Assembly (NCBI GenBank): GCA_016342755.1 | Contig: JAEINS010000008.1 | Span: forward strand, 62,001-126,000 | Length of the DNA: 64,000 nucleotides | Direction of reading: 5' to 3' | DNA from: Melioribacteraceae bacterium | GTDB taxonomy: Bacteria; Bacteroidota; Ignavibacteria; Ignavibacteriales; Melioribacteraceae | The notes under the pieces: generated by a model | The model's database searches: none | The model's input: the letters and a program-made list of their open reading frames with translations, nothing else | Told to the model about the DNA's origin: nothing | Position numbers and translations under genes: made by a program | Shown here: in pieces, positions 1 through 64,000 of the stretch | Position numbering within the stretch: the first letter of the stretch is position 1 | Layout of the letters: each line of letters opens with the position of its first letter

Positions 1-338
1 ACACTTTTTACGAAGTTATAGAAGAATTTGAGTTTCTTACTCTTGTAAAACTTCATCTTAAAACCGGAAGAACACACCAAATCCGTGTTCACATGAATCA
101 TATAAACCATCCGGTATTTGGCGACCCAGTTTATAACGGAAGAGCAATTCGTTATGGTTCAGATCTGCCAAAAGTAAAAGCTAGGGTGGAAAATTTATTG
201 AAAATAATGAATAGACAGGCACTACACGCAAAAACTCTTGGTTTTATTCATCCCAAATCTAAAGAAAAAGTTTTTTTTGAATCTGAACTTCCTGATGATA
301 TGAAAGAGGTTTTAGAGAAAATTAAGATTACAGAATAG
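1..338 (+). CDS. RluA/RluD-family pseudouridine synthase, C-terminal part
   Basis: This is the 3' end of a gene that begins before the window. The reading frame is open from base 3 and ends in TAG at 336-338. The visible part carries the family signature KTGRTHQIRVHM followed by HPVFGDPVYN, which closes the catalytic domain of RluA-type enzymes. These enzymes isomerise specific uridines of 23S rRNA or tRNA in the cytoplasm. The catalytic Asp motif lies upstream and is not visible, so the exact member (RluA, RluC or RluD) cannot be decided. The C-terminal QALHAKTLGFIHP stretch is typical of RluD-like proteins. Confidence 0.9.
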   Translation, partial: TFYEVIEEFEFLTLVKLHLKTGRTHQIRVHMNHINHPVFGDPVYNGRAIRYGSDLPKVKARVENLLKIMNRQALHAKTLGFIHPKSKEKVFFESELPDDMKEVLEKIKITE

Positions 339-772
339 ATTTAACTCTTGCTAGTAAACGCTCCCCATCTGAAAACAGATTTTCTAAACTTATTTATTAA
401 TTTTGTACTGTATTCGGGTAACAAAATATAAATGTTGTATCTAAATAAGTTAATGTGTTTTGTAAATAAAATATTCTGTAGTTTAATAATATGTTGGTGT
501 ATGAATATAAATTAGATAAAGTTTTTCATCAAAACTTCCATTTCCAATACCAAAACGAATTTTAATCTTTCCTTAAACAAGTCCCTTTTTTGTCAACTTA
601 TTTTAAGACGAGACAGTTTGTCAAAGAGCAAAATTTCTTGACAAGTACTCTTAATTCTTTATAAACATATACGAATTCTCATTCATTCTATGCACTTTCA
701 AATACTTCCTAAAACCAAAATTTTAATTTACTAATTTATAGATTGAAATTAGTAATAATCTGGGAGTAAAGA
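339..772. other. intergenic region without a gene
   Basis: No convincing reading frame is present. A small hairpin, ATCTG/CAGAT with an AAAA loop followed by TTTT (367-383), may end the pseudouridine synthase transcript. A 7-bp inverted repeat, TTGTCAA (618-624) and TTGACAA (638-644), lies about 130 bases before the OmpA-domain gene and could be an operator, but nothing supports that beyond its position. The stretch must contain the promoter of the following secreted-protein cluster; I could not single it out. Confidence 0.4.
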
Positions 773-2266
773 ATGATACAAAAGATAGTTTTTACAGTAA
801 TCTTGTTTTTGTTTGTGAATATCACATTTCTAAATGCACAGTTTTTTAATCCAACCAAAATAATTAAAAATACAGTTGAGGAGAAGCTAGAAGAAAAGCT
901 AGAAGAAGGTGTGAGTAATTCTATTGATGATGCTTTTGAAGGGAAAAAAAGAAAAAGTAATAAAAATGATGGGAAACAAACTGAATCTGATTCTGATTTC
1001 TATCCTCCGGATGGAGCAACAGACATATCAATTCCGGTAACTTTTAAGTGGAATATAGAATGTCCGGATATTGATCAATATGGTCATGAATTTTATCTTC
1101 ATACAACGTCAGATTATGGGGCTCACATGGTAGGCGGACCGATTAAAAATGAATTCACCTATTCTGAGTTAGAACCAAACACAACATATTATTGGAAAGT
1201 TGTTGCGGCTGGAAATAAGGGATATATGCCTGGACCAAGTGGAAGTTTTACAACTGGTGATGGAAGTAATGATGAATCAGCAGAGCAAGAACCTAAAATG
1301 AATGTACAGTGGAGCAAGTTCGATTTTGTACCTGGTGATGAAGTTATTTTTGAAGATGCACCAGATATTATGGAAGAAAATGGTGAATTTCCTAGTCGCT
1401 GGGATTTAGTTAAAGGTCAAGTTGAAATTGCAAACGTAAATGGTGAAAACGTTATTATGTTTATTGATGGTAGTCCATCCATTATACCATTTCTTGAAAA
1501 CTCTAAGGAAGATTATCTGCCAGAAGTTTTTACAGTTGAATTTGACATGTACAGACCGGGAAACGGAAATAGATTTCAACTTTATTTGAGTGATATGAAA
1601 AATCAAACTGCTATGGATAATCAAGAGTTTGAGATTACATATAATCGAATTACAACCCCAGATGGTATTGCAGTTGAACATCCAAATGTAGATTCGGACA
1701 TGCTATCAAAGGGTAGATGGATTCATATATCGTTAGCATATACAAAAGGAAAACTTAAAGTATATATGGATGATTCTAGATTGATAAATATTCCAAGATA
1801 TGCTAAAAATCCTACTGGGGTAACAATTCAGGCTTATTTTGCTGATCTAAGTGAAAATAAAGCTTTCTATCTTAAGAATTTTAGAATTGCCAAAGGTGGT
1901 GTTAAGTATTATGACAGAGTTTTAACTGATGGGAAAATTATTTGTAACGGAATTCGTTTTGATGTGAATAAAACAACGCTAAAACCAGAGAGTATAGGTC
2001 CAATAAATAAAATATTTGAATTGATGACAAAGAAACCGGAATTTAAATTTAGTGTTGAAGGGCATACTGACGCTGATGGAGACGATGCTGCAAATCAAAC
2101 TTTATCAGAGAAACGCGCAAAAGTTGTAATGAACCAGCTTATAAAAATGGGTATTGCAAAAGACCGTTTAAAATCTAATGGATTTGGAGAAAGTAAACCA
2201 CTAGATAACAACAGTTCACCAGAAGGAAAAGCAAATAATCGTCGTGTAGAATTTGTGAAATTTTAA
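773..2266 (+). CDS. secreted OmpA-family protein with central lectin-like domain
   Basis: The 497-aa protein starts at an ATG preceded by GGGAG. A signal peptide (about 1-22, ending NAQ) is followed by a short charged region, an Ig/FN3-like domain around residues 75-160 (PPDGATD, TYYWKVVA), and a central domain around 180-380 that resembles a LamG/concanavalin-type sandwich (FEDAPD, FPSRWDLVKG). A C-terminal OmpA domain (about 390-497) has EGHTDADGDD and the closing NNRRVEF. OmpA domains bind peptidoglycan, so the protein is probably anchored to the cell wall in the periplasm or outer membrane. The next gene starts 13 bases later, which suggests that it heads an operon of secreted proteins. 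Confidence 0.85.
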   Translation: MIQKIVFTVILFLFVNITFLNAQFFNPTKIIKNTVEEKLEEKLEEGVSNSIDDAFEGKKRKSNKNDGKQTESDSDFYPPDGATDISIPVTFKWNIECPDIDQYGHEFYLHTTSDYGAHMVGGPIKNEFTYSELEPNTTYYWKVVAAGNKGYMPGPSGSFTTGDGSNDESAEQEPKMNVQWSKFDFVPGDEVIFEDAPDIMEENGEFPSRWDLVKGQVEIANVNGENVIMFIDGSPSIIPFLENSKEDYLPEVFTVEFDMYRPGNGNRFQLYLSDMKNQTAMDNQEFEITYNRITTPDGIAVEHPNVDSDMLSKGRWIHISLAYTKGKLKVYMDDSRLINIPRYAKNPTGVTIQAYFADLSENKAFYLKNFRIAKGGVKYYDRVLTDGKIICNGIRFDVNKTTLKPESIGPINKIFELMTKKPEFKFSVEGHTDADGDDAANQTLSEKRAKVVMNQLIKMGIAKDRLKSNGFGESKPLDNNSSPEGKANNRRVEFVKF

Positions 2267-2279
2267 GAAAGGAAATAAG

Positions 2280-2747
2280 ATGAAAAAAATAGTCTTCGCC
2301 ATATTTATTGCATTAGCAGTATTCAATTTTACAGGCTGCGGAACAAAAAATAATACGGAAAAATTTGAAGTTGAAATTCCCAGCGCATTGGAAGACAAAC
2401 CAGAAGTGGTAAAGTTTATAAAGGGTACAAACGAAGTTGTAAACGAGTATACAGTATTAATTGAAAAAATATTTGATGAAGCCGGAGAATTTGCTGGTAA
2501 AAAAACAGAAGATCTTGGTATGATAGATCAATTAAAACTAATAAAACTTACAGGTGAAGTCTCGTTAAACTCGATAGAAATTATGACAAAGTGGGGTGAG
2601 TTTATAGAAAAACGATCTGAAATAAATACTCAGCTTTCTGATGAAGAAGTAAAATCCTTAGATTCAATTTGGAAACAATTTGAACAGCGCATGAAAAATA
2701 TTGAAGAAAAGTATAATAAAGCTTTTGATAAGAAAGATGATAATTAG
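2280..2747 (+). CDS. hypothetical lipoprotein
   Basis: A 155-aa protein with a lipoprotein signal: a hydrophobic segment followed by the lipobox FTGC (cleavage before Cys20). The mature part is acidic and lysine-rich, looks mostly helical and contains no motif I recognise. The start has a good ribosome site (AAGGAA). It lies 13 bases after the OmpA-domain gene and 56 bases before the next secreted protein, so it probably belongs to the same transcript. Its location is expected to be the periplasmic face of a membrane. Function unknown. Confidence 0.75.
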   Translation: MKKIVFAIFIALAVFNFTGCGTKNNTEKFEVEIPSALEDKPEVVKFIKGTNEVVNEYTVLIEKIFDEAGEFAGKKTEDLGMIDQLKLIKLTGEVSLNSIEIMTKWGEFIEKRSEINTQLSDEEVKSLDSIWKQFEQRMKNIEEKYNKAFDKKDDN

Positions 2748-2803
2748 GACAAGAGAACGTAAATAAAAATAAAATTACAAATTTAAAACTAAAGGTAACA
2801 GAG

Positions 2804-3319
2804 ATGAAAAAAAGAACTATTATGAACTTAGCACTAATACTATTTTCGGTTTTATTATTAACTGGGACAAGTTTTGCTCAAGAGTTTGAATATGAAAAGG
2901 AAAGAGAGTTAGCTAAGGCAGCATTTACGTGTTTACAAAACGCAGATTTAGAAACGTTCTCATCTTACTGTACCACAGAAGAAAGATTTTCAAATATGTT
3001 GAGTGTTTTGGATGATAAAAACCCAAAAGAAAAAGGTATGAAAAGTGAATTATCCCAGATGGGAGTGGGAGATTTTAGAGGTGAAGCTATAAGTGGTTTT
3101 AAAAAAGCATTGGAGCAAGCAAAAATTAACAATATAAACTTGAAGGAATGGAAATTTCCAGAGCTTGCAAATTACAGAGCTAAGTTTGATATGACAAATC
3201 TTAAAGCTCTTAAAGTAAAATTCAAAATTAAGTCTTATTTAATACTTATCAATATGTTTAAAACATCTGATGATATTTTTATATACGATTTTAGTGTAAT
3301 AAATGGTGGAGTAATTTAA
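2804..3319 (+). CDS. hypothetical secreted protein
   Basis: A 171-aa protein with an N-terminal signal peptide (about 1-25, ending SFAQ). The mature region opens with a helical segment (ERELAKAAFTCLQNAD) followed by DLETFSSYC, a layout seen in small NTF2-like or DUF4878-like secreted proteins; that resemblance is weak and I do not assign a family. The start follows AAAGGT at a suitable distance. It is the third member of the co-directional secreted-protein cluster. Confidence 0.7.
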   Translation: MKKRTIMNLALILFSVLLLTGTSFAQEFEYEKERELAKAAFTCLQNADLETFSSYCTTEERFSNMLSVLDDKNPKEKGMKSELSQMGVGDFRGEAISGFKKALEQAKINNINLKEWKFPELANYRAKFDMTNLKALKVKFKIKSYLILINMFKTSDDIFIYDFSVINGGVI

Positions 3320-3346
3320 CAATAATCAATTATAAGGATTCAAATT

Positions 3347-4009
3347 ATGTTAAAAAGGATCACATATTTTTGTTTAGCAGTTGTTGTATTAACAGCTTGT
3401 TCAACAACTAAAGAAACAGAAATTGAAATAGTTGAAAAAAAATTATATCCGATAGGTAAAAGAATAGTACCTCCAATAGGAATAACCTTTACGGACATTA
3501 ATAATTACAAAGGTTTTGCATCAATTCTAATGCCTTATCAAGGCGGCAAATTCGGTAAACAAGAATCAAGCAATTTCAATGATGCCGGAGAAATGGTGCC
3601 TACCTGTAAATATGGAGGGTTTCATGTTTACGGATATTATGATTTATCTAGAATGGTTAAGATAAAAGGAGATAAAAATGATATTAATACTGCACTTGAA
3701 AGTTTTAAAGAATCGTCTTTTTTAAGACGGATGTTAAAAAAAGAAAATGTGAAGGAAGAAAACAGTGATGTGGTAATAGCTGAGAAAACATGTAAAAGGA
3801 TTTTAGTTTCTTACAGTTTTAGCAAGGGTGATTATTCAGATGTAACTTATACACTTGGGTATATTGTTCCACACAATAAAACTACTGCTCTCTTTTGTAT
3901 AGACAAAGGCAAAACGAGTCCGGCTGGATTAGAGAAAGATGTGAAAATTCTTGACGATGTGTTTAAATATATGGTAGAAACAGTAAAATTTAGAGAATAC
4001 AGTAAATAA
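3347..4009 (+). CDS. hypothetical lipoprotein
   Basis: A 220-aa protein with a lipobox (LTAC, Cys18) and an AAGGA ribosome site. The rest has no motif I recognise. The C-terminus reads TALFCIDKGKTS followed by KILDDVFKYMVETVKF. A degenerate second copy of this tail sits just downstream at 4017-4100 in another frame, so the gene appears to have had a tandem paralog that was later deleted. It is the fourth gene of the secreted-protein cluster. Function unknown. Confidence 0.72.
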   Translation: MLKRITYFCLAVVVLTACSTTKETEIEIVEKKLYPIGKRIVPPIGITFTDINNYKGFASILMPYQGGKFGKQESSNFNDAGEMVPTCKYGGFHVYGYYDLSRMVKIKGDKNDINTALESFKESSFLRRMLKKENVKEENSDVVIAEKTCKRILVSYSFSKGDYSDVTYTLGYIVPHNKTTALFCIDKGKTSPAGLEKDVKILDDVFKYMVETVKFREYSK

Positions 4010-4016
4010 TATAAAT

Positions 4017-4100
4017 TTGTTGTTTTGCTCCCAAGCTAAAACTAAAAAGAATATTGATGATGTATTTACATACATGATAAAAACTTTAAAAGTTAAATAG
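4017..4100 (+). pseudogene. remnant of a tandem copy of the preceding lipoprotein gene (3' end only)
   Basis: The bases between the lipoprotein gene and the next gene can be read as LLFCSQAKTK then KNIDDVFTYMIKTLKVK and a TAG stop. This aligns with the end of the upstream lipoprotein (ALFC-DKGKTS, KILDDVFKYMVETVKF). There is no start codon or preceding body, and the frame differs from that of the intact gene, so this is most simply the surviving 3' end of a deleted tandem duplicate. The similarity was read by eye over about 26 residues. Confidence 0.6.
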
Positions 4101-4112
4101 GAGTTGGATATT

Positions 4113-4631
4113 TTGAAAACACTAATGTTTTTGATAATCACATTTGCATATTTTCATCAAGTTACCTGTCAAGTACCAGATAATGAAAACAAAGCACTGG
4201 ATGAATTTATATCGAAACAAATAAAGATTGAAGCTGATGTTATTAAATCAGCAGCTTTAGAACACATCTTAGATGCATTATTTTTTAATGTAAAAAGAAT
4301 TCCTCTTTATAAAGGAGATAATAGTTACAATGAAATGGTTTTGATGAAAAATGCTGATGGAATAAAAGAGTTTGAAAATACAGATATGCTTATTCCTATT
4401 ATTAAAGAGGATATTAAACTTAACAATGAAGCAGTAGCAAAACAGTTTCAAAAAGTATTTACACTTCTTTTTAAGAATGATATAGTTAGAAATCAGGAGA
4501 TTATTAATAAAGATAATCAATGGATTTTTGTTCAGGGTGAATGGTTTGGAAAAAAAACGGGATATATTGTTAAAACCGATAGCAATGGTAAAGTTCAGGA
4601 AATAGAAAAATCGGAGGAATTAAAATTATGA
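4113..4631 (+). CDS. hypothetical secreted protein sharing a C-terminal module with the next gene
   Basis: I place the start at TTG 4113 rather than TTG 4104. The ribosome site AGGAG (4099-4103) touches the first TTG directly but stands nine bases before the second, and the resulting N-terminus MKTLMFLIITF is a normal signal peptide (172 aa). The C-terminal half, ending with NQWIFVQGEWFGKKTGYIV and KTDSNGKVQEIEK, is clearly related to the end of the following protein (NEWFFVRN, KKEGFIVSTDSNKKITEIK). The stop overlaps the next start in ATGA, indicating translational coupling. Function unknown. Confidence 0.7.
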   Translation: MKTLMFLIITFAYFHQVTCQVPDNENKALDEFISKQIKIEADVIKSAALEHILDALFFNVKRIPLYKGDNSYNEMVLMKNADGIKEFENTDMLIPIIKEDIKLNNEAVAKQFQKVFTLLFKNDIVRNQEIINKDNQWIFVQGEWFGKKTGYIVKTDSNGKVQEIEKSEELKL

Positions 4632-6037
4632 ATAAGATTATAACAATTTTAATGTTTCTTTGCCTTACGGTTACTATTAATGCGCAAAAAAACTATCCCG
4701 TTTTTTCTATTGAAGAATGCGGCGCTGCTTGTCTGATTGAAAATGAACCAATAATGTTTAGCCTTGAAAGTGTTGATGGCATTCCAAAATTGGTAATGCG
4801 TGATTTATCAAAGGGAGAAGTTATAAAAAGTTATGAGAGTAAACTTCCAGATAATACAGTTTCTCATATTGTTGCCAATAGTAAAAATGGGTTGCTCTAT
4901 TTTATTACTATAAAAAAACACTCCGAATCAGATAAGAAGTTGTTAGATGCAATATATTCCTTTTCCCCAAAAAAAGAAAAATTAGAGATTATATATACTG
5001 AACAAGAAGAAACTCCTATTCCAATATCTGTTGATGTTGTTGGAAATAAGTTAGTTCTTTCAATCAGCGTTTTTAGTAAACAGCCAATCATTTTTAATCT
5101 TGAAACAAAAGAATTTGAACCATTTTCGGATGATGAAAACCTTAGAATGTTATGCGCAGCACCTGAGCAAAATGGTTTTGTTGTTCTAAATTTCACGGAG
5201 TTTGATAAAGATGATAATGCTCCTTTTTATTTTATGAGTTTAGATAAAAAACTATCACAAAAACTGGGTGTTTTTAATTCAACAATGAGAATTTCAACAG
5301 AAGAAGAGGAAAATTCGTTACCTGGATTTAGTATTACAAATTCGGATTATAATTGGATTACTGAAGTATATAATCTAAGTGGTTTTCCTCACGCGGGATT
5401 TTCAATAGCTACAAGAGCAGGATTAGCTGAAAAGTATAGTAGTTTAGCAAACAAATTTGATATTTCAAACATTCTTACTGCAAATAGTAATTATTTGGTT
5501 GCTAGTGGAAAAGGAGAAACTTTTGTATACAATACAAAAAATATTACTCTCGGAAAACCACAAACAGTTAGTGAAAATGATCTGAAGTTAATTGAAGATT
5601 GTATTGCCTCTAGGGTGAGTTACCAAAAGAAACAAATAGCATCATCAGTTTTACCAAAGGTTTTTTTAGCTGAATTTCATTTAATAACAGAAACTACAAA
5701 ACTTGATGAATACGGTTATACAGAATCTTCTTTTATTGTCTTCAAGAAAAAAGATAAATATGCTGTCTTAAAAAATAAACCGCAGCTTCTAACAATTGTG
5801 AACACATCTTTTAAATTGGGGAATAATGAGGATGCTATACTTTTTCAGGATGCTTTAAACATGCTTTATCCGCCTGGAACATTTGAAAAAAAACACATTT
5901 CGTTTTATAAAAACAATAATGAGTGGTTTTTTGTCCGTAATATAAGCTTTGATAAAAAAGAGGGATTTATAGTTAGTACCGACTCAAATAAAAAAATTAC
6001 TGAAATAAAGTATAAACTTAATATGGATGAATTATGA
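4628..6037 (+). CDS. hypothetical secreted two-part protein
   Basis: A 469-aa protein with a signal peptide (1-19, ending NAQ). The start overlaps the previous stop by ATGA and is preceded by GGAGGA. The first about 320 residues contain repeated strand-rich segments (LLYFITIKK, KLVLSISVF, GFVVLNFTE) that could form a beta-propeller-like fold, which is an inference. The last about 130 residues are homologous to the whole mature part of the preceding short protein. It therefore looks like that small module fused behind an extra domain. It overlaps the next gene by ATGA as well. Function unknown. Confidence 0.75.
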   Translation: MNKIITILMFLCLTVTINAQKNYPVFSIEECGAACLIENEPIMFSLESVDGIPKLVMRDLSKGEVIKSYESKLPDNTVSHIVANSKNGLLYFITIKKHSESDKKLLDAIYSFSPKKEKLEIIYTEQEETPIPISVDVVGNKLVLSISVFSKQPIIFNLETKEFEPFSDDENLRMLCAAPEQNGFVVLNFTEFDKDDNAPFYFMSLDKKLSQKLGVFNSTMRISTEEEENSLPGFSITNSDYNWITEVYNLSGFPHAGFSIATRAGLAEKYSSLANKFDISNILTANSNYLVASGKGETFVYNTKNITLGKPQTVSENDLKLIEDCIASRVSYQKKQIASSVLPKVFLAEFHLITETTKLDEYGYTESSFIVFKKKDKYAVLKNKPQLLTIVNTSFKLGNNEDAILFQDALNMLYPPGTFEKKHISFYKNNNEWFFVRNISFDKKEGFIVSTDSNKKITEIKYKLNMDEL

Positions 6038-6690
6038 AAAAGATTTTATTGATACTAGGAATGGTTTTTTGCTGTACTAATATTCAAGCTCAAGAAGCTA
6101 AAAAATATGCGGTAAAATCAGGATATATTAAAATTGAAATTTCTGGTAACACAAAAGGAACCAAAGAATTGTGGTGGGATGATTATGGTGATAAAAGTTG
6201 TGAATTAGAAAAATCTACTACTACAACTAAAATGTTTGGTATAGAAAGTACTGATAAGAAAAATATGCTGACAATTATTGTTAAAGATCGGTATTGGGTT
6301 ATTGACTATCTGGATAATTCAGGTACAAAAGGAAAGGTCCCATTTTATGAAGACGCTAAAAAATCTGTAAATTCTATGAGCAAGGAAGAACAAGAGGAGT
6401 TTTCTAACGAAATACTATTAAAAATGGGTGGCGAAAAGGAAGGAACAGAAACAGTTAATGGTTATAAATGCGATGTATTTAAAATAATGGGATCAAAATC
6501 GTGGATTTATAAAGGTATAGCAATTAAAAGTGAAGTTAGTATTCTGGGCATAACAAGTAATGAAATATTTACTGAATTTGTACCTGGAAAAGATATACCT
6601 TCTTCAAAATTTGTTGCCCCAAAAAATATTAACTATAAAGATCTTGCGAAGGTAAAAAGTAATCTTTGGAATTCGATGGATAATAATTAG
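6034..6690 (+). CDS. hypothetical secreted protein (DUF4412-like?)
   Basis: A 218-aa protein with a signal peptide (about 1-20, ending QAQ), translationally coupled to the preceding gene (ATGA). The mature part has the pattern SGYIKIEISGNTKGTKELWWDDYG, later YWVIDYL, then GTETVNGYKCDVFKI, which recalls small periplasmic DUF4412-type beta proteins (a lipoprotein-carrier-like fold); the assignment is tentative. It is the last member of the secreted-protein cluster, followed by about 350 bases without a gene. Confidence 0.72.
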   Translation: MKKILLILGMVFCCTNIQAQEAKKYAVKSGYIKIEISGNTKGTKELWWDDYGDKSCELEKSTTTTKMFGIESTDKKNMLTIIVKDRYWVIDYLDNSGTKGKVPFYEDAKKSVNSMSKEEQEEFSNEILLKMGGEKEGTETVNGYKCDVFKIMGSKSWIYKGIAIKSEVSILGITSNEIFTEFVPGKDIPSSKFVAPKNINYKDLAKVKSNLWNSMDNN

Positions 6691-7042
6691 AAAAAGGAAG
6701 ATAAAAAACTGCAGAAGTTTAATATCCGGATTATGATATGTACATAATAATTGCGGGAATACCCGTGATGATTAAAAAGGAATTATTAGAGATAAAAAGT
6801 AAATTGAATTTTTAAAATAAAACAGAATTGAAAAAATAGAAATTTGCAGATTAAGATTCATATTTATCTTAACCTGGCTGAAAAACAAAAGTCCAGCCAA
6901 CTAACTGTTTTGATTCAAACAAATTGTTTTTCTTAATACAGATATTTTAGTTTTAATAAAAGTACCGGGCTGTGTGATTTTGCGGAGCAGAATCACACTC
7001 CTACGGTGTGCAAGTTCAACCGCCAGTCACTAAATATCATTT
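6691..7042. other. gene-free region between convergent genes
   Basis: No supported gene. A 25-codon open frame (6738-6815, MYIIIAGIPVMIKKEL) has no ribosome site; it may be another coding remnant of the cluster or chance. The right part holds the strong hairpin listed separately at 6972-6998. Confidence 0.4.
6972..6998. terminator. 12-bp hairpin between convergent genes
   Basis: GTGTGATTTTGC (6972-6983) pairs with GCAGAATCACAC (6987-6998) around a GGA loop with one T.G wobble. A second, mutually exclusive stem can form between CACAC (6994-6998) and GTGTG (7006-7010). There is no T-run, so it may act as a bidirectional or Rho-assisted terminator or belong to the palindromic repeat class seen near 54.8 kb, where the same C-GGA-G loop occurs. 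Confidence 0.5.
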
Positions 7043-7990
7043 TTACTTAATTATTTCAACAGTTCCTTCTTCAGGCAGTTTTATTTCGTAAGTTTTGTTC
7101 TTTTTGTTTGTCAGGTAATTATCACGCAGCCAGGGATTAAACATTTTAAGAATTTTATAATTTATTCCTTTACTGTGCGCCCAATCGGCTAAGTGTTCAA
7201 TTGGCTGTTTAACTTCCTCTGTGTAAGTTTTGTAAGGCTGGTAAAGTTGATTTTCTTCAACAAAAAAACCATATTTTTCAGGATTTGTTAATATTTCTTT
7301 AGCCGCAAGAATTCTAAAAATGTATCGCGTAGTTTCTTCAGAAAGTACTAAGTTATAATAACTAGTAGTTTTCTGGCGTTCAAGTTGCCTAGAAGTACCA
7401 TTGGTTCCCATGTTATAAGAAGCCGCCGCTAAAGTCCAGTTACCATATTTTGCATAAGCGTCTTTAAGATATTTACAGGCCGCTTCGGTAGACTTTTCAA
7501 CATGATATCTTTCGTCAACCAGTTTATTAATTTCCAGTCCATATTTTTTACCGGCAGCTTTCATAAACTGCCAGAATCCGGTTGCCCCTTTTGGAGAAAC
7601 TACATTTGTTAAATTACTTTCAATTAACGCTAAATATTTGAAATCATTAGGAACATTATTTTTTTCTAAAATATCTTCTATTACCGGGAACCATCTGTTA
7701 GCTCTTTTTAAGAATAAAAGAGTTGATGAATGCCAGTATGTGTTTGAAATTATTTCACGCTCCATTCTTTCGAATACATCAATATTATAAAGCGGAACTT
7801 CTTCGCCGCAGAATGTTAGTTCTTCCGGGATTTTAGGACAAACAATTTTATAATCCTGTGGTGCTGAAATTTGTGGATCTGTTCCTTTTTTATCTTCAAC
7901 TTTTTCTATTTCTGAAAAACTTAAAAGCGCGAAAATACTACCTGTAATTAGAAATGCCAATAACCATGATGAAAACTTTATTTTGCTCAT
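7043..7990 (-). CDS. lytic murein transglycosylase (SLT domain, MltD-like)
   Basis: A 315-aa protein that should cleave the glycan strands of peptidoglycan in the periplasm. A hydrophobic N-terminal segment (about 9-26) serves as signal or anchor. The SLT domain (about 105-235) shows the catalytic Glu in ALIESNLTN (Glu124), then SPKGATGFWQFM and the downstream AAASYNMG and TRYIFRI motifs of MltD-type enzymes. The last 50 residues (KILKMFNPWLR, YEIKLPEEG) correspond to the short segment that precedes LysM repeats in longer MltD proteins, but no LysM repeat follows. The ATG start is preceded by AGGAAC. Confidence 0.88.
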   Translation of the reverse strand: MSKIKFSSWLLAFLITGSIFALLSFSEIEKVEDKKGTDPQISAPQDYKIVCPKIPEELTFCGEEVPLYNIDVFERMEREIISNTYWHSSTLLFLKRANRWFPVIEDILEKNNVPNDFKYLALIESNLTNVVSPKGATGFWQFMKAAGKKYGLEINKLVDERYHVEKSTEAACKYLKDAYAKYGNWTLAAASYNMGTNGTSRQLERQKTTSYYNLVLSEETTRYIFRILAAKEILTNPEKYGFFVEENQLYQPYKTYTEEVKQPIEHLADWAHSKGINYKILKMFNPWLRDNYLTNKKNKTYEIKLPEEGTVEIIK

Positions 7991-8034
7991 TCTGTTCCTG
8001 TCTGACTTAAAAATGTTCGAACAAAAATAAGCTT

Positions 8035-8340
8035 TTGTTTTTCATTTTACAATTTAACTTACCATATATTTATTGCCGGTTATCCCGATACAATTCTTAT
8101 GATAGGAATTATACGGATACAAAGTTATTTAGAACTGGGAAAAATCCTGATGCAAATCTTAATCAATTTAAAATTGAAGCAGCATTAAAGTACAAAAGCG
8201 GCAATGAATATTATGAGTTTGTGAATCCAAATGTTAGTTTAATTTATGTAATTCCCATTTTTGGAGATGACGAGAAAATGCGGGATAAGAAAAAAAATGA
8301 AATTGTATTGATTACACGGAACGGAACCATTGCGGAATAA
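8035..8340 (+). CDS. possible small protein or eroded coding remnant
   Basis: An open frame of 101 codons. The first 16 residues are hydrophobic and lack a ribosome site, while the rest (from about YNSYDRNYTDTK, with KIEAALKYKSGNEYYEF and SLIYVIPIFGDD) looks like genuine protein sequence. This combination suggests the 3' part of a gene that lost its beginning. I recognise no family. It lies between the divergent lytic transglycosylase and CTP synthase genes. It may be a real small gene, a remnant, or chance. Confidence 0.35.
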   Translation: MFFILQFNLPYIYCRLSRYNSYDRNYTDTKLFRTGKNPDANLNQFKIEAALKYKSGNEYYEFVNPNVSLIYVIPIFGDDEKMRDKKKNEIVLITRNGTIAE

Positions 8341-8437
8341 TTACACATACGGATTTACCAAACGTTTATCAAGAATTAAATCTTTAAAAAAGCAGCATTA
8401 AATTTAAATACAGTTATTAGAAATAGTAAAAAATTAG

Positions 8438-11603
<3,166 letters not shown>

Positions 11604-11660
11604 AGAGCTTAATTTATTAAAATATAATAAGTTAAAAGCTAATTATTAAATGTGTTCTGA

Positions 11661-11692
11661 TTGATTCTTTATTCAAATTTAGGTACATTTTG
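11661..11692 (+). promoter_or_regulatory. candidate promoter of the purN-purH-mre block
   Basis: TTG at 11661-11663 and TACATTTTG at 11684-11692 are separated by 20 bases, close to the Bacteroidota arrangement of a -33 TTG box and a -7 TAnnTTTG box. The site ends 19 bases before the purN start. This is a by-eye match only. Confidence 0.4.
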
Positions 11693-11711
11693 ACGTTAAA
11701 AATAGCGGATT

Positions 11712-12326
11712 ATGTACAAAATTGCAGTATTTGTGACAGGGAGAGGCTCAAATCTTAGAGCCCTAATAAATTCAATTTCAGCTGACATGAAAAACGTTGG
11801 GGTATGTGCTGTTGTTAGCAGCAAACCCGGGTGTGGCGCTATTGAGTATTCCAAAGAAAAAAACATTCCATTTTATTTTATAAGCAGCACAGAAAAAGAA
11901 GGTTTTATAGATTATAAAGAGTTGAAAAAGCTTTTTATTGAGCAGGATGTTAATCTAATTGTACTTGCCGGATTTTTAAAAAAAATACCGGAAGATTTTA
12001 TTGAAGCTTTTGAAAACAGAATTATAAATATACATCCGGCGCTTTTACCTTCGTTTGGCGGTAAAGGTATGTTTGGAATGAATGTACATAAAGCTGTATT
12101 TGAAAAATCAGCACAAATTTCCGGACCAACGGTTCATTTTGTTGATAAAGTTTATGATAACGGAAAAATAATTGCCCAGAGAACTGTGGATATTTCCAAA
12201 GTTGAAACTCCGGAGCAAATAGCGGAATTGGTTCTTAAAGAAGAACATAAACTACTTCCGTTTGTTGTTAAAAAATTTTCTGAAAATAAAATTGAAATAA
12301 AAAATAATAGAGTTTATATAAATTAA
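11712..12326 (+). CDS. purN: phosphoribosylglycinamide formyltransferase
   Basis: A 204-aa cytoplasmic enzyme of purine synthesis that transfers the formyl group of 10-formyltetrahydrofolate to GAR. It opens with FVTGRGSNLRALI (phosphate site) and carries the catalytic Asn-His pair in NIHPALLPSFGGKGMFG and the Asp in HFVDKVYDNGKIIAQ. Length is normal. purH follows 12 bases later, so these two purine genes lead an operon that runs on into the mre genes. Confidence 0.96.
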   Translation: MYKIAVFVTGRGSNLRALINSISADMKNVGVCAVVSSKPGCGAIEYSKEKNIPFYFISSTEKEGFIDYKELKKLFIEQDVNLIVLAGFLKKIPEDFIEAFENRIINIHPALLPSFGGKGMFGMNVHKAVFEKSAQISGPTVHFVDKVYDNGKIIAQRTVDISKVETPEQIAELVLKEEHKLLPFVVKKFSENKIEIKNNRVYIN

Positions 12327-12338
12327 GCGAGAAATTAA

Positions 12339-13856
12339 TTGAAAAAGTTTGCTTTAATAAGTGTGTCTGATAAAACCGGAGTTGTTGAACTTGCTAAAAA
12401 GCTAGCTGAAAAAGGTTATGAAATTTTAGCAACCGGCAATACAGGAAAGATGATTGCCGAAAGCGGTATTAAATGTTTAGAAGTTTCTGAATATACTTCT
12501 TTCCCGGAAATTTTTTCCGGAAGAGTTAAAACTTTACAGCCTACTATCTTCGGCGGTATTTTGATGAGACGTGATGAAGAGAATGATAGGAAACAGGCAG
12601 AAGAAAACAATGTAAATCCTATTGATGTAGTTGTTGTAAATCTTTATCCGTTCCCCGAAGTTGTAAAAAGGGAAGATATTGATCTTCAGACTAAAATTGA
12701 AAATATTGATATTGGCGGACCTAGTTTAATTAGAGCGGCTGCAAAAAATTATAAATATGTCTCGGTTCTAACAAATCCGACTCAGTATGAAAGTTTTATA
12801 ACTGAGCTTGAAAATGGTGAAGTTACTCTTGAAACAAGGGAATTGCTTGCAGGAGCCGCATTTGCGCATACTTCTTTTTACGATACATTAATCGCGAATT
12901 ATTTTGAAGAACAATTCAAACAGCCTAAAACAGATATCAGAATAAATCTAAAATTACAGAACGAATTAAGATATGGCGAAAACCCGCATCAGAAGGCGTT
13001 TTTAGCTGGTGACTTTTATGATTATTACGAAATTCTTCATGGAAAAGAATTATCGTATAATAACATAATAGATTTAGATGCTGCGGTTAATTTAGTTCTT
13101 GAGCTCGATCCAAATTCTTGTTCAATTATTAAACATACAAATCCAGCCGGTGCCGCTACAAGAGATAATGTATATGATGCATATTTGGAAGCACTTTCAT
13201 GCGATCCGGTTTCTTCTTTTGGCGGTATAGTTGCCTTTAATGAACCAGTTGATGTTAAGACCGCTGAAAAACTAAATGATATTTTCTTAGAAATAATTGC
13301 CGCACCGGAATACTCCGATGAGGCTTTAGAAGTTTTGAAAAAGAAAAAGAACCGCAGATTAGTGAAAATTTTAAAATCTGAGGTTGAAGGCGGATATCAG
13401 GTTAAATCAGTTTCTGGCGGTTTGATTGCTCAGGATAAAGATATTTCGAAACTAAATGATGAAAATCTGAGATTAGTTACTTCGCGAAATTATACTGAAG
13501 ATGAATTGGCTGAACTTAAATTTGCCTGGGTTGTTTGTAAGCATACAAAATCGAATGCAATTGTTTATACTAAAAATAGAAAAGCTATAGGTGTTGGTGC
13601 TGGTCAGATGTCAAGAATTGATTCGGCAAAAATAGCTGCTTCTAAAGCTGCTGAACACGGACATGATATAAATGGTGCAGTTGCTGCATCGGATGCTTTT
13701 TTCCCATTTGCGGATGGTTTAGAAGAATTAGCTTCAAAGGGAGTTACAGCTGTAATTCAGCCTGGCGGCTCAGTTAGAGATGATGAAGTTATAGAAGCCG
13801 CTAATAATCATAATTTAGCGATGTTATTCACTGGAATTAGAAACTTTAAACACTAA
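12339..13856 (+). CDS. purH: bifunctional AICAR formyltransferase / IMP cyclohydrolase
   Basis: The 505-aa enzyme performs the last two steps of IMP synthesis. The N-terminal MGS-like cyclohydrolase domain (about 1-140) shows SVSDKTGVVELA and SGRVKTLQPTIFGGIL, and the formyltransferase domain has LRYGENPHQKA, KHTNPAGAA and SSFGGIVAFN, ending with QPGGSVRDDEVI. The start is TTG, 12 bases after purN. mreB begins six bases after the purH stop, which ties purine synthesis to the cell-shape genes in one transcript. Confidence 0.97.
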   Translation: MKKFALISVSDKTGVVELAKKLAEKGYEILATGNTGKMIAESGIKCLEVSEYTSFPEIFSGRVKTLQPTIFGGILMRRDEENDRKQAEENNVNPIDVVVVNLYPFPEVVKREDIDLQTKIENIDIGGPSLIRAAAKNYKYVSVLTNPTQYESFITELENGEVTLETRELLAGAAFAHTSFYDTLIANYFEEQFKQPKTDIRINLKLQNELRYGENPHQKAFLAGDFYDYYEILHGKELSYNNIIDLDAAVNLVLELDPNSCSIIKHTNPAGAATRDNVYDAYLEALSCDPVSSFGGIVAFNEPVDVKTAEKLNDIFLEIIAAPEYSDEALEVLKKKKNRRLVKILKSEVEGGYQVKSVSGGLIAQDKDISKLNDENLRLVTSRNYTEDELAELKFAWVVCKHTKSNAIVYTKNRKAIGVGAGQMSRIDSAKIAASKAAEHGHDINGAVAASDAFFPFADGLEELASKGVTAVIQPGGSVRDDEVIEAANNHNLAMLFTGIRNFKH

Positions 13857-13862
13857 GGTAAT

Positions 13863-14888
13863 ATGGGATTTTTTAATATTTTTTCTACAGACGTTGCAAT
13901 GGATTTGGGTACAGCAAATACTCTTATATATGTTAAAGGACGTGGTATAGTTCTAAATGAGCCTTCTATTGTTGCCTTTGATAGAAATACAAAACGTATA
14001 ATAGCTTTAGGAAATAAAGCTAAAGAAATGCAGGGTAGAGAACATAGAGAGATTAGAGTTTCCAGACCTATGCGTGACGGTGTTATTGCTGATTTCGAGA
14101 TTGCTGAAGGTATGATTCGTGCGTTCATTAAAAGAAGCAGCAGTGGAGCTCTTTCTAATAGAAGAATTGTAATCGCAATTCCTAGCGGCGTCACTGAAGT
14201 TGAAAAGCGTGCGGTTCGTGATAGTGCCGAACATGCGGGTGCTAAAGAAGTTCATCTTGTGGCTGAACCGATGGCAGCGGCTATTGGTGTAGGTATTGAA
14301 GTTGAAGCTCCGGTTGGCAATATGATAATTGATATTGGCGGCGGAACAACTGAAATTGCAGTTATAGCTTTATCGGGCATTGTTAATGAAGAATCTATTA
14401 GAATTGCCGGTGATGAAATGAACAATGCTATAATGCAATTCTTCAAAAAAAATTATAATCTGCTTATTGGTGAAAGAACTGCTGAATCAATTAAATGTGA
14501 GGTCGGTTCTGCTGTTCCATTAAAAGAAGAAATTACAATTCAGGTTAAGGGTAGAGATCTTATTGGTGGTATTCCCAAAACGGCTGAGGTAAGTTCTGTA
14601 GAAATTAGGGAAGCTTTAAACGAAAATATAGTTCAGATTGTTGATGCTGTTAAGCAGACTCTTGAAAGAACACCGCCTGAGTTATCCGCGGATATACTTG
14701 ACCGTGGTGTTATGTTAACGGGTGGAGGGGCTTTATTAAAAGGTCTTGATGAACGTATTAGAATGGAAACAAATTTACCTGTTCACATTGCCGAAGATCC
14801 ATTAACAGCCGTTGTTAGAGGAGCTGGAAAGATAATAGATAACTTTAATAAATATTCAAAAGTTTTTATTCGAAATAGAAGATACTAA
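13863..14888 (+). CDS. mreB: rod-shape-determining actin-like protein MreB
   Basis: The 341-aa bacterial actin homolog forms membrane-associated filaments that guide the elongation peptidoglycan machinery. It has the ATPase phosphate-1 motif MDLGTANTLIYV, the phosphate-2 motif IIDIGGGTTEIAV and the adenosine motif MLTGGGALLKGLD. The N-terminal GFFNIF resembles the amphipathic tip used for membrane binding. Its stop overlaps the mreC start by one base (TAATG). Confidence 0.98.
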   Translation: MGFFNIFSTDVAMDLGTANTLIYVKGRGIVLNEPSIVAFDRNTKRIIALGNKAKEMQGREHREIRVSRPMRDGVIADFEIAEGMIRAFIKRSSSGALSNRRIVIAIPSGVTEVEKRAVRDSAEHAGAKEVHLVAEPMAAAIGVGIEVEAPVGNMIIDIGGGTTEIAVIALSGIVNEESIRIAGDEMNNAIMQFFKKNYNLLIGERTAESIKCEVGSAVPLKEEITIQVKGRDLIGGIPKTAEVSSVEIREALNENIVQIVDAVKQTLERTPPELSADILDRGVMLTGGGALLKGLDERIRMETNLPVHIAEDPLTAVVRGAGKIIDNFNKYSKVFIRNRRY

Positions 14889-15724
14889 TGCGAGGACTTT
14901 TTAAAGGTATATTTTCAAGCTTAAAAGAATATGTTGTTTTAGTTGTACTTCTCTTAGTTAGTCTATCCTTGGTTTCGTTAAATGAAAAACCGCAAATTAA
15001 AAAAGTGAGAACTTTTGCTCTTGGCGGTTTTGCTGTATTTACTTCTTTAATTCAAGATGTAACCGAGGTCTTTACCGAAACTGACGAAGTTAAAACATTA
15101 AGAACTCAAAATGCCAAATTAATGCTTCAGGTAAACCTCTTAAGACAACACGGACTTGAAAATAGAGAATTAAAAAGTTTAATGGGGTTTAAAGATACAA
15201 CCGGATATTCTTTAATTCCGGCTTCCGTAGTTTCACGCCTGGTTTCAAAATCGCAGGGAAATATTATTGTTAATGCCGGGCTTAGCGATAGTGTGAAGAT
15301 AGGCATGCCTGTTGTTAATACTAATGGATTAGTCGGTTTAATTACTGATGTTTCGGAAAGTTACTCAGTGGTAAGAACTTTGCAGAACAGTAACATGAAA
15401 TTAGCTGTTACTGACCAGAGAAGTAGTGTCCATGGTATTTTAGAGTGGAGCGGATCGCAACATATAATAAAAAATATTCCAACAACATACGATATAAAAG
15501 CTGGTGATAGAATTATTTCGTCTGAGTTTAGTACAATAATTCCTCCTAATATTCCGGTTGGAGTAATTGCTGAAAAGACAACAAATATTTCCGGTTTACT
15601 AAGCAGCATAAATGTACAATCATTTGTGGATTTTAATTCAACTAAAAATGTATTTATTTTGGATATGATTACCAGTCCGCAAATTGATTCACTAGAATTA
15701 AACTTATTGAAGAAAACTAAATGA
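14888..15724 (+). CDS. mreC: rod-shape-determining protein MreC
   Basis: A 278-aa bitopic protein of the elongasome. A transmembrane segment (about 15-27, YVVLVVLLLVSLSLV) is followed by a coiled-coil stretch (about 60-95, VKTLRTQNAKLML) and the beta-rich periplasmic domain with GLSDSVKIGMPVVNTNGLVG and the DQRSSVHGILEW region. Its position between mreB and mreD, overlapping both, confirms the assignment. MreC links MreB filaments to PBP2. Confidence 0.95.
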   Translation: MRGLFKGIFSSLKEYVVLVVLLLVSLSLVSLNEKPQIKKVRTFALGGFAVFTSLIQDVTEVFTETDEVKTLRTQNAKLMLQVNLLRQHGLENRELKSLMGFKDTTGYSLIPASVVSRLVSKSQGNIIVNAGLSDSVKIGMPVVNTNGLVGLITDVSESYSVVRTLQNSNMKLAVTDQRSSVHGILEWSGSQHIIKNIPTTYDIKAGDRIISSEFSTIIPPNIPVGVIAEKTTNISGLLSSINVQSFVDFNSTKNVFILDMITSPQIDSLELNLLKKTK

Positions 15725-16209
15725 GATTAGAATACATTTTTCCAATACTTTTATTTATTCCAATTGCAATATTACAAATGACTATTGTTCCCTTCTTAAC
15801 TTTTAGTTTTATTGCTCCCGATTTAATAATGATTTTAGTTATCTATTTTGCTCTAAGAGATGGGCAAATGTTTGGAATGGTTTTAGGTTTTGTTTTAGGT
15901 TTATTATTTGACTTGTTTTCCGGTAGCCTGCTGGGAGGTCATATGTTCGCGTATACTTTAACAGGGTTTATTGCCGGATACTTTTATAACGAGAATAAGA
16001 CTTCCTATAATATCAATTCATTTTTCTTTTTATTTATAGTATTTATTTGCGCTTCTATAGGATCAATTGCAAATTCATTTTTTAGTTCACCAGAAACAAA
16101 CATAAGTATAATCTATGTTTTGTTCGATCAGGGATTATTACCTGGGATTTATACAGCTGTAGTTGCTCTTCCAGTCGTTTTAATTAATCCGGGAAAGAGA
16201 ATGATATGA
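15721..16209 (+). CDS. mreD: rod-shape-determining membrane protein MreD
   Basis: A 162-aa inner-membrane protein made almost entirely of hydrophobic segments (about five helices), with the loosely conserved PDLIMILVIYFALRDGQ segment near residue 35 and GLLFDLFSGSLLGGH near 65. The sequence alone is poorly conserved in this family; the call rests mainly on the overlap with mreC (ATGA) and with the PBP2 gene (ATGA). Confidence 0.92.
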   Translation: MRLEYIFPILLFIPIAILQMTIVPFLTFSFIAPDLIMILVIYFALRDGQMFGMVLGFVLGLLFDLFSGSLLGGHMFAYTLTGFIAGYFYNENKTSYNINSFFFLFIVFICASIGSIANSFFSSPETNISIIYVLFDQGLLPGIYTAVVALPVVLINPGKRMI

Positions 16210-17990
16210 GTACCAATAGTTTTGGAACTCTAAATAGAAGAAGGATTTTACTCTTTTCTGTAACTGGTTTTACGGCTCTGCTTATATTTCAGCTAGTTCA
16301 GATGCAGATAATTCAACGTATTTCGTACGAAGAGAAATCGAACGAAAATAGTGTTAAATCTGTTTATGTTGATGCTCCGCGCGGAATTTTTTTTGATAGA
16401 AATAATGAAGTTATAGTAAGTAATAAACCAACCTTTAGCCTGCAAATAACTCCTTCTGAATTTGATGAATCACTAATACCTTTAATTGAAGGTGTTTTTG
16501 ATCTTGATTCGAATTATATAGAAAATATTTTTCAGACTAACCGGAGATTTCCGAAACATTTACCCAGGAAAATTAAACGGGATATAGATTTCAAATCGAT
16601 GGCATGGCTAAATGAAAATGAAGAAAAATTAGCCGGTGTTACTTATGTAGTTGATATGCAGCGTGATTATTCATTTGGTATAAAGGGTTCTCACATTTTT
16701 GGTTATACAAAAGAAATTTCTTCTCAGGATTGGAGAAAGAAAAAAGACGTTTACCAGATTGGCGATTATGTAGGCCATAAAGGAATTGAAAAAACTTATG
16801 AAGATTATTTACGGGGTGAAAGGGGAATTAAGTATTTCCTAGTCGATTCCAGGCAGAGAAGAATTGGAAGCTATCTTGATGGTAAAAATGATAAGGATTT
16901 TGCAAAAGGAAAAGATTTAGTTTTAACCATTGATAAAAAAACACAGATTGTTGCTGAGGAATCTTTTATTGGTAAAAAGGGTTCACTTATAGCTTTAGAG
17001 CCTTCAACTGGCGAAATCTTAGCTTTTGTTTCTGCCCCGTTTTATAATCTGGAAGAATTTGCGGCGGTAACTTCTCAGGATGTTTGGAATAAGCTTCAAT
17101 CGGATCCGGATAAACCCTTATTTAACCGAGCTATTATGTCGCGTATTCCTCCGGGTTCAACATCAAAAATGCTTCCGGCAATTATTGCTCTTCAGGAAAA
17201 AATTGTAACTCAATACTCTACTTATTTTTGTAACGCCGGAGTAAAGTTTGGTAATAGGTTTTTTAGATGCCACGGCGGTAAACATGGCAATATAAACATA
17301 CTTAAGGCTATTGAAGAATCTTGTAACTCATACTTTTACAGAGTAATTTTTGATATTGGATTAGACAGATGGCATGATTACGCAATTAAGTTTGGTTTTG
17401 GAGTTAAAACAGGAATTGATATTGAAAATGAAGTTTTAGGGATTGTTCCTTCAACTGATTATTATAATAACCGATTTGGAGAACGCGGCTGGACAAAAGG
17501 TGTAATGATGAATCTTGCAATTGGGCAAGGTGAATTTAATGTTACTCCAATTCAGCTGGCACAGTATGTATCTCTAATAGCCAATAATGGAAGCACGTTT
17601 TCTCCACACTTTGTAAGAGGTTATGTAGTAAGTGATAAACTAGTTCCCTTAGAATTTAAAAAAATTGAAACCGGTATTGATAAAAAGAATTTAGAACTGG
17701 TTAAAAAAGGTATGTATAATGTTGTTTGGGGAGATGACGGTACAGCTAAAAATGTGAGACTAAAAAATATTGAGATTGCAGGAAAAACCGGAACAGCCCA
17801 AAATCCTCATGGTGAAGATCATGCTTTATTTGTGGGCTTTGCGCCTTATGATAATCCTAAAATTGCTGTAGCAGTAATGGTTGAGAATGTTGGTTTTGGT
17901 TCAACACATGCAGCGCCAATTGTTAAAAACGTAATTAAAGCTTATTTAGAAAAAGTTGAAATTGCCTCGCAAGTTGAAGTTAAAAATTAG
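16206..17990 (+). CDS. mrdA: penicillin-binding protein 2 (elongation transpeptidase)
   Basis: A 594-aa class-B PBP that cross-links new peptidoglycan during elongation. One N-terminal transmembrane helix (about 14-34) is followed by the pedestal domain ([28 protein letters not shown]) and the transpeptidase domain with the active-site motif PPGSTSKM (Ser318, Lys321), SCN in EESCNSYFY, and KTGTAQ near residue 530. It overlaps mreD by ATGA and is followed 11 bases later by rodA, its glycosyltransferase partner. Confidence 0.96.
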
Positions 17991-18001
17991 TAGGAAGTGT
18001 A

Positions 18002-19231
18002 TTGAGAATCGGTGATAAATTACAAGATAAATTTGATTTTATAATTTTCATACCAATATTATTATTGATTGGAATGGGATTAGTTGCAATTTATAGTTCA
18101 ACATTAAATCATCCAACAGCGAGTGGTAATTTTAATAAACAGGCTGTTTTTTTAATTGTTGCCCTGGGTGCTTTTTTTGTCACTTATTTTTTACCTCCCC
18201 AGACTTTTAGAATATTGGCATTACCTTCTTATATAGGCACGCTGGTTCTGTTAGGATTGGTTATAGTTGTGGGGCGCGAGATTAAAGGAGCCAGCAGCTG
18301 GATTAACATTGGACCATTCGGGTTTCAGCCTTCTGAGTTTGGTAAAATTACTCTCATCCTTTTTATGGCGCATTTTCTGGGCAATAGCCGTAGAGATATA
18401 AACAGACTTAAAGATCTCTCGGCCGCCTTAGCAATCGGATTTACTCCAATCATGCTTATTTTATTGCAGCCAGATATGGGAACCGCAATTGTATATATTT
18501 TTATATCACTTGTTTTAATTTTCTGGAGCGGTATAAGTCTCTTCAGTTTATTTGTTGTACTATCTCCCGGAATTGTTACATTTGCCTCAATTTTTGGCTC
18601 ATATAATTTTATAGCTGTGTTATGCTTAGTAATAATCGCATTAATCTTCTTCAAAAGAAATTTGTTTACAAGTGCTACAATATTTGTAGTTAATTTAGCC
18701 GCGGGATTTTTCTTCGATTATGGTTTTCAATTATTGAAGCCACACCAGCAAAAAAGGATTGAAACATTTATTGATCCTTCGGCTGATCCACTAGGATCGG
18801 GGTACAATGCACTTCAGGCAAAAGTTGCAATTGGCTCTGGAGGATTATTTGGCAAAGGGTTCTTAGAAGGAAATCAAACACAGCTTAGTTTTATACCCGA
18901 ACAATGGACTGACTTTATTTATTGTGTGGTTGGTGAAGAGTTCGGTTTCATTGGAAGTTTGCTAGTTGTTATTCTTTTTGTTGTTGTATTACTGCGATTA
19001 ATAAAACTTACTACTTATACAAAAGATAATTTTAATAGTTTAATTTTGATTGGGATTTTTGCTTATTTATTTGTCCACTTTAGTATAAATATTGGGATGA
19101 ATGTTGGTATAACTCCGGTAATTGGTGTTCCTCTTCCATTTTTAAGTTATGGCGGAAGTTCACTTTTGGTAAATATGTTTTTAATTGGAATTGTGTTAAA
19201 TATATATAGAAACAGAAAACAGTATACATAA
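18002..19231 (+). CDS. rodA: rod-shape-determining SEDS glycosyltransferase RodA
   Basis: A 409-aa polytopic membrane protein of the SEDS family, which polymerises lipid II into glycan strands together with PBP2. Diagnostic segments are [31 protein letters not shown] (with the essential Asp), [13 protein letters not shown] and, near the end, [15 protein letters not shown]. The start is TTG 18002 after an AGGAAG ribosome site. The gene closes the mre block, and pyrF follows 19 bases later. Confidence 0.97.
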
Positions 19232-19250
19232 AATATAGAGTGAGAATGGG

Positions 19251-20066
19251 ATGAATTCAATTGAAAAGCTGACTAAAAAGTTAAATGATAATAAACATAT
19301 TTGTGTAGGACTTGATACTGACATAAATAAAATACCAAAGCATTTATTAAATGAAGTTAACCCTGTGTTTGAATTTAATAAAGCTATTATTGAAAATACT
19401 TCGGACGATGCGACCTGTTATAAAATTAATTTAGCGTTTTACGAAAGAGACGGAGTTGCCGGATTAGAAAATCTGGAAAAAACATTAGAGTTAATTCCTG
19501 AGGATGTTTTTGTAATTGGCGATGCAAAACGAGGTGATATTGGGAATACATCGGATATGTATGCAAAATCGATTTATGAACATTTTAAGTTTGATAGTAT
19601 TACACTTCATCCTTATATGGGATACGATTCTGTACAGCCATTTTTAGAATATGAAGATAAAATTAATTTTATTCTTGCATTAACTTCAAATAAGGGAAAT
19701 GCTGATTTTGAAAAACAGCTGCTGCAAGATGGATCATACTTATTTCAAAAAGTAATTAAAACCGTTAATAGCTGGAACGGGAAAAAGAATTGCGGCATTG
19801 TTTTTGGCGCAACTAATCCGCAAGAGCTTGAAGAGAATGTTGAAACATTTGAAGATTTATTTGTACTGTTACCGGGTGTTGGGGCACAAGGTGGAAGTTT
19901 AGAAGATGTTGCAAAAACTTTTTCTAAAAAGGATAATAACAAATATATTGTAAATGTTAGCAGGGCATTATTATATGCTGATAATACTGAAAGATTTGGA
20001 GTTGTTTCTAATGAAGTATTAAAGAATTATAATAGAACAGTTTTAGAAATATTAAACAATAAATAG
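19251..20066 (+). CDS. pyrF: orotidine 5'-phosphate decarboxylase (type 2)
   Basis: The 271-aa enzyme converts OMP to UMP, the last step of pyrimidine synthesis. It carries CVGLDTD near the start, the catalytic motif VIGDAKRGDIGNTS around residue 90, LHPYMGYDSVQPF, and the phosphate loop LLPGVGAQGG, all in the arrangement of the longer type-2 family. Its position at the end of the purN-purH-mre-rodA block makes this operon a joint nucleotide and cell-wall unit. Confidence 0.96.
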   Translation: MNSIEKLTKKLNDNKHICVGLDTDINKIPKHLLNEVNPVFEFNKAIIENTSDDATCYKINLAFYERDGVAGLENLEKTLELIPEDVFVIGDAKRGDIGNTSDMYAKSIYEHFKFDSITLHPYMGYDSVQPFLEYEDKINFILALTSNKGNADFEKQLLQDGSYLFQKVIKTVNSWNGKKNCGIVFGATNPQELEENVETFEDLFVLLPGVGAQGGSLEDVAKTFSKKDNNKYIVNVSRALLYADNTERFGVVSNEVLKNYNRTVLEILNNK

Positions 20067-20103
20067 AATTTCATTTTTATAAATTTTTTTTTATTTTTCA
20101 GTC

Positions 20104-20123
20104 AGCAGGTATTTTTCCTGCTG
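20104..20123 (+). terminator. short hairpin in the pyrF-DUF2851 gap
   Basis: AGCAGG (20104-20109) and CCTGCT (20118-20123) form a 6-bp stem after a T-rich tract. No T-run follows it on the plus strand, so it may be a weak terminator of the operon or a leader structure of the next gene. Confidence 0.35.
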
Positions 20124-20161
20124 AATTTGGTTTGGGGCTATTCAAAATATCTGAGGGTAAT

Positions 20162-21637
20162 ATGTCGAAGGTAAAGGTTTTCGAAAGTGAGCTATACAAA
20201 GTATGGACAAACAACACACAATCACAAAAATTAAAAACGTTTTCAGGTAAAGATATTATTGTTCTCGATTCAGGGAAATTTGATCCTAATTTATCGGGAC
20301 CAGATTTTAAAGATGTTAAAATACGAATTGGCAACTTAATTTATACCGGCGATGTTGAGATTGATGTTAAATATAACGACTGGTTTTCTCATGGGCACAA
20401 CATCGATAAAAAATATAATAGAGTGATTTTACACCTTTCGTTATATAATGAAAAAATGAAAAGTTTTGTTTATACTGAAAACGGCAGAAAAATTAATACA
20501 ATTTGTCTAAATAATTGTTTAGAAGAGGATATTTTAACATCATTGCAAAATAATATCTGTCCGGACAAACCAAATTCAAATAGATTAAAATGCAGTTATA
20601 ATAACGAAAACATTGGTTATGAGTTGAAAGAGAAATTTATTAAATCATTAGGAATTAAAAGATTCCAGAAAAAATGTGATAGAATATATGGCAGACTTAA
20701 GGAAATGTCTTTTCTAAAAGAAATGCACGTTAGAGAACCAATTATAAATTATCAATTTCCCGAAAGTTTTCATGAGAAAAAGTTTACCGAAAAGGATTTT
20801 AGAGATAAAACCATTTGGCAGCAATTGTTATATGAATTAGTATTTGAGGCTCTGGGATATACTGCTAATAAAAAAATAATGCTTAACCTGGCAAAGTCGG
20901 CAAATCTCTATTTCCTTCAAAAGCTGGGTTCTGATGATAGTCTGATTGAATATATTGAAAGCTCATTATTCAATATTGCGGGACTTGTTCCGGATATTCA
21001 AAATTATCCTAAAAGTGAAATATCTGATTATACCAGGAAACTGAAAACTGACTGGCAATTGATTAAACGTATTTATGATGGGAAGACATATGAAGAAACT
21101 GACTGGCACTTCTTTAAAATGAGACCGCAAAATTTTCCTACAATAAGAATGGCGGGTGGTGCCAGAATTGCGAAAGAAATAATTTATGGAAAATTGATTG
21201 AAAGAATGATTGGGAAAATTTCGAACAGTAGAAATTTAAAGGATCTTACAAATTCGCTAAAAGGATTTTTTATTATTAAAGCTGATGGATATTGGAGAAA
21301 ACATTTTATTTTTGATGATGATACAACTAATGAAATAGATTATTTTGTTGGTACAACCAGAGCTGATGAAATTGTAATAAATGTAGTACTGCCATTCTTT
21401 TCAGTTTATTTCGATATTTTTGGCGATTCGCAAAACTCGAAAAGGATATTTAAAATTTATAATTCTTATATACAAAAAGCTGATAATAAAATTGTTCGGG
21501 ATATATCGCAGGCTCTTAAGTTTAATAGCAATTCAAGAAGAACAATATATTTGCAGGGTATGCTTGAATTATATAGAAGTTATTGCTCCGTTAATAAATG
21601 CCTGGAATGTGAGATGGGGAAAATAGTTTTTAATTAG
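20162..21637 (+). CDS. DUF2851 family protein
   Basis: A 491-aa protein. I choose ATG 20162 because GAGGG stands at the proper distance before it, rather than the in-frame TTG 30 bases upstream. The N-terminal third contains GPDFKDVKIRIGNLIYTGDVEI, DWFSHGHNIDKKYNRVILH, the hallmark of DUF2851, a family common in Bacteroidota with no known function. The C-terminus has a cysteine cluster, YCSVNKCLECEMGK, that might bind a metal (inference). There is no signal peptide, so it is probably cytoplasmic. A strong bidirectional terminator follows. Confidence 0.88.
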   Translation: MSKVKVFESELYKVWTNNTQSQKLKTFSGKDIIVLDSGKFDPNLSGPDFKDVKIRIGNLIYTGDVEIDVKYNDWFSHGHNIDKKYNRVILHLSLYNEKMKSFVYTENGRKINTICLNNCLEEDILTSLQNNICPDKPNSNRLKCSYNNENIGYELKEKFIKSLGIKRFQKKCDRIYGRLKEMSFLKEMHVREPIINYQFPESFHEKKFTEKDFRDKTIWQQLLYELVFEALGYTANKKIMLNLAKSANLYFLQKLGSDDSLIEYIESSLFNIAGLVPDIQNYPKSEISDYTRKLKTDWQLIKRIYDGKTYEETDWHFFKMRPQNFPTIRMAGGARIAKEIIYGKLIERMIGKISNSRNLKDLTNSLKGFFIIKADGYWRKHFIFDDDTTNEIDYFVGTTRADEIVINVVLPFFSVYFDIFGDSQNSKRIFKIYNSYIQKADNKIVRDISQALKFNSNSRRTIYLQGMLELYRSYCSVNKCLECEMGKIVFN

Positions 21638-21666
21638 AATATAATTTTTGAAGTGATTTTAAATTT

Positions 21667-21703
21667 AAAACCTCCATGGATTAAAAAAGCCTGGAGGTTT
21701 TTT
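21667..21703. terminator. bidirectional Rho-independent terminator
   Basis: AAAACCTCCA (21667-21676) pairs with TGGAGGTTTT (21692-21701), and a run of six T follows on the plus strand with A-rich sequence on the other side. It separates the convergent DUF2851 and bifunctional-nuclease genes. Confidence 0.9.
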
Positions 21704-21705
21704 AG

Positions 21706-22317
21706 TTAATTGTTTTTCTTGAACTCATTAATTTTATCTCTAATAATAGCCGCCCGTTCATAATCCTCATTTTCAATTGCTTCACGAAGCTGATCGTGAA
21801 GTGTTGCTGCAGACGTTTCAGTTTTTATCTGATCTTCACTTTGTTCAAAATCATCTTCCATATCCTCGTCCTGATCAGAACTCCTTTTTGTTTTAGAATC
21901 CTCTTCACTGGAAGGAATAAATGAGGCCGCTTCCATAACAGCTTCATTAACAAAGATTGGGCAGTCGGCCCGGACTGCCAAAGCTATAGCATCACTTGGG
22001 CGGGAATCTAATATATTTTCTAATGATGAAACTTCAAGTTTTATAGATGCATAAAATGTATTGTCGCGTAAATCACTGATTAAGACTTCCTGAATTGTTG
22101 CTCCAAGATTATCGCATAAATTTTTGCAAAGATCGTGTGTTAAAGGCCGGGGCGGTTTTATGTCCTCAATTTCAAGAGCAATAGCCTGAGCTTCGAAAGC
22201 TCCAATTATAATTGGCAAACGTCTTACACCATAGACTTCTTTTAATAAAAGAGCGTATGCGCCTCCGGTTGAAGGACTTGAAGATAAACCTAATATTTCG
22301 ACCTGTACTTTATTCAA
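21706..22317 (-). CDS. bifunctional nuclease (BFN/DUF151) domain protein with UVR motif
   Basis: A 203-aa protein. The first about 135 residues form the BFN domain: GGAYALLLKEVYGVRRLPIIIG, the EAQAIALEIED segment, then SRPSDAIALAVRADCPIFV. An acidic linker (about 140-170) leads to a C-terminal UvrB/UvrC-type helical hairpin (LHDQLREAIENEDYERAAIIRD). BFN domains have nuclease activity in plants; the role of bacterial members is unclear. Its start lies one base after the etfA stop, so it is expressed with the electron-transfer flavoprotein genes. Confidence 0.9.
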   Translation of the reverse strand: MNKVQVEILGLSSSPSTGGAYALLLKEVYGVRRLPIIIGAFEAQAIALEIEDIKPPRPLTHDLCKNLCDNLGATIQEVLISDLRDNTFYASIKLEVSSLENILDSRPSDAIALAVRADCPIFVNEAVMEAASFIPSSEEDSKTKRSSDQDEDMEDDFEQSEDQIKTETSAATLHDQLREAIENEDYERAAIIRDKINEFKKNN

Positions 22318-22318
22318 T

Positions 22319-23293
22319 TTATATTCCTTTTAATTTTAAGCTTTTTAATTCTGCAATAAGTTTAGGTAATATTTCCAAAGCATCACCTACAATACCATAA
22401 TCAGCAATTTTGAAAATTGGAGCATCAGCATCTTTATTTATAGCAACAATGTATTTTGAAGAATTCATTCCGGCTAAGTGCTGAATAGCTCCTGAGATTC
22501 CAACCGCAATATAAACATTTGGTGAAACTGTTTTGCCAGTCTGCCCAATTTGTTCGTAATGTGGTCTCCAACCGGCATCAACAACAGCTCTGGAAGCACC
22601 AACCGCTCCATTAAGTATTTTTGATAACTCTTCAATCAGACTAAAGTTTGATGTATCTTTTAATCCTCTTCCGCCTGAAACAATTATTTCAGCTTCCGAT
22701 ATATCAACTTTTCCTGATGCTTTTATAATTTCAAGTAACTGAAAATCACTAATAAAACTATCGATTATTTTTATTATTATTTCAGTTTTATCCCCGAATT
22801 TATTGGGTGGTGAAAAATTATTAGCTCTTAAATTAAAAATTCTTGATTCACCTTTAAGCTTAAGTTTATCTAAAATTTTTCCGGAAAATATTGGGCGAAC
22901 AGCTATAATACTATCCTCTTCAATTGATAACTCAATACAGTCAGTTATTATGCCGGTATCAAGTCTTGCCGCTAAAGAAGCAGCTATATCTTTTCCTAAA
23001 GAACTATTTGCAAAAAAAATATCTTTGTTAACCAAATCTGAATAATGACCGGAAATTATATTTGCATATTCGGAGGGAGCTAAATATTTATTTGAAGTTT
23101 TACAATGAGTAATTTTTAAAAGGTTTTTTAATCTTAAAGATTCATCAAAGACAAAATTTTTGCCGATTACAATTGCTTCAACGGAACAGTTAAGTTTATA
23201 ACTTAAGTCAAGCGCGGCTCCTAAAACTTCGTAGGATGACTTGGTGATCTTTCCATCTGTTTGTTCAAGAAAAACTATAAAATTGTTATTCAC
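22319..23293 (-). CDS. etfA: electron transfer flavoprotein, alpha subunit
   Basis: A 324-aa subunit that, with EtfB, carries electrons from flavin dehydrogenases such as acyl-CoA dehydrogenases to the quinone pool. The C-terminal FAD-binding domain is clear: SGGRGLKDTSNFSLIEEL, GASRAVVDAGWRPHYEQIGQ, TGKTVSPNVYIAVGISGAIQH and INKDADAPIFKIADYGIVGD. The N-terminal half is more variable, as usual. It lies 8 bases after etfB. Confidence 0.96.
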   Translation of the reverse strand: MNNNFIVFLEQTDGKITKSSYEVLGAALDLSYKLNCSVEAIVIGKNFVFDESLRLKNLLKITHCKTSNKYLAPSEYANIISGHYSDLVNKDIFFANSSLGKDIAASLAARLDTGIITDCIELSIEEDSIIAVRPIFSGKILDKLKLKGESRIFNLRANNFSPPNKFGDKTEIIIKIIDSFISDFQLLEIIKASGKVDISEAEIIVSGGRGLKDTSNFSLIEELSKILNGAVGASRAVVDAGWRPHYEQIGQTGKTVSPNVYIAVGISGAIQHLAGMNSSKYIVAINKDADAPIFKIADYGIVGDALEILPKLIAELKSLKLKGI

Positions 23294-23301
23294 ATTATAC
23301 C

Positions 23302-24048
23302 CTAAAGAATTTTTACTTCGTTTTGCAGAAATGAAATAAGTCCGTTTATACCTTCGTCAGAGTTTACTGCTACTTTACCAGCCGATTTGTTCTTTGGTCT
23401 TTTTAACTCGATTCTTTCTGTACAATTAAGAGTATTTTCAATTACCTTTTCTATAAAAGGTTTTTTCTTAGCGGTCATAATTCCTTTTAATGACGGGTAT
23501 CTTGGTGTATTAAGACCTTTTTCCGCAGTTATAACTGCGGGAAAAGTTGTTGATACTTTTTCTTTCCAGCCATCAATTTCTCTTTCGGCAATTATTCTAT
23601 TTTCTGATATTTCCAAATTTGAAACATTGCTCAATAAATTATAATTTAATAACTGTGCGGTTATCTGTCCGGTTACTGAATTACTATAATCAGCAGATTG
23701 TTTACCAAAGAAAACTAATACGGGCTGGTGTGTTTTAATTTCTTCATATAATAATTTAGCTAAATTAAGACTGTCAAAACTCTCATTAGTTTTTAAGTGA
23801 ACAGCTTTATTAGCACCTATTGCAAGAGCTTTTTTTAATGCGTCTTTATTTTTATCGGCACCAGCAGATATAACAATAACTTCACCATTAAATATTTCTT
23901 TTGTTTTTAATGCTTCTTCAAGCGCGTATTCATCGTATGGATTAATAATATAATCGAGTTCATCCAAATCAAGATTTTTGGAATCCGTGGAAATGGTAAT
24001 ATTAGACTCTGTATCCGGCACCTGACTGATACAAACAGCTATTTTCAT
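23302..24048 (-). CDS. etfB: electron transfer flavoprotein, beta subunit
   Basis: A 248-aa partner of EtfA that binds AMP. It begins MKIAVCISQVPDTES and contains NPYDEYALEEALK and VFFGKQSADYSNSVTGQ (the ADP/AMP-binding region), then GIMTAKKKP near the end. I prefer ATG 24048, which follows GGGAAAT, over the in-frame TTG 12 bases upstream. It heads the minus-strand operon etfB-etfA-BFN and points to fatty-acid or amino-acid oxidation, in line with the acyl-CoA ligase gene nearby. Confidence 0.95.
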   Translation of the reverse strand: MKIAVCISQVPDTESNITISTDSKNLDLDELDYIINPYDEYALEEALKTKEIFNGEVIVISAGADKNKDALKKALAIGANKAVHLKTNESFDSLNLAKLLYEEIKTHQPVLVFFGKQSADYSNSVTGQITAQLLNYNLLSNVSNLEISENRIIAEREIDGWKEKVSTTFPAVITAEKGLNTPRYPSLKGIMTAKKKPFIEKVIENTLNCTERIELKRPKNKSAGKVAVNSDEGINGLISFLQNEVKIL

Positions 24049-24167
24049 TATATTTCCCAAAGGTTTTATAAAGCTAATTTAATAAATCGAATATAGAAGC
24101 TTATGAAATTTTTATTTATTGATCAATTTAATAAATTAGGTACCAGATAATAAAAACTAAATGTTAT

Positions 24168-24461
24168 ATGGCTGAAGAATTACCAAAAGGAATATTTGAT
24201 CCGGAGCTGGAAGAGCAGACTACAATTACTCTTCCTTTTAGAGTTGTATTATTTAACGATGACTGGCACTCATTTGATGAAGTCATTGTTCAGTTAATGA
24301 AAGCTACAATGTGTACTTTTGAAGCTGCCAGGGGTTATGCTTTTGAAGTTCATGTAAGAGGGAAAGCTATTGTTTATAGCGGCGATATAAGTAAATGTTT
24401 ACGAGTATCTTCGGTTTTAGAAGAAATTGCCCTGCACACTCAGGTAATTTCTGACGAATAA
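24168..24461 (+). CDS. clpS: ClpS-like adaptor protein
   Basis: A 97-aa protein that resembles ClpS, which hands N-degron substrates to the ClpAP or ClpCP protease. The core FRVVLFNDDWHSFDEVIVQL corresponds to the NDD(x)6V substrate-pocket region, followed by CTFEAARGYAFEVHVRGKAIVYSG, where ClpS proteins have a conserved His-x-x-Gly. The Trp after NDD and the FDEV segment deviate from typical proteobacterial ClpS. No clpA or clpC gene lies nearby. Confidence 0.82.
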   Translation: MAEELPKGIFDPELEEQTTITLPFRVVLFNDDWHSFDEVIVQLMKATMCTFEAARGYAFEVHVRGKAIVYSGDISKCLRVSSVLEEIALHTQVISDE

Positions 24462-24538
24462 ACCTTTCCAATAGTAGCGTAAAATCCTTATATTAAAAAG
24501 TTTCGATAAATATTTTTATTTAGGAGATTTCTGATATT

Positions 24539-25621
24539 ATGCAAATAGGTTTAGTTGGTTTACAATATTCGGGTAAAACTACTTTATTTAATACAGTTGC
24601 CAAAATTGAAGCTGATTCGGTGCAGGCAGTAAAGGAAGAAGCTACAATTGAAGTTGTTAAAGTACCTGATGAGAGACTGGATGATCTTTCCAAATTATTT
24701 AATCCAAAGAAAAAAATAAATGCCACAATTGAAGTTTTTGATATTCCCGGACTAAGAATGTCTGATGACGGGAAAGTTAAAATAACAACGGCATTTTTAA
24801 ATAATGTAAAAAATAATGATGCATTGTTCTATGTAATAAGGGCATTTGAGAATGATGCTGTTATGCACCCTATGGAATCTATTGATCCGGTGAGAGATGT
24901 TCAATTTCTTGAAACTGAATTTCTTTTAAGCGATTTAGCATTTCTTGAAAACAGAATTGGTAAGCTTGAAAAAGAGATTATTAAATCGAAAGATGAAAAA
25001 TTTAAGAAAGAATTAGTACTCATCAAAAAATGTTTAGAGCACGCTGAAAAAGAACTTCCGCTGCGAACACTTGAACTTGATGTTAACGAAGTAAAAGCAC
25101 TTTCCGGATATCAACTGTTATCTCTTAAACCTGTTGCAATTGCGGTTAACCTCGATGAAAACGGCATTGAAACTGTTGATGAAATTATAGACAGTATTAA
25201 AACTGAATTAAATATGGATGATGCTGAAATAATTCCATTTTTTGCTAAGATTGAAAATGAACTTGCACTGATGGATGAAGAAGATCAGACAGCATTTATG
25301 GAAGATTACGGAATTAAGGAATCTGCGCTTAGTAAAATTTTAGGCAGATCTTATAATTTACTTGGCCTGCAGTCGTTTCTTACCGTTGGTGAGGATGAAT
25401 GCAGAGCATGGACTATTAGAAAAGGATATACAGCCCAGGAAGCAGCGGGTGTTATTCATACAGATTTTTACAACAGATTTATTAGAGCAGAGGTCATTTT
25501 TTATAAAGACCTGTTAGAACATAAATCAATCGCAAAATGTAAAGAAGCCGGAGTATGGCATCTTGAAGGAAAAGATTACGTGGTTCAGGATGGCGATATT
25601 TTAGATATCCGACATAACTAA
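24539..25621 (+). CDS. YchF/Obg-type GTP/ATP-binding protein
   Basis: A 360-aa P-loop protein. The N-terminal G domain has GLQYSGKTTLFNTV (usual YchF: GxPNVGKS) and the switch region FDIPGLRMS, where YchF normally has a DIAGLVKGAS-type motif. A coiled-coil insertion (about 140-180) and the C-terminal DUF933/TGS-like domain (EDECRAWTIRKGYTAQEAAGVIH, GDILDIRHN) match YchF. YchF binds ribosomes and ATP. The altered P-loop and switch suggest a divergent subfamily or paralog, so I give no symbol. Confidence 0.85.
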   Translation: MQIGLVGLQYSGKTTLFNTVAKIEADSVQAVKEEATIEVVKVPDERLDDLSKLFNPKKKINATIEVFDIPGLRMSDDGKVKITTAFLNNVKNNDALFYVIRAFENDAVMHPMESIDPVRDVQFLETEFLLSDLAFLENRIGKLEKEIIKSKDEKFKKELVLIKKCLEHAEKELPLRTLELDVNEVKALSGYQLLSLKPVAIAVNLDENGIETVDEIIDSIKTELNMDDAEIIPFFAKIENELALMDEEDQTAFMEDYGIKESALSKILGRSYNLLGLQSFLTVGEDECRAWTIRKGYTAQEAAGVIHTDFYNRFIRAEVIFYKDLLEHKSIAKCKEAGVWHLEGKDYVVQDGDILDIRHN

Positions 25622-25639
25622 ATTTAAAGGAGACCAACA

Positions 25640-27103
25640 ATGTTAGAAGATGTTATTAAAGGATTAAAGCCGGAAATTATGTGGAAAAGATTTTTTGAAA
25701 TCACACAAGTTCCAAGACCATCAAAAAGAGAAGAAAAAATATTAGATTATTTAAGAGCATTTGCTGCCGAACATAATATTGAACTAAAAGAAGATGAAAC
25801 GCATAATATAGTTATGAAAGTTCCCGCAACACCAGGTTATGAGAATTCCCCGGTTGTTGTTATGCAAAGTCATATTGATATGGTTTGTGAGAAGAATAAA
25901 GGAACAGAACATGATTTTGATAACGATCCGTTAACCTTAATAAACGAAGGTGAATGGATAACAGCTAAAGGAACAACCCTTGGTGCTGATAATGGAATTG
26001 GCATGGCTGGTTCTTTAAGTGTTATAACTGATAAATCAATAACCCATGGCCCATTAGAATTATTATTTACTGTTGATGAAGAAACCGGTATGACCGGTGT
26101 TAATGGTTTACAGCCAGGATTTGTTGAAGGAAGAATTCTTTTGAATATGGATTCTGAAGAAGATGGAGCATTTTATGTTGGCTGTTGTGGCGGGCAGGAT
26201 ACTGTTGGTCTATATAGTTTTGAAATGAAGCAGGCTTCTGAAGGATTAACTTCTTATGAGCTTATGATTACTGGCTTAAAAGGTGGTCACTCTGGATTAG
26301 ATATTCATATTGGCAGAGCAAATGCAATAAAATTATTAGGCAGACTTTTAAGAAAACTTGATGAAGTTAATTTTGAAATTGCAGATATAAAAGGCGGATC
26401 ACTTCGTAACGCGATTCCAAGAGAAGCTGAAGTAACTATCTTGATTAATAAATCGGACGAAGATAAAGTTAAATCAATTATTTCTGGGTTTGTTGAAGAA
26501 TCTTTACTTGAATGTAAAACTAATGATGGCGGTTTAGCTGTTAAGTTTGAAGAAAAAGCTGGCGACTTTGCTAAAGTTTATTCTAAAGAATTTATAGAAA
26601 CTTTAATAAAAAGTATTTATGCAATTCCTCACGGTGTTATGGCTATGAGTCCAGATATACCCGGACTTGTTGAAACTTCAACCAACTTGGCAACTATTAT
26701 GTTAGAAGATGGTAAACTAAGAATTGGTACCAGCCAGAGAAGTTCAATAGAATCAGCTAAACTGGTTGTTACTGAATCTGTGAGATCAGTTTTTGAATTA
26801 GCTGGTGCTGAAGCTAAAGTCGGTGATGGATATCCGGGATGGCAGCCAAACGTTGATTCAGAATTATTAAAAATTTCGAAAGATGTATTTAAAAATTTAT
26901 TTAATAAAGAGCCGGAAATTAAAGCTATTCATGCCGGATTAGAATGTGGTTTATTGGGTGCTAAATATCCCGGAATGGATATGATATCGTTTGGTCCGAC
27001 AATTCAGGGTGCTCATTCGCCGGATGAAAAAGTTAATATAGCGGATGTTGAAAGATTCTATGCCTTAATGAAAGGGATGTTAGAAAAAATTGCCGGCAAA
27101 TAA
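25640..27103 (+). CDS. pepD: aminoacyl-histidine dipeptidase (M20 family)
   Basis: The 487-aa cytoplasmic metallopeptidase hydrolyses Xaa-His and related dipeptides. Zinc ligands and catalytic residues are visible in MQSHIDMVCEKN, TTLGADNGIGMAG and TVDEETGMTGV, and the dimerisation/lid domain is marked by GLKGGHSGLDIHIGRANA. The C-terminal HAGLECGLLGAKYPGMDMISFGPT closes the active site. AAAGGAGA precedes the ATG. A terminator follows at 27112. Confidence 0.95.
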   Translation: MLEDVIKGLKPEIMWKRFFEITQVPRPSKREEKILDYLRAFAAEHNIELKEDETHNIVMKVPATPGYENSPVVVMQSHIDMVCEKNKGTEHDFDNDPLTLINEGEWITAKGTTLGADNGIGMAGSLSVITDKSITHGPLELLFTVDEETGMTGVNGLQPGFVEGRILLNMDSEEDGAFYVGCCGGQDTVGLYSFEMKQASEGLTSYELMITGLKGGHSGLDIHIGRANAIKLLGRLLRKLDEVNFEIADIKGGSLRNAIPREAEVTILINKSDEDKVKSIISGFVEESLLECKTNDGGLAVKFEEKAGDFAKVYSKEFIETLIKSIYAIPHGVMAMSPDIPGLVETSTNLATIMLEDGKLRIGTSQRSSIESAKLVVTESVRSVFELAGAEAKVGDGYPGWQPNVDSELLKISKDVFKNLFNKEPEIKAIHAGLECGLLGAKYPGMDMISFGPTIQGAHSPDEKVNIADVERFYALMKGMLEKIAGK

Positions 27104-27111
27104 TATTTTAA

Positions 27112-27145
27112 TTAAACCTCCAGATTTAAAACTCCGGAGGTTTAA
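27112..27145 (+). terminator. Rho-independent-type terminator after pepD
   Basis: TTAAACCTCC (27112-27121) pairs with GGAGGTTTAA (27136-27145), with an A-rich loop. The T-run is short, so strength is uncertain; the position nine bases after the pepD stop supports the call. Confidence 0.75.
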
Positions 27146-27191
27146 AAACAATTTCAGATTATCTATAACTAAAACTAATAGAAGTTGAATT

Positions 27192-28892
27192 ATGAAAAAA
27201 TTAAAACTGCATGATGTTCCTAAAATAGAAACAATTCAGGACATGGTTTTTAATTCTGTGGATAGTTACAATGAAAAACTGGCTTTAGAAGATTTAAGTA
27301 AGACTCCTATTTCATCTGTTACTTATGGAGAATTATTTAATAATATTTTAAGATTTGGAAACGCGTTAAAATCTATTGGATTAAAAGAACGTTCTCATGT
27401 AGCTATAATTGGAGAAAATAGAGTTCAATGGGCTTTATCTTTCTTAACATGTATGTGTTTTAATCATGTTGTAGTTCCTATTGATAAAAATTTAACTGCT
27501 AATGAAATTCTAAATATTATACATGAATCCGATTCTGATGCAATAATATTTTCTGATTCATTTGGCGATGTTGTTTTAGATAAGTTTTCTTCGTTGCGTA
27601 AATTAAAATATATGATATGCATGGATAATACTTGTGAAGACGAAAGTATCTATTCAATGAGTGATTTGATTGATGAACATGAAGCTGTTGAAATTTCTGA
27701 GCTGCCTAAGATTAACCCGGATGATTTAGCAGAAGTTATATTTACATCTGGTTCACTTGGCAGAGCAAAAGGTGTTATGTTATCGCAAAAGAACTTGGCT
27801 TCAAACCTTATGGATATGGTTAGTATGCTGTTTATGTACCCTGAGGATAAGTTTTTATCGGTACTTCCAATGCATCACACATATGAATGTACATGCGGAT
27901 TGTTATGCCCATTATTTGCGGGATCTTCCGTACACTATGCCCGTTCTCTAAAGACTATAGTTGATGATCTGCAAAAGGTTAAAGCTACAATACTACTTGG
28001 TGTTCCACTTTTATATGATAAAATGTTTAAGCGTATAAGTAAAACAATTAAAGAAGATAAAGTTAAATCCTTTGTTGTGCCGGGTCTTGTTAAACTAACT
28101 AATCTTGCTATTAAATTTGGATGGAGAGGAGTTAAGAAAAAAGTATTTGCAGAGATGCACAAGAAGTTTGGCGGTTCTGTAAGAATTTTTGTTGCCGGTG
28201 GAGCTGCTCCTGATCCATTAGTTGCAAAAGGATTAAGAGAATTTGGGTTTACGTTTTTACAAGGATATGGCTTAACAGAAACTGCTCCAATATTAACCTT
28301 AAACAGAATAGATGATTTTAAGGATGATTCTGCCGGATTACCATTGCCAAGTGTAGAATTAAAGATCAATAATCCCAATGAAGAAGGTTCCGGTGAAATT
28401 TGGGCGAAAGGTCCAAATGTGATGATTGGTTATTATAAAAACAAAGATCAGACTGCCGAAACTTTTGAAGGAGATTGGTTTAAAACCGGAGATGTTGGTT
28501 TTATTGATAAAAATGGATTTTTACATATTAATGGACGTGCTAAAAACGTGATTATATCTAACTCAGGTAAAAATGTGTTCCCTGAGGAAATTGAAGATAT
28601 ATTAAATAGAAGTCCTTTTATATTGGAATCTCTTGTTTATGGTGCTGAAGATGATAAACATAATGAGGTAATTACAGCAAAACTTGTTGTTGATGCAGAG
28701 TCATTTATTGAATTATCTCAAAATCAGAATGTACAAATTACCGATGAACTAATTGATGAAATTCTAAATGAAGAAGTTAAAAAAGCGAATAAACAATTAT
28801 CTGGTTATAAACAGATTAAAAAAGTTGAAATCAGAAAAGAAGAGTTTGCAAAGACTACAACTCAAAAAATTAAGCGTTACGTAGAAAAATAA
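27192..28892 (+). CDS. long-chain fatty-acid-CoA ligase (AMP-binding family)
   Basis: A 566-aa adenylate-forming enzyme that activates fatty acids as acyl-CoA. The AMP-binding loop is VIFTSGSLGRAKGVMLS (Leu in place of the usual Thr/Ser in the TSG-S-T-G motif), followed by LPMHHTYECTCG, the adenine motif QGYGLTETAPIL and the hinge region WFKTGDVGFIDKNGFLHI-GRAKNVI. A C-terminal Lys in TTTQKIKR completes the active site. No signal peptide. The nearby etfBA operon fits beta-oxidation. Confidence 0.9.
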   Translation: MKKLKLHDVPKIETIQDMVFNSVDSYNEKLALEDLSKTPISSVTYGELFNNILRFGNALKSIGLKERSHVAIIGENRVQWALSFLTCMCFNHVVVPIDKNLTANEILNIIHESDSDAIIFSDSFGDVVLDKFSSLRKLKYMICMDNTCEDESIYSMSDLIDEHEAVEISELPKINPDDLAEVIFTSGSLGRAKGVMLSQKNLASNLMDMVSMLFMYPEDKFLSVLPMHHTYECTCGLLCPLFAGSSVHYARSLKTIVDDLQKVKATILLGVPLLYDKMFKRISKTIKEDKVKSFVVPGLVKLTNLAIKFGWRGVKKKVFAEMHKKFGGSVRIFVAGGAAPDPLVAKGLREFGFTFLQGYGLTETAPILTLNRIDDFKDDSAGLPLPSVELKINNPNEEGSGEIWAKGPNVMIGYYKNKDQTAETFEGDWFKTGDVGFIDKNGFLHINGRAKNVIISNSGKNVFPEEIEDILNRSPFILESLVYGAEDDKHNEVITAKLVVDAESFIELSQNQNVQITDELIDEILNEEVKKANKQLSGYKQIKKVEIRKEEFAKTTTQKIKRYVEK

Positions 28893-28909
28893 AAGATTAA
28901 AACGGGGCA

Positions 28910-29162
28910 GTCCCAAAAGCACAATTACAAGGCTGTCAAGAACCATTTCTTGACAGAGAAATTAAATATTAGAATTATAATAAGTAGATAATAGAGTCAT
29001 GAAATGGTTCATGACTCCCATGTGAATTTTGTCACCTTGAGCCTGCCTGTCGGCAGACAGGCTTGTCGAAAGGTGGAGATTTAGCTCGAAATCCTAACTT
29101 CGATAAATTTATACTGAGTTTAGTCGAAGTACTCAGTTTGACGGATTTCGACCTTTTGGGAC
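28910..29162. repeat. 253-bp nested palindromic element
   Basis: The element is bounded by perfect inverted repeats GTCCCAAAAG (28910-28919) and CTTTTGGGAC (29153-29162). Inside are further perfect stems: CTGTCAAGAA/TTCTTGACAG (28933-28956, 4-base loop), GAGTCATGAA/TTCATGACTC (28994-29017, 4-base loop), CACCTT/AAGGTG (29033-29075) around CTGCC/GGCAG, TCGAAATCC/GGATTTCGA (29086-29151) and ACTGAGT/ACTCAGT (29113-29137). No coding capacity. It fills the gap between convergent genes and may be a MITE-like or composite palindromic repeat, and also a terminator. Confidence 0.85.
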
Positions 29163-29176
29163 AGCTCAGTTAACTT

Positions 29177-30544
29177 TTACTTTATCGGAATACTAAATCC
29201 AAAATTGGAACCAACACCTAGCTTACTTTTAATCCAGACTTTACCGCCATGTCCTTCTATAATTGTTTTAACAATCCAGAGTCCGAGACCTGAACTGGTT
29301 TCACCTCCGGTTGGTTTGGGAGTTAGCGTAACACCTTTCTTAAATGCCTTTTCCTGATCTTCTTTTGATAACCCGACTCCATCATCAGTTACCTCCACAG
29401 AAACTTCAGTTGTACTAAAATATGATTTAATCACAACTTCAGTATTTAGCGGAGAATATTTAACAGCGTTATTTACAAGATTATCTATAGCTTCTTCAAT
29501 TTTATGTGTATCCATTTTAATATTAGGAATGCTTGAAGAAGATTTATTAAGAAGTTTAATTCCCTTTTTACTGGCTCCGGCAGAATTAACCGCAACTACA
29601 CTATCAATAATTTCTTTAAGAGAACCTTTTTCTTTTTTGATTAAGTTATTTGGTTCTTCTTGTGCAATTGTTAAGGCTATGCTTTGTGTTAGTTTAAGAA
29701 TGTTTTCCGAAGAAGTTATTAATGATTCCATTATTTCTTGCTGCTCAGTTGCATTTAAATCGTAAGAAGTTAACAATTCCAAAAGCCCTTTAATAGCAGA
29801 TGCCGGATTTTTTATATCATGCACTGCTATAGCAAAAACTTTGTCCTTCTGTTCCTGCAACTCTTCTAATTTTAATTTTTGCAATGAAAGTTTTTCTTTT
29901 TGGGTTATAAGTGTATAATTGGCATCTTCTAATAATTGAATATTCTTTTTAAGATCTTCAACTTTAAAACTTAGCTGTCTGTTTTTATTTTCTAATTTTT
30001 TGTAACCATCTTTTAAAGTATTATAAGCCGTTCTAATTTCATCAGGTTCATTCTTGTTTTCAACAGATAAACTCTTTTTCTTCTTGCTAAAAAGAATAAT
30101 AATAATTACTAGCTGAATTAAAACAATCACTAAAAGTGCAATACCCAGACTGTTAAAATTACTTGAATTTAAGGAACTTTCTTTAGCCTTTTTTACCACA
30201 AAACTAAGTGAAGCCGGCAAAATATCAGTTCCTAAAGACGACTGTCCATTAATACTTAAAACATAGTTCCCGGCTCTCAGATTTTTTATTTCAACCGAAT
30301 TATTATAGTTGTTTATGGGCTGATTATTAAGCGTTATCTGATAGTTATATTTTTCGTCTGTTTCATTAGCTCTAAATTCCAGATAAAGATTATCGTCGTC
30401 CATAATTATAAGTTTTTCAGATTTTGAGATAAATACATTTTTATCTGAAACTTTTATAGATGAAATTTTAATTGTGGGTATTTGCGCTTGCAAATTTAAT
30501 GTGAAAATTAAAAGTGCTAATAAACAGATCGGAACCCTTTTCAT
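29177..30544 (-). CDS. membrane sensor histidine kinase with Y_Y_Y-like sensor domain
   Basis: A 455-aa protein. A signal peptide (ending LQAQ) leads to a periplasmic domain of about 100 residues (LYLEFRANETD, NYQITLNNQ, IKNLRAGNYVLSI) resembling the Y_Y_Y domain, then a transmembrane helix (about 133-152), a coiled coil (about 170-235), the HisKA H-box AVHDIKNP (His242), and an HATPase domain with NLVNNAVKYSP, DDGVGLS and GLGLWIVK. Start ATG 30544 follows AAGGA and is preferred over the upstream TTG. There is no response-regulator gene or receiver domain nearby, so it is an orphan kinase. Confidence 0.9.
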   Translation of the reverse strand: MKRVPICLLALLIFTLNLQAQIPTIKISSIKVSDKNVFISKSEKLIIMDDDNLYLEFRANETDEKYNYQITLNNQPINNYNNSVEIKNLRAGNYVLSINGQSSLGTDILPASLSFVVKKAKESSLNSSNFNSLGIALLVIVLIQLVIIIILFSKKKKSLSVENKNEPDEIRTAYNTLKDGYKKLENKNRQLSFKVEDLKKNIQLLEDANYTLITQKEKLSLQKLKLEELQEQKDKVFAIAVHDIKNPASAIKGLLELLTSYDLNATEQQEIMESLITSSENILKLTQSIALTIAQEEPNNLIKKEKGSLKEIIDSVVAVNSAGASKKGIKLLNKSSSSIPNIKMDTHKIEEAIDNLVNNAVKYSPLNTEVVIKSYFSTTEVSVEVTDDGVGLSKEDQEKAFKKGVTLTPKPTGGETSSGLGLWIVKTIIEGHGGKVWIKSKLGVGSNFGFSIPIK

Positions 30545-30613
30545 TATAATCCTTATCAATATTGTTTTATCAGTGACATTATCGGATGAAAAAAATAAAA
30601 ATTGATATAAGAA

Positions 30614-30826
30614 TCAATCAAAATTACTTTCATCTAAACTAATAATTTCCTCACATTGTTTTATAAATGATTTCATTGATTTGTAAGGAAGTGAAATAGA
30701 ATCTAATAATTTGTTTTCGCTTAATTCAAAAATATTGAAATCAATTTTTTGATCGGTTACGTTTAAATGGCATTCAATTCTGCGTGGTTCTTTATTCGAA
30801 TTTTGAGTAATTAGGTTTAGTTCCAT
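30614..30826 (-). CDS. small hypothetical protein
   Basis: A 70-aa acidic protein (CHLNVTDQKIDFNIFELSE, then a helical KSMKSFIKQCEEIISLD) without signal peptide or recognised motif. It stands alone between the histidine kinase and the outer-membrane barrel gene. Amino-acid composition is that of a real protein, but no obvious ribosome site is visible. Confidence 0.5.
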   Translation of the reverse strand: MELNLITQNSNKEPRRIECHLNVTDQKIDFNIFELSENKLLDSISLPYKSMKSFIKQCEEIISLDESNFD

Positions 30827-30933
30827 AATAAATTCATTTGTTAATAGCTGAGTTCAAATATAATATATTCTTAAAAAGAAATAATATGCTTCTAATAAAT
30901 AAAAAACTATTTTATTCAAACAAGATAGTTTAG

Positions 30934-30941
30934 TATCTTTT
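30934..30941 (+). promoter_or_regulatory. candidate -7-type promoter motif
   Basis: TATCTTTT within TTAGTATCTTTT, 64 bases before the outer-membrane barrel start; shares nine bases with the motif upstream of pyrG. Confidence 0.4.
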
Positions 30942-31005
30942 AATTAGGATTGGGAAATAGTTGACCAAATCTGAATCTATTATTTTTTTATCAAAAGGAG
31001 ATGCA

Positions 31006-31680
31006 ATGAAAAAAGTATTTGTTGTGGGTATGTTGTTATTAATTACTTTAAACTTAAGTCCTTTATACGCGCAAAATAATGTGACATTTGGTTTTAATGG
31101 CGGAGTTAATCTTGCTAACGTTAGTGGTGATGATGTAGATGATGCTGATTCGAAATATGGATTTTCAGCTGGTGCATTTTTAAATGTAAAGCTAAGTCGA
31201 GTATTTTCTCTTCGTCCAGAAATATACTACGCTTCAAAAGGATTTTCTTTAGAAGAAAACGAATATTATGCTGATGCAGATTATTCATATGATTTATCTG
31301 CTGAATCTGAGATTTCATTGAATTATCTTGAAGTTCCAATACTTGGGGTAATATCTATCAATAAAAATATGAATCTATTTGCAGGACCATATGTAGATTA
31401 TTTTCTGAGCGGAGATGCTGAGGTTGAAACAAAGGGAACAGTACGTTATTGCAGTTGGGGAAAGTGTACAACTGAAAGCATAAATGAATCAGAAACGGAA
31501 GACATCGACAGTGATAATATGAGTAGTCCGGGATTTGGTTTAATAGTAGGCGGAGAATTTGTAATGGGTCAATTTAAAATTGGTGCAAGATATTCTCTTG
31601 GATTGTCAAACATTTCAGATAATGATGAATCAGATTTTTCTCATAATGTTATACAAGTAATGGTTGGTGTTAGTTTATAA
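31006..31680 (+). CDS. outer-membrane beta-barrel protein (porin-family OMP_b-brl_2 type)
   Basis: A 224-aa protein. ATG 31006 is chosen because AAGGAG precedes it; an in-frame TTG 45 bases upstream has no ribosome site. A signal peptide (ending LYAQ) is followed by alternating strands typical of small barrels: FGFNGGVNLANVSG, KYGFSAGAFLNVKLS, SLRPEIYYASKGFS, NYLEVPILGVIS, LFAGPYVDYFLSG and the final VIQVMVGVSL. This is the pattern of Bacteroidota OmpA-like barrels of about eight strands. The loop RYCSWGKC could form a disulfide. Function unknown beyond an outer-membrane location. Confidence 0.85.
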   Translation: MKKVFVVGMLLLITLNLSPLYAQNNVTFGFNGGVNLANVSGDDVDDADSKYGFSAGAFLNVKLSRVFSLRPEIYYASKGFSLEENEYYADADYSYDLSAESEISLNYLEVPILGVISINKNMNLFAGPYVDYFLSGDAEVETKGTVRYCSWGKCTTESINESETEDIDSDNMSSPGFGLIVGGEFVMGQFKIGARYSLGLSNISDNDESDFSHNVIQVMVGVSL

Positions 31681-31686
31681 TAAACA

Positions 31687-31720
31687 AAGTCTGCTGGAAG
31701 GCTCAATTTCCAGCAGACTT
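31687..31720. terminator. 13-bp hairpin between convergent genes
   Basis: AAGTCTGCTGGAA (31687-31699) and TTCCAGCAGACTT (31708-31720) form a perfect stem with an 8-base loop directly after the barrel gene and before the convergent HEAT-like gene. No T-run follows on the plus strand. Confidence 0.75.
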
Positions 31721-31759
31721 AAAAGAGTAATATGCATCGAGAACTTTTATTTAAAACTT

Positions 31760-32212
31760 TTAGTTATTTTCGAAAAACGAAAGTAAAAGTTTAGTATCTG
31801 TATTTTGAAGATTGTGTGTTTTAGAAATATATGCTGTATAAAGATGTTCGCACATTTTTCTTACACGTTCACTATCATTAAATTTCACACTGCTTTTTAC
31901 AACATAAATACTACGTTCGGTTCCAATTTTTATTAAAGAAAGTGCAGCCATTAATTTTGCACCTTCATGGGTTTCTTCACGAAGCATTTTTGTTAACGAA
32001 TTTACAGCTCTTTCTGATTGAAGTTCACCCAGCATGTAAGCGGAACTTACGCGTAAACCGAAGTTTTCTGAGTTGATACCAACAAGAAGGTTATCTTCTA
32101 TCTGGTCATAGTTTGGATGATCCTTAGTGATTTTTTCTTGCGGATTTGCAAAGTTTGTTTGTGTTAAGGCTACTGTTATTAACAGAACTAATGTTATTAT
32201 TTGCTTTTTCAT
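31760..32212 (-). CDS. secreted HEAT-repeat-like protein, paralog 1
   Basis: A 150-aa protein starting at ATG 32212 (GGGGGG ribosome site 6-11 bases upstream); an earlier in-frame start adds nine unrelated residues. A signal peptide (about 1-22) is followed by helical repeats: NFGLRVSSAYMLGELQSERAV, then EGAKLMAALSLIKIGTERSI. The pattern is that of HEAT/armadillo-like repeats that bind proteins. A clear paralog lies at 60808-61278 (NFGLRMSSAFMLGEMESS, EGAKVMAALSLVKIGTD). Likely periplasmic; function unknown. Confidence 0.82.
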   Translation of the reverse strand: MKKQIITLVLLITVALTQTNFANPQEKITKDHPNYDQIEDNLLVGINSENFGLRVSSAYMLGELQSERAVNSLTKMLREETHEGAKLMAALSLIKIGTERSIYVVKSSVKFNDSERVRKMCEHLYTAYISKTHNLQNTDTKLLLSFFENN

Positions 32213-32330
32213 TTTATCCCCCCAGATAAAAATGATCATAAAATGTTTCTTATTTCAAACGGTAAGACGGACTAGTTCCGCGAAGGTTTCATAAGATTAT
32301 TTTTTTCTTGAAATTATTTTAAACTGAGTT

Positions 32331-33116
32331 TTAATTAATTGGAAGGGAGATTGAAAATAAAGGTTTTGACGGAGAAATTTTTTCAAACTTTTCATTTATT
32401 TCATGCTGGTCATAGAAAAACTTACCAACAAAGTAACCAATACAAGCTCCAAAAAATACATCTGAAGTCCAGTGATGATTCTGATAAACTCTTGAAGTTG
32501 CAGTCATTACGGCAGGAACATATAATAAAACTCTGGCAAAATCATTTTCAGTATTTAATGATAAAACAGTTGAAAGGGAAAAAGCCAAAGCTGTATGCCC
32601 GGATGAAAAAGAAACATACTTATTTCCGCTAAACGAGAAAGGGTTATAAGTGAATGCATCAAATCCGGTTAAAGGACGTGCTCTGCCAAACGAGTATTTC
32701 AATACTCCGGTAACCGCGGAAGCATAAATCCCGGATTCAATAATTTCGAATCCCATTTTTTTGTGTTGTGTATTATTAAATGCAATTCCATGAATTGTAA
32801 ATAGAAGGGCAGAAACACCGGTAAAAAAAGGTTCACCCCAATATCTGCCAAATTCCGCAGGCACTGATTTTATAAACTGATCATTTCTGATTGCTGCTTC
32901 TCTTATATCTTCATCAAAGTGCATTAATAAAATTGTTGTTCCTACAATTGAGCCGAACTTTATTAGTTCACTAGAATTCCAGTTGCCCGGAGCTTTTAGT
33001 AAATCTTTCCCTTCGGTTGTAAACTGATTTACATTTAAATTGTTCTGTGCATATATATTCAATTGAAATGATTGAACAAAGATTAGGATCAATAATATTT
33101 TTAACGGGAATTTCAT
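32331..33116 (-). CDS. PAP2-family phosphatase
   Basis: A 261-aa membrane phosphatase (phosphatidic-acid phosphatase/acid-phosphatase fold). Signal peptide at the N-terminus (ending IYAQ), several hydrophobic segments, and the three family motifs: KYSFGRARP, SFSSGHTALAF and SRVYQNHHWTSDV with the catalytic His residues. Such enzymes often dephosphorylate undecaprenyl pyrophosphate or lipids in the periplasm. It begins directly after the DUF190 stop, at the end of a five-gene minus-strand operon. Confidence 0.9.
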   Translation of the reverse strand: MKFPLKILLILIFVQSFQLNIYAQNNLNVNQFTTEGKDLLKAPGNWNSSELIKFGSIVGTTILLMHFDEDIREAAIRNDQFIKSVPAEFGRYWGEPFFTGVSALLFTIHGIAFNNTQHKKMGFEIIESGIYASAVTGVLKYSFGRARPLTGFDAFTYNPFSFSGNKYVSFSSGHTALAFSLSTVLSLNTENDFARVLLYVPAVMTATSRVYQNHHWTSDVFFGACIGYFVGKFFYDQHEINEKFEKISPSKPLFSISLPIN

Positions 33117-33467
33117 CTACTTTTTATTGGGGGTATATTTTATTATCTCAGCTTTTTCCAGGGTTATTAATCCGCCGCAGTTGGTTTTCTCAAATAAATC
33201 TTCCACAATTGGAATAAAGCTTTCAATCTTTTCCTGAGTATCAACAATTTCTATAACTATTGGTAAATCTTCTGAGAGCCTTAATATTTTGGATGTATGA
33301 ATTCTGCTTTTTCCGCCAAAACCCATAATTCCTCTATAAGCCGTTGCTCCGGCTAATTCCATCTTTCTGGCTTCAACAATAATTTTTTCATGCAGTGTTA
33401 CTCCGCCAAACTTATCCGATTCGCCTAGAAATATTCTTAATAATTTTGCGTCACCTTCAAATTTCAT
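33117..33467 (-). CDS. DUF190 family protein
   Basis: A 116-aa protein with the DUF190 pattern: LRIFLGESDKFGGVTLHEKIV-like start, ARKMELAGATAYRGIMGFGGKSRIH, and LPIVIEIVDTQEKI. DUF190 proteins have a PII/ferredoxin-like fold and are very often encoded next to crcB, as here (8 bases apart), suggesting a regulatory role in fluoride export; that role is inferred from context. Confidence 0.9.
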   Translation of the reverse strand: MKFEGDAKLLRIFLGESDKFGGVTLHEKIIVEARKMELAGATAYRGIMGFGGKSRIHTSKILRLSEDLPIVIEIVDTQEKIESFIPIVEDLFEKTNCGGLITLEKAEIIKYTPNKK

Positions 33468-33475
33468 AGTAATCT

Positions 33476-33841
33476 CTATTTAGTTAACAGATAACCTAAA
33501 TAAGCACCAAATATTGTACATATAACATTTAACAGAATATTTGATCCGGCAAGAATAAATTCAGAATCACGTAATAAGTTTACCGTTTCAACAGAAAATG
33601 TTGAAAATGTTGTGAATCCGCCGCAAAACCCGATACCTATTAAAAGTTTCAGATTAGAATTTAATAAATCTTTTTCGTCCAGACCAAAAATTAGAAAACC
33701 TAAAAGAATACTTCCTAAAATGTTAACGGTTAGTGTTCCAAACGGGAAATAGGCAAGTGTAAGTTTTTGTACAAATCCGGATAACCAATATCTTAATCCG
33801 CCGCCGAGACCTGCACCCAATGCTACTAAAAGAATTTTCAT
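33476..33841 (-). CDS. crcB: fluoride channel CrcB/FluC
   Basis: A 121-aa inner-membrane protein with four helices that works as a dual-topology dimer to expel fluoride. It shows GAGLGGGLRYWLSG, PFGTLTVNILGSILLGFL with the conserved Asn, and GFCGGFTTFSTFS with the Phe-box and Thr/Ser track. Length is normal. No fluoride riboswitch was recognised in the 62 bases upstream. Confidence 0.95.
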   Translation of the reverse strand: MKILLVALGAGLGGGLRYWLSGFVQKLTLAYFPFGTLTVNILGSILLGFLIFGLDEKDLLNSNLKLLIGIGFCGGFTTFSTFSVETVNLLRDSEFILAGSNILLNVICTIFGAYLGYLLTK

Positions 33842-33903
33842 ATTATTAAGGTTTTATTTAAAGGGAAAATTAAGAATTTTGAAAATGAAATAACAACTAA
33901 AAC

Positions 33904-34236
33904 TTAATGGTTTCCGCACGTACCATTACATTTATAACCCTCGTTTGGATTACTTATTTTAAAGCTGCCATCCGGTTGAGAATAATCAATTTCAGATCCG
34001 CAAAGATTTTCAAAACTATTTTTATCCAGAATAACTTTAATACCGGCAAATTCTATAATAGAATCATTTTCTTTTTCTTTTTTATCGAAGCCAAAAGAGT
34101 AAGTAAACGGAGCTCCAATATCACCAATACAGTTTATTCTAAAATAGAAACTGCTATCAATATTATTATCGTTTTTTAATTCTTCAATAAATTGAATTGC
34201 TGTGTCAGTTAATTTAATTTTGTTTTCTGATTTCAT
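33904..34236 (-). CDS. HesB/IscA-like protein
   Basis: A 110-aa protein related to A-type iron-sulfur carriers: LTDTAIQFIEEL, YFRINCIGDIGAPFTYSFGFD, IKVILDKNSFENLCGSEIDY and the C-terminal NPNEGYKCNGTCGNH with the Cys pair. The spacing around the first Cys (INCIGD) and the extra residues in the tail differ from IscA, so it may be a specialised member rather than a housekeeping one. Its start overlaps the end of the upstream gene by 23 bases. Confidence 0.82.
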   Translation of the reverse strand: MKSENKIKLTDTAIQFIEELKNDNNIDSSFYFRINCIGDIGAPFTYSFGFDKKEKENDSIIEFAGIKVILDKNSFENLCGSEIDYSQPDGSFKISNPNEGYKCNGTCGNH

Positions 34237-34510
34237 TTAAAGTATGGGGTTTAGTATTAAAATTGACTTTCCATGTTTTATGATTTAAGCCTATCAGTTC
34301 ATTTTCCGTTTCTAAAATTTTAGTAAATTCTATTGCTAAATTTTCTGCTTCAGAATATTTTAGTTCAATATCTTTCAATCTGTAGTAATACTTTATTGAG
34401 TAAAGAATATCGCGAAGGAAAATACTTGCCCCGTTTTTAACGGTATAGGTTTCTCCCATATATCCAAAAAAGATAGTTTTATTTTCTAATAATTCTTTTA
34501 TACGATTCAT
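34214..34510 (-). CDS. small hypothetical protein
   Basis: A 98-aa protein (FFGYMGETYTVKNGASIFLRDIL, YSEAENLAIEFTKILETENE) without signal peptide or recognised motif. It begins the operon that continues with the HesB/IscA-like gene, crcB, DUF190 and PAP2, overlapping the first of them by 23 bases. Probably cytoplasmic. Function unknown. Confidence 0.65.
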   Translation of the reverse strand: MNRIKELLENKTIFFGYMGETYTVKNGASIFLRDILYSIKYYYRLKDIELKYSEAENLAIEFTKILETENELIGLNHKTWKVNFNTKPHTLNEIRKQN

Positions 34511-34570
34511 TTAGTACCCGAAATTGAAAAGCAAAATATAACTTTTGCTAAAATCATCCAGATTTAATTT

Positions 34571-36085
34571 CTATAAATTATTTAATAGCAGCACACATTT
34601 ATTTGCTAAATTAACTATTGGTGTAAAATATATTCCAAATAAAATTGTAGGAATTAATAATGTAATTATAACAATATAGTTAGAATAGTTAATTGGAATA
34701 GTTTCAATTTTATCACCTTTAACCAGGTAAATATACTTTAATACTTTTATATAATAATAGAGTGAAACAACTGTATTTAACAGCGCAATAACAGCAACCA
34801 GAATCATTTTTGAATCAAGAAGGCTAACAAAAATATAAAATTTGCCAATAAATCCTGCAGTTGGCGGAAGCCCGACTAACGAGATTAGAAAGATGGTTAA
34901 AGCTGTTCCAAGAAACGGGGAAGAGTGTCCTAATCCTTTTAACTTAGTTATATCTTCAGTTCCGGTTTTATCTGCAATAAGCATTACAATGTAGAATGCA
35001 CCAAGATTCATTATTAGATAAAATGTAAAATAGATTAAAATTGCCAAAATACCTTTATCGGAAAGAACTGTTAATCCTAACAGAAGATATCCAGCATGGG
35101 CAATGCTAGAATAGGCGAGTAATCTTTTTAGATTATTCTGCCAAAGTGCTGTAAAGTTTCCCAGAGTCATTGTTAAAATTGAGATAACAATTATGAATGT
35201 CTGCCAGTCAAATATTGGAATTAAATTCCAGTCGCCATTTTGTTCAGAGAACATTACAAATACAGTTTTTACAAATCTGATTAAAAGAGCAAATCCGGCA
35301 GCTTTACTAGCCACAGAAAGATAAGCTGTAATTGAAATTGGCGCGCCTTCATAAACATCCGGAGTCCAGAAATGAAACGGAGCAGCAGAAATTTTATAAG
35401 CCATTCCAGTAAAAATCATTACTATTGCGGTTGAAAATGTTAATGAATTAACCTGAGCGGAAATAAGCACTTTATGAATTTCGTATAAATTAGTATTGCC
35501 GGTTATTCCAAATAGCAGGGAAATACCGAAAAGCATAATACCTGAAGCTGTTCCGCCGTATAATAAATATTTAAGTGCCGCTTCACTGCTTCTAGATCTT
35601 AGTTTAGTAAATCCGGCAAGCACATAAGAGCTTAAAGAAACTAATTCAATTGAAAGATAAACCATTATCAAATCCGATGCGGAAATCATCAGCATCATTC
35701 CAAGCAGCATTCCTAATATTAGTGCGTAATATTCTCCCAGCCGGTTATTTACAGATTTAACTTCAGCCGATGTTATTGAAAAGAACACTAAAAGAATTGA
35801 GCCAAGAAGTACTAATATTTTAAAGTATATTCCAAAAGCATCCAAAGTAAGCATTCCAAAATTTCTATCTGTCTGAGTTGAAATTGGAAGGAAGGCTTTA
35901 GAAACATCGGATTGTTCTAATACAAAATATCCGGTAATAAGTATAATTGCCAGCGAGATGAAATGGAGAACATTCTTATTTTTGTTTATGAACAGATCTA
36001 ATAAAACAATTAATAATAAACCAATACCCAAAGTAATTTCGGGTTTTAAATAAGTAAGTCCTTCAAATATATTTACAAGTTCCAT
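34571..36085 (-). CDS. nuoN: complex I subunit N
   Basis: A 504-aa antiporter-like membrane subunit of NADH:quinone-oxidoreductase-type complex I, involved in proton translocation. Characteristic segments are VYLSIELVSLSSYVLAGF (conserved Glu), ALKYLLYGGTASGIMLFG (Lys), PFHFWTPDVYEGAP and LLAYSSIAHAGYLLLGL. It is the last gene of the minus-strand nuo operon, nine bases after nuoM. Confidence 0.96.
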   Translation of the reverse strand: MELVNIFEGLTYLKPEITLGIGLLLIVLLDLFINKNKNVLHFISLAIILITGYFVLEQSDVSKAFLPISTQTDRNFGMLTLDAFGIYFKILVLLGSILLVFFSITSAEVKSVNNRLGEYYALILGMLLGMMLMISASDLIMVYLSIELVSLSSYVLAGFTKLRSRSSEAALKYLLYGGTASGIMLFGISLLFGITGNTNLYEIHKVLISAQVNSLTFSTAIVMIFTGMAYKISAAPFHFWTPDVYEGAPISITAYLSVASKAAGFALLIRFVKTVFVMFSEQNGDWNLIPIFDWQTFIIVISILTMTLGNFTALWQNNLKRLLAYSSIAHAGYLLLGLTVLSDKGILAILIYFTFYLIMNLGAFYIVMLIADKTGTEDITKLKGLGHSSPFLGTALTIFLISLVGLPPTAGFIGKFYIFVSLLDSKMILVAVIALLNTVVSLYYYIKVLKYIYLVKGDKIETIPINYSNYIVIITLLIPTILFGIYFTPIVNLANKCVLLLNNL

Positions 36086-36094
36086 GTACGAATT

Positions 36095-37696
36095 CTATAA
36101 ACTAGTAATGTAAAAGTTGTTAGCGTTTGTGATTATAAAATCAACAAGAGATTTTACTGAGGAATTCATTATATCTAAAATAGCTGACGGATAAATTCCT
36201 AGAAATAATATTATTAATGTTAATGGTATCAGCATTGAATATTCACGCCAATCCAGATCTTTTAATTCGTTCCATTTCTGATTTAGCTCTCCAAAAAATA
36301 TTCTTTGAAGAGTCCACAGCATATAAGCCGCTCCAAGAAGAATTCCAAGTGTTGAAACCATGGCTAAAATTCTTATATTCTCACTTCCAAATGATCCTAC
36401 AAAAACAAGCGCTTCAGAAATGAATCCGCTTAATCCGGGTAAACCAATTGCCGCAAAAAATGCAACGGTAACAAAGCCGGTATAAATAGGCATTTGTATG
36501 GCTATTCCTCCAAAATCATCTATACCGCGTGTATGAGATCTATCGTAAAGTACTCCTACAATCAAGAATAACATTGCTGTAATTGTACCATGATTAAACA
36601 TTTGTAATATTGCACCGTTAATTCCGGTAGTTGATAAGGACGCAATTCCTAAAAGCACATATCCCATGTGTGAAACTGATGAATATGCTATCATCTTTTT
36701 AAAATCTTTTTGAGCTAACGCGCAGAAAGCTCCGTATATAATATTTATCATTCCAAATAAACCAATGTACCAGGCAAGCTGTAAAGTTATATCCGGGAAT
36801 ATCGGGAAACTGATTCTAAGCATTCCATAAGTTCCCAACTTTAATAAAACTCCGGCTAATATAACCGATATTGGTGTCGGAGCTTCAACGTGCGCGTCCG
36901 GCAACCATGTATGGAAAGGGAACATAGGTACTTTAATTGCAAACCCGATAAATAAAGCTATGTATGCAACAAGCCGCCAGTTATTAGGATTCATTGGTGC
37001 TAAAATTCCATCGGCTGAATAGTTAGCAATATTAGTAAGTTCAATTAAATTGAAAGTAAAAACTCTGGCTCCGTCTGGTAAGGTTTCTTTTGCGCTAAAA
37101 TATAAACCGATCATTACAAGGAGCATAAAAATACTTCCAAGTAAAGTGTATAAGAAAAATTTTATAGCGGCATATTCTTTTCTTGGTCCGCCCCAAATTC
37201 CGATTAAGAAATACATTGGCAGCAGCATAATTTCCCAGAAAACATAAAATAGGAAAAAATCTAAAGCTACAAAAACGCCCATCATACCTGTATTTAATAG
37301 AAGGAATAGTGAAAAATATCCTTTTACTGCTTTGGTAATATTCCAGGATGAGAGTGTTGCAATAAATGTTACAATCGATGTAAGAAGAACCATCGGCATA
37401 CTTAAACCATCTATACCTAAGAAATAATCAACCTTAACAGTTCCAAGCCAGGAAATACCCGGAATCTCAATCCAGCGGAACTTTTCTACAAACTGGAAAG
37501 TGGAGTTATCAAAAATGCCGGAAGCTTTGTAATCAAAGTTCATCAGCATTATAACTGATAAAACTATTTGAATAAATGTTATAAGCAGTGTAGTTAGCCT
37601 AATTGCCTGCTGCTGTTCTTTTGGAAGAAAAAGTATGATTAACATTCCAACTATAGGAAGAAATGTAATCAATGATAATATTGGAAAACCTTCCAT
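36095..37696 (-). CDS. nuoM: complex I subunit M
   Basis: A 533-aa antiporter-like membrane subunit. It shows FYVFWEIMLLPMYFLIGIWGG with the conserved Glu, AIKFFLYTLLGSIFML (Lys), PMFPFHTWLPDAHVEAPTP and MIAYSSVSHMGYVLLGI. These carry the charged residues of one proton channel. It lies between nuoL (24 bases) and nuoN (9 bases). Confidence 0.97.
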   Translation of the reverse strand: MEGFPILSLITFLPIVGMLIILFLPKEQQQAIRLTTLLITFIQIVLSVIMLMNFDYKASGIFDNSTFQFVEKFRWIEIPGISWLGTVKVDYFLGIDGLSMPMVLLTSIVTFIATLSSWNITKAVKGYFSLFLLLNTGMMGVFVALDFFLFYVFWEIMLLPMYFLIGIWGGPRKEYAAIKFFLYTLLGSIFMLLVMIGLYFSAKETLPDGARVFTFNLIELTNIANYSADGILAPMNPNNWRLVAYIALFIGFAIKVPMFPFHTWLPDAHVEAPTPISVILAGVLLKLGTYGMLRISFPIFPDITLQLAWYIGLFGMINIIYGAFCALAQKDFKKMIAYSSVSHMGYVLLGIASLSTTGINGAILQMFNHGTITAMLFLIVGVLYDRSHTRGIDDFGGIAIQMPIYTGFVTVAFFAAIGLPGLSGFISEALVFVGSFGSENIRILAMVSTLGILLGAAYMLWTLQRIFFGELNQKWNELKDLDWREYSMLIPLTLIILFLGIYPSAILDIMNSSVKSLVDFIITNANNFYITSL

Positions 37697-37720
37697 TTTC
37701 TATATGCCTCGATTTTTCTT

Positions 37721-39787
37721 TTATACTGGTTTAAAAACTATTAGTAATATTAATAGAGATAATATTACATAAACTATATAAGTCTGAACTTTACCTGTTT
37801 GAAGTTTTCTAAGGGCAAGTCCAATTATTCCGCTTAAAATTGCGGTAAGGTTTACTAATCCGTCAACTATATATGTATCAATCCATTTTATATATGTTGA
37901 ATATATTTTTGTGATCTTCGCGGTTCCGTTTACAATTCCATCAACTATATATTGATCAAACCATGATATGATCTTACTCAGAGCTAAGGTACCATTTATG
38001 AATGTAGCATTATAGATTTCATCAAGGTACCATTTATTCTTTGATAGATTATATAAAGGTCTAATTGAATTAGTCAATTTATCAACATTAATTTTCTTCC
38101 ATTGATAAAATAGAAACGCAAACAGAATTCCTATTCCTCCCAATAGAACTGATAATATCATTGCAGGATAATGTACATGATGCATTGTTTCTTCATAAAG
38201 TTTTGAGTGAACAAAATTTGCGTCAACTAATTCGGAATCAGATGATTTCATAAATTCAAATCTTGTGCTTTCAGGAACAACTGTTTCCGGAGTGGAAATC
38301 CATTTGTCCAGGAACCATCCGCTTTCAGCAGAAATTGGATTTGGAGTATAAAAAATAAATATAGATAACATCGATAATAATACTAAAGGAAAAGCCATTA
38401 CCCATTTTGATTCATGCGCGTGATTATATTTTTCCTGATTCCCCGGTTTCCCATGAAATGTGAGAATTAGTAATCTGAACATGTAAAAAGCCGTAAGCAA
38501 TGCAACTGTAAATCCTAGTATTGGAATTAACCAATGACCTGTTAACTCTCCAAACGCCAATGTTCCCGCAAGTATTCCATCCTTACTTAAAAATCCTGAA
38601 GTTAAAGGTATACCGGAAATTGCTAAAGTTGAGATTAAGAAAGTTAAATACGTAACGGGCATTTTTTTTCTAAGTCCGCCCAGGTCTTCAAGTTCCTGAG
38701 AATGATGCATAGCATGAATTACTGAGCCGGAACCAAGAAACAGACATGCTTTAAAAAACGCGTGAGTAACTAGATGAAAAAATGCGAATGCGTATGCTCC
38801 AATGCCTATCGACATTATCATGTACCCTAACTGACTTACTGTTGAATATGCAAGAACACGTTTTATATCAGTCTGGGTTAAGGCAATAGTAGCAGCCAGG
38901 AATGAAGTAAAAGCTCCAACAACAGCTATAACTAACATTGCATCCGAAGTTAACATTACAAATAAGCGTAAACATAAATACACACCGGCTGCAACCATTG
39001 TAGCTGCGTGAATTAATGCACTTACCGGAGTAGGACCTTCCATTGCATCGGGAAGCCAGACATGAAGAGGAAATTGTGCGGATTTACCAACCGCGCCCAT
39101 GAATAATAAAATTCCAGCCGCAGTCAGCCAGACAGTACTATCAAATGGAAGTATTCCCAAATTTATTTGTGAATAGATAACATCAAAATTAAAGGTGTTA
39201 TAATTAGCAAATAGAATTAAAATACCAAGGAACATTCCAATATCACCAATCCGGTTTGTAAGGAATGCCTTTTTACCTGCATCTGAGGCAGACTTTTTCT
39301 CGAACCAAAATCCAATTAATAAATAAGATGATAAACCAACCAGCTCCCAGAAAATGTACATCATTAAAAGGTTATCGGTTAAAACTATTCCTAGCATCGA
39401 AAAAGTAAAAATTCCCAGATATGCAAAATATCTATTAAATCTTTTATCACCTTTCATATATTCTAAAGAAAAGAGATGAACTAAGAAACTAATCAGATTA
39501 ACAACAAACAGCATTATTACTGTTATATTATCTATCTTTATTCCAAGATCAATTTTCACTGTGTCAAAAGCAATCCAGGTAAAACTAGATCCTATCTGTG
39601 TATTTACAAAATCAGAAAGCTTAAAAAAGGCAGCAATAATAGTTAAAATAAGAGTTGCTGTTATTATAAAAATTTCGAAATAGTACATTTTTTTTATTTT
39701 TGCGCCAAGGTTTATTGTAGCGGCAAAACCAAGCAATGGCAGAAATAAAATTACAAGGGCAATATTTATTAAAATAGTTTCGGTCAT
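37721..39787 (-). CDS. nuoL: complex I subunit L
   Basis: A 688-aa antiporter-like subunit with the long C-terminal lateral helix that spans the membrane arm. Motifs: YIFWELVGLSSYLLIGFW, AFLTNRIGDIGMFLG, SAQFPLHVWLPDAMEGPTPVSALIHAATMVAAG and VLAYSTVSQLGYM. The C-terminus (KIYSTYIKWIDTYIVDGLVN) fits the extended helix. It starts one base after the nuoK stop. Confidence 0.97.
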   Translation of the reverse strand: MTETILINIALVILFLPLLGFAATINLGAKIKKMYYFEIFIITATLILTIIAAFFKLSDFVNTQIGSSFTWIAFDTVKIDLGIKIDNITVIMLFVVNLISFLVHLFSLEYMKGDKRFNRYFAYLGIFTFSMLGIVLTDNLLMMYIFWELVGLSSYLLIGFWFEKKSASDAGKKAFLTNRIGDIGMFLGILILFANYNTFNFDVIYSQINLGILPFDSTVWLTAAGILLFMGAVGKSAQFPLHVWLPDAMEGPTPVSALIHAATMVAAGVYLCLRLFVMLTSDAMLVIAVVGAFTSFLAATIALTQTDIKRVLAYSTVSQLGYMIMSIGIGAYAFAFFHLVTHAFFKACLFLGSGSVIHAMHHSQELEDLGGLRKKMPVTYLTFLISTLAISGIPLTSGFLSKDGILAGTLAFGELTGHWLIPILGFTVALLTAFYMFRLLILTFHGKPGNQEKYNHAHESKWVMAFPLVLLSMLSIFIFYTPNPISAESGWFLDKWISTPETVVPESTRFEFMKSSDSELVDANFVHSKLYEETMHHVHYPAMILSVLLGGIGILFAFLFYQWKKINVDKLTNSIRPLYNLSKNKWYLDEIYNATFINGTLALSKIISWFDQYIVDGIVNGTAKITKIYSTYIKWIDTYIVDGLVNLTAILSGIIGLALRKLQTGKVQTYIVYVILSLLILLIVFKPV

Positions 39788-39788
39788 T

Positions 39789-40100
39789 TTATTCTTTTAG
39801 ATTATCAATTTCATCAACATTAACATTTGAAAATACTTTATATATATTTAACACAATAGCAAGCGCTATAGCAGCTTCAGCGGCAGCCAGTACAATTACA
39901 AATAAGGCTATAACCTGTCCGTCTATTGCAAAATTCCCAAATTTTGAGAAAGCAATAAAATTTATATTTGACGCATTTAATATTAATTCAATTCCCATAA
40001 GTACCATCACCGCATTTTTTCTGGTGACTACAGCAAATAATCCGAATGAGAATAACAATGCACTAACTATTAAAAAATGATTTAATCCAACTTGTGCCAA
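39789..40100 (-). CDS. nuoK: complex I subunit K
   Basis: A 103-aa three-helix membrane subunit (MrpC-like). It has LIVSALLFSFGLFAVVTRKNA, then VLMGIELILNASNINFIAF with the conserved buried Glu, and VLAAAEAAIALAIVLNIYK with the second Glu. Typical length and position between nuoJ and nuoL. Confidence 0.97.
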   Translation of the reverse strand: MAQVGLNHFLIVSALLFSFGLFAVVTRKNAVMVLMGIELILNASNINFIAFSKFGNFAIDGQVIALFVIVLAAAEAAIALAIVLNIYKVFSNVNVDEIDNLKE

Positions 40101-40109
40101 AACTTCCTC

Positions 40110-40607
40110 TTAAACTTTATCTTTTCTGGCTATTGTTGCGGCTCCTATTAAAGCAATCAAAAGGAGAATTCCCAATAACTCAAATATTAGAATGTAATCT
40201 GTTAAAATTATATTTCCCAAAATCTTAGTAGTTGTTAGCGGAATAATTAACTCATTATTTTCCCAATTAGTTGTAACCATTAGAAAAACTAATCCACCCA
40301 TAAGTATTCCAATAAAAATTATTGCCGGAATTACTTGAAATGATTCCGATTTAATTTCAACATCAACAATTTTATTTGTAAGCATAACTCCAAAAAGAAT
40401 TAATATTAGAATACCTCCTACATAAACCATTATCTGCACAATAGCTATGAAATCAGCACCTAACAACACATATAAACCAGCTATTCCAAATAGAGTAAAC
40501 AATAAATAGAATGCGGCGTGAACAATATTTTTTACTGAAACAACTAAAAACCCGGATATAATAGTTATTCCCGCAAATAGATAAAATATGATATCGTAAA
40601 TATTCAT
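40110..40607 (-). CDS. nuoJ: complex I subunit J
   Basis: A 165-aa membrane subunit with five helices. KNIVHAAFYLLFTLFGIAGLY and FIAIVQIMVYVGGILILILFGVMLTN form the conserved core with the flexible glycine helix and the conserved Tyr. Its start overlaps the nuoI stop by one base. Confidence 0.96.
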   Translation of the reverse strand: MNIYDIIFYLFAGITIISGFLVVSVKNIVHAAFYLLFTLFGIAGLYVLLGADFIAIVQIMVYVGGILILILFGVMLTNKIVDVEIKSESFQVIPAIIFIGILMGGLVFLMVTTNWENNELIIPLTTTKILGNIILTDYILIFELLGILLLIALIGAATIARKDKV

Positions 40608-41140
40608 TAGTCTTTTTTACAACTTTTATTTGGATTTAGTGCGTTTCTATCTTTAGCAAACTTTTCAAAATTCTTTGTTTTTGTTTCAACTTCAGATTTT
40701 GTCATAGTTGAAAACTGATATATTAAATCTTCTTTTTCATATTCTGAGTATTCGTAAGTTGGTGTCATTTGAATACATCCGGTTGGACAATCCCAAATAC
40801 AAAGTGAACAAAAACAGCATTTCGAAAAATCGATTTCAAAATTGGTTAGCCACAAAGCTTTTTTCTTATTGTTACTTGTAACACCAAGATCTTCTGTAGG
40901 TAAACCTTTTACTGTAGTTATATCAATACAATTTACCGGACATGCTTTTGCGCAAAGTTTACATCCTATACAATCATTTATATCTACAAAGATTCTATTT
41001 CGGGCAATTTCCGGTATCGAAACTTTTTCTTCGGGGTACTGAATAGTAACTGAAGGTGTAAACAAATGCCGCCAGGTAATTTTCATCCCGATTAGAATTG
41101 TCCAAATGCCTTCCCATGTATTTTTAAGATATTGTCTCAT
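40607..41140 (-). CDS. nuoI: complex I subunit I (two [4Fe-4S] clusters)
   Basis: A 177-aa peripheral subunit carrying clusters N6a and N6b. Two ferredoxin motifs are intact: CIGCKLCAKACP and CCFCSLCIWDCP. The region after the second motif is extended by a charged tail (KSEVETKTKNFEKFAKD, ending NKSCKKD). In this operon NuoI is the outermost Fe-S subunit, since no nuoE, nuoF or nuoG is present, so electrons must enter here from another donor or an unlinked module. Confidence 0.96.
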   Translation of the reverse strand: MRQYLKNTWEGIWTILIGMKITWRHLFTPSVTIQYPEEKVSIPEIARNRIFVDINDCIGCKLCAKACPVNCIDITTVKGLPTEDLGVTSNNKKKALWLTNFEIDFSKCCFCSLCIWDCPTGCIQMTPTYEYSEYEKEDLIYQFSTMTKSEVETKTKNFEKFAKDRNALNPNKSCKKD

Positions 41141-41143
41141 ATA

Positions 41144-42214
41144 TTATAAAAGTGTTATAATACCTATTATTATTAAATTTACAAATGAATATGGGATTAA
41201 GTATTTCCAGCATACAGTCATCAATTGATCAACCCTCAAACGAGGAAGAGTCCACCTTAACCACATTTGAACAAACACAAAAAACAATCCTTTAGCCGAG
41301 AACCAGAATAATTGCTCTATTGGCACCAGCCAGTCAATACCGGCCAGATCTCCAAGGTATCCAAAGGGTGATTGATAACCTCCGAAGAAAACTGAAGTTA
41401 TAATAGCCGAAACAGCAAACATGTTGGCGTATTCCGATAAAAAGAACATTGCGAATTTCATTCCGGAATACTCTGTATGAAAACCGGCAACCAGCTCAGA
41501 TTCAGCTTCAGGAATATCGAATGGAGTTCTATTAACTTCTGCAAGTGTACTAATGAACAAGATTAAACATCCAATCAGCATAAAAGGAATTAAAATAATT
41601 TTGATAATACCAGTTTCCGATCCGCCTAATATATTCCAATTTAAAAAACTTGAAGTCTGCAGTTCACTCATAGTATGCAAATTTAGAGTTCCGGTAAACA
41701 TAACTAACGAGAGTATTACTAAAGCTGTTGGTATTTCATAACTTATAATTTGAGCCGCGGACCGCATAGCGCCAAGCAGCGAGTATTTATTATTAGAAGC
41801 CCAGCCAGCCATTAAAATTCCGGCAACAACCAGACTCGAAATTGCAATAATATAAAATAAACCAATATCAGTGTTTGTACCAATAAAGATACTGGAAAAA
41901 GGAAGAGCGGCAAATGCTGCGTAACTTCCGGCAAAAACCAAAAAGGGTGCAATATTAAATAAACTTTTATCGGCTTTTTCGGTTACTATATCCTCTTTCT
42001 GAAATAATTTTAGAATATCGGCAACAGTCTGAAGTAAACCATGATAACCAACTCTCATCGGTCCTAATCTATCCTGCATGTGAGCTGATACTTTTCTTTC
42101 GGCGTACACAGCAACTAACGCAAATGGTATTACAAATAAAAACAACGGCAGACTAGCGGTTATAATCATCACAATAATTTCATTCCCAAGTATGTCAACA
42201 AGAAAGTTGTACAT
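41144..42214 (-). CDS. nuoH: complex I subunit H
   Basis: A 356-aa membrane subunit that forms part of the quinone chamber. Motifs: YAERKVSAHMQDRLGPMRVG, LLQTVADILKLFQKEDIV, ISYEIPTALVIL, and the highly conserved EVNRTPFDIPEAESELVAGFHTE segment followed by SGMKFAMFFLSEY. Overlaps the nuoD stop by one base. Confidence 0.97.
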   Translation of the reverse strand: MYNFLVDILGNEIIVMIITASLPLFLFVIPFALVAVYAERKVSAHMQDRLGPMRVGYHGLLQTVADILKLFQKEDIVTEKADKSLFNIAPFLVFAGSYAAFAALPFSSIFIGTNTDIGLFYIIAISSLVVAGILMAGWASNNKYSLLGAMRSAAQIISYEIPTALVILSLVMFTGTLNLHTMSELQTSSFLNWNILGGSETGIIKIILIPFMLIGCLILFISTLAEVNRTPFDIPEAESELVAGFHTEYSGMKFAMFFLSEYANMFAVSAIITSVFFGGYQSPFGYLGDLAGIDWLVPIEQLFWFSAKGLFFVFVQMWLRWTLPRLRVDQLMTVCWKYLIPYSFVNLIIIGIITLL

Positions 42215-43329
42215 TATCTATCCACCTCGCCTAAAACAATATCTATACTTCCTAAAACTGCGATTACATCGGCAACTAAATGTCCTTTGCATAATTCACC
42301 CATTGCAGATAAACTTACAAAAGAAGGAGCTCTTACTTTAACTCTAAACGGGTTTAAAGTTCCGTCGCTAATAATAAAATAACCCAGTTCCCCACGGGGA
42401 TTTTCTGTCCTGCTGTAAATATTTCCTACTGGCGGCTTAATTCTTTTGGGTATTGCACTTTTAACATTACCATCGGGAACCTGATCAACAGCCTGTTCTA
42501 AAATTTTTAAACTTTCTTTCATTTCAAGAATTCTAACAAAATACCTGTCCCAGCTATCACCGACAGTTCCCTGCAGTCCTTCGCCAACTGGAATATCAAA
42601 ATCAAATCTATCATAAATTGAATATGGATCTTCTCTGCGAAGATCAAAAGCTAATCCGCTTGCACGTAAGTTTGGCCCGGTAAATCCATAGCTTATAGCC
42701 GAATCCAAAGGAATAATGCCAACATTCGCGGTTCTTTCAATAAATATTTTATTAAATGAAAGAAGGTCATTAATTTCATCTATTTTGGGTTTGTAATACT
42801 CAATAAATTCTTTTGTTAATCTTAAAAAGTCGGGATGAATATCGTGAGATAATCCGCCAATCCAGATATAATTATAAAGAAGTCTTGCGCCGCAAGTCAT
42901 TTCAAAAAGACTTAATATTTTTTCGCGGTCTCTGAATAAATATAGGAACGGAGTAAATGCGCCAATATCAAGTCCGTTTGTAGCCACAGCAACCATGTGC
43001 GAAGCTATACGCTGAAGTTCAGCCATTATAACTCTAATATATTCTACACGTTCCGGAACTTCAATATTCATCATTCTTTCAACAGCAATTGCATAACCAA
43101 GATTATTAGACATTGAAGCAAGATAATCCATTCTATCTGTGTAGGGAATTACCTGTGGATATGTCATACTCTCTGAATGTTTTTCGAAGCAGCGATGCAA
43201 ATATCCTAAATGAGGAATTACATCTACAACAACTTCTCCATCAAGAATAAGCTCTAACCTTAACACTCCATGAGTAGAAGGGTGCTGAGGTCCCATGTTT
43301 AATACCATTTCTTCAGTTTGTAATGCCAT
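42214..43329 (-). CDS. nuoD: complex I subunit D
   Basis: A 371-aa 49-kDa-type subunit that lines the quinone site, homologous to the [NiFe]-hydrogenase large subunit. It starts with LNMGPQHPSTHGVLRLEL (quinone-binding loop with the conserved His), then GYLHRCFEKHSESMTYPQ and ERVEYIRVIMAELQRIASH, and ends VLGSIDIVLGEVDR, the usual C-terminus. NuoC and NuoD are encoded separately here. Confidence 0.97.
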   Translation of the reverse strand: MALQTEEMVLNMGPQHPSTHGVLRLELILDGEVVVDVIPHLGYLHRCFEKHSESMTYPQVIPYTDRMDYLASMSNNLGYAIAVERMMNIEVPERVEYIRVIMAELQRIASHMVAVATNGLDIGAFTPFLYLFRDREKILSLFEMTCGARLLYNYIWIGGLSHDIHPDFLRLTKEFIEYYKPKIDEINDLLSFNKIFIERTANVGIIPLDSAISYGFTGPNLRASGLAFDLRREDPYSIYDRFDFDIPVGEGLQGTVGDSWDRYFVRILEMKESLKILEQAVDQVPDGNVKSAIPKRIKPPVGNIYSRTENPRGELGYFIISDGTLNPFRVKVRAPSFVSLSAMGELCKGHLVADVIAVLGSIDIVLGEVDR

Positions 43330-43346
43330 ACAACACTTATTTATTT

Positions 43347-43835
43347 CTAATCAGTTACTTTCATTCCGTTATAAAATTCTGGCGCTTTATAATCTTTTCT
43401 TAATGGATAACCTTCCCAATCGTCTGGCAAAAGAATTCTTCTCATATCAGGGTGATGTATAAATTTTATTCCTAATAAATCGAAAGCCTCACGTTCATGC
43501 CAGCCGGCACACTTCCATATATTTTCTACTGATTCCACTTCCGGATTTGATTTAGGTACAATCGTTTTAACAGTTAATTTATGCTTTAGTTTTATTGAGT
43601 GTAAATGATAATAAACACTTAGCGAATCAGTTTTATCAGAGTTTTTAACTTTTGGTTCTTCCACACCGGATAAACACATAAGCGAATCAAAACTTAGTTC
43701 CTCATTTTTTTTAAGAAACCATGCAATTTTATCCATCATAAATGGATTTGTAATAATGCAAGAATCATCACTACTAATAATAGAACTATCAAATTCTTTC
43801 TTTAGTATTTCAAATATTTCGTTTACTGGTTTCAT
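43347..43835 (-). CDS. nuoC: complex I subunit C
   Basis: A 162-aa 30-kDa-type subunit. The N-terminal half is weakly conserved; the C-terminal signature [38 protein letters not shown] is complete (given here as segments [12 protein letters not shown] and [15 protein letters not shown]). Overlaps nuoB by four bases. Confidence 0.95.
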
Positions 43836-44323
43836 GCTTTTTTAGTTCTAACAGTTTCGTTTCTAATTTTGTCCTGAAGTTTTAATAATCCTTCTAAAAG
43901 AGCTTCGGGACGAGGAGGACAACCGGGAATATATACATCTACGGGAATTACTCTGTCTACACCGTTTAAAACACTGTAACCGTGTTCCCAATATGGTCCG
44001 CCGCTGTTTGCACAGCTTCCCATTGCAATTATGTATTTTGGATCGGGCATTTGTTCATACAGTCGTTTAATTCTGGAAGCCATTTTAAGAGTTACAGTTC
44101 CGGAAATAATTATTATATCAGCCTGGCGCGGAGTATTTCTCGGGATAACTCCAAAACGGTCAAAGTCATAATGAGAGGCAGAGGTAGCCATCATTTCAAT
44201 TGCGCAGCACGCTAAACCAAAACCAAGCTGCCATAAAGAAGATAGTCTTGCCCAGTTGAAAAGATCTTCAGCTTTAGCTACAACAATATTATCATCAGCA
44301 AATTGTTTATCTAACAATCCCAT
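43832..44323 (-). CDS. nuoB: complex I subunit B (cluster N2)
   Basis: A 163-aa subunit that binds the terminal [4Fe-4S] cluster N2 next to quinone. The tandem cysteines are in [18 protein letters not shown], the third in [13 protein letters not shown] and the fourth in [16 protein letters not shown]. Also [17 protein letters not shown]. All cluster ligands are present. Confidence 0.97.
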
Positions 44324-44329
44324 TTTGAT

Positions 44330-44734
44330 TTATTCCTCTACTTCCTGTTTATCTTTATTAAAAGAATTTATTTTCGGACGATCCCATTCAAGATCACCTT
44401 TCCGCCATTCGTAAATCATTCCAATGCCTAAAATAATCAAAAAGATTATTCCGGCTAAAAATCCAACAATTCCAAAATCCTTATAGGATAAAGCCCATGG
44501 AAAAAGTAAAACAATTTCAACATCAAAGATCAGGAATATTAACGCTATAACATAAAATCTGATGTTAAACTTTACCCATGGAGTTCCAATAGGTTCTTCA
44601 CCACATTCATAAGTTGTTAGTTTTTCGTTTGTTGGTCGCTTAGGTCTTATTAATTTGGAGAGGAGTATCGCAATTCCTACAAATAAGATAGCAATAATTA
44701 TAAAAATAAAAATTTTACCAAATTCAGTTAACAT
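44330..44734 (-). CDS. nuoA: complex I subunit A
   Basis: A 134-aa three-helix membrane subunit with KLTTYECGEEPIGTPWVKFNIRFYVIAL, the family signature (as YECGEEP and FNIRFYVIAL), and FLIFDVEIVLLFPWAL. First gene of the operon nuoABCDHIJKLMN. The 183-base gap upstream is shared with the divergent S9 peptidase gene and must hold both promoters. Confidence 0.96.
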   Translation of the reverse strand: MLTEFGKIFIFIIIAILFVGIAILLSKLIRPKRPTNEKLTTYECGEEPIGTPWVKFNIRFYVIALIFLIFDVEIVLLFPWALSYKDFGIVGFLAGIIFLIILGIGMIYEWRKGDLEWDRPKINSFNKDKQEVEE

Positions 44735-44917
44735 ACCTGCTCAATTTCCAGACTGACTATATAACAAATTATGAAGATTTTTGAATCAAGACAATTAAAT
44801 TATTAAGAAATTATCTTAAATGATCCCGAATTCTTATATTCAAAACTAGATTTTTTATATAGAAAATAAAACTTGTATTTAAATATTCTTTTTTAATAAA
44901 AGCTGGTTGAGGATTTT

Positions 44918-47479
44918 ATGAGACGATCGTTAATTGTGATTTCTATTTTAAGTTTTGTTATTAGTTTATTTGCTCAGGAGAAGACTATTATTACAGATTC
45001 CTATTTAATAGTCGGGCCAATAAAAACACATATTCCGGCATTTGCTAAAATTGATTCTGATACTACATATCAGGATTTATTAAAATTTGAAAGTCTTGAT
45101 TTATCAAATATTAAGCCTGCCGAGGGGGAATTGCTTAATTATAATGGAACAGAATTTAGATGGACGAAAAATAATTCTGGCGAAAAATTATTACTGAAAC
45201 CTGATATGAAATTAAATGAGCCGCAATGTTATTATGCAGTTTGTTATTTAGAAAATAGTGAATGGATGAAATCGAAACTGATTGTTGAAAGCGGTCAAAT
45301 GTTTCAGGTTTATGTAAATGGCAAAGCAATAGGTGAAAAACATAAAGTTGAGAAGAAGAAAAATGATGATGATAAAGTAAATAAGCTGAGTAAAGAATTA
45401 GAGTTTGAAACGGGAAAACATACTATTATTATAAAATCGATGTTCAGGCCAAATTCCACAAATGAATGGTATTTAAAAACCTGGATGGAAGCTGATTCTG
45501 CAAAATTTGAAAATGTAAAGTTCACAGTAAATCCAATTGGTTATACTACAGTATCAAATTTGCTTGATGATAAAAAAGCAAGTAGAATTTCATTGTCGGC
45601 TGATGGACTTATAGCTGGTGTTGAGTTTACAAAAAGAACCGGTTCTAAAGAGAAATCGGAGTCCTGGTTAGAATTATACAGTACTGAAGACGGAAGTTTG
45701 ATTGAAACTTTTAGAGGCGGTATGGAAATTAGAAATATTGACTGGTCTCCAAAAGATCATATTTTTGCTTACCGCTCAGACAATAATTTATGGGTTAATA
45801 ATTTAGAAAGTGGTAGAACAACTTTACTTATAGAAGAAGAAAAGGATTTATCGGGATTTGAATGGTCTCCAACTGGTGAATATTTAATCTATACTCTTAA
45901 CGAAAAGGAAAAGTCTAAAAAAGGAAAATTAATTAAGTATAAAAGTCTGGCTGACAGGCTTCCATGGGGAAACGATAAAAGTTATATCTATAAAGTAAGT
46001 TTTCCCAGTGGTATTAAAACAAGGTTAACAAAGGGCGAAATTAGTACGGACTTCAATTCTATTAGTAATGACGGCGGTAAAATTATATTCACAAGATCAA
46101 AACCATACTATTCTGAAAGACCGTTTTCAAAAACCGCATATTATGTTTTAGATATGGCAACAATGAAAGTTGATTCACTTTTTAAAGATGTTTTTGTTGG
46201 AGGCGCAGTCTGGAGCCCGGATAATAAAAATTTATTAATCACTGGCGGACCATCATCATTTAATAATGCCGGATTAAATTTATCGTCAGATAAAACTCCA
46301 AACGATTATGATACTCAGGCATACATGTATAATTTCAAAACAAAGAAAATTAGAGCAATAACAAAAGAATTTAATCCTTCAATCAGTTCTGTTAAATGGA
46401 TTGGAAATAAAATATATTTTAGTACTATCGATAAATCATTCAAACATTTATATGAATATGATGTTGTTAAGGATACGTTTGAAATAATTGATCTTGGCGT
46501 TGAAAATCTATCTCAGATTAAATTTTCACAAAATGGTGAAAGAGCTTTATTCATGGGTTCAAGTTCAAATGTTCCGGGGAAAGTGTTTATATATAGGGTT
46601 GAAGACAACTCTAAAAAATTGTTAACCGATCCGCAGAAAAAAGAATACAATAAAATAAAGCTTGCTAAAGTTGAAGATTTCAGTTTCCAAAATGATGAAA
46701 ATAAAGATATACTGGGAAGAGTTTATTTTCCGGTTAATTATGATGAATCAAAAAAATATCCGGTTATAGTTTATTATTATGCCGGAACAAGTCCGGTAAC
46801 ACGCGAATTTGAGGGACGTTATCCTAAAAACATTTGGGCAGCAAACGGATATTTTGTTTATATAGTTCAGCCAAGCGGCTGTTTCGGTTTTGGGCAGGAT
46901 CATTCAGCGGTACATGTTAATGACTGGGGTGATAAAACCGCGAAAGAAATTATACAGGGAACGGAAAAATTATTAGAAAATTATCCTGCAATGGATAAAA
47001 ACAGACTCGGCTGTATTGGTGCATCTTACGGCGGATTTATGACTATGAATCTAATAACAAAAACCGACATGTTTGCGGCGGCTGTTTCTCATGCCGGGAT
47101 TAGCGCGTTATCAAGTTATTGGGGCGAAGGATATTGGGGTTACGGCTACAGTGCAGTTGCTTCGGCAAATAGTTATCCGTGGAATAATGCTGAACTTTAC
47201 ACAAAACATAGTCCGTTATTTAATGCCGATAAAATAAATACTCCGTTGTTACTGCTTCATGGAAACTCAGATACAAACGTGCCCCGTGGCGAAAGTGTTC
47301 AGATGTATGTTGCTCTTAAACTGCTTGGTAAAGATGTTGATTTTCTTGAAGTAGAAGGTCAGGATCATCATATTATGGATTATGAAAAAAGAATTTTATG
47401 GACAAAAGCAATAATTGCATATTTTGACAGGCAACTAAAAAATAATCCGGATTGGTGGAATGCCAAGTTTAAAAAATAA
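44918..47479 (+). CDS. secreted S9-family prolyl oligopeptidase (dipeptidyl peptidase-like)
   Basis: An 853-aa serine peptidase. Signal peptide (about 1-20, ending LFAQ), a jelly-roll-like N-terminal extension (about 25-190, with LIVESGQMFQVYVNGKAIG), a beta-propeller (about 200-600; NIDWSPKDHIFAYRS, GFEWSPTGEYLIYTL, GAVWSPDNKNLLITG) and a C-terminal alpha/beta-hydrolase. The triad is Ser703 in GASYGGF, Asp785 in GNSDTNVP and His817/818 in GQDHHIM. It should release dipeptides from peptides in the periplasm. The N-terminal extension is unusual for the family. Confidence 0.92.
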   Translation: MRRSLIVISILSFVISLFAQEKTIITDSYLIVGPIKTHIPAFAKIDSDTTYQDLLKFESLDLSNIKPAEGELLNYNGTEFRWTKNNSGEKLLLKPDMKLNEPQCYYAVCYLENSEWMKSKLIVESGQMFQVYVNGKAIGEKHKVEKKKNDDDKVNKLSKELEFETGKHTIIIKSMFRPNSTNEWYLKTWMEADSAKFENVKFTVNPIGYTTVSNLLDDKKASRISLSADGLIAGVEFTKRTGSKEKSESWLELYSTEDGSLIETFRGGMEIRNIDWSPKDHIFAYRSDNNLWVNNLESGRTTLLIEEEKDLSGFEWSPTGEYLIYTLNEKEKSKKGKLIKYKSLADRLPWGNDKSYIYKVSFPSGIKTRLTKGEISTDFNSISNDGGKIIFTRSKPYYSERPFSKTAYYVLDMATMKVDSLFKDVFVGGAVWSPDNKNLLITGGPSSFNNAGLNLSSDKTPNDYDTQAYMYNFKTKKIRAITKEFNPSISSVKWIGNKIYFSTIDKSFKHLYEYDVVKDTFEIIDLGVENLSQIKFSQNGERALFMGSSSNVPGKVFIYRVEDNSKKLLTDPQKKEYNKIKLAKVEDFSFQNDENKDILGRVYFPVNYDESKKYPVIVYYYAGTSPVTREFEGRYPKNIWAANGYFVYIVQPSGCFGFGQDHSAVHVNDWGDKTAKEIIQGTEKLLENYPAMDKNRLGCIGASYGGFMTMNLITKTDMFAAAVSHAGISALSSYWGEGYWGYGYSAVASANSYPWNNAELYTKHSPLFNADKINTPLLLLHGNSDTNVPRGESVQMYVALKLLGKDVDFLEVEGQDHHIMDYEKRILWTKAIIAYFDRQLKNNPDWWNAKFKK

Positions 47480-47495
47480 AAAACTTCTAAATTAT

Positions 47496-47533
47496 GATTC
47501 CGGTTTTTCACTAATAATTGAAATACCGGAATC
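47496..47533. terminator. hairpin between convergent genes
   Basis: GATTCCGGT (47496-47504) pairs with ACCGGAATC (47525-47533) with a 20-base AT-rich loop, 16 bases after the S9 peptidase stop and before the convergent DUF2156-like gene. Probably a bidirectional terminator. Confidence 0.65.
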
Positions 47534-47572
47534 GGCTATATCTTAAACTTAGACAGGCAGACAAAACGCAAA

Positions 47573-48319
47573 TCATATTCTTAAACTCTTCTTTATTACG
47601 AGAGATAAAAAATTTGATTTAACAGACAGATTGAACAAATCCCAAATTGTAATTTTAGGGAAACCGCATAAAAATAAATTGTTCCATTCCGGATTAAATT
47701 TATTTTTGAAATTAAAAAGTCCGTTATAATTGTAGGCAAAGTTAAGCAGTTTTCCGGTTTTTATAAAAATTATATTTTGTAAGCTTATTCCAATATCGGA
47801 TTCAACAAAAGGAACTTCTCCTAAAGATAATTCTGAAAAGCCTGACTTATCCAAAGTATTGAATATTTCAAAAATTAATGCTTCCATTATTCCAACCGGA
47901 GCATCTTTTCTTCTAAGCAATAATTCTGTATGTAATTTTATTGAAGAATTTTGTGATAATAGAATTGCACCTAACCAATTCTGCACACTGTAGAAATTAT
48001 TATTTTTATAAAAAACGAAAAAACTCATTCCCTCAAAAATATTATCATAAAACAGATTTTTTAACTTAGGCTCATTTGAGTGTGTTGTATACTTGTAAAA
48101 TTCTTGAAGCTTATTCTGCATTTCTTCTGAATATTTAAACTCAACAATTTTTCCGTGACGATTGCCGCGGGCAATTAAATCAATTATAGAAAGTTTTTCA
48201 AAATGAGGCTGATCAATTTTAAGAACAGCTTCTTTACCGGTATAAATAGAGTCAAATCCTTTTTTTTCTAATTTTTTTTTATGATAAAGATTACAGCCGC
48301 GGATAATTATTTTTTTTCT
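47573..48319 (-). CDS. DUF2156 (phosphatidylglycerol lysyltransferase-like) protein, 3' frame of a split gene
   Basis: The frame is open from 48319 to the stop at 47573. Its first ATG (48121) would cut off conserved sequence that can be read upstream: KKGFDSIYTGKEAVL, KLSIIDLIARGNRHGKIVEF. With the following WLGAILLSQNSS and RRKDAPVGIMEALIFEIF, this matches the GNAT-fold DUF2156 domain of lysyl-phosphatidylglycerol synthases. There is no ribosome site or start for this frame; it joins the upstream frame (48501-48307) by a -1 shift at an A8 run, giving a 309-residue protein of normal family length. It is either expressed by slippage or is a damaged gene. Confidence 0.7.
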   Translation of the reverse strand, partial: RKKIIIRGCNLYHKKKLEKKGFDSIYTGKEAVLKIDQPHFEKLSIIDLIARGNRHGKIVEFKYSEEMQNKLQEFYKYTTHSNEPKLKNLFYDNIFEGMSFFVFYKNNNFYSVQNWLGAILLSQNSSIKLHTELLLRRKDAPVGIMEALIFEIFNTLDKSGFSELSLGEVPFVESDIGISLQNIIFIKTGKLLNFAYNYNGLFNFKNKFNPEWNNLFLCGFPKITIWDLFNLSVKSNFLSLVIKKSLRI

Positions 48320-48501
48320 TTAATTTTTAATTCATTAATAAACAGATCAAAATTAAAATTTGCGGGACATTCCAATAAAGAGAACCAACTTGAGTTTTCC
48401 GATTTATCAAATCTGTAGATCACTTCGCTATTATTAAGTTTATAATTCCAGCTTAATGGAAGTGCAAATTGAGCTGTTATATCTTTGTTTTCGAAAGCCA
48501 T
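48307..48501 (-). CDS. DUF2156-like protein, 5' frame of a split gene
   Basis: A 64-codon frame (MAFENKDITAQFALPLSW, LFINELKIKEKK) ends at TAA 48307-48309. The last sense codons are GAA AAA AAA, so A_AAA_AAA stands directly before the stop in the phase needed for -1 ribosomal slippage. The product after slipping continues as IIIRGCNLYHKKKLEKKGFD in the next frame. Taken alone, the 64 residues match nothing I know. The start lacks an evident ribosome site. The SPOR gene lies 95 bases away on the other strand. Confidence 0.6.
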   Translation of the reverse strand: MAFENKDITAQFALPLSWNYKLNNSEVIYRFDKSENSSWFSLLECPANFNFDLFINELKIKEKK

Positions 48502-48559
48502 ACTTAAAATTAACTATTAGTAGATAAATTAAAATGTTTTATACAAAAATTTAAGTTAC

Positions 48560-48567
48560 TATCTTTC
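48560..48567 (+). promoter_or_regulatory. candidate -7-type promoter motif
   Basis: TATCTTTC, 29 bases before the SPOR-protein start; identical to the 8-mer upstream of pyrG. Confidence 0.4.
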
Positions 48568-48596
48568 AGCTAATAAATTCTAATTACAGGTTAATA

Positions 48597-49550
48597 ATGA
48601 AAAAAAGAAGTATTGTAATTTTAATAATTCTGATTTCAATTGGGCAGTTATTTGCGCAAACGAAAAAAAAATGGACTGTAATAAAAAACAACGATGAATC
48701 TGTTTTATATATTGACGCAAATAACATAAAAGAGATTGATAATCAGATTTCAATTTGGAGTCTGGAAACATTCAAAAATAATAAAACTACCGAAGACGGT
48801 AAATCGATAAGTAAAGTTAAAACACAATATTTAATAAATAAACTGACTAAAAAATACTCAGAGATCGGTTCGATTAAATATGACGAAACCGGAAGAATTA
48901 TTCATGATCTTAATGCTCAGACAAAAAGTTCGCTTCAATCAAATGTTTCAATTTCATCGAGTGGAAAAGTTATAAAATTGTTTAATAAAGCAGAAGAATT
49001 TTTACGAACAGGAAATTTAGCTGACGAAGTTCAGCCAATAAAAAAAGAAATTAAACATACTGCCGCTAAAGAACCTGAACCTGAGATTAAAGTAGATTCA
49101 GTTAAAATAATAGAGAAAGTTGATCCAAATTTAATTGTGATAAAAGGAACTAGAAAACCAACATTTGTTGAATCTGAACCTGTTACAGAGATTTCATTTC
49201 AAGAAGAAAAACCTGTTGATATTGCTCCGGCAAAACCAGTTTTAACAGAAGATGATAAAAAAATAGAAATTGCGGAAGAAGTTGGAACTGCCAAAGAGTA
49301 TAATGTTGAAAAAGAAGAAAATGTTGAAGGAACTATTTATTCTGATGGTAATCTTTTTTGTGTGCAGATTTCATCATGGAAGAACAAAAGAAAAGCTGAG
49401 CTTCAAGTTGAAAAATATAAAAATAAGGGTTATAACTCATTTTACACAGAAATTTATATTGCAAAAAAAAGAAGTACCTGGTATCGTGTAAGAGTTGGAT
49501 ATTTTGATTCAATAATAGAATCAAGAAGAATTAGCCGGGAATTGAATTAA
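48597..49550 (+). CDS. secreted SPOR-domain protein
   Basis: A 317-aa protein. Signal peptide (1-20, ending LFAQ); an N-terminal domain of about 110 residues (WTVIKNNDESVLYIDANNI, YSEIGSIKYDETG) like the small adhesin-E/DUF-type periplasmic modules; a long acidic, proline-rich linker (about 150-240); and a C-terminal SPOR domain (LFCVQISSWKNKRKAELQVEKY, TWYRVRVGYFDSI). SPOR domains bind denuded glycan strands at septa, so the protein likely associates with dividing or remodelled peptidoglycan. The N-terminal assignment is tentative. Confidence 0.85.
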   Translation: MKKRSIVILIILISIGQLFAQTKKKWTVIKNNDESVLYIDANNIKEIDNQISIWSLETFKNNKTTEDGKSISKVKTQYLINKLTKKYSEIGSIKYDETGRIIHDLNAQTKSSLQSNVSISSSGKVIKLFNKAEEFLRTGNLADEVQPIKKEIKHTAAKEPEPEIKVDSVKIIEKVDPNLIVIKGTRKPTFVESEPVTEISFQEEKPVDIAPAKPVLTEDDKKIEIAEEVGTAKEYNVEKEENVEGTIYSDGNLFCVQISSWKNKRKAELQVEKYKNKGYNSFYTEIYIAKKRSTWYRVRVGYFDSIIESRRISRELN

Positions 49551-49598
49551 ATTATAGAGAAAAAGAAGCCCGATCTTTTATGTTTATAAACCGAATTA

Positions 49599-49622
49599 AC
49601 ACTCTTATCTAAATAAGAGTGT
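49599..49622. promoter_or_regulatory. perfect 10-bp inverted repeat
   Basis: ACACTCTTAT (49599-49608) and ATAAGAGTGT (49613-49622) with a CTAA loop. It lies 48 bases after the SPOR gene and ends two bases before the candidate promoter TATCTTTA of the next gene. With no T-run after it, it could be a terminator for the former or an operator for the latter. Confidence 0.5.
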
Positions 49623-49624
49623 CC

Positions 49625-49632
49625 TATCTTTA
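49625..49632 (+). promoter_or_regulatory. candidate -7-type promoter motif
   Basis: TATCTTTA, 58 bases before the four-repeat protein; fourth occurrence of the TATCTTT core upstream of a gene in this window. Confidence 0.4.
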
Positions 49633-49690
49633 AAACTTTTCTATCGAAAGTTCGTCTAACCTTCCAGAATAAGAGTATTGAGGAAAGACC

Positions 49691-51382
49691 ATGTTCAAAA
49701 AAATAAGTCCGATTATAATAACATTGCTGTTTACAAGTCTTTTGGCGGCTCAGGACTATGTAAAAGTTGGAAATGTTTATCCTGGTGAAATAAGTTCAGT
49801 TGGATTTACTTTAACAAATGATGGTGAAGTAAACATTAACGGTATGGCCGGGGATTTTGATGATTGGGAAGAAGGTCTTGTATTCTACGGCTGGATTATT
49901 GAAAGCGAAACAAGAAAAATTGCCTGGGATTTGCGCGAAAGTGTTGAATATGAAGAAGATGAAGGCTTATATGACTTTGATGAAGATATTGAACTAAAAG
50001 CTGGGGATTATGAACTTTATTTTACCGGATTAAGAGATTTTACAAAAGAAATTAGAGGATTTGGAGATATTCTTAATAAAATTTTTGGCTCTAAAAATAA
50101 GTATAAAAGAAATTACCGCAGCAAATTAGGTATAAAAGTTACATCGTTATCAAATAATATAATTCAAAAGAAAGCTGAAGATCTTGCAACAAATTATTCC
50201 AAAGGAGCAATTGTTTCACTTTCGAGAATTAGAGATGATGAATTTATAGAAAAAGGTTTTACTCTTAATGCCGAAACTGAACTTTCTATCTATGCAATAG
50301 GCGAGGGAAGATCTGGCGAGTTATTTGATTATGGATGGATTGAAGATGTAAGAACCAATAGAAGAGTCTGGACAATGAACTGGCACGAATGCGATCATGC
50401 TGGCGGTGGAAGTAAAAATATAAAATTTGATGGAAATATTACTCTTCCGGCCGGATCATATTTAGTTAATTATAGAACAGATGATTCTCACTCGTACGAG
50501 GAATGGAATGTAAAACCTCCAAACGATCCATTTTACTGGGGAATTACAGTCTGGGTTGCAAATTCTTCCGAAGCAGATAACATAGAGGCTTTTAAGAAAG
50601 TTGATATAAATAAACCAATTATAAGTCTTACTAAAGTTAGAGACGATGAATTTGTTTCGCAGGGTCTATCTGTAAAAAAAGATATGAAGGCAAGAATATT
50701 TTGTATGGGAGAAGCCGCCAATAAAAGAGAAATGGCAGATTATGGATGGATAGTTGATGCTGATACAAGAGAGATTGTCTGGGAAATGGATTTAAGACGG
50801 TCGGAACATGCCGGCGGAGCGGATAAAAATAGAATGATTGATGATGATATTGTCTTGAAAAAAGGTGATTATATAGTCTATTATCAAACAGATGATTCTC
50901 ATTCCTATCGAAATTGGAATTCCTCGATGCCTTACGATGCGGAAAAATGGGGAATTAGTGTTTGGGTTTCACCCGACGATAAAAATTTCACTATACTTTT
51001 TGATGAAGGTGAATATAAAAGTGCAAATGTCCTGGCGCAAATTACAAGAGTAAGAAATAATGAAAGAGTCAGAAAATCGTTTGAACTTGCTGCCGATTCG
51101 AGAATAAGAATTTTGGCTATAGGCGAAGGACAGGGTGGAGATATGGCTGATTATGCATGGATTGAGAACGACAGAGGAACTATTATCTGGGAAATGACAT
51201 ATAGAAAAACTGATCATGCCGGCGGTGGTCAAAAAAACAGGATTTTCAACGACACAATAATGTTAGGCAAAGGATCTTATAAAGTTTATTACGTTTCTGA
51301 CGGTTCACATTCTTATAGAAATTGGAATGTTAATCCGCCTAGAGATCCGCATCTCTGGGGTGTTACCATTTACAAAGATTAA
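49691..51382 (+). CDS. secreted protein of four related ~125-residue repeats
   Basis: A 563-aa protein with a signal peptide (about 1-20, ending LAAQ). Four tandem domains follow: a divergent first one (about 22-150) and three close copies (about 170-290, 310-430, 445-563). Each copy has R-x-R-(D/N)-(D/N)-E, then an AIGEG or FCMGEA strand, DYGWI or DYAWI, W-x-M, HAGG-x-K-N, a G-x-Y-x-V/I-Y-Y strand, SDGSHSYRNWN or TDDSHSYRNWN, a Pro-rich PP-x-DP, and WGI/V-x-V/I-W. The invariant His, Asp and Trp residues suggest a binding site in each beta-sandwich. I recognise no family. Confidence 0.85.
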   Translation: MFKKISPIIITLLFTSLLAAQDYVKVGNVYPGEISSVGFTLTNDGEVNINGMAGDFDDWEEGLVFYGWIIESETRKIAWDLRESVEYEEDEGLYDFDEDIELKAGDYELYFTGLRDFTKEIRGFGDILNKIFGSKNKYKRNYRSKLGIKVTSLSNNIIQKKAEDLATNYSKGAIVSLSRIRDDEFIEKGFTLNAETELSIYAIGEGRSGELFDYGWIEDVRTNRRVWTMNWHECDHAGGGSKNIKFDGNITLPAGSYLVNYRTDDSHSYEEWNVKPPNDPFYWGITVWVANSSEADNIEAFKKVDINKPIISLTKVRDDEFVSQGLSVKKDMKARIFCMGEAANKREMADYGWIVDADTREIVWEMDLRRSEHAGGADKNRMIDDDIVLKKGDYIVYYQTDDSHSYRNWNSSMPYDAEKWGISVWVSPDDKNFTILFDEGEYKSANVLAQITRVRNNERVRKSFELAADSRIRILAIGEGQGGDMADYAWIENDRGTIIWEMTYRKTDHAGGGQKNRIFNDTIMLGKGSYKVYYVSDGSHSYRNWNVNPPRDPHLWGVTIYKD

Positions 51383-51388
51383 TTTATG

Positions 51389-51418
51389 AGTCCTTCAATT
51401 TTGAAGGACTTTTTTTTT
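51389..51418 (+). terminator. Rho-independent terminator
   Basis: AGTCCTTCAA (51389-51398) and TTGAAGGACT (51401-51410) with a TT loop, followed by eight T. A strong terminator of the four-repeat gene, seven bases after its stop. Confidence 0.93.
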
Positions 51419-51464
51419 GACTACAACTTTACTTAAATTTGAATTTCAAATAAAAAGTGAAATT

Positions 51465-52085
51465 ATGAAATATTTAATATCTACGCTGTTTATAGGAATG
51501 CTATTTTTACAATCATGTAAAATGTGTGATTGTGGAAGTAAATCAGAAATTTTTGACGATCTGGGAATTAATATAATTTCTAAATCGGAGTGGAATGCTC
51601 TTCCGGTTGATGAACTGAAAATGGGAAAACATGAGATTTCGTTAATTACAATACATCATAGCGGAGTTGAATATGATGGCAAAAAAAGTTCTAAAGAAAA
51701 AGCGTTAGGGCTGCAAAAGTTTAGTATAAATGATAAAAAATGGCCGGATGTACCTTATCATTATATGATTGATCTGGATGGAAATGTTCTTGAAGGCCGT
51801 AACGAAAATTTTGCCGGTGAAACAAATACGACTTATAATCCTTCCGGACATTTGCTTATTGAAGTTATGGGAAACTACGAAGTTCAGAAACTTAATAACA
51901 AACAGTTTAATACTTTAGTTAAAATGTGTGTATACGGATGTTTGAAATATAATATTCAGCCGGATGTAATAAAAGGTCATAAGGATTATGCCGAAACACT
52001 TTGCCCCGGAAAGGATATTTATGAAAATTATCTGGTGACTAATAAAATAAAAAATGCAGTTAAAGAAATTTTAGAAAACAATTAA
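51465..52085 (+). CDS. N-acetylmuramoyl-L-alanine amidase / PGRP-type lipoprotein
   Basis: A 206-aa protein starting at ATG 51465. The upstream in-frame TTG lies inside the terminator of the previous gene and is rejected. A lipobox (LQSC, Cys18) anchors it to a membrane. The amidase_2 domain shows the zinc ligands and fold markers: ISLITIHHSGVEY (His), PYHYMIDLDGNVLEGR, NPSGHLLIEVMGNYE and KGHKDYAETLCPGKDIY (second His, Asp region, Cys ligand). It should cleave the amide bond between MurNAc and the stem peptide in the periplasm. Confidence 0.9.
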   Translation: MKYLISTLFIGMLFLQSCKMCDCGSKSEIFDDLGINIISKSEWNALPVDELKMGKHEISLITIHHSGVEYDGKKSSKEKALGLQKFSINDKKWPDVPYHYMIDLDGNVLEGRNENFAGETNTTYNPSGHLLIEVMGNYEVQKLNNKQFNTLVKMCVYGCLKYNIQPDVIKGHKDYAETLCPGKDIYENYLVTNKIKNAVKEILENN

Positions 52086-52087
52086 AT

Positions 52088-52996
52088 TTACTTTTTATTT
52101 GAATTGTTTAACCGGGTTACTTTAACAATACTAAAAACCAGTATTAATACACCAATCCACTGAAATGAGTTTAGTAACTTACCTCTTAGAAAATACTCCA
52201 GTATTACTGCGGTTAAAGGGAATGCTAACTCATAAATTGTAGCCGATGAAGCCGATATTTTCTTCAATCCATAATAATATAAAAATATTGCCGGAGCTCC
52301 GGTTGTACATGCTATTAATAAAAATATGATGATTTGTCTGTCCGAGATTTCAGAAATTGAATTATAATCACCGCTAACCGAAACTATTACCAGCATTATA
52401 ATTGCAGTAAATAAAAAGCGCAAATAAGTTCCTAATTCAAAACCGGTATTTTTTAATGCCCGTTTACTAAATACTGTTGAGGAACCAAAACTAACTGCTG
52501 CAAGCAGCGCAAACGAAGCAGCCATTAATGTTTTATCACCAGTATCAAGATCAGGTAAATTAATTCCAAAGGTCATTAAATAAGCTCCTGCTATTGCAAA
52601 TAATCCCCAAAGAAAAAATTTAGCCGAAAGTTTTTCTTTAAGTACTATTGATGCTAAGATTATTGCAAAGAGAGGTTGTAATTTTTGAATCAGCATTACA
52701 ATTGATAAGTTCACATAGTTGACGTAGAAAAGAGCTTTTGTGATAGCCATTGTACCAATTGCGCCGCCGAATATGGCAACACCTACAAATGAAAAATAAT
52801 CTTTTGCTGATAAATTTTTAATCGCCGGGAAATGTTTATATATAAAAGGTATTAGTAATACCGACACAACCGCACTATTTAATAATACAACTAATGGAAC
52901 AGGAAGTGTGTAGAGATTCGGAGTTAGAACAATGCCGTCAACTCCCCAAAGACTTGCAGCAATTATAACAAATAAAGGTGTGTATTTATCTTTCAA
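52088..52996 (-). CDS. EamA-family (DMT) transporter
   Basis: A 302-aa protein with ten predicted membrane helices in two repeats of five, the EamA/drug-metabolite transporter layout. Markers: ASLWGVDGIVLTPN near the start, FGGAIGTMAITKALFYVN and IMLIQKLQPLFAIILASIVLKEKL closing the first repeat, then APAIFLYYYGLKKISASSATIYELAFPLTAVILEYFL in the second (shown by YGLKKISASSA and ELAFPLTAVI). The substrate cannot be told. Confidence 0.88.
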   Translation of the reverse strand: MKDKYTPLFVIIAASLWGVDGIVLTPNLYTLPVPLVVLLNSAVVSVLLIPFIYKHFPAIKNLSAKDYFSFVGVAIFGGAIGTMAITKALFYVNYVNLSIVMLIQKLQPLFAIILASIVLKEKLSAKFFLWGLFAIAGAYLMTFGINLPDLDTGDKTLMAASFALLAAVSFGSSTVFSKRALKNTGFELGTYLRFLFTAIIMLVIVSVSGDYNSISEISDRQIIIFLLIACTTGAPAIFLYYYGLKKISASSATIYELAFPLTAVILEYFLRGKLLNSFQWIGVLILVFSIVKVTRLNNSNKK

Positions 52997-53112
52997 GTTT
53001 GGTCAAAATCCATAAAATTTATAATGGCAAATTTAGAAAATTAAAAGTTAAATTGTATGTCTGTCGGACTTAATGTTCCGCAATCCGGGGGTTATCGAAC
53101 CCTGACAATCAA

Positions 53113-53211
53113 TGTCAGACTGAGTAGCGAAGCGTAGCGAAGTATGAGTTATGAAAAAACATTATACCGGGGTTCGATGCAATTCCGTAAACGGAATTAC
53201 TCACCCTGACA
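53113..53211. repeat. palindromic repeat copy B (~99 bp)
   Basis: Begins TGTCAGACTGAGTAG (53113-53127) and ends ACTCACCCTGACA, the same termini as the two copies at 54803 and 55300. The interior differs: it has AATTCCG/CGGAATT with a TAAA loop (53181-53198) and shares ATCGAACCC (53094-53102) / GGGTTCGAT (53170-53178) as an outer stem. It lies between two co-directional minus-strand genes. The adjoining TTGTCACTTCGAGCCTG (53218-53234) is also found in the 28910-29162 element. Confidence 0.8.
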
Positions 53212-53255
53212 TTATAGTTGTCACTTCGAGCCTGTTGAGAAGTCAAAATCAAAAC

Positions 53256-53933
53256 TTAATCCAAATTATCAACTAACCATTTATGGAGTTGATGCATTTC
53301 TTTAAACTTTGAATAAGCATATTCCAATGGATCTTTTTTTAGTTCGTTTAGATCTTTACTCTCGAAGAAACCATAAAATCCATTGTACAATAAAAGATCA
53401 GGATTTGCTACTTCACCATCAAAACCGCGTGGAAGTTTTTTATAATGTTTTCCGCCAAACTGATATCCTTTCTTTTCAAGCTTAGACATTATTTTTGTAA
53501 GCTCTTTATTTTTAACCGGATTGTTAACAGTTTCTCTATATCTTTTTAATGTTTCCTTTGTAAACTGATAAAATCCAGTTCCAAGGAAAAAGCTTTCCGG
53601 ATCTATATGGAAATAATATCCGCTGCATTCCATTTTAGGTTTTGTACCTTCCCAAAAAAGAAGACCAAGATTTGTTTTATATGGCGACTTATCTTTACTG
53701 AATCTAACATCTCTGTTTATTCTGAAAATAGATTTATTAACCCTTGCTTCATAAATGATGTCTGGTGAAATTTCTCTTAATCTCATTCCCATCAGTTCAA
53801 TGAAAATTTTAACCGGCTCAATAACATTGTTTTGATATGTATCTTTATTTTCATGAAACCATTCACGGTTATTATTTAATTTTAATTTTTCGAAGAACTT
53901 TACTGCTTCATCTATAAAGTTTATTTCCTGCAT
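53256..53933 (-). CDS. DUF2461 family protein
   Basis: A 225-aa cytoplasmic protein with the DUF2461 (TIGR02453) pattern: FFEKLKLNNNREWFHENKDTY, RVNKSIFRINRDVRFSKDKSPYKTN (segments), GYYFHIDPESFFLGTGFYQ and the later KKLPRGFDG. No enzymatic function is established for the family. It is the third of four minus-strand genes separated by palindromic repeats. Confidence 0.9.
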   Translation of the reverse strand: MQEINFIDEAVKFFEKLKLNNNREWFHENKDTYQNNVIEPVKIFIELMGMRLREISPDIIYEARVNKSIFRINRDVRFSKDKSPYKTNLGLLFWEGTKPKMECSGYYFHIDPESFFLGTGFYQFTKETLKRYRETVNNPVKNKELTKIMSKLEKKGYQFGGKHYKKLPRGFDGEVANPDLLLYNGFYGFFESKDLNELKKDPLEYAYSKFKEMHQLHKWLVDNLD

Positions 53934-54120
53934 AAAAGTATCCTTTCTTTAGTTTTAGGCGATGAATAATAAGGAAAAACTATCGCAAATTCCAAACAAC
54001 AAAATTCAAATAAAAAATAAATAGGAAATCACAAATTCAAAAGGTCAATAAACAAAGTATCAAACCCAAGATGAGTATCTGCCAGAAAAATTATTTCAAC
54101 TCATTTTTTCAAATCGGAGA

Positions 54121-54648
54121 TTACTTTTTATGTTTTCCGGCAAGTATATAAGGTTCAAACTGCTCATGTAAAAAGTGAAACCAGACATTTTTTATTATAG
54201 CCGGAATTCCTTTGTCAATTTCGCCCGAACCGTTTACAGACAGAACTAATTTTGTTGAGTCATTTTCCATAGCGTAAAAATTATATGTACAAACCAGTTG
54301 CAGAGCTTTACCGGACAATCCTAAAGGACCATCGAATCTTATTTGTTTTCCGCGATCTGAATATATTACCGTTGCGTGAAGTGCACCGTCACCTTCTTTA
54401 TTAAATACTTCGTAGAATCCGCCGCCGGCTTTTGGTTCTATATATAGCTTATATGGATTTTCGTAAAACGAATGATCCCACCATTCACTAATATCTCCGG
54501 TTACCGCATCAAAAATTTCCATAGTTGATCCGGGAAGTGTTAAAGAATCCTTAAATGAAAAAACCGAACATTCTTTTGTTATAATTGAACTATCCTGCGC
54601 GCTGATTGAGATTGTAAAAAATAGTAATATTAGAATAAACTTTTTCAT
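54121..54648 (-). CDS. secreted SRPBCC/START-like protein
   Basis: A 175-aa protein with a signal peptide (1-17, ending SAQ). The mature part has LPGSTMEIFDAVTGDISEWWD, IEPKAGGGFYEVF and GALHATVIYSDRGKQIRFDGP, the pattern of AHSA1/SRPBCC hydrophobic-pocket proteins of unknown ligand. An exported member is somewhat unusual, since most are cytoplasmic. Confidence 0.8.
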   Translation of the reverse strand: MKKFILILLFFTISISAQDSSIITKECSVFSFKDSLTLPGSTMEIFDAVTGDISEWWDHSFYENPYKLYIEPKAGGGFYEVFNKEGDGALHATVIYSDRGKQIRFDGPLGLSGKALQLVCTYNFYAMENDSTKLVLSVNGSGEIDKGIPAIIKNVWFHFLHEQFEPYILAGKHKK

Positions 54649-54976
54649 AATGTTCCTTTAATGATGTTAGACTAAGTAGTCTTACAAAGCTAGCCATATC
54701 GAAGTCTAAATAATATAATAGAATTATATTAAACTTTAAAATTAAGAGTTTAATAACGGGTTTCTTCACAAATAGCTAACAATAAAAACATAAAACTTAT
54801 TATGTCAGACTGAGTAGTTTCGTGGAGCGAAACGTATCGAAGTCCGTGAATAAAAAACGCAAAAGAATTGTGAAAATGTTTCCCGTGTTAGATACGATCG
54901 GAAAGATGATCTACTCACACTGACAACCAATGCCGGAATGGGAAATCCAGATTTCTCAGATGTACCGAAGTCAAAT
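54649..54976. other. gene-free region holding palindromic repeat copy C
   Basis: No gene seen. The region contains the repeat at 54803-54925, and after it a short non-repeated stretch up to the stop of the GIY-YIG gene. Confidence 0.6.
54803..54925. repeat. palindromic repeat copy C (123 bp)
   Basis: Starts TGTCAGACTGAGTAG and ends CTACTCACACTGACA; these imperfect terminal inverted repeats pair at 12 of 14 positions. Inside, GTTTCG and CGAAAC form a hairpin (54818-54834), and a TATC/GATA arm pairs further in. It matches copy D at all but about six positions, in the same orientation. It lies 51 bases after the 3' end of the GIY-YIG gene. Confidence 0.9.
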
Positions 54977-55285
54977 CTATTTATTCCAATTTATCTTTTT
55001 TGAATATAACTTAAGCTCTTCAAAATCACCCTTGATAAGTGCTTCTTTCTTTTTCCTAGTCCAATGTTTGATTTTTCTTTCTGATTCAATTGCTTCTTGA
55101 GGTGTATGAAATTCTTGTGAAAACATTAATTTAATTGGAAGTCGTGTTGAAGTATATGAAGTGAATTTTTTGTTTTTATGTTCATCTATTCTTCGCTCTA
55201 AGTTGCTAGTTGAACCTGTATAATAGCTGTTATCAGAACATTTTAGAATATAAACCCAATATAATTTGCCCAAGTAATCCTCCAT
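54977..55285 (-). CDS. single-domain GIY-YIG nuclease
   Basis: A 102-aa protein. The GIY-YIG core is seen as YWVYILKCSDNSYYTGSTSNLERRIDEH, with the two Tyr motifs (VYIL, YYTGST) and the catalytic Arg; the later SERKIKHWTRKKKEALI carries the conserved Glu. It belongs to the small UPF0213-like class with no fused DNA-binding domain. It sits between two nearly identical direct copies of a palindromic element, 14 bases from one and 51 bases from the other, which suggests a link to their spread (inference). Confidence 0.93.
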   Translation of the reverse strand: MEDYLGKLYWVYILKCSDNSYYTGSTSNLERRIDEHKNKKFTSYTSTRLPIKLMFSQEFHTPQEAIESERKIKHWTRKKKEALIKGDFEELKLYSKKINWNK

Positions 55286-55299
55286 AGAATATTAGTTAG

Positions 55300-55421
55300 G
55301 TCAGACTGAGTAGTTTCGCGGAGCGAAACGTATCGAAGTCCGTGAATAAAAAAACGCAAGAGAATTATGAAAACGTTTCCCGTGTTCGATACGATCGGAA
55401 AGATGATCTACTCACACTGAC
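55300..55421. repeat. palindromic repeat copy D (122 bp)
   Basis: Starts GTCAGACTGAGTAG and ends CTACTCACACTGAC, as copy C. The inner stems are perfect here: GTTTCGC/GCGAAAC around a GGA loop, and CGTATCGAA (55329-55337) with TTCGATACG (55385-55393). It ends six bases before the next gene on the minus strand and starts 14 bases upstream of the GIY-YIG start. Confidence 0.9.
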
Positions 55422-55426
55422 ATTAC

Positions 55427-55885
55427 TTACTTGTTCTTCTCAATCCTTTCTTTCCCTTTTTCACTGATAGCAAAACCGCGTTTCATAGTTTTAATATATT
55501 CAACATTTTTAAATCGCAAAGCAGACCAGTCATCATCAATGGCAATCATTCTAACAGGTTCAAATCCGAGTTTACCAAGCGGCTGCCAGCCGTCATCGCG
55601 TGTTATATCCGATTTGTAGTTTCGGGATGTTTTCTTTGGATAGGCAAACCAAAGCACTGAATCACCAATTAATTTTCCAGTTATTTTCGGCGTATACTTA
55701 ATTATATCTTCTTTTGTCTTAACAAAAACCAAAATAAACTCATATTGCTGTTTACAATTAGGACTTTTCTTAACTGTGGTAATTTCCGCCATTTCTTCAA
55801 GATTAGGTTTAAATTCTTTTGGTGTGTTTAATACATAAAGTTTTTCATAATCTTTAAAGTTCATCTTTTTAAAAACCGCATTCAT
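55427..55885 (-). CDS. conserved hypothetical protein
   Basis: A 152-aa cytoplasmic protein. The best-ordered part is IGDSVLWFAYPKKTSRNY, ITRDDGWQPLGKLGFEPVRMIAIDDDWSALRFKNVEYI; the pattern is familiar from uncharacterised Bacteroidota proteins but I cannot name the family. No signal peptide, no catalytic motif. It is the first gene of the minus-strand series interrupted by palindromic repeats. Confidence 0.8.
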   Translation of the reverse strand: MNAVFKKMNFKDYEKLYVLNTPKEFKPNLEEMAEITTVKKSPNCKQQYEFILVFVKTKEDIIKYTPKITGKLIGDSVLWFAYPKKTSRNYKSDITRDDGWQPLGKLGFEPVRMIAIDDDWSALRFKNVEYIKTMKRGFAISEKGKERIEKNK

Positions 55886-56041
55886 ACTTTCCTCATAAGT
55901 TTTTAATTTGAAGTAAATTTAAGACAATTCATCTTAAAATTAAAATCATAAAAAAAATGTGAAATTATTTATAATAAAAATTCTTTCTTTCTTCTTAAGT
56001 TTATATTGTGAAAATTTTAAATTAAAATTGGATGGCTGTAT

Positions 56042-57262
56042 ATGAAAAAATTACTTTTTATAACAATTATAATTTTATTGGCTGTATCTCAACCAACATT
56101 ATTATCACAAGACAAAGGTGTCTTTAAGGAAAGAAAAGGCGGTTTCATAAAAGAAATTATGAAAGAAGCTAAAAAGTTTAGAAGTCCGGAGAAAACAAAG
56201 AAAAAAAGCTTCAAGTTAGATTTCTCAAATTATGATGTTCCAAAATCGGTTGATGAATTTGAAACTCAGTGGCATAACGATCCAATATCACAAGGATTAA
56301 CAGGAACCTGCTGGGCATTTTCTACAACTTCATATTTTGAATCTGAGATTTACAGATTACATGGTAAAAAAGTTAAATTATCGGAAATATGGACAGCTTA
56401 TTGGGAATACATTGAAAAGGCGAGAGGATTTGTTAGAACTCGTGGAAAATCTTTATTTGCCGAAGGCTCTGAAGCAAACGCTGTAACACGAATTTGGAGA
56501 AAATACGGAGTTGTTCCTGCTGAGGATTTCACCGGCTTATTACCTGATCAGAAATTTCATGATCATAGTAAAATGTTTGAAGAAATGAATGATTTCTTAA
56601 AAAGCATAAAAAAGCAAAATGCCTGGAACGAAGAGTTTGTTGTTGAAACAATAAAATCGATATTGCACAGATATTTAGGAACTCCTCCGGCAATGGTTAA
56701 AGCTGACGGAATGGAAATGACTGCAAGACAATATCTTGTGGATGTTTTGAAGTTGAACCTGGATGATTATATTGATGTTCTTTCTTACATGCAGAAACCT
56801 TATTGGGAAGAAGTTGAATATGAAGTACCTGACAACTGGTGGCACAATAAAGATTATCATAATGTCCCTTTAGATGTTTTTATGAAAACTGTGAAAGAAG
56901 TTTTACGTAACGGATACACAATTGTAATTGGCGGCGATGTTTCTGAGCCTGGCTATGATTCGGAAGCTGAAGCGGCAGTTGTTCCAACTTTTGATATTCC
57001 GGGAGAATATATTGATGAAAACGCCCGTCAGTTTAGATTTAGCAACAAAACAACAACTGATGATCATGGAATTCATATTGTTGGTATTAAAAAGAGTGAT
57101 GATAAAGACTGGTTTCTAATTAAGGATTCAGGTTCAGGATCCAGAGATGGAAATAATAAAGGATACTATTTTTATCATGAAGATTATGTGAAATTAAAAA
57201 TAATGGATTTTATGGTACATAAAAGTGCTGTAAAAGATTTGCTGAAAAAGTTTGGAAAGTAA
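56042..57262 (+). CDS. secreted C1-family (papain/bleomycin-hydrolase-like) cysteine peptidase
   Basis: A 406-aa protein with a signal peptide (about 1-22). The papain-type active site is present as QGLTGTCWAFS (oxyanion Gln84, nucleophile Cys90) and DDHGIHIVGI (His342). The usual third residue, Asn in N-S-W-G, is replaced by Asp362 in WFLIKDSGSG. The insertions between Cys and His (WNEEFVVETIKSIL, PYWEEVEYEVPDNWW) resemble aminopeptidase C/bleomycin hydrolase (C1B). An exported member suggests peptide digestion in the periplasm. Confidence 0.88.
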   Translation: MKKLLFITIIILLAVSQPTLLSQDKGVFKERKGGFIKEIMKEAKKFRSPEKTKKKSFKLDFSNYDVPKSVDEFETQWHNDPISQGLTGTCWAFSTTSYFESEIYRLHGKKVKLSEIWTAYWEYIEKARGFVRTRGKSLFAEGSEANAVTRIWRKYGVVPAEDFTGLLPDQKFHDHSKMFEEMNDFLKSIKKQNAWNEEFVVETIKSILHRYLGTPPAMVKADGMEMTARQYLVDVLKLNLDDYIDVLSYMQKPYWEEVEYEVPDNWWHNKDYHNVPLDVFMKTVKEVLRNGYTIVIGGDVSEPGYDSEAEAAVVPTFDIPGEYIDENARQFRFSNKTTTDDHGIHIVGIKKSDDKDWFLIKDSGSGSRDGNNKGYYFYHEDYVKLKIMDFMVHKSAVKDLLKKFGK

Positions 57263-57408
57263 AGTAAAATACTTCCTTTTATGTTGGTCTGAGCAGAATT
57301 GATGATTAATAAGACTAGTTTAATAAAAATATTTCATTAAAAATTTTTAATTTAAAGAAATAATATTTATATTTTAATTCTGAAATTTTTAAGAGTGGAG
57401 ATTGAATA

Positions 57409-57648
57409 ATGGCGAGAAGATGTCAGGTGACAGGTGTTGGACCGAAGAGTGGAAATAATATTTCACACGCTCATAACAAAACAAAAAGAAGATTTTTACC
57501 AAACCTTCAAAAGAAGAAGATTTGGGTAAAAGAACTAAATAGATTTGTTACTGTTAAGTTATCTACAAGAGCTTTAAGAACTATTGCTAAAAACGGTACT
57601 GCTGTATTAGCTAAAATGGTTAAAGAAAACAAACTTAAAGCTAACTAG
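57409..57648 (+). CDS. rpmB: 50S ribosomal protein L28
   Basis: A 79-aa ribosomal protein: [33 protein letters not shown] and [15 protein letters not shown] are the family signature (shown here in part: [20 protein letters not shown]). The ATG follows GTGGAG. It is a single gene with its own strong terminator. Confidence 0.97.
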
Positions 57649-57674
57649 TTAAGTTCTTTTGTTAAGTTTAATAA

Positions 57675-57704
57675 AAAACCCTTCAATTTTTGAAGGGTTT
57701 TTTT
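57675..57704 (+). terminator. Rho-independent terminator of rpmB
   Basis: CCCTTCA (57679-57685) and TGAAGGG (57691-57697) with flanking A and T runs; the right arm is followed by seven T. Because of the A-run on the left it also works for the convergent gene. Confidence 0.93.
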
Positions 57705-57734
57705 GTATCTGATACATATTAGGAGAATAGGCTC

Positions 57735-58820
57735 TTATCTTCTCTTAACAACTGTTCTGCTGTCATTATCGCTATCTGATTTTGAACTTCTTTTTTTACT
57801 TGCTGCGGCATTTTCAGTTTTTCTCACTTTTGCTGAAGATTTAACTTCTCTGTTAGAATTAGTTCGAACTGATTTTCTGGTTGTTGAAGCTTTTGTATCC
57901 GGTTCAACCCGTTGCGAATTTTTTCTAACTTCTCGTCCGCTATTTGTTCTATCAACTGACTGATCTTTTCTTGTTGCGGTTCTATCATTTCTAATCACAT
58001 TTCGTTTATTCTTTCTAGTTACAGATTCACTTTTTTTAATTACAGTGGTTCTATCCGTTTTTGTTGTCTTAATTTCATTTTTAGTCGGCCTATAAACATC
58101 TATTCTATTTTTGTTTACAGTTCTGTTATTAACAATTACCGTTTTATTTTTAATATTAAGATCATTTTTAACAACTTTTCTGCCTGAGCGGCTTTCAATT
58201 CTATTTCGGTCAATTCCCCGGTTTATTATTCTTCCTGATCTGTATTCATAATCGGCTACATGTTTTGTGTGTCTATGTATTCTGTTTATTTTTCTATTAT
58301 CATAAATAATATGTTTGTTAACATTTTTATCGCAAAAATTATTGTAACCAACATAATGCCAGTGTCTGTAATGTGAATGATGCTGATTTGTAAAACTAAT
58401 TCCTAAAGTAATACTAAAAAGTGCATGCGGGCTTAACGGTGCCCAGCCAATATAATTATCATCATATCTCCATTCAACCCAGGCTGGTCCCCATTCATCA
58501 TCCGGCATCCAAACCCATCCGTAATAATTGTCATAAAACCATCTTCCGTAATGATATGTAGCCCAGCCGAATGGTTCGTAAGAATCCCAGTACCAGCCAT
58601 AATTTGTCCAGGACCATCTGCCAACTGTGTAAGGCTGCCAGTTATAATGAACCTGATTTGGTCTCCATACTACAAGATCGTTGTCCAATTCAATCCATTC
58701 GCCATGTGGTGCAAGACTATTGTAGAAGAATCCATAAGAACCTTTAACACCACGGGCATCAGTATTATTAAAACTTAATGTGAATAAAAATATCGCTAAT
58801 AAAATTATTGTCCTTTTCAT
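57735..58820 (-). CDS. secreted Trp/Tyr-rich protein with basic tail (DUF6600-like)
   Basis: A 361-aa protein starting at ATG 58820, six bases after GGAG (an in-frame TTG 12 bases upstream lacks a site). A signal peptide (about 1-22) leads to a Trp/Tyr-rich domain of repeated strands (LAPHGEWIEL, VVWRPN, YTVGRWSWTNYGWYWDSYEPFGWATYHYG, WVWMPDDEWGPAWVEWR; quoted in segments) that matches the DUF6600 pattern. From about residue 195 on the sequence is low-complexity and strongly basic (Arg, Lys, Asn, Ser, Thr), suggesting binding to acidic polymers or nucleic acid (inference). Confidence 0.82.
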   Translation of the reverse strand: MKRTIILLAIFLFTLSFNNTDARGVKGSYGFFYNSLAPHGEWIELDNDLVVWRPNQVHYNWQPYTVGRWSWTNYGWYWDSYEPFGWATYHYGRWFYDNYYGWVWMPDDEWGPAWVEWRYDDNYIGWAPLSPHALFSITLGISFTNQHHSHYRHWHYVGYNNFCDKNVNKHIIYDNRKINRIHRHTKHVADYEYRSGRIINRGIDRNRIESRSGRKVVKNDLNIKNKTVIVNNRTVNKNRIDVYRPTKNEIKTTKTDRTTVIKKSESVTRKNKRNVIRNDRTATRKDQSVDRTNSGREVRKNSQRVEPDTKASTTRKSVRTNSNREVKSSAKVRKTENAAASKKRSSKSDSDNDSRTVVKRR

Positions 58821-59092
58821 GACATTCTCCAATGAATATTTGAAGGATATTATTCAACCTATGTGCCAAATTAAAAACCATGAATTTTGATTATAAACGA
58901 GGTTTAGAAAACGATGTGTATAATAATTAGGACAGCAGTGTGGATAAAAAATTATATTGATCAGAAGACAAATTAAAAATAAAAGCAAACAAGTTTTTTA
59001 TTTTTGCGACCTTAGATTTGTTATTTTGTTTTGAGTAGTTCATAAAAAATCATAGTTTTGAAAATGAATGATTTTAATAAAAAGAGGTTAAT

Positions 59093-60754
59093 ATGAAGAA
59101 ATTATTTTCATCAATTATTATAATTTTAGTAATTGGAATGGTTGCTGGCTGTACAAATAAGAAGCCTTTAAATGAAGGAGAAAAAATGCTAAAGGAGCGA
59201 ATTGATAAATATGCTCTGACAGAGATTAAATATGATGAATCATTGTTAGACGAGAATCAGAAAAAAGTTGTACATAAATTATTTGAAGCTGCACAAATTA
59301 TAGATGAACTATTTTTAGAGCAGGTTTATTATAAAAATGCGGAGATTGAAAAAGAGTTGAAAGGCGCAACCGATGAATTATCAAAATTGAAATATGATTT
59401 TTTCAAATTGAACTTTGGTCCGTTTGACAGACTTGATCATGAAACTCCGTTTATTGGAACTGAACAAAAACCTAAGGGAGCAAATTTTTATCCTGTTGAT
59501 ATGACAAAAGAAGAGTTTACAAATTGGATTAAAGAAAATCCGGCTGATGAAAAAGATTTTACATCTGAGTTTACCGTAATTAGAAGAAAGGATAACAAAC
59601 TTGTAGCAGTTCCTTACACAGAAGAATACAAAGAAAAACTTCAAAAAATTATTGTGCTGATGAAAGACGCGGCTGAGTTTGCTGATAATCCGACATTGAA
59701 AAATTACCTTCTTACAAGAGCTAAATCTTTTGAAACAAATGATTATTACGAAAGTGATATGGCGTGGATGGATTTAAAAGATCATGCAATAGAAGTTATA
59801 ATTGGACCATACGAAGTTTATGAAGACGGAATATTCAATTATAAAGCAGCTTACGAATGTTTCTTAACAATTGTTGATCCTGTTGAATCGGAAAAACTTG
59901 AAAAATTTGCGGATTATTTAACCGAGATTGAAGAAAATCTTCCGCTTCCGGATGAGCATAAAAATTTTACCCGCGGTTCTGAATCTCCGATTATAGTTGC
60001 CCAGGAAGTTTTTAGCGCCGGTGATACAAAAGCCGGAGTTCAGACTTTAGCATTTAATCTGCCAAATGATGAGCGTGTTAGAAAAGCAAAGGGTTCTAAA
60101 AAAGTAATGCTCAAAAATGTTCATGAAGCAAAATTTGAAAAACTGCTTCAGCCGATTGCGGAAATAGTTATGGATAAAGAACAATTGGCATACGTTACAT
60201 TCGATGGATTTTTTAATCATACTTTAATGCACGAAATATCTCATGGCGTTGGTCCCGGTTTAATAAAAAAAGACGGTAAAGAAACTGAAGTTAAAAAGGA
60301 ATTAAAAGAAACATATTCAATTTTAGAAGAATGCAAAGCTGATATTCTTGGAATGTACAATGACATTTTTATGATTGAAAAAGGCGTTTATACAAAGGAA
60401 TTTGAAAATGAAGTCTGGAGTACATTTTTAGCCGGAGCGTTTAGATCAATGAGATTCGGTATAAACGAAGCACATGGCGGCGGAACCGCTATTATATATA
60501 ATTATATGCTTGAGAATGGTGCTTATGAATATGATTCTGAAACTGAAAAAGTAAAAGTTGATTTTGAAAAAGCTTATCCTGTATTAAAGGATCTTGCAAA
60601 CAAAGTCTTGATGATACAGGCGAAAGGTGATTATCAGGCTTCTAAAGATATAATTGCCCAATACGGAATTGAAACTCCTTCTATTAAAAGATTGCGGGAA
60701 AAACTAGAAGTGTTGCCAATTGATATTAGACCTGTATTTCAAATTGAGAAGTAG
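59093..60754 (+). CDS. M49-like (dipeptidyl-peptidase III-related) metallopeptidase lipoprotein
   Basis: A 553-aa protein with a lipobox (VAGC, Cys20). The zinc motif is HEISHGVG (His380, Glu381, His384), with the third ligand in EECKADILGMY (Glu412/413), the arrangement of family M49, where eukaryotic DPP III has a six-residue HELLGH motif. Further family segments are GPFDRLDHETPFIG, LPNDERVRKAKGSKKVML and EAHGGGTAIIYNYM. It should release dipeptides from small peptides and be tethered at a membrane; a lipoprotein form contrasts with cytosolic DPP III. Confidence 0.9.
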   Translation: MKKLFSSIIIILVIGMVAGCTNKKPLNEGEKMLKERIDKYALTEIKYDESLLDENQKKVVHKLFEAAQIIDELFLEQVYYKNAEIEKELKGATDELSKLKYDFFKLNFGPFDRLDHETPFIGTEQKPKGANFYPVDMTKEEFTNWIKENPADEKDFTSEFTVIRRKDNKLVAVPYTEEYKEKLQKIIVLMKDAAEFADNPTLKNYLLTRAKSFETNDYYESDMAWMDLKDHAIEVIIGPYEVYEDGIFNYKAAYECFLTIVDPVESEKLEKFADYLTEIEENLPLPDEHKNFTRGSESPIIVAQEVFSAGDTKAGVQTLAFNLPNDERVRKAKGSKKVMLKNVHEAKFEKLLQPIAEIVMDKEQLAYVTFDGFFNHTLMHEISHGVGPGLIKKDGKETEVKKELKETYSILEECKADILGMYNDIFMIEKGVYTKEFENEVWSTFLAGAFRSMRFGINEAHGGGTAIIYNYMLENGAYEYDSETEKVKVDFEKAYPVLKDLANKVLMIQAKGDYQASKDIIAQYGIETPSIKRLREKLEVLPIDIRPVFQIEK

Positions 60755-60762
60755 TTAAAATT

Positions 60763-60795
60763 AAAGATGACATCTTTTAAAAAGATGTCATCTTT
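60763..60795. terminator. 16-bp perfect hairpin between convergent genes
   Basis: AAAGATGACATCTTTT (60763-60778) and AAAAGATGTCATCTTT (60780-60795) with nearly no loop, directly after the M49-like gene and before the convergent HEAT-like gene. Likely bidirectional terminator. Confidence 0.85.
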
Positions 60796-60807
60796 AAAAT
60801 CTTAGTG

Positions 60808-61278
60808 TTAATCTATCTGTGTATCATTCTGACTTTCTAAATATGCAACCAACCGCTCAACATCATTTCTCTGTTTTTTAGAATCTTTATGTAAATGAGC
60901 TTTATATATATGATCTAAACGATTACTGAATTTTTCACTATCAGCAAACTGGATTGTCCTTTTCACCATAAATAAAGCACGATCTGTACCTATTTTAACC
61001 AATGATAATGCTGCCATAACTTTTGCGCCTTCATCTTCTTCAGTTCTCAAAATATTCACAAGATCATTAACAGACTTAGAAGATTCCATTTCGCCAAGCA
61101 TAAATGCTGAACTCATACGCAATCCGAAGTTATCGGACTTCAAACCAATAAGAAGACTTTTTTCAATTTTGTCATATTGTGGATGGAACTTGGAAACTTT
61201 GGTATTCTGTGCAAAAAGATTTGTGCTCAAAGAAATTGTCAATACTACAAGTGCTATTATCATTATCGATTTTTTCAT
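60808..61278 (-). CDS. secreted HEAT-repeat-like protein, paralog 2
   Basis: A 156-aa protein starting at ATG 61278 behind a GGGGGGAG ribosome site; an earlier in-frame start adds 21 unrelated residues. Signal peptide (about 1-22, ending LFAQ). The mature part KFHPQYDKIEKSLLIGLKSDN, then NFGLRMSSAFMLGEME, then EGAKVMAALSLVKIGTD matches paralog 1 at 31760-32212 residue for residue over long stretches. Two or three HEAT-like helical hairpins. Periplasmic; function unknown. Confidence 0.84.
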   Translation of the reverse strand: MKKSIMIIALVVLTISLSTNLFAQNTKVSKFHPQYDKIEKSLLIGLKSDNFGLRMSSAFMLGEMESSKSVNDLVNILRTEEDEGAKVMAALSLVKIGTDRALFMVKRTIQFADSEKFSNRLDHIYKAHLHKDSKKQRNDVERLVAYLESQNDTQID

Positions 61279-61542
61279 TACTCCCCCCAGAGTTTTGTTA
61301 TTTGTTTCATCGAATTTGTCTTTATGACGACCAGTATCCATAATAGTTCCGTAAATTTAAAACTAGATTAAATGGCGGACTGGAAAATATTTTGATTGAA
61401 AACCGCATTAAAGTCTTGGAACAAAACCCAATAGCATCATTTTTGTGTTTAATGAATCTTATTAAAGGATTTAACATCTTACATAATTATAATAAATGAA
61501 TTTAATTTTGTAATTTTTGAATGAAAACAGATTGGAGAAATA

Positions 61543-62145
61543 ATGGTACATCAATTTTTTATTGATAAAAGACCGCATAATGCTTTAACATATGAAGAAT
61601 ACTCGACTAACATGCACAAAAAAGTTGAGGAAACTAATGCTGGTGAGTTAAATGAAAAAGAAAAACAAATGTTTGAGTATACAAAACTCAATTCTCACAG
61701 AAGTAAAAGAATAGATAAAACTTATAAAGTTGATCCTGAATTAGAAGCAGCAATTAAATCAGTTTCTGAAAAACAGATTTGGATGATTATAACTGAAGAC
61801 TGGTGTGGTGATTCTGCTCAGAACCTGCCATATATTGCTAAAATGACTTCGGTAAATAAGAATATAGATTTTAGGATTATTGAGAGAGATAAGAATCTTG
61901 ATATAATTGATTTGTATCTTACAAACGGTACGTCCAGAAGCATTCCTAAAATGATTGCTTTTAATGAAGATGGAACTGAATTATTCCAGTGGGGACCACG
62001 ACCAAAAGAAATAGCTGCTTTAGTTGGCGAATGGAAAGAAGCCGGAATTGAAATGGAAGAGATAAAAGAAAAGCTGCATCTCTGGTATGGCAGAAACAGA
62101 GGTAAATCTATTGAATCTGAATTTAAGTCATTATTAAGTAAATAA
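61543..62145 (+). CDS. thioredoxin-like fold protein
   Basis: A 200-aa protein of the thioredoxin_9-like group. The fold marker is WMIITEDWCGDSAQNLPYI, where the usual CxxC becomes C-G-D-S, so only one redox Cys remains. Further NIDFRIIERDKNLDIIDLYL, GTSRSIPKMIAFN (cis-Pro loop) and WGPRPKEI. No signal peptide, cytoplasmic. The HIT gene starts right after its stop, so the two are co-translated. Confidence 0.88.
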   Translation: MVHQFFIDKRPHNALTYEEYSTNMHKKVEETNAGELNEKEKQMFEYTKLNSHRSKRIDKTYKVDPELEAAIKSVSEKQIWMIITEDWCGDSAQNLPYIAKMTSVNKNIDFRIIERDKNLDIIDLYLTNGTSRSIPKMIAFNEDGTELFQWGPRPKEIAALVGEWKEAGIEMEEIKEKLHLWYGRNRGKSIESEFKSLLSK

Positions 62146-62511
62146 ATGCCGGATTGTATTTTTTGCAATAACGAAGAAAAAATTTTATCAAATGACCTTG
62201 CTTACGCCAGATTCGATAAATTTGCAGTGAGTGAAGGTCATTTGCTTATTATTCCTTTTAGACACGTTGCCAATTACTTTGAGTGTACAGTTGATGAAAA
62301 GTCAGCTATTTGGAGTTTAGTTGAGGAAGGGAAAAAATATCTTGATAAAAATTATAATCCGGACGCATATAATATTGGCATTAATGCCGGAATAGAAGCC
62401 GGCCAAAGTATTATGCATGTTCATATTCATCTGATTCCAAGATACTCTGGTGATATGGAAAATCCTAAAGGCGGAGTTCGCGGAGTAATTCCTGAGAAAC
62501 AAAATTATTAA
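62146..62511 (+). CDS. HIT-family nucleotide hydrolase/transferase
   Basis: A 121-aa protein with the histidine triad HVHIHLIPRYSGD near residue 95 and the N-terminal CIFCNNEEKILSNDLAYARFD, where Cys pairs often bind zinc. The middle ISEGHLLIIPFRH-like segment is present as VSEGHLLIIPFRH. HIT enzymes cleave nucleotide phosphoramidates or dinucleoside polyphosphates. It starts directly after the thioredoxin-like gene. Confidence 0.93.
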   Translation: MPDCIFCNNEEKILSNDLAYARFDKFAVSEGHLLIIPFRHVANYFECTVDEKSAIWSLVEEGKKYLDKNYNPDAYNIGINAGIEAGQSIMHVHIHLIPRYSGDMENPKGGVRGVIPEKQNY

Positions 62512-62623
62512 ATCCCACATGTAAACCTTTTTATCCCGATTGAGAAAAATTTAATTGGTATCGTTTTTGATTAATAAGTGGAAATTATTTATTAAGATTG
62601 AAAGGTATTAAAAGGTTATTCTC

Positions 62624-62995
62624 ATGAAATACGGACAATTTAACTTTTACAAAATCAGATTCACTTTAGAGATTCTTCAAACTACAGAAGAAAAGTGGCA
62701 TTATTTACAGCATTTGCAGGAAGAAATTACCAGAGTGCTAAATTGTTTTGAAGAAGAGAAAACAGTTCCGCTTAGATATTATGCTGAAGGAAATTTTATA
62801 GACGAAGATACTTGTGATGAATTTGTCGATTTTATTAGTGAAATGGTTAAAAAAAATTCTTTATATAGTTATGACAGACATAATCCCAGTAATGAAATGC
62901 TGAGGCGGATGGTGAGGGCTGAGACCGAGGAATATAGAAAACTGTATGAACTGATTGATATTGAAATTCAGGAAATACAGGGAAAAGCTGTTTAG
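62624..62995 (+). CDS. hypothetical protein
   Basis: A 123-aa acidic, mostly helical protein (TEEKWHYLQHLQEEITRVLN, DEDTCDEFVDFISEMVKKNS, EMLRRMVRAETEEYRKLYEL) without signal peptide or known motif. The helices with heptad-like spacing suggest coiled-coil dimerisation (inference). A terminator follows. Function unknown. Confidence 0.75.
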   Translation: MKYGQFNFYKIRFTLEILQTTEEKWHYLQHLQEEITRVLNCFEEEKTVPLRYYAEGNFIDEDTCDEFVDFISEMVKKNSLYSYDRHNPSNEMLRRMVRAETEEYRKLYELIDIEIQEIQGKAV

Positions 62996-63022
62996 TATAG
63001 CAAAACTGCCAAGTGATAAAAG

Positions 63023-63059
63023 TGCCTGTCGGGAATTATTTTCGGCGGGCATTTTTTTT
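63023..63059 (+). terminator. Rho-independent terminator
   Basis: TGCCTGTCG (63023-63031) pairs with CGGCGGGCA (63043-63051) using two G.U pairs in RNA, followed by eight T (63052-63059). Confidence 0.88.
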
Positions 63060-63185
63060 CTCTACACATTAGCAAATAAATTTAATAAGATACTATGTGT
63101 GATTTAAATGGTTTATTCACATAAAAATATTCATGTCATTTGGAGCTTAGTTGTGAGTTCTAAAGAATAAAAAAGAAGGTGTATC

Positions 63186-63629
63186 TTGAAATTTTTTATT
63201 TTAACATGTTTTCTAATTGCTGCTTTTTCTATAAATGCCCAGGAAAAATCCATGAACTACAATAAACTTACATCAGAAGAAGAACGCGTAATTATTCATA
63301 AAGGAACAGAATACCCCGGAACCGGAATTTATGATAAACATTTTGAAAAGGGAATTTATGTCTGTAAAAGATGTGAATCTCCTCTTTATAAATCGGATGA
63401 TAAATTTAGCGCCGGCTGCGGATGGCCAAGTTTTGATGATGAAATTGAAGGAGCGGTAAAAAAAGAAGTTGACGCGGACGGCAGAAGAACTGAAATTTTA
63501 TGTAACAATTGCGGCGGACACTTAGGCCACGTATTCATCGGTGAAAATTTCACTGATAAAAATACGCGGCACTGTGTTAATTCTATTTCATTAAAATTTA
63601 TTAAAGCTGAGGATATTAAAAGGGATTAG
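63186..63629 (+). CDS. msrB: secreted peptide-methionine (R)-S-oxide reductase
   Basis: A 147-aa enzyme that reduces methionine-R-sulfoxide in proteins. TTG start after AAGGTG; signal peptide (about 1-19, ending NAQ), so it acts in the periplasm. Zinc ligands CKRC and [21 protein letters not shown], and the catalytic Cys in RHCVNSISL. The usual Tyr in R-Y-C-V-N-S is His here. The last 14 bases overlap the convergent SDR gene. Confidence 0.95.
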
Positions 63630-64000
63630 TTGCCCAGACAGTTAATTCCGGTATAAATCCTCTATCATCCATTTCTAAAGCTGATTTTATTGAATGAGCA
63701 ATTTCAACTGAACGAAGTTTATTATCAACTTCTGCTCTTTCTTTTCTCTCGGCATTGGCAAATGCGGTTGTAACTTCACTAGGATTAATTAACATAACAC
63801 GGATATTATGTTTTCTTAATTCTGCCTGCCAGCATTGTGTCATTCCGCGTAAGGCAAATTTTGAAGCCGAATAAACTGTTCCATGCGCAAATCCTTTTAA
63901 AGCGGCAGTAGAAGCTATGTTTACAATGTTTCCAGATTTTCTTTCCTTAAAATGCGGAAGTAATTCCTGAGTAAACAAAGCCAGTCCAAATACATTTGTA
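63616..64000 (-). CDS. short-chain dehydrogenase/reductase, C-terminal part
   Basis: Partial gene; the frame is open to the window edge and reads [16 protein letters not shown] at its visible start, so about 128 residues of the C-terminal part are seen. Catalytic Ser and the Tyr-Lys pair are in [11 protein letters not shown] and [12 protein letters not shown] (YxxxK), followed by [14 protein letters not shown]. An NAD(P)-dependent oxidoreductase of unknown substrate. Its stop lies inside the msrB 3' end. Confidence 0.93.

Follow-up and report, generated by a model that had tools for sequence, protein, structure and literature searches.

A single-domain GIY-YIG nuclease gene enclosed by tagged palindromic repeats: evidence for a likely nuclease-repeat cassette

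Introduction

Why should a gene for a small GIY-YIG nuclease lie alone between two near-identical palindromic elements? The question arises from a locus in a 64,000-nucleotide stretch of a Melioribacteraceae genome (the window, to which all coordinates without a further label refer).

Palindromes that accompany an enzyme gene are familiar from REP sequences, which have been split into GTAG- and CGTC-tagged superfamilies (Di Nocera 2013, PMC3733652). The CGTC REPs, which include dRS3 of Neisseria and RPE-4/6 of Rickettsia and occur in Proteobacteria, Bacteroidetes, Chlorobi, Spirochaetes and Thermotogae, "apparently lack a dedicated transposase" (PMC3733652). That survey makes no mention of GIY-YIG enzymes, and our search of the open-access literature retrieved no paper tying GIY-YIG to repeats or to CGTC REPs, and none with core sequences. 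A GIY-YIG family, Ssn, which cuts single-stranded DNA at a Neisseria repeat (NTS), was reportedly published in 2025.

Results

The window gene lies between two composite repeats

The window gene encodes a small protein carrying the catalytic residues Y12, Y22, R32, H36 and E69, all invariant across 18 aligned homologs; it meets the criterion for the GIY-YIG superfamily (catalytic Tyr, Arg, His/Tyr and Glu) and is matched by PDB 1zg2 (UPF0213 BH0048; E 2.9e-16). In a phylogenetic tree the nucleases fall into two separate clades, A (containing the window protein) and B (containing that of locus L002), with clade B set apart at an SH-aLRT of 99. Window protein and clade-B-type homologs are 30-39% identical. 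The Neisseria gonorrhoeae homolog groups with clade B (42% to L002) and gave no match to the window protein at E 1e-3. The tree contains too few columns to prove transfer between phyla.

The gene is enclosed by two composite repeats, C and D (Table 1), which agree in 116 of 122 aligned columns (95%; five mismatches and one gap) and share their orientation. The inner end of D lies 14 nt before the start codon, and no other open reading frame is found between the two copies. Each composite copy consists of two inverted half-elements with the GTCA tags outermost; a half-element follows the layout GTCA-GACT-GA-G...C-GA-AGTC, with another hairpin within. All composites in the window are inverted pairs, and hence meet the inverted-dimer criterion of the CGTC-tagged REP superfamily. 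The motif GTCAGACTGAGTAG, allowing up to 3 mismatches, has 11 matches in the window against 1.7 expected, a number reached by no shuffle.

Table 1. Features of the window locus, and the palindromes flanking the single-domain GIY-YIG genes of the source genome.
Feature	Position	Strand	Description
GIY-YIG nuclease gene, clade A	54977-55285	-	102 aa; Pfam PF01541, E 1.3e-19
Composite repeat C	54804-54924	+	121 nt; two inverted GTCA-tagged half-elements; 3' of nuclease gene
C, half-element	54804-54844	+	GTCA tag, GACT stem, GA...GA tandem mismatch, inner hairpin, AGTC
C, second half-element	54879-54924	-	GTCA tag on minus strand; core damaged, TCTAA for TCGAA
Composite repeat D	55300-55421	+	122 nt; 5' of nuclease gene
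D, half-element	55300-55340	+	First half of composite
D, half-element	55382-55421	-	Tandem GA intact
Diverged solo composite repeat	53114-53210	+	GTCA tag at either end
Degenerate half-element	54666-54708	+	GTTAGACTAAGTAG...TATCGAAGTC
Further solo composite repeat	29031-29142	+	GTCA tag at either end; elsewhere in window
Palindromes at window gene			GTCAGACTGAG...
Palindromes at C34 gene			GTCATCCCGAATAG.../GTCATTCCGAAAGAG...
Palindromes at C24 gene			GTCATTCCAGC.../GTCATTCCCGA...; gene with in-frame stop

An earlier, sequence-only reading of the locus had described C and D as about 95% identical, in the same orientation and enclosing the GIY-YIG gene only, with a third, diverged copy nearby. 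All of this held. Its coordinates were right to within one base (the start of C, placed at 54803, is at 54804), while the degenerate half-element and the further solo composite were missed.

Folded as single-stranded DNA, the full C and D repeats outperform their shuffles (z -2.4 to -4.0), and lone window half-elements are weak as single hairpins (z -0.1 to -2.0). Since the energy parameters for tandem G-A mismatches in DNA are only rough, the weight is carried by the covariation test below rather than by folding. A known RNA family was considered and rejected: a search of Rfam with positions 52900-56100 gave no match at E 0.1. A single transcribed RNA is also argued against by the presence of the repeats on both strands relative to the gene.

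Each single-domain gene in the source genome has its own palindromes

The source genome (4.73 Mb, 56 contigs) contains three single-domain GIY-YIG genes; the Pfam search additionally recovered two long multi-domain GIY-YIG proteins and two weak matches below the cut-off. All three single-domain genes are flanked on both sides by palindromes, and each by a different kind (Table 1). An exact core, CTGAGTA-N-TATCGAAG, occurs in ten copies genome-wide against one for the reversed control, and two of the ten adjoin the window gene; these genome-wide counts are pattern searches. The third single-domain gene (L003:1489-1755) carries an in-frame TAG, so that it is perhaps decaying while its repeats persist. 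An apparent GIY-YIG match at C24:215248 was discarded as an unrelated coding region with stops and a score below the cut-off.

Repeats adjoin related genes across phyla

Loci were gathered irrespective of repeats. Searches of 79 family genomes and of named genomes from other phyla gave 82 distinct GIY-YIG loci, which represent this family and about ten phyla besides. For each, the left 300 bases were aligned to the right 300, and a shared repeat was called when the score exceeded the 95th percentile of control positions taken from these loci. The two flanks share a repeat at 40 of 52 clade-A and 23 of 30 clade-B loci (77%), compared with 5% of control positions (rank tests: p 1.2e-16 for clade A, 1.6e-12 for clade B); some 23% of the 82 loci have no repeat common to both flanks. 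Clade-A cores have a density of 3.44 per kb within 400 bp of the gene, 0.37 beyond 900 bp and 0.22 for the reversed motif, all drawn from the same loci. Among adjacent hairpin pairs near GIY-YIG genes, 70 of 91 are inverted. Tandem triplets of GIY-YIG genes, spaced about 370-420 bases apart, were seen at G009:C26:426-1381 and G010:C86:45033-46131.

The association also extends to whole genomes. Among the 79 family genomes, an excess of cores (at least 15 over the reversed control) is found in 17 of the 25 with a clade-A nuclease and in 8 of the 54 without one (Fisher 5e-6). Neither the flank-similarity nor the genome-level tests are fully corrected for relatedness, and the genome-level Fisher test is uncorrected. 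Exceptions run in both directions. G031 and G063 have the nuclease and lack the standard core, and variant cores account for part of such mismatches among genomes. Genome G070 has 43 clade-A cores against 4 in the control, yet no GIY-YIG match at E 1e-4; possibly its repeats are orphans, or an assembly gap hides the nuclease.

Repeats form covarying hairpins whose type follows the nuclease clade

All 144 non-pairing dinucleotide combinations within a stem were scored, with no prior choice among them. GA/GA, which reads TC/TC on the opposite strand, ranks top in both clades (110 hairpins in the 52 clade-A loci and 61 in the 30 clade-B loci), against a median combination of 3 hairpins in clade A and 1 in clade B. 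In clade-A cores collected without requiring a stem, Watson-Crick pairing at outward positions 1-6 exceeds all 200 shuffles, and these positions covary, with three to four pair types at each; the shuffles do not preserve relatedness. We infer from general DNA structure that the pyrimidine-GA-purine context favours sheared G-A pairs, so that one strand alone would fold well.

The two clades differ in their repeats: that of clade A has a variable stem and a G-C closing pair inside the mismatch, that of clade B a fixed GTC-ATNNN...NNNAT-CT frame. Nuclease clade predicts repeat type (Fisher 4e-10), and repeat similarity tracks nuclease similarity even for pairs less than 60% identical. At three loci (L043, L044 and L050) the 3' arm of the repeat directly upstream of the gene, GGAATG, ends in the ATG that starts the nuclease frame; the hairpin may therefore cover the start codon, which leaves room for self-regulation.

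These results bear on the simplest alternative, passive adjacency, under which a small gene has by chance settled among repeats that serve as terminators or recombination hot spots. In its favour, the repeats are intergenic and palindromic, and orphan repeats exist. Against it, no such link is seen at control positions or with reversed motifs, and pairing between nuclease and repeat is clade-specific. We regard passive adjacency as practically ruled out, and the nuclease and repeats as, very probably, partners.

The sequence-only reading had left chance adjacency standing as an option. That option failed, because the association holds in the genome itself (3/3), across 82 distinct loci and at the whole-genome level. 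Neither of the two observations that it had named as refuting a link was borne out: (i) many repeat copies with no enrichment near GIY-YIG genes (the source genome has about 10 exact cores, of which two flank the gene), and (ii) orthologs that keep their neighbours without having repeats (same-clade nucleases in the family mostly have adjoining ones). Its analogy with RAYT/REP pairs held where testable, namely for tagged palindromes, inverted pairs, and solo as well as gene-bearing sites. That the enzyme spreads the repeats, as in RAYT/REP, is only inferred. Its suggestion of an undescribed nuclease-linked repeat system held in part, given that the Ssn/NTS pair of Neisseria was reportedly published in 2025.

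Occupied, solo and empty sites occur

Comparison of related genomes shows sites with the gene, sites with repeats only and sites with neither. Firstly, between cydA and an rrf2-type gene (names read from sequence by the analyst), G064 carries an 838-base block that runs from a GTCA tag to a TGAC tag and contains the gene and several hairpins; G067 belongs to the same genus, and there only 26 bases separate the aligned flanks, whose DNA is 84% and 80% identical. Secondly, the interval between an aldo/keto reductase gene (AKR) and a 734-aa gene (TR) holds the nuclease gene plus repeats in G067 and G064, only a solo inverted pair in G065, and neither gene nor repeat in G069 and G068. The pattern is compatible with gain and loss of the entire unit, without indicating the responsible enzyme. 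The empty sites leave the direction, gain or loss, undetermined. For the window's own locus, no empty site was found among the 78 other family genomes searched; the junction is not alignable because the neighbouring protein (55430-55885) has only distant relatives (best 44% identity, in 9 of those 78 genomes).

Gene duplication bounded by half-repeats is also shown. In G054, a 420-base unit (half-repeat, gene, half-repeat) occurs twice, 6.45 kb apart and 99% identical, and at the second copy unique DNA begins right after the tag. Such a duplication could stem from ordinary recombination between repeats. The two copies (L182:3923-4342 and 10374-10793), whose gene is of clade B, lie within or beside arrays of CGTC-1-like repeats.

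One explanation of these sites is homing: the gene would copy itself into pre-existing repeats by break and repair, and the repeats would spread by unrelated means. Free-standing GIY-YIG homing enzymes are established, the gene lies mostly between repeats, and a site occupied by the gene in G064 and G067 has only a solo repeat in G065. Against this, the nuclease clades differ in repeat type across phyla, each having its own, a pattern that points to joint movement of nuclease and repeats. Homing remains a possibility, though one that we consider less likely than not.

A second explanation is transposition of the RAYT kind, in which the nuclease would mobilise single repeats and the whole cassette through a single-stranded intermediate. 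Direct repeats of at least 3 bases were found at 2 of 77 repeat units against a shuffled mean of 3.4, with a single 5-bp direct match at repeat ends, in L195 only. Classical transposition is unsupported, given no target-site duplications beyond chance at these 77 units, and the criterion for DDE-type insertion sequences or MITEs (a target-site duplication) is not met. The absence of target duplications is as expected of single-strand transposition, and inverted pairs of tagged palindromes, solo copies, and occupied and empty sites likewise speak for the RAYT-like explanation. Against it, GIY-YIG enzymes act by hydrolysing DNA, strand rejoining is not a known activity of theirs, and no fresh insertions were seen. 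We lean slightly against RAYT-like transposition.

CGTC REPs flank clade-B-type genes

CGTC REPs were surveyed around 14 clade-B-type genes taken from plasmid-collection records, some of them chromosome-sized. They occur on both sides of 7 of these genes and on at least one side of 9, compared with both sides in 2 of 56 control windows. The REP-positive genes include those of N. gonorrhoeae, Azospirillum lipoferum, Sinorhizobium meliloti, Rhizobium, Shinella and Aeromonas caviae. Plasmid-filed records of chromosome size are NZ_CP119140.1 (Neisseria gonorrhoeae, 2.17 Mb) and NZ_AP026896.1 (Aeromonas caviae, 4.94 Mb). On an A. lipoferum plasmid (L202, 2492-2785), a GIY-YIG gene with CGTC REPs splits the suf operon between sufB and sufC. 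On a Planktothrix agardhii plasmid (L206), the GIY-YIG gene at 2501-2785 has an MmeI-type restriction-modification gene on one side and the DISARM gene drmA on the other; CGTC REPs were looked for beside it and not found.

A third explanation is Ssn-like control of DNA uptake: the nuclease would cut incoming single-stranded DNA at the repeats and so modulate natural transformation, and the repeats would be kept or spread for that uptake role rather than by the nuclease. The Neisseria Ssn/NTS pair is reported to modulate natural transformation in this manner, a role that speaks for this explanation; the N. gonorrhoeae homolog sits among dRS3-type repeats, and the genome of the window has a ComEC gene. 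ComEC says little here, being widespread (10 of 14 control genomes). Uptake control alone leaves unexplained both the position of the gene inside repeats and the 420-bp duplication, and we hold it to be a little less probable than not.

Discussion

A nuclease specific for its own hairpins

The interpretation that we prefer is that gene and flanking palindromes likely form one cassette, a site-specific endonuclease together with the repeat that it recognises; binding, single-strand cleavage and spread are all inferred, and there are no biochemical data. Under this cassette reading, what the enzyme recognises is a hairpin with a (C/T)GTC(A) tag, whose stem here contains a tandem G-A/A-G mismatch; it occurs mostly in inverted pairs and also solo genome-wide. 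The nuclease would (i) bind the repeat once replication, repair or DNA uptake had extruded it in single-stranded form, and (ii) cut at the tag or hairpin, after which (iii) recombination between repeats would mend the break. Repair of this kind would copy the gene into, or lose it from, other repeat sites, with the repeats multiplying alongside. The parts of this scheme differ in strength. That the enzyme cuts the repeats as single strands is a probable inference, which leans on the reported Ssn work; that it drives their spread is also inferred, and we would not bet on it. Taken together, the best overall reading is probably that of a nuclease specific for its own repeat hairpins, Ssn/NTS-like, with REP/RAYT-like genomic behaviour, although cleavage and spread remain inferences.

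A bolder version would make single-domain GIY-YIG nucleases the dedicated spreaders of a second, many-phylum REP superfamily, reading the GTC tag and a single-stranded hairpin. In this lineage the strand-specific tandem G-A mismatch would mean that only one DNA strand folds into the recognised form. The bolder version is tentative, and we consider it rather more likely to fail than to hold.

What follows more securely, and is in our judgement likely, is that a large class of bacterial repeats, left without an enzyme in the 2013 survey, has its partners in GIY-YIG nucleases, because the enzymes of relatives accompany their own matching repeats and cassettes are present or absent by site. With GIY-YIG genes found between CGTC-type repeats, the origin and movement of these repeats can now be tested with an enzyme of 100 residues, and clade-specific nuclease-repeat pairs would yield several site-specific nucleases whose target rules can be read. 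The reported Ssn work makes the pairing itself less new, but not the evidence for mobility or the GA-mismatch class.

Comparison with known systems

The closest resemblance in repeats is to the CGTC REPs, which share a CGTC or TGTC tag, an AT-initial stem and inverted dimers. Clade-B repeats such as TGTC-ATTCCCGC-GCAA-GCGGGAAT-CCA fit CGTC REP family 1, and clade-B-type genes of Neisseria, Azospirillum, rhizobia and Aeromonas sit between textbook CGTC REPs. The repeats of the window are unlike these, with a GTCA tag, a 4-bp GACT/AGTC outer stem, a tandem GA mismatch and a long inner hairpin. By the criterion of a CGTC/TGTC tag, an 8-9 bp AT-initial stem, a 4-5 nt loop and a CCA tail, the clade-B repeats of relatives pass and C and D fail; C and D are not classed as CGTC REPs because tag, outer stem, mismatch and inner hairpin all differ.

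With regard to the enzyme, the window protein has the catalytic domain of free-standing GIY-YIG homing endonucleases, whose genes are likewise present at some sites and missing from others, but there is no intron or intein, and dispersed repeats take the place of a single conserved gene as sites. The UPF0213 proteins (PDB 1zg2, 1ywl), solved structures named as hypothetical proteins, have the same domain by sequence, and active-site residues are kept in the window protein.

Two systems resemble enzyme and repeat together. RAYT/REP (TnpA-REP with GTAG REPs) also places an enzyme gene amid tagged palindromes that occur solo and in inverted pairs, but there the enzyme is a Y1 HUH transposase and the tag GTAG, whereas the window has a GIY-YIG nuclease and GTC(A); the RAYT/REP criterion, a Y1 HUH gene flanked by GTAG REPs, is not met by a GIY-YIG gene with GTCA tags. 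Ssn/NTS pairs a small single-domain GIY-YIG enzyme with a cognate multi-copy repeat, and its criterion, a small stand-alone GIY-YIG protein with cognate repeats beside the gene, is met. The window protein differs in belonging to another clade, for which single-strand cleavage and sequence preference are only inferred. The window pair thus probably shares its plan with Ssn/NTS and REP/RAYT, and differs from them in nuclease clade and hairpin.
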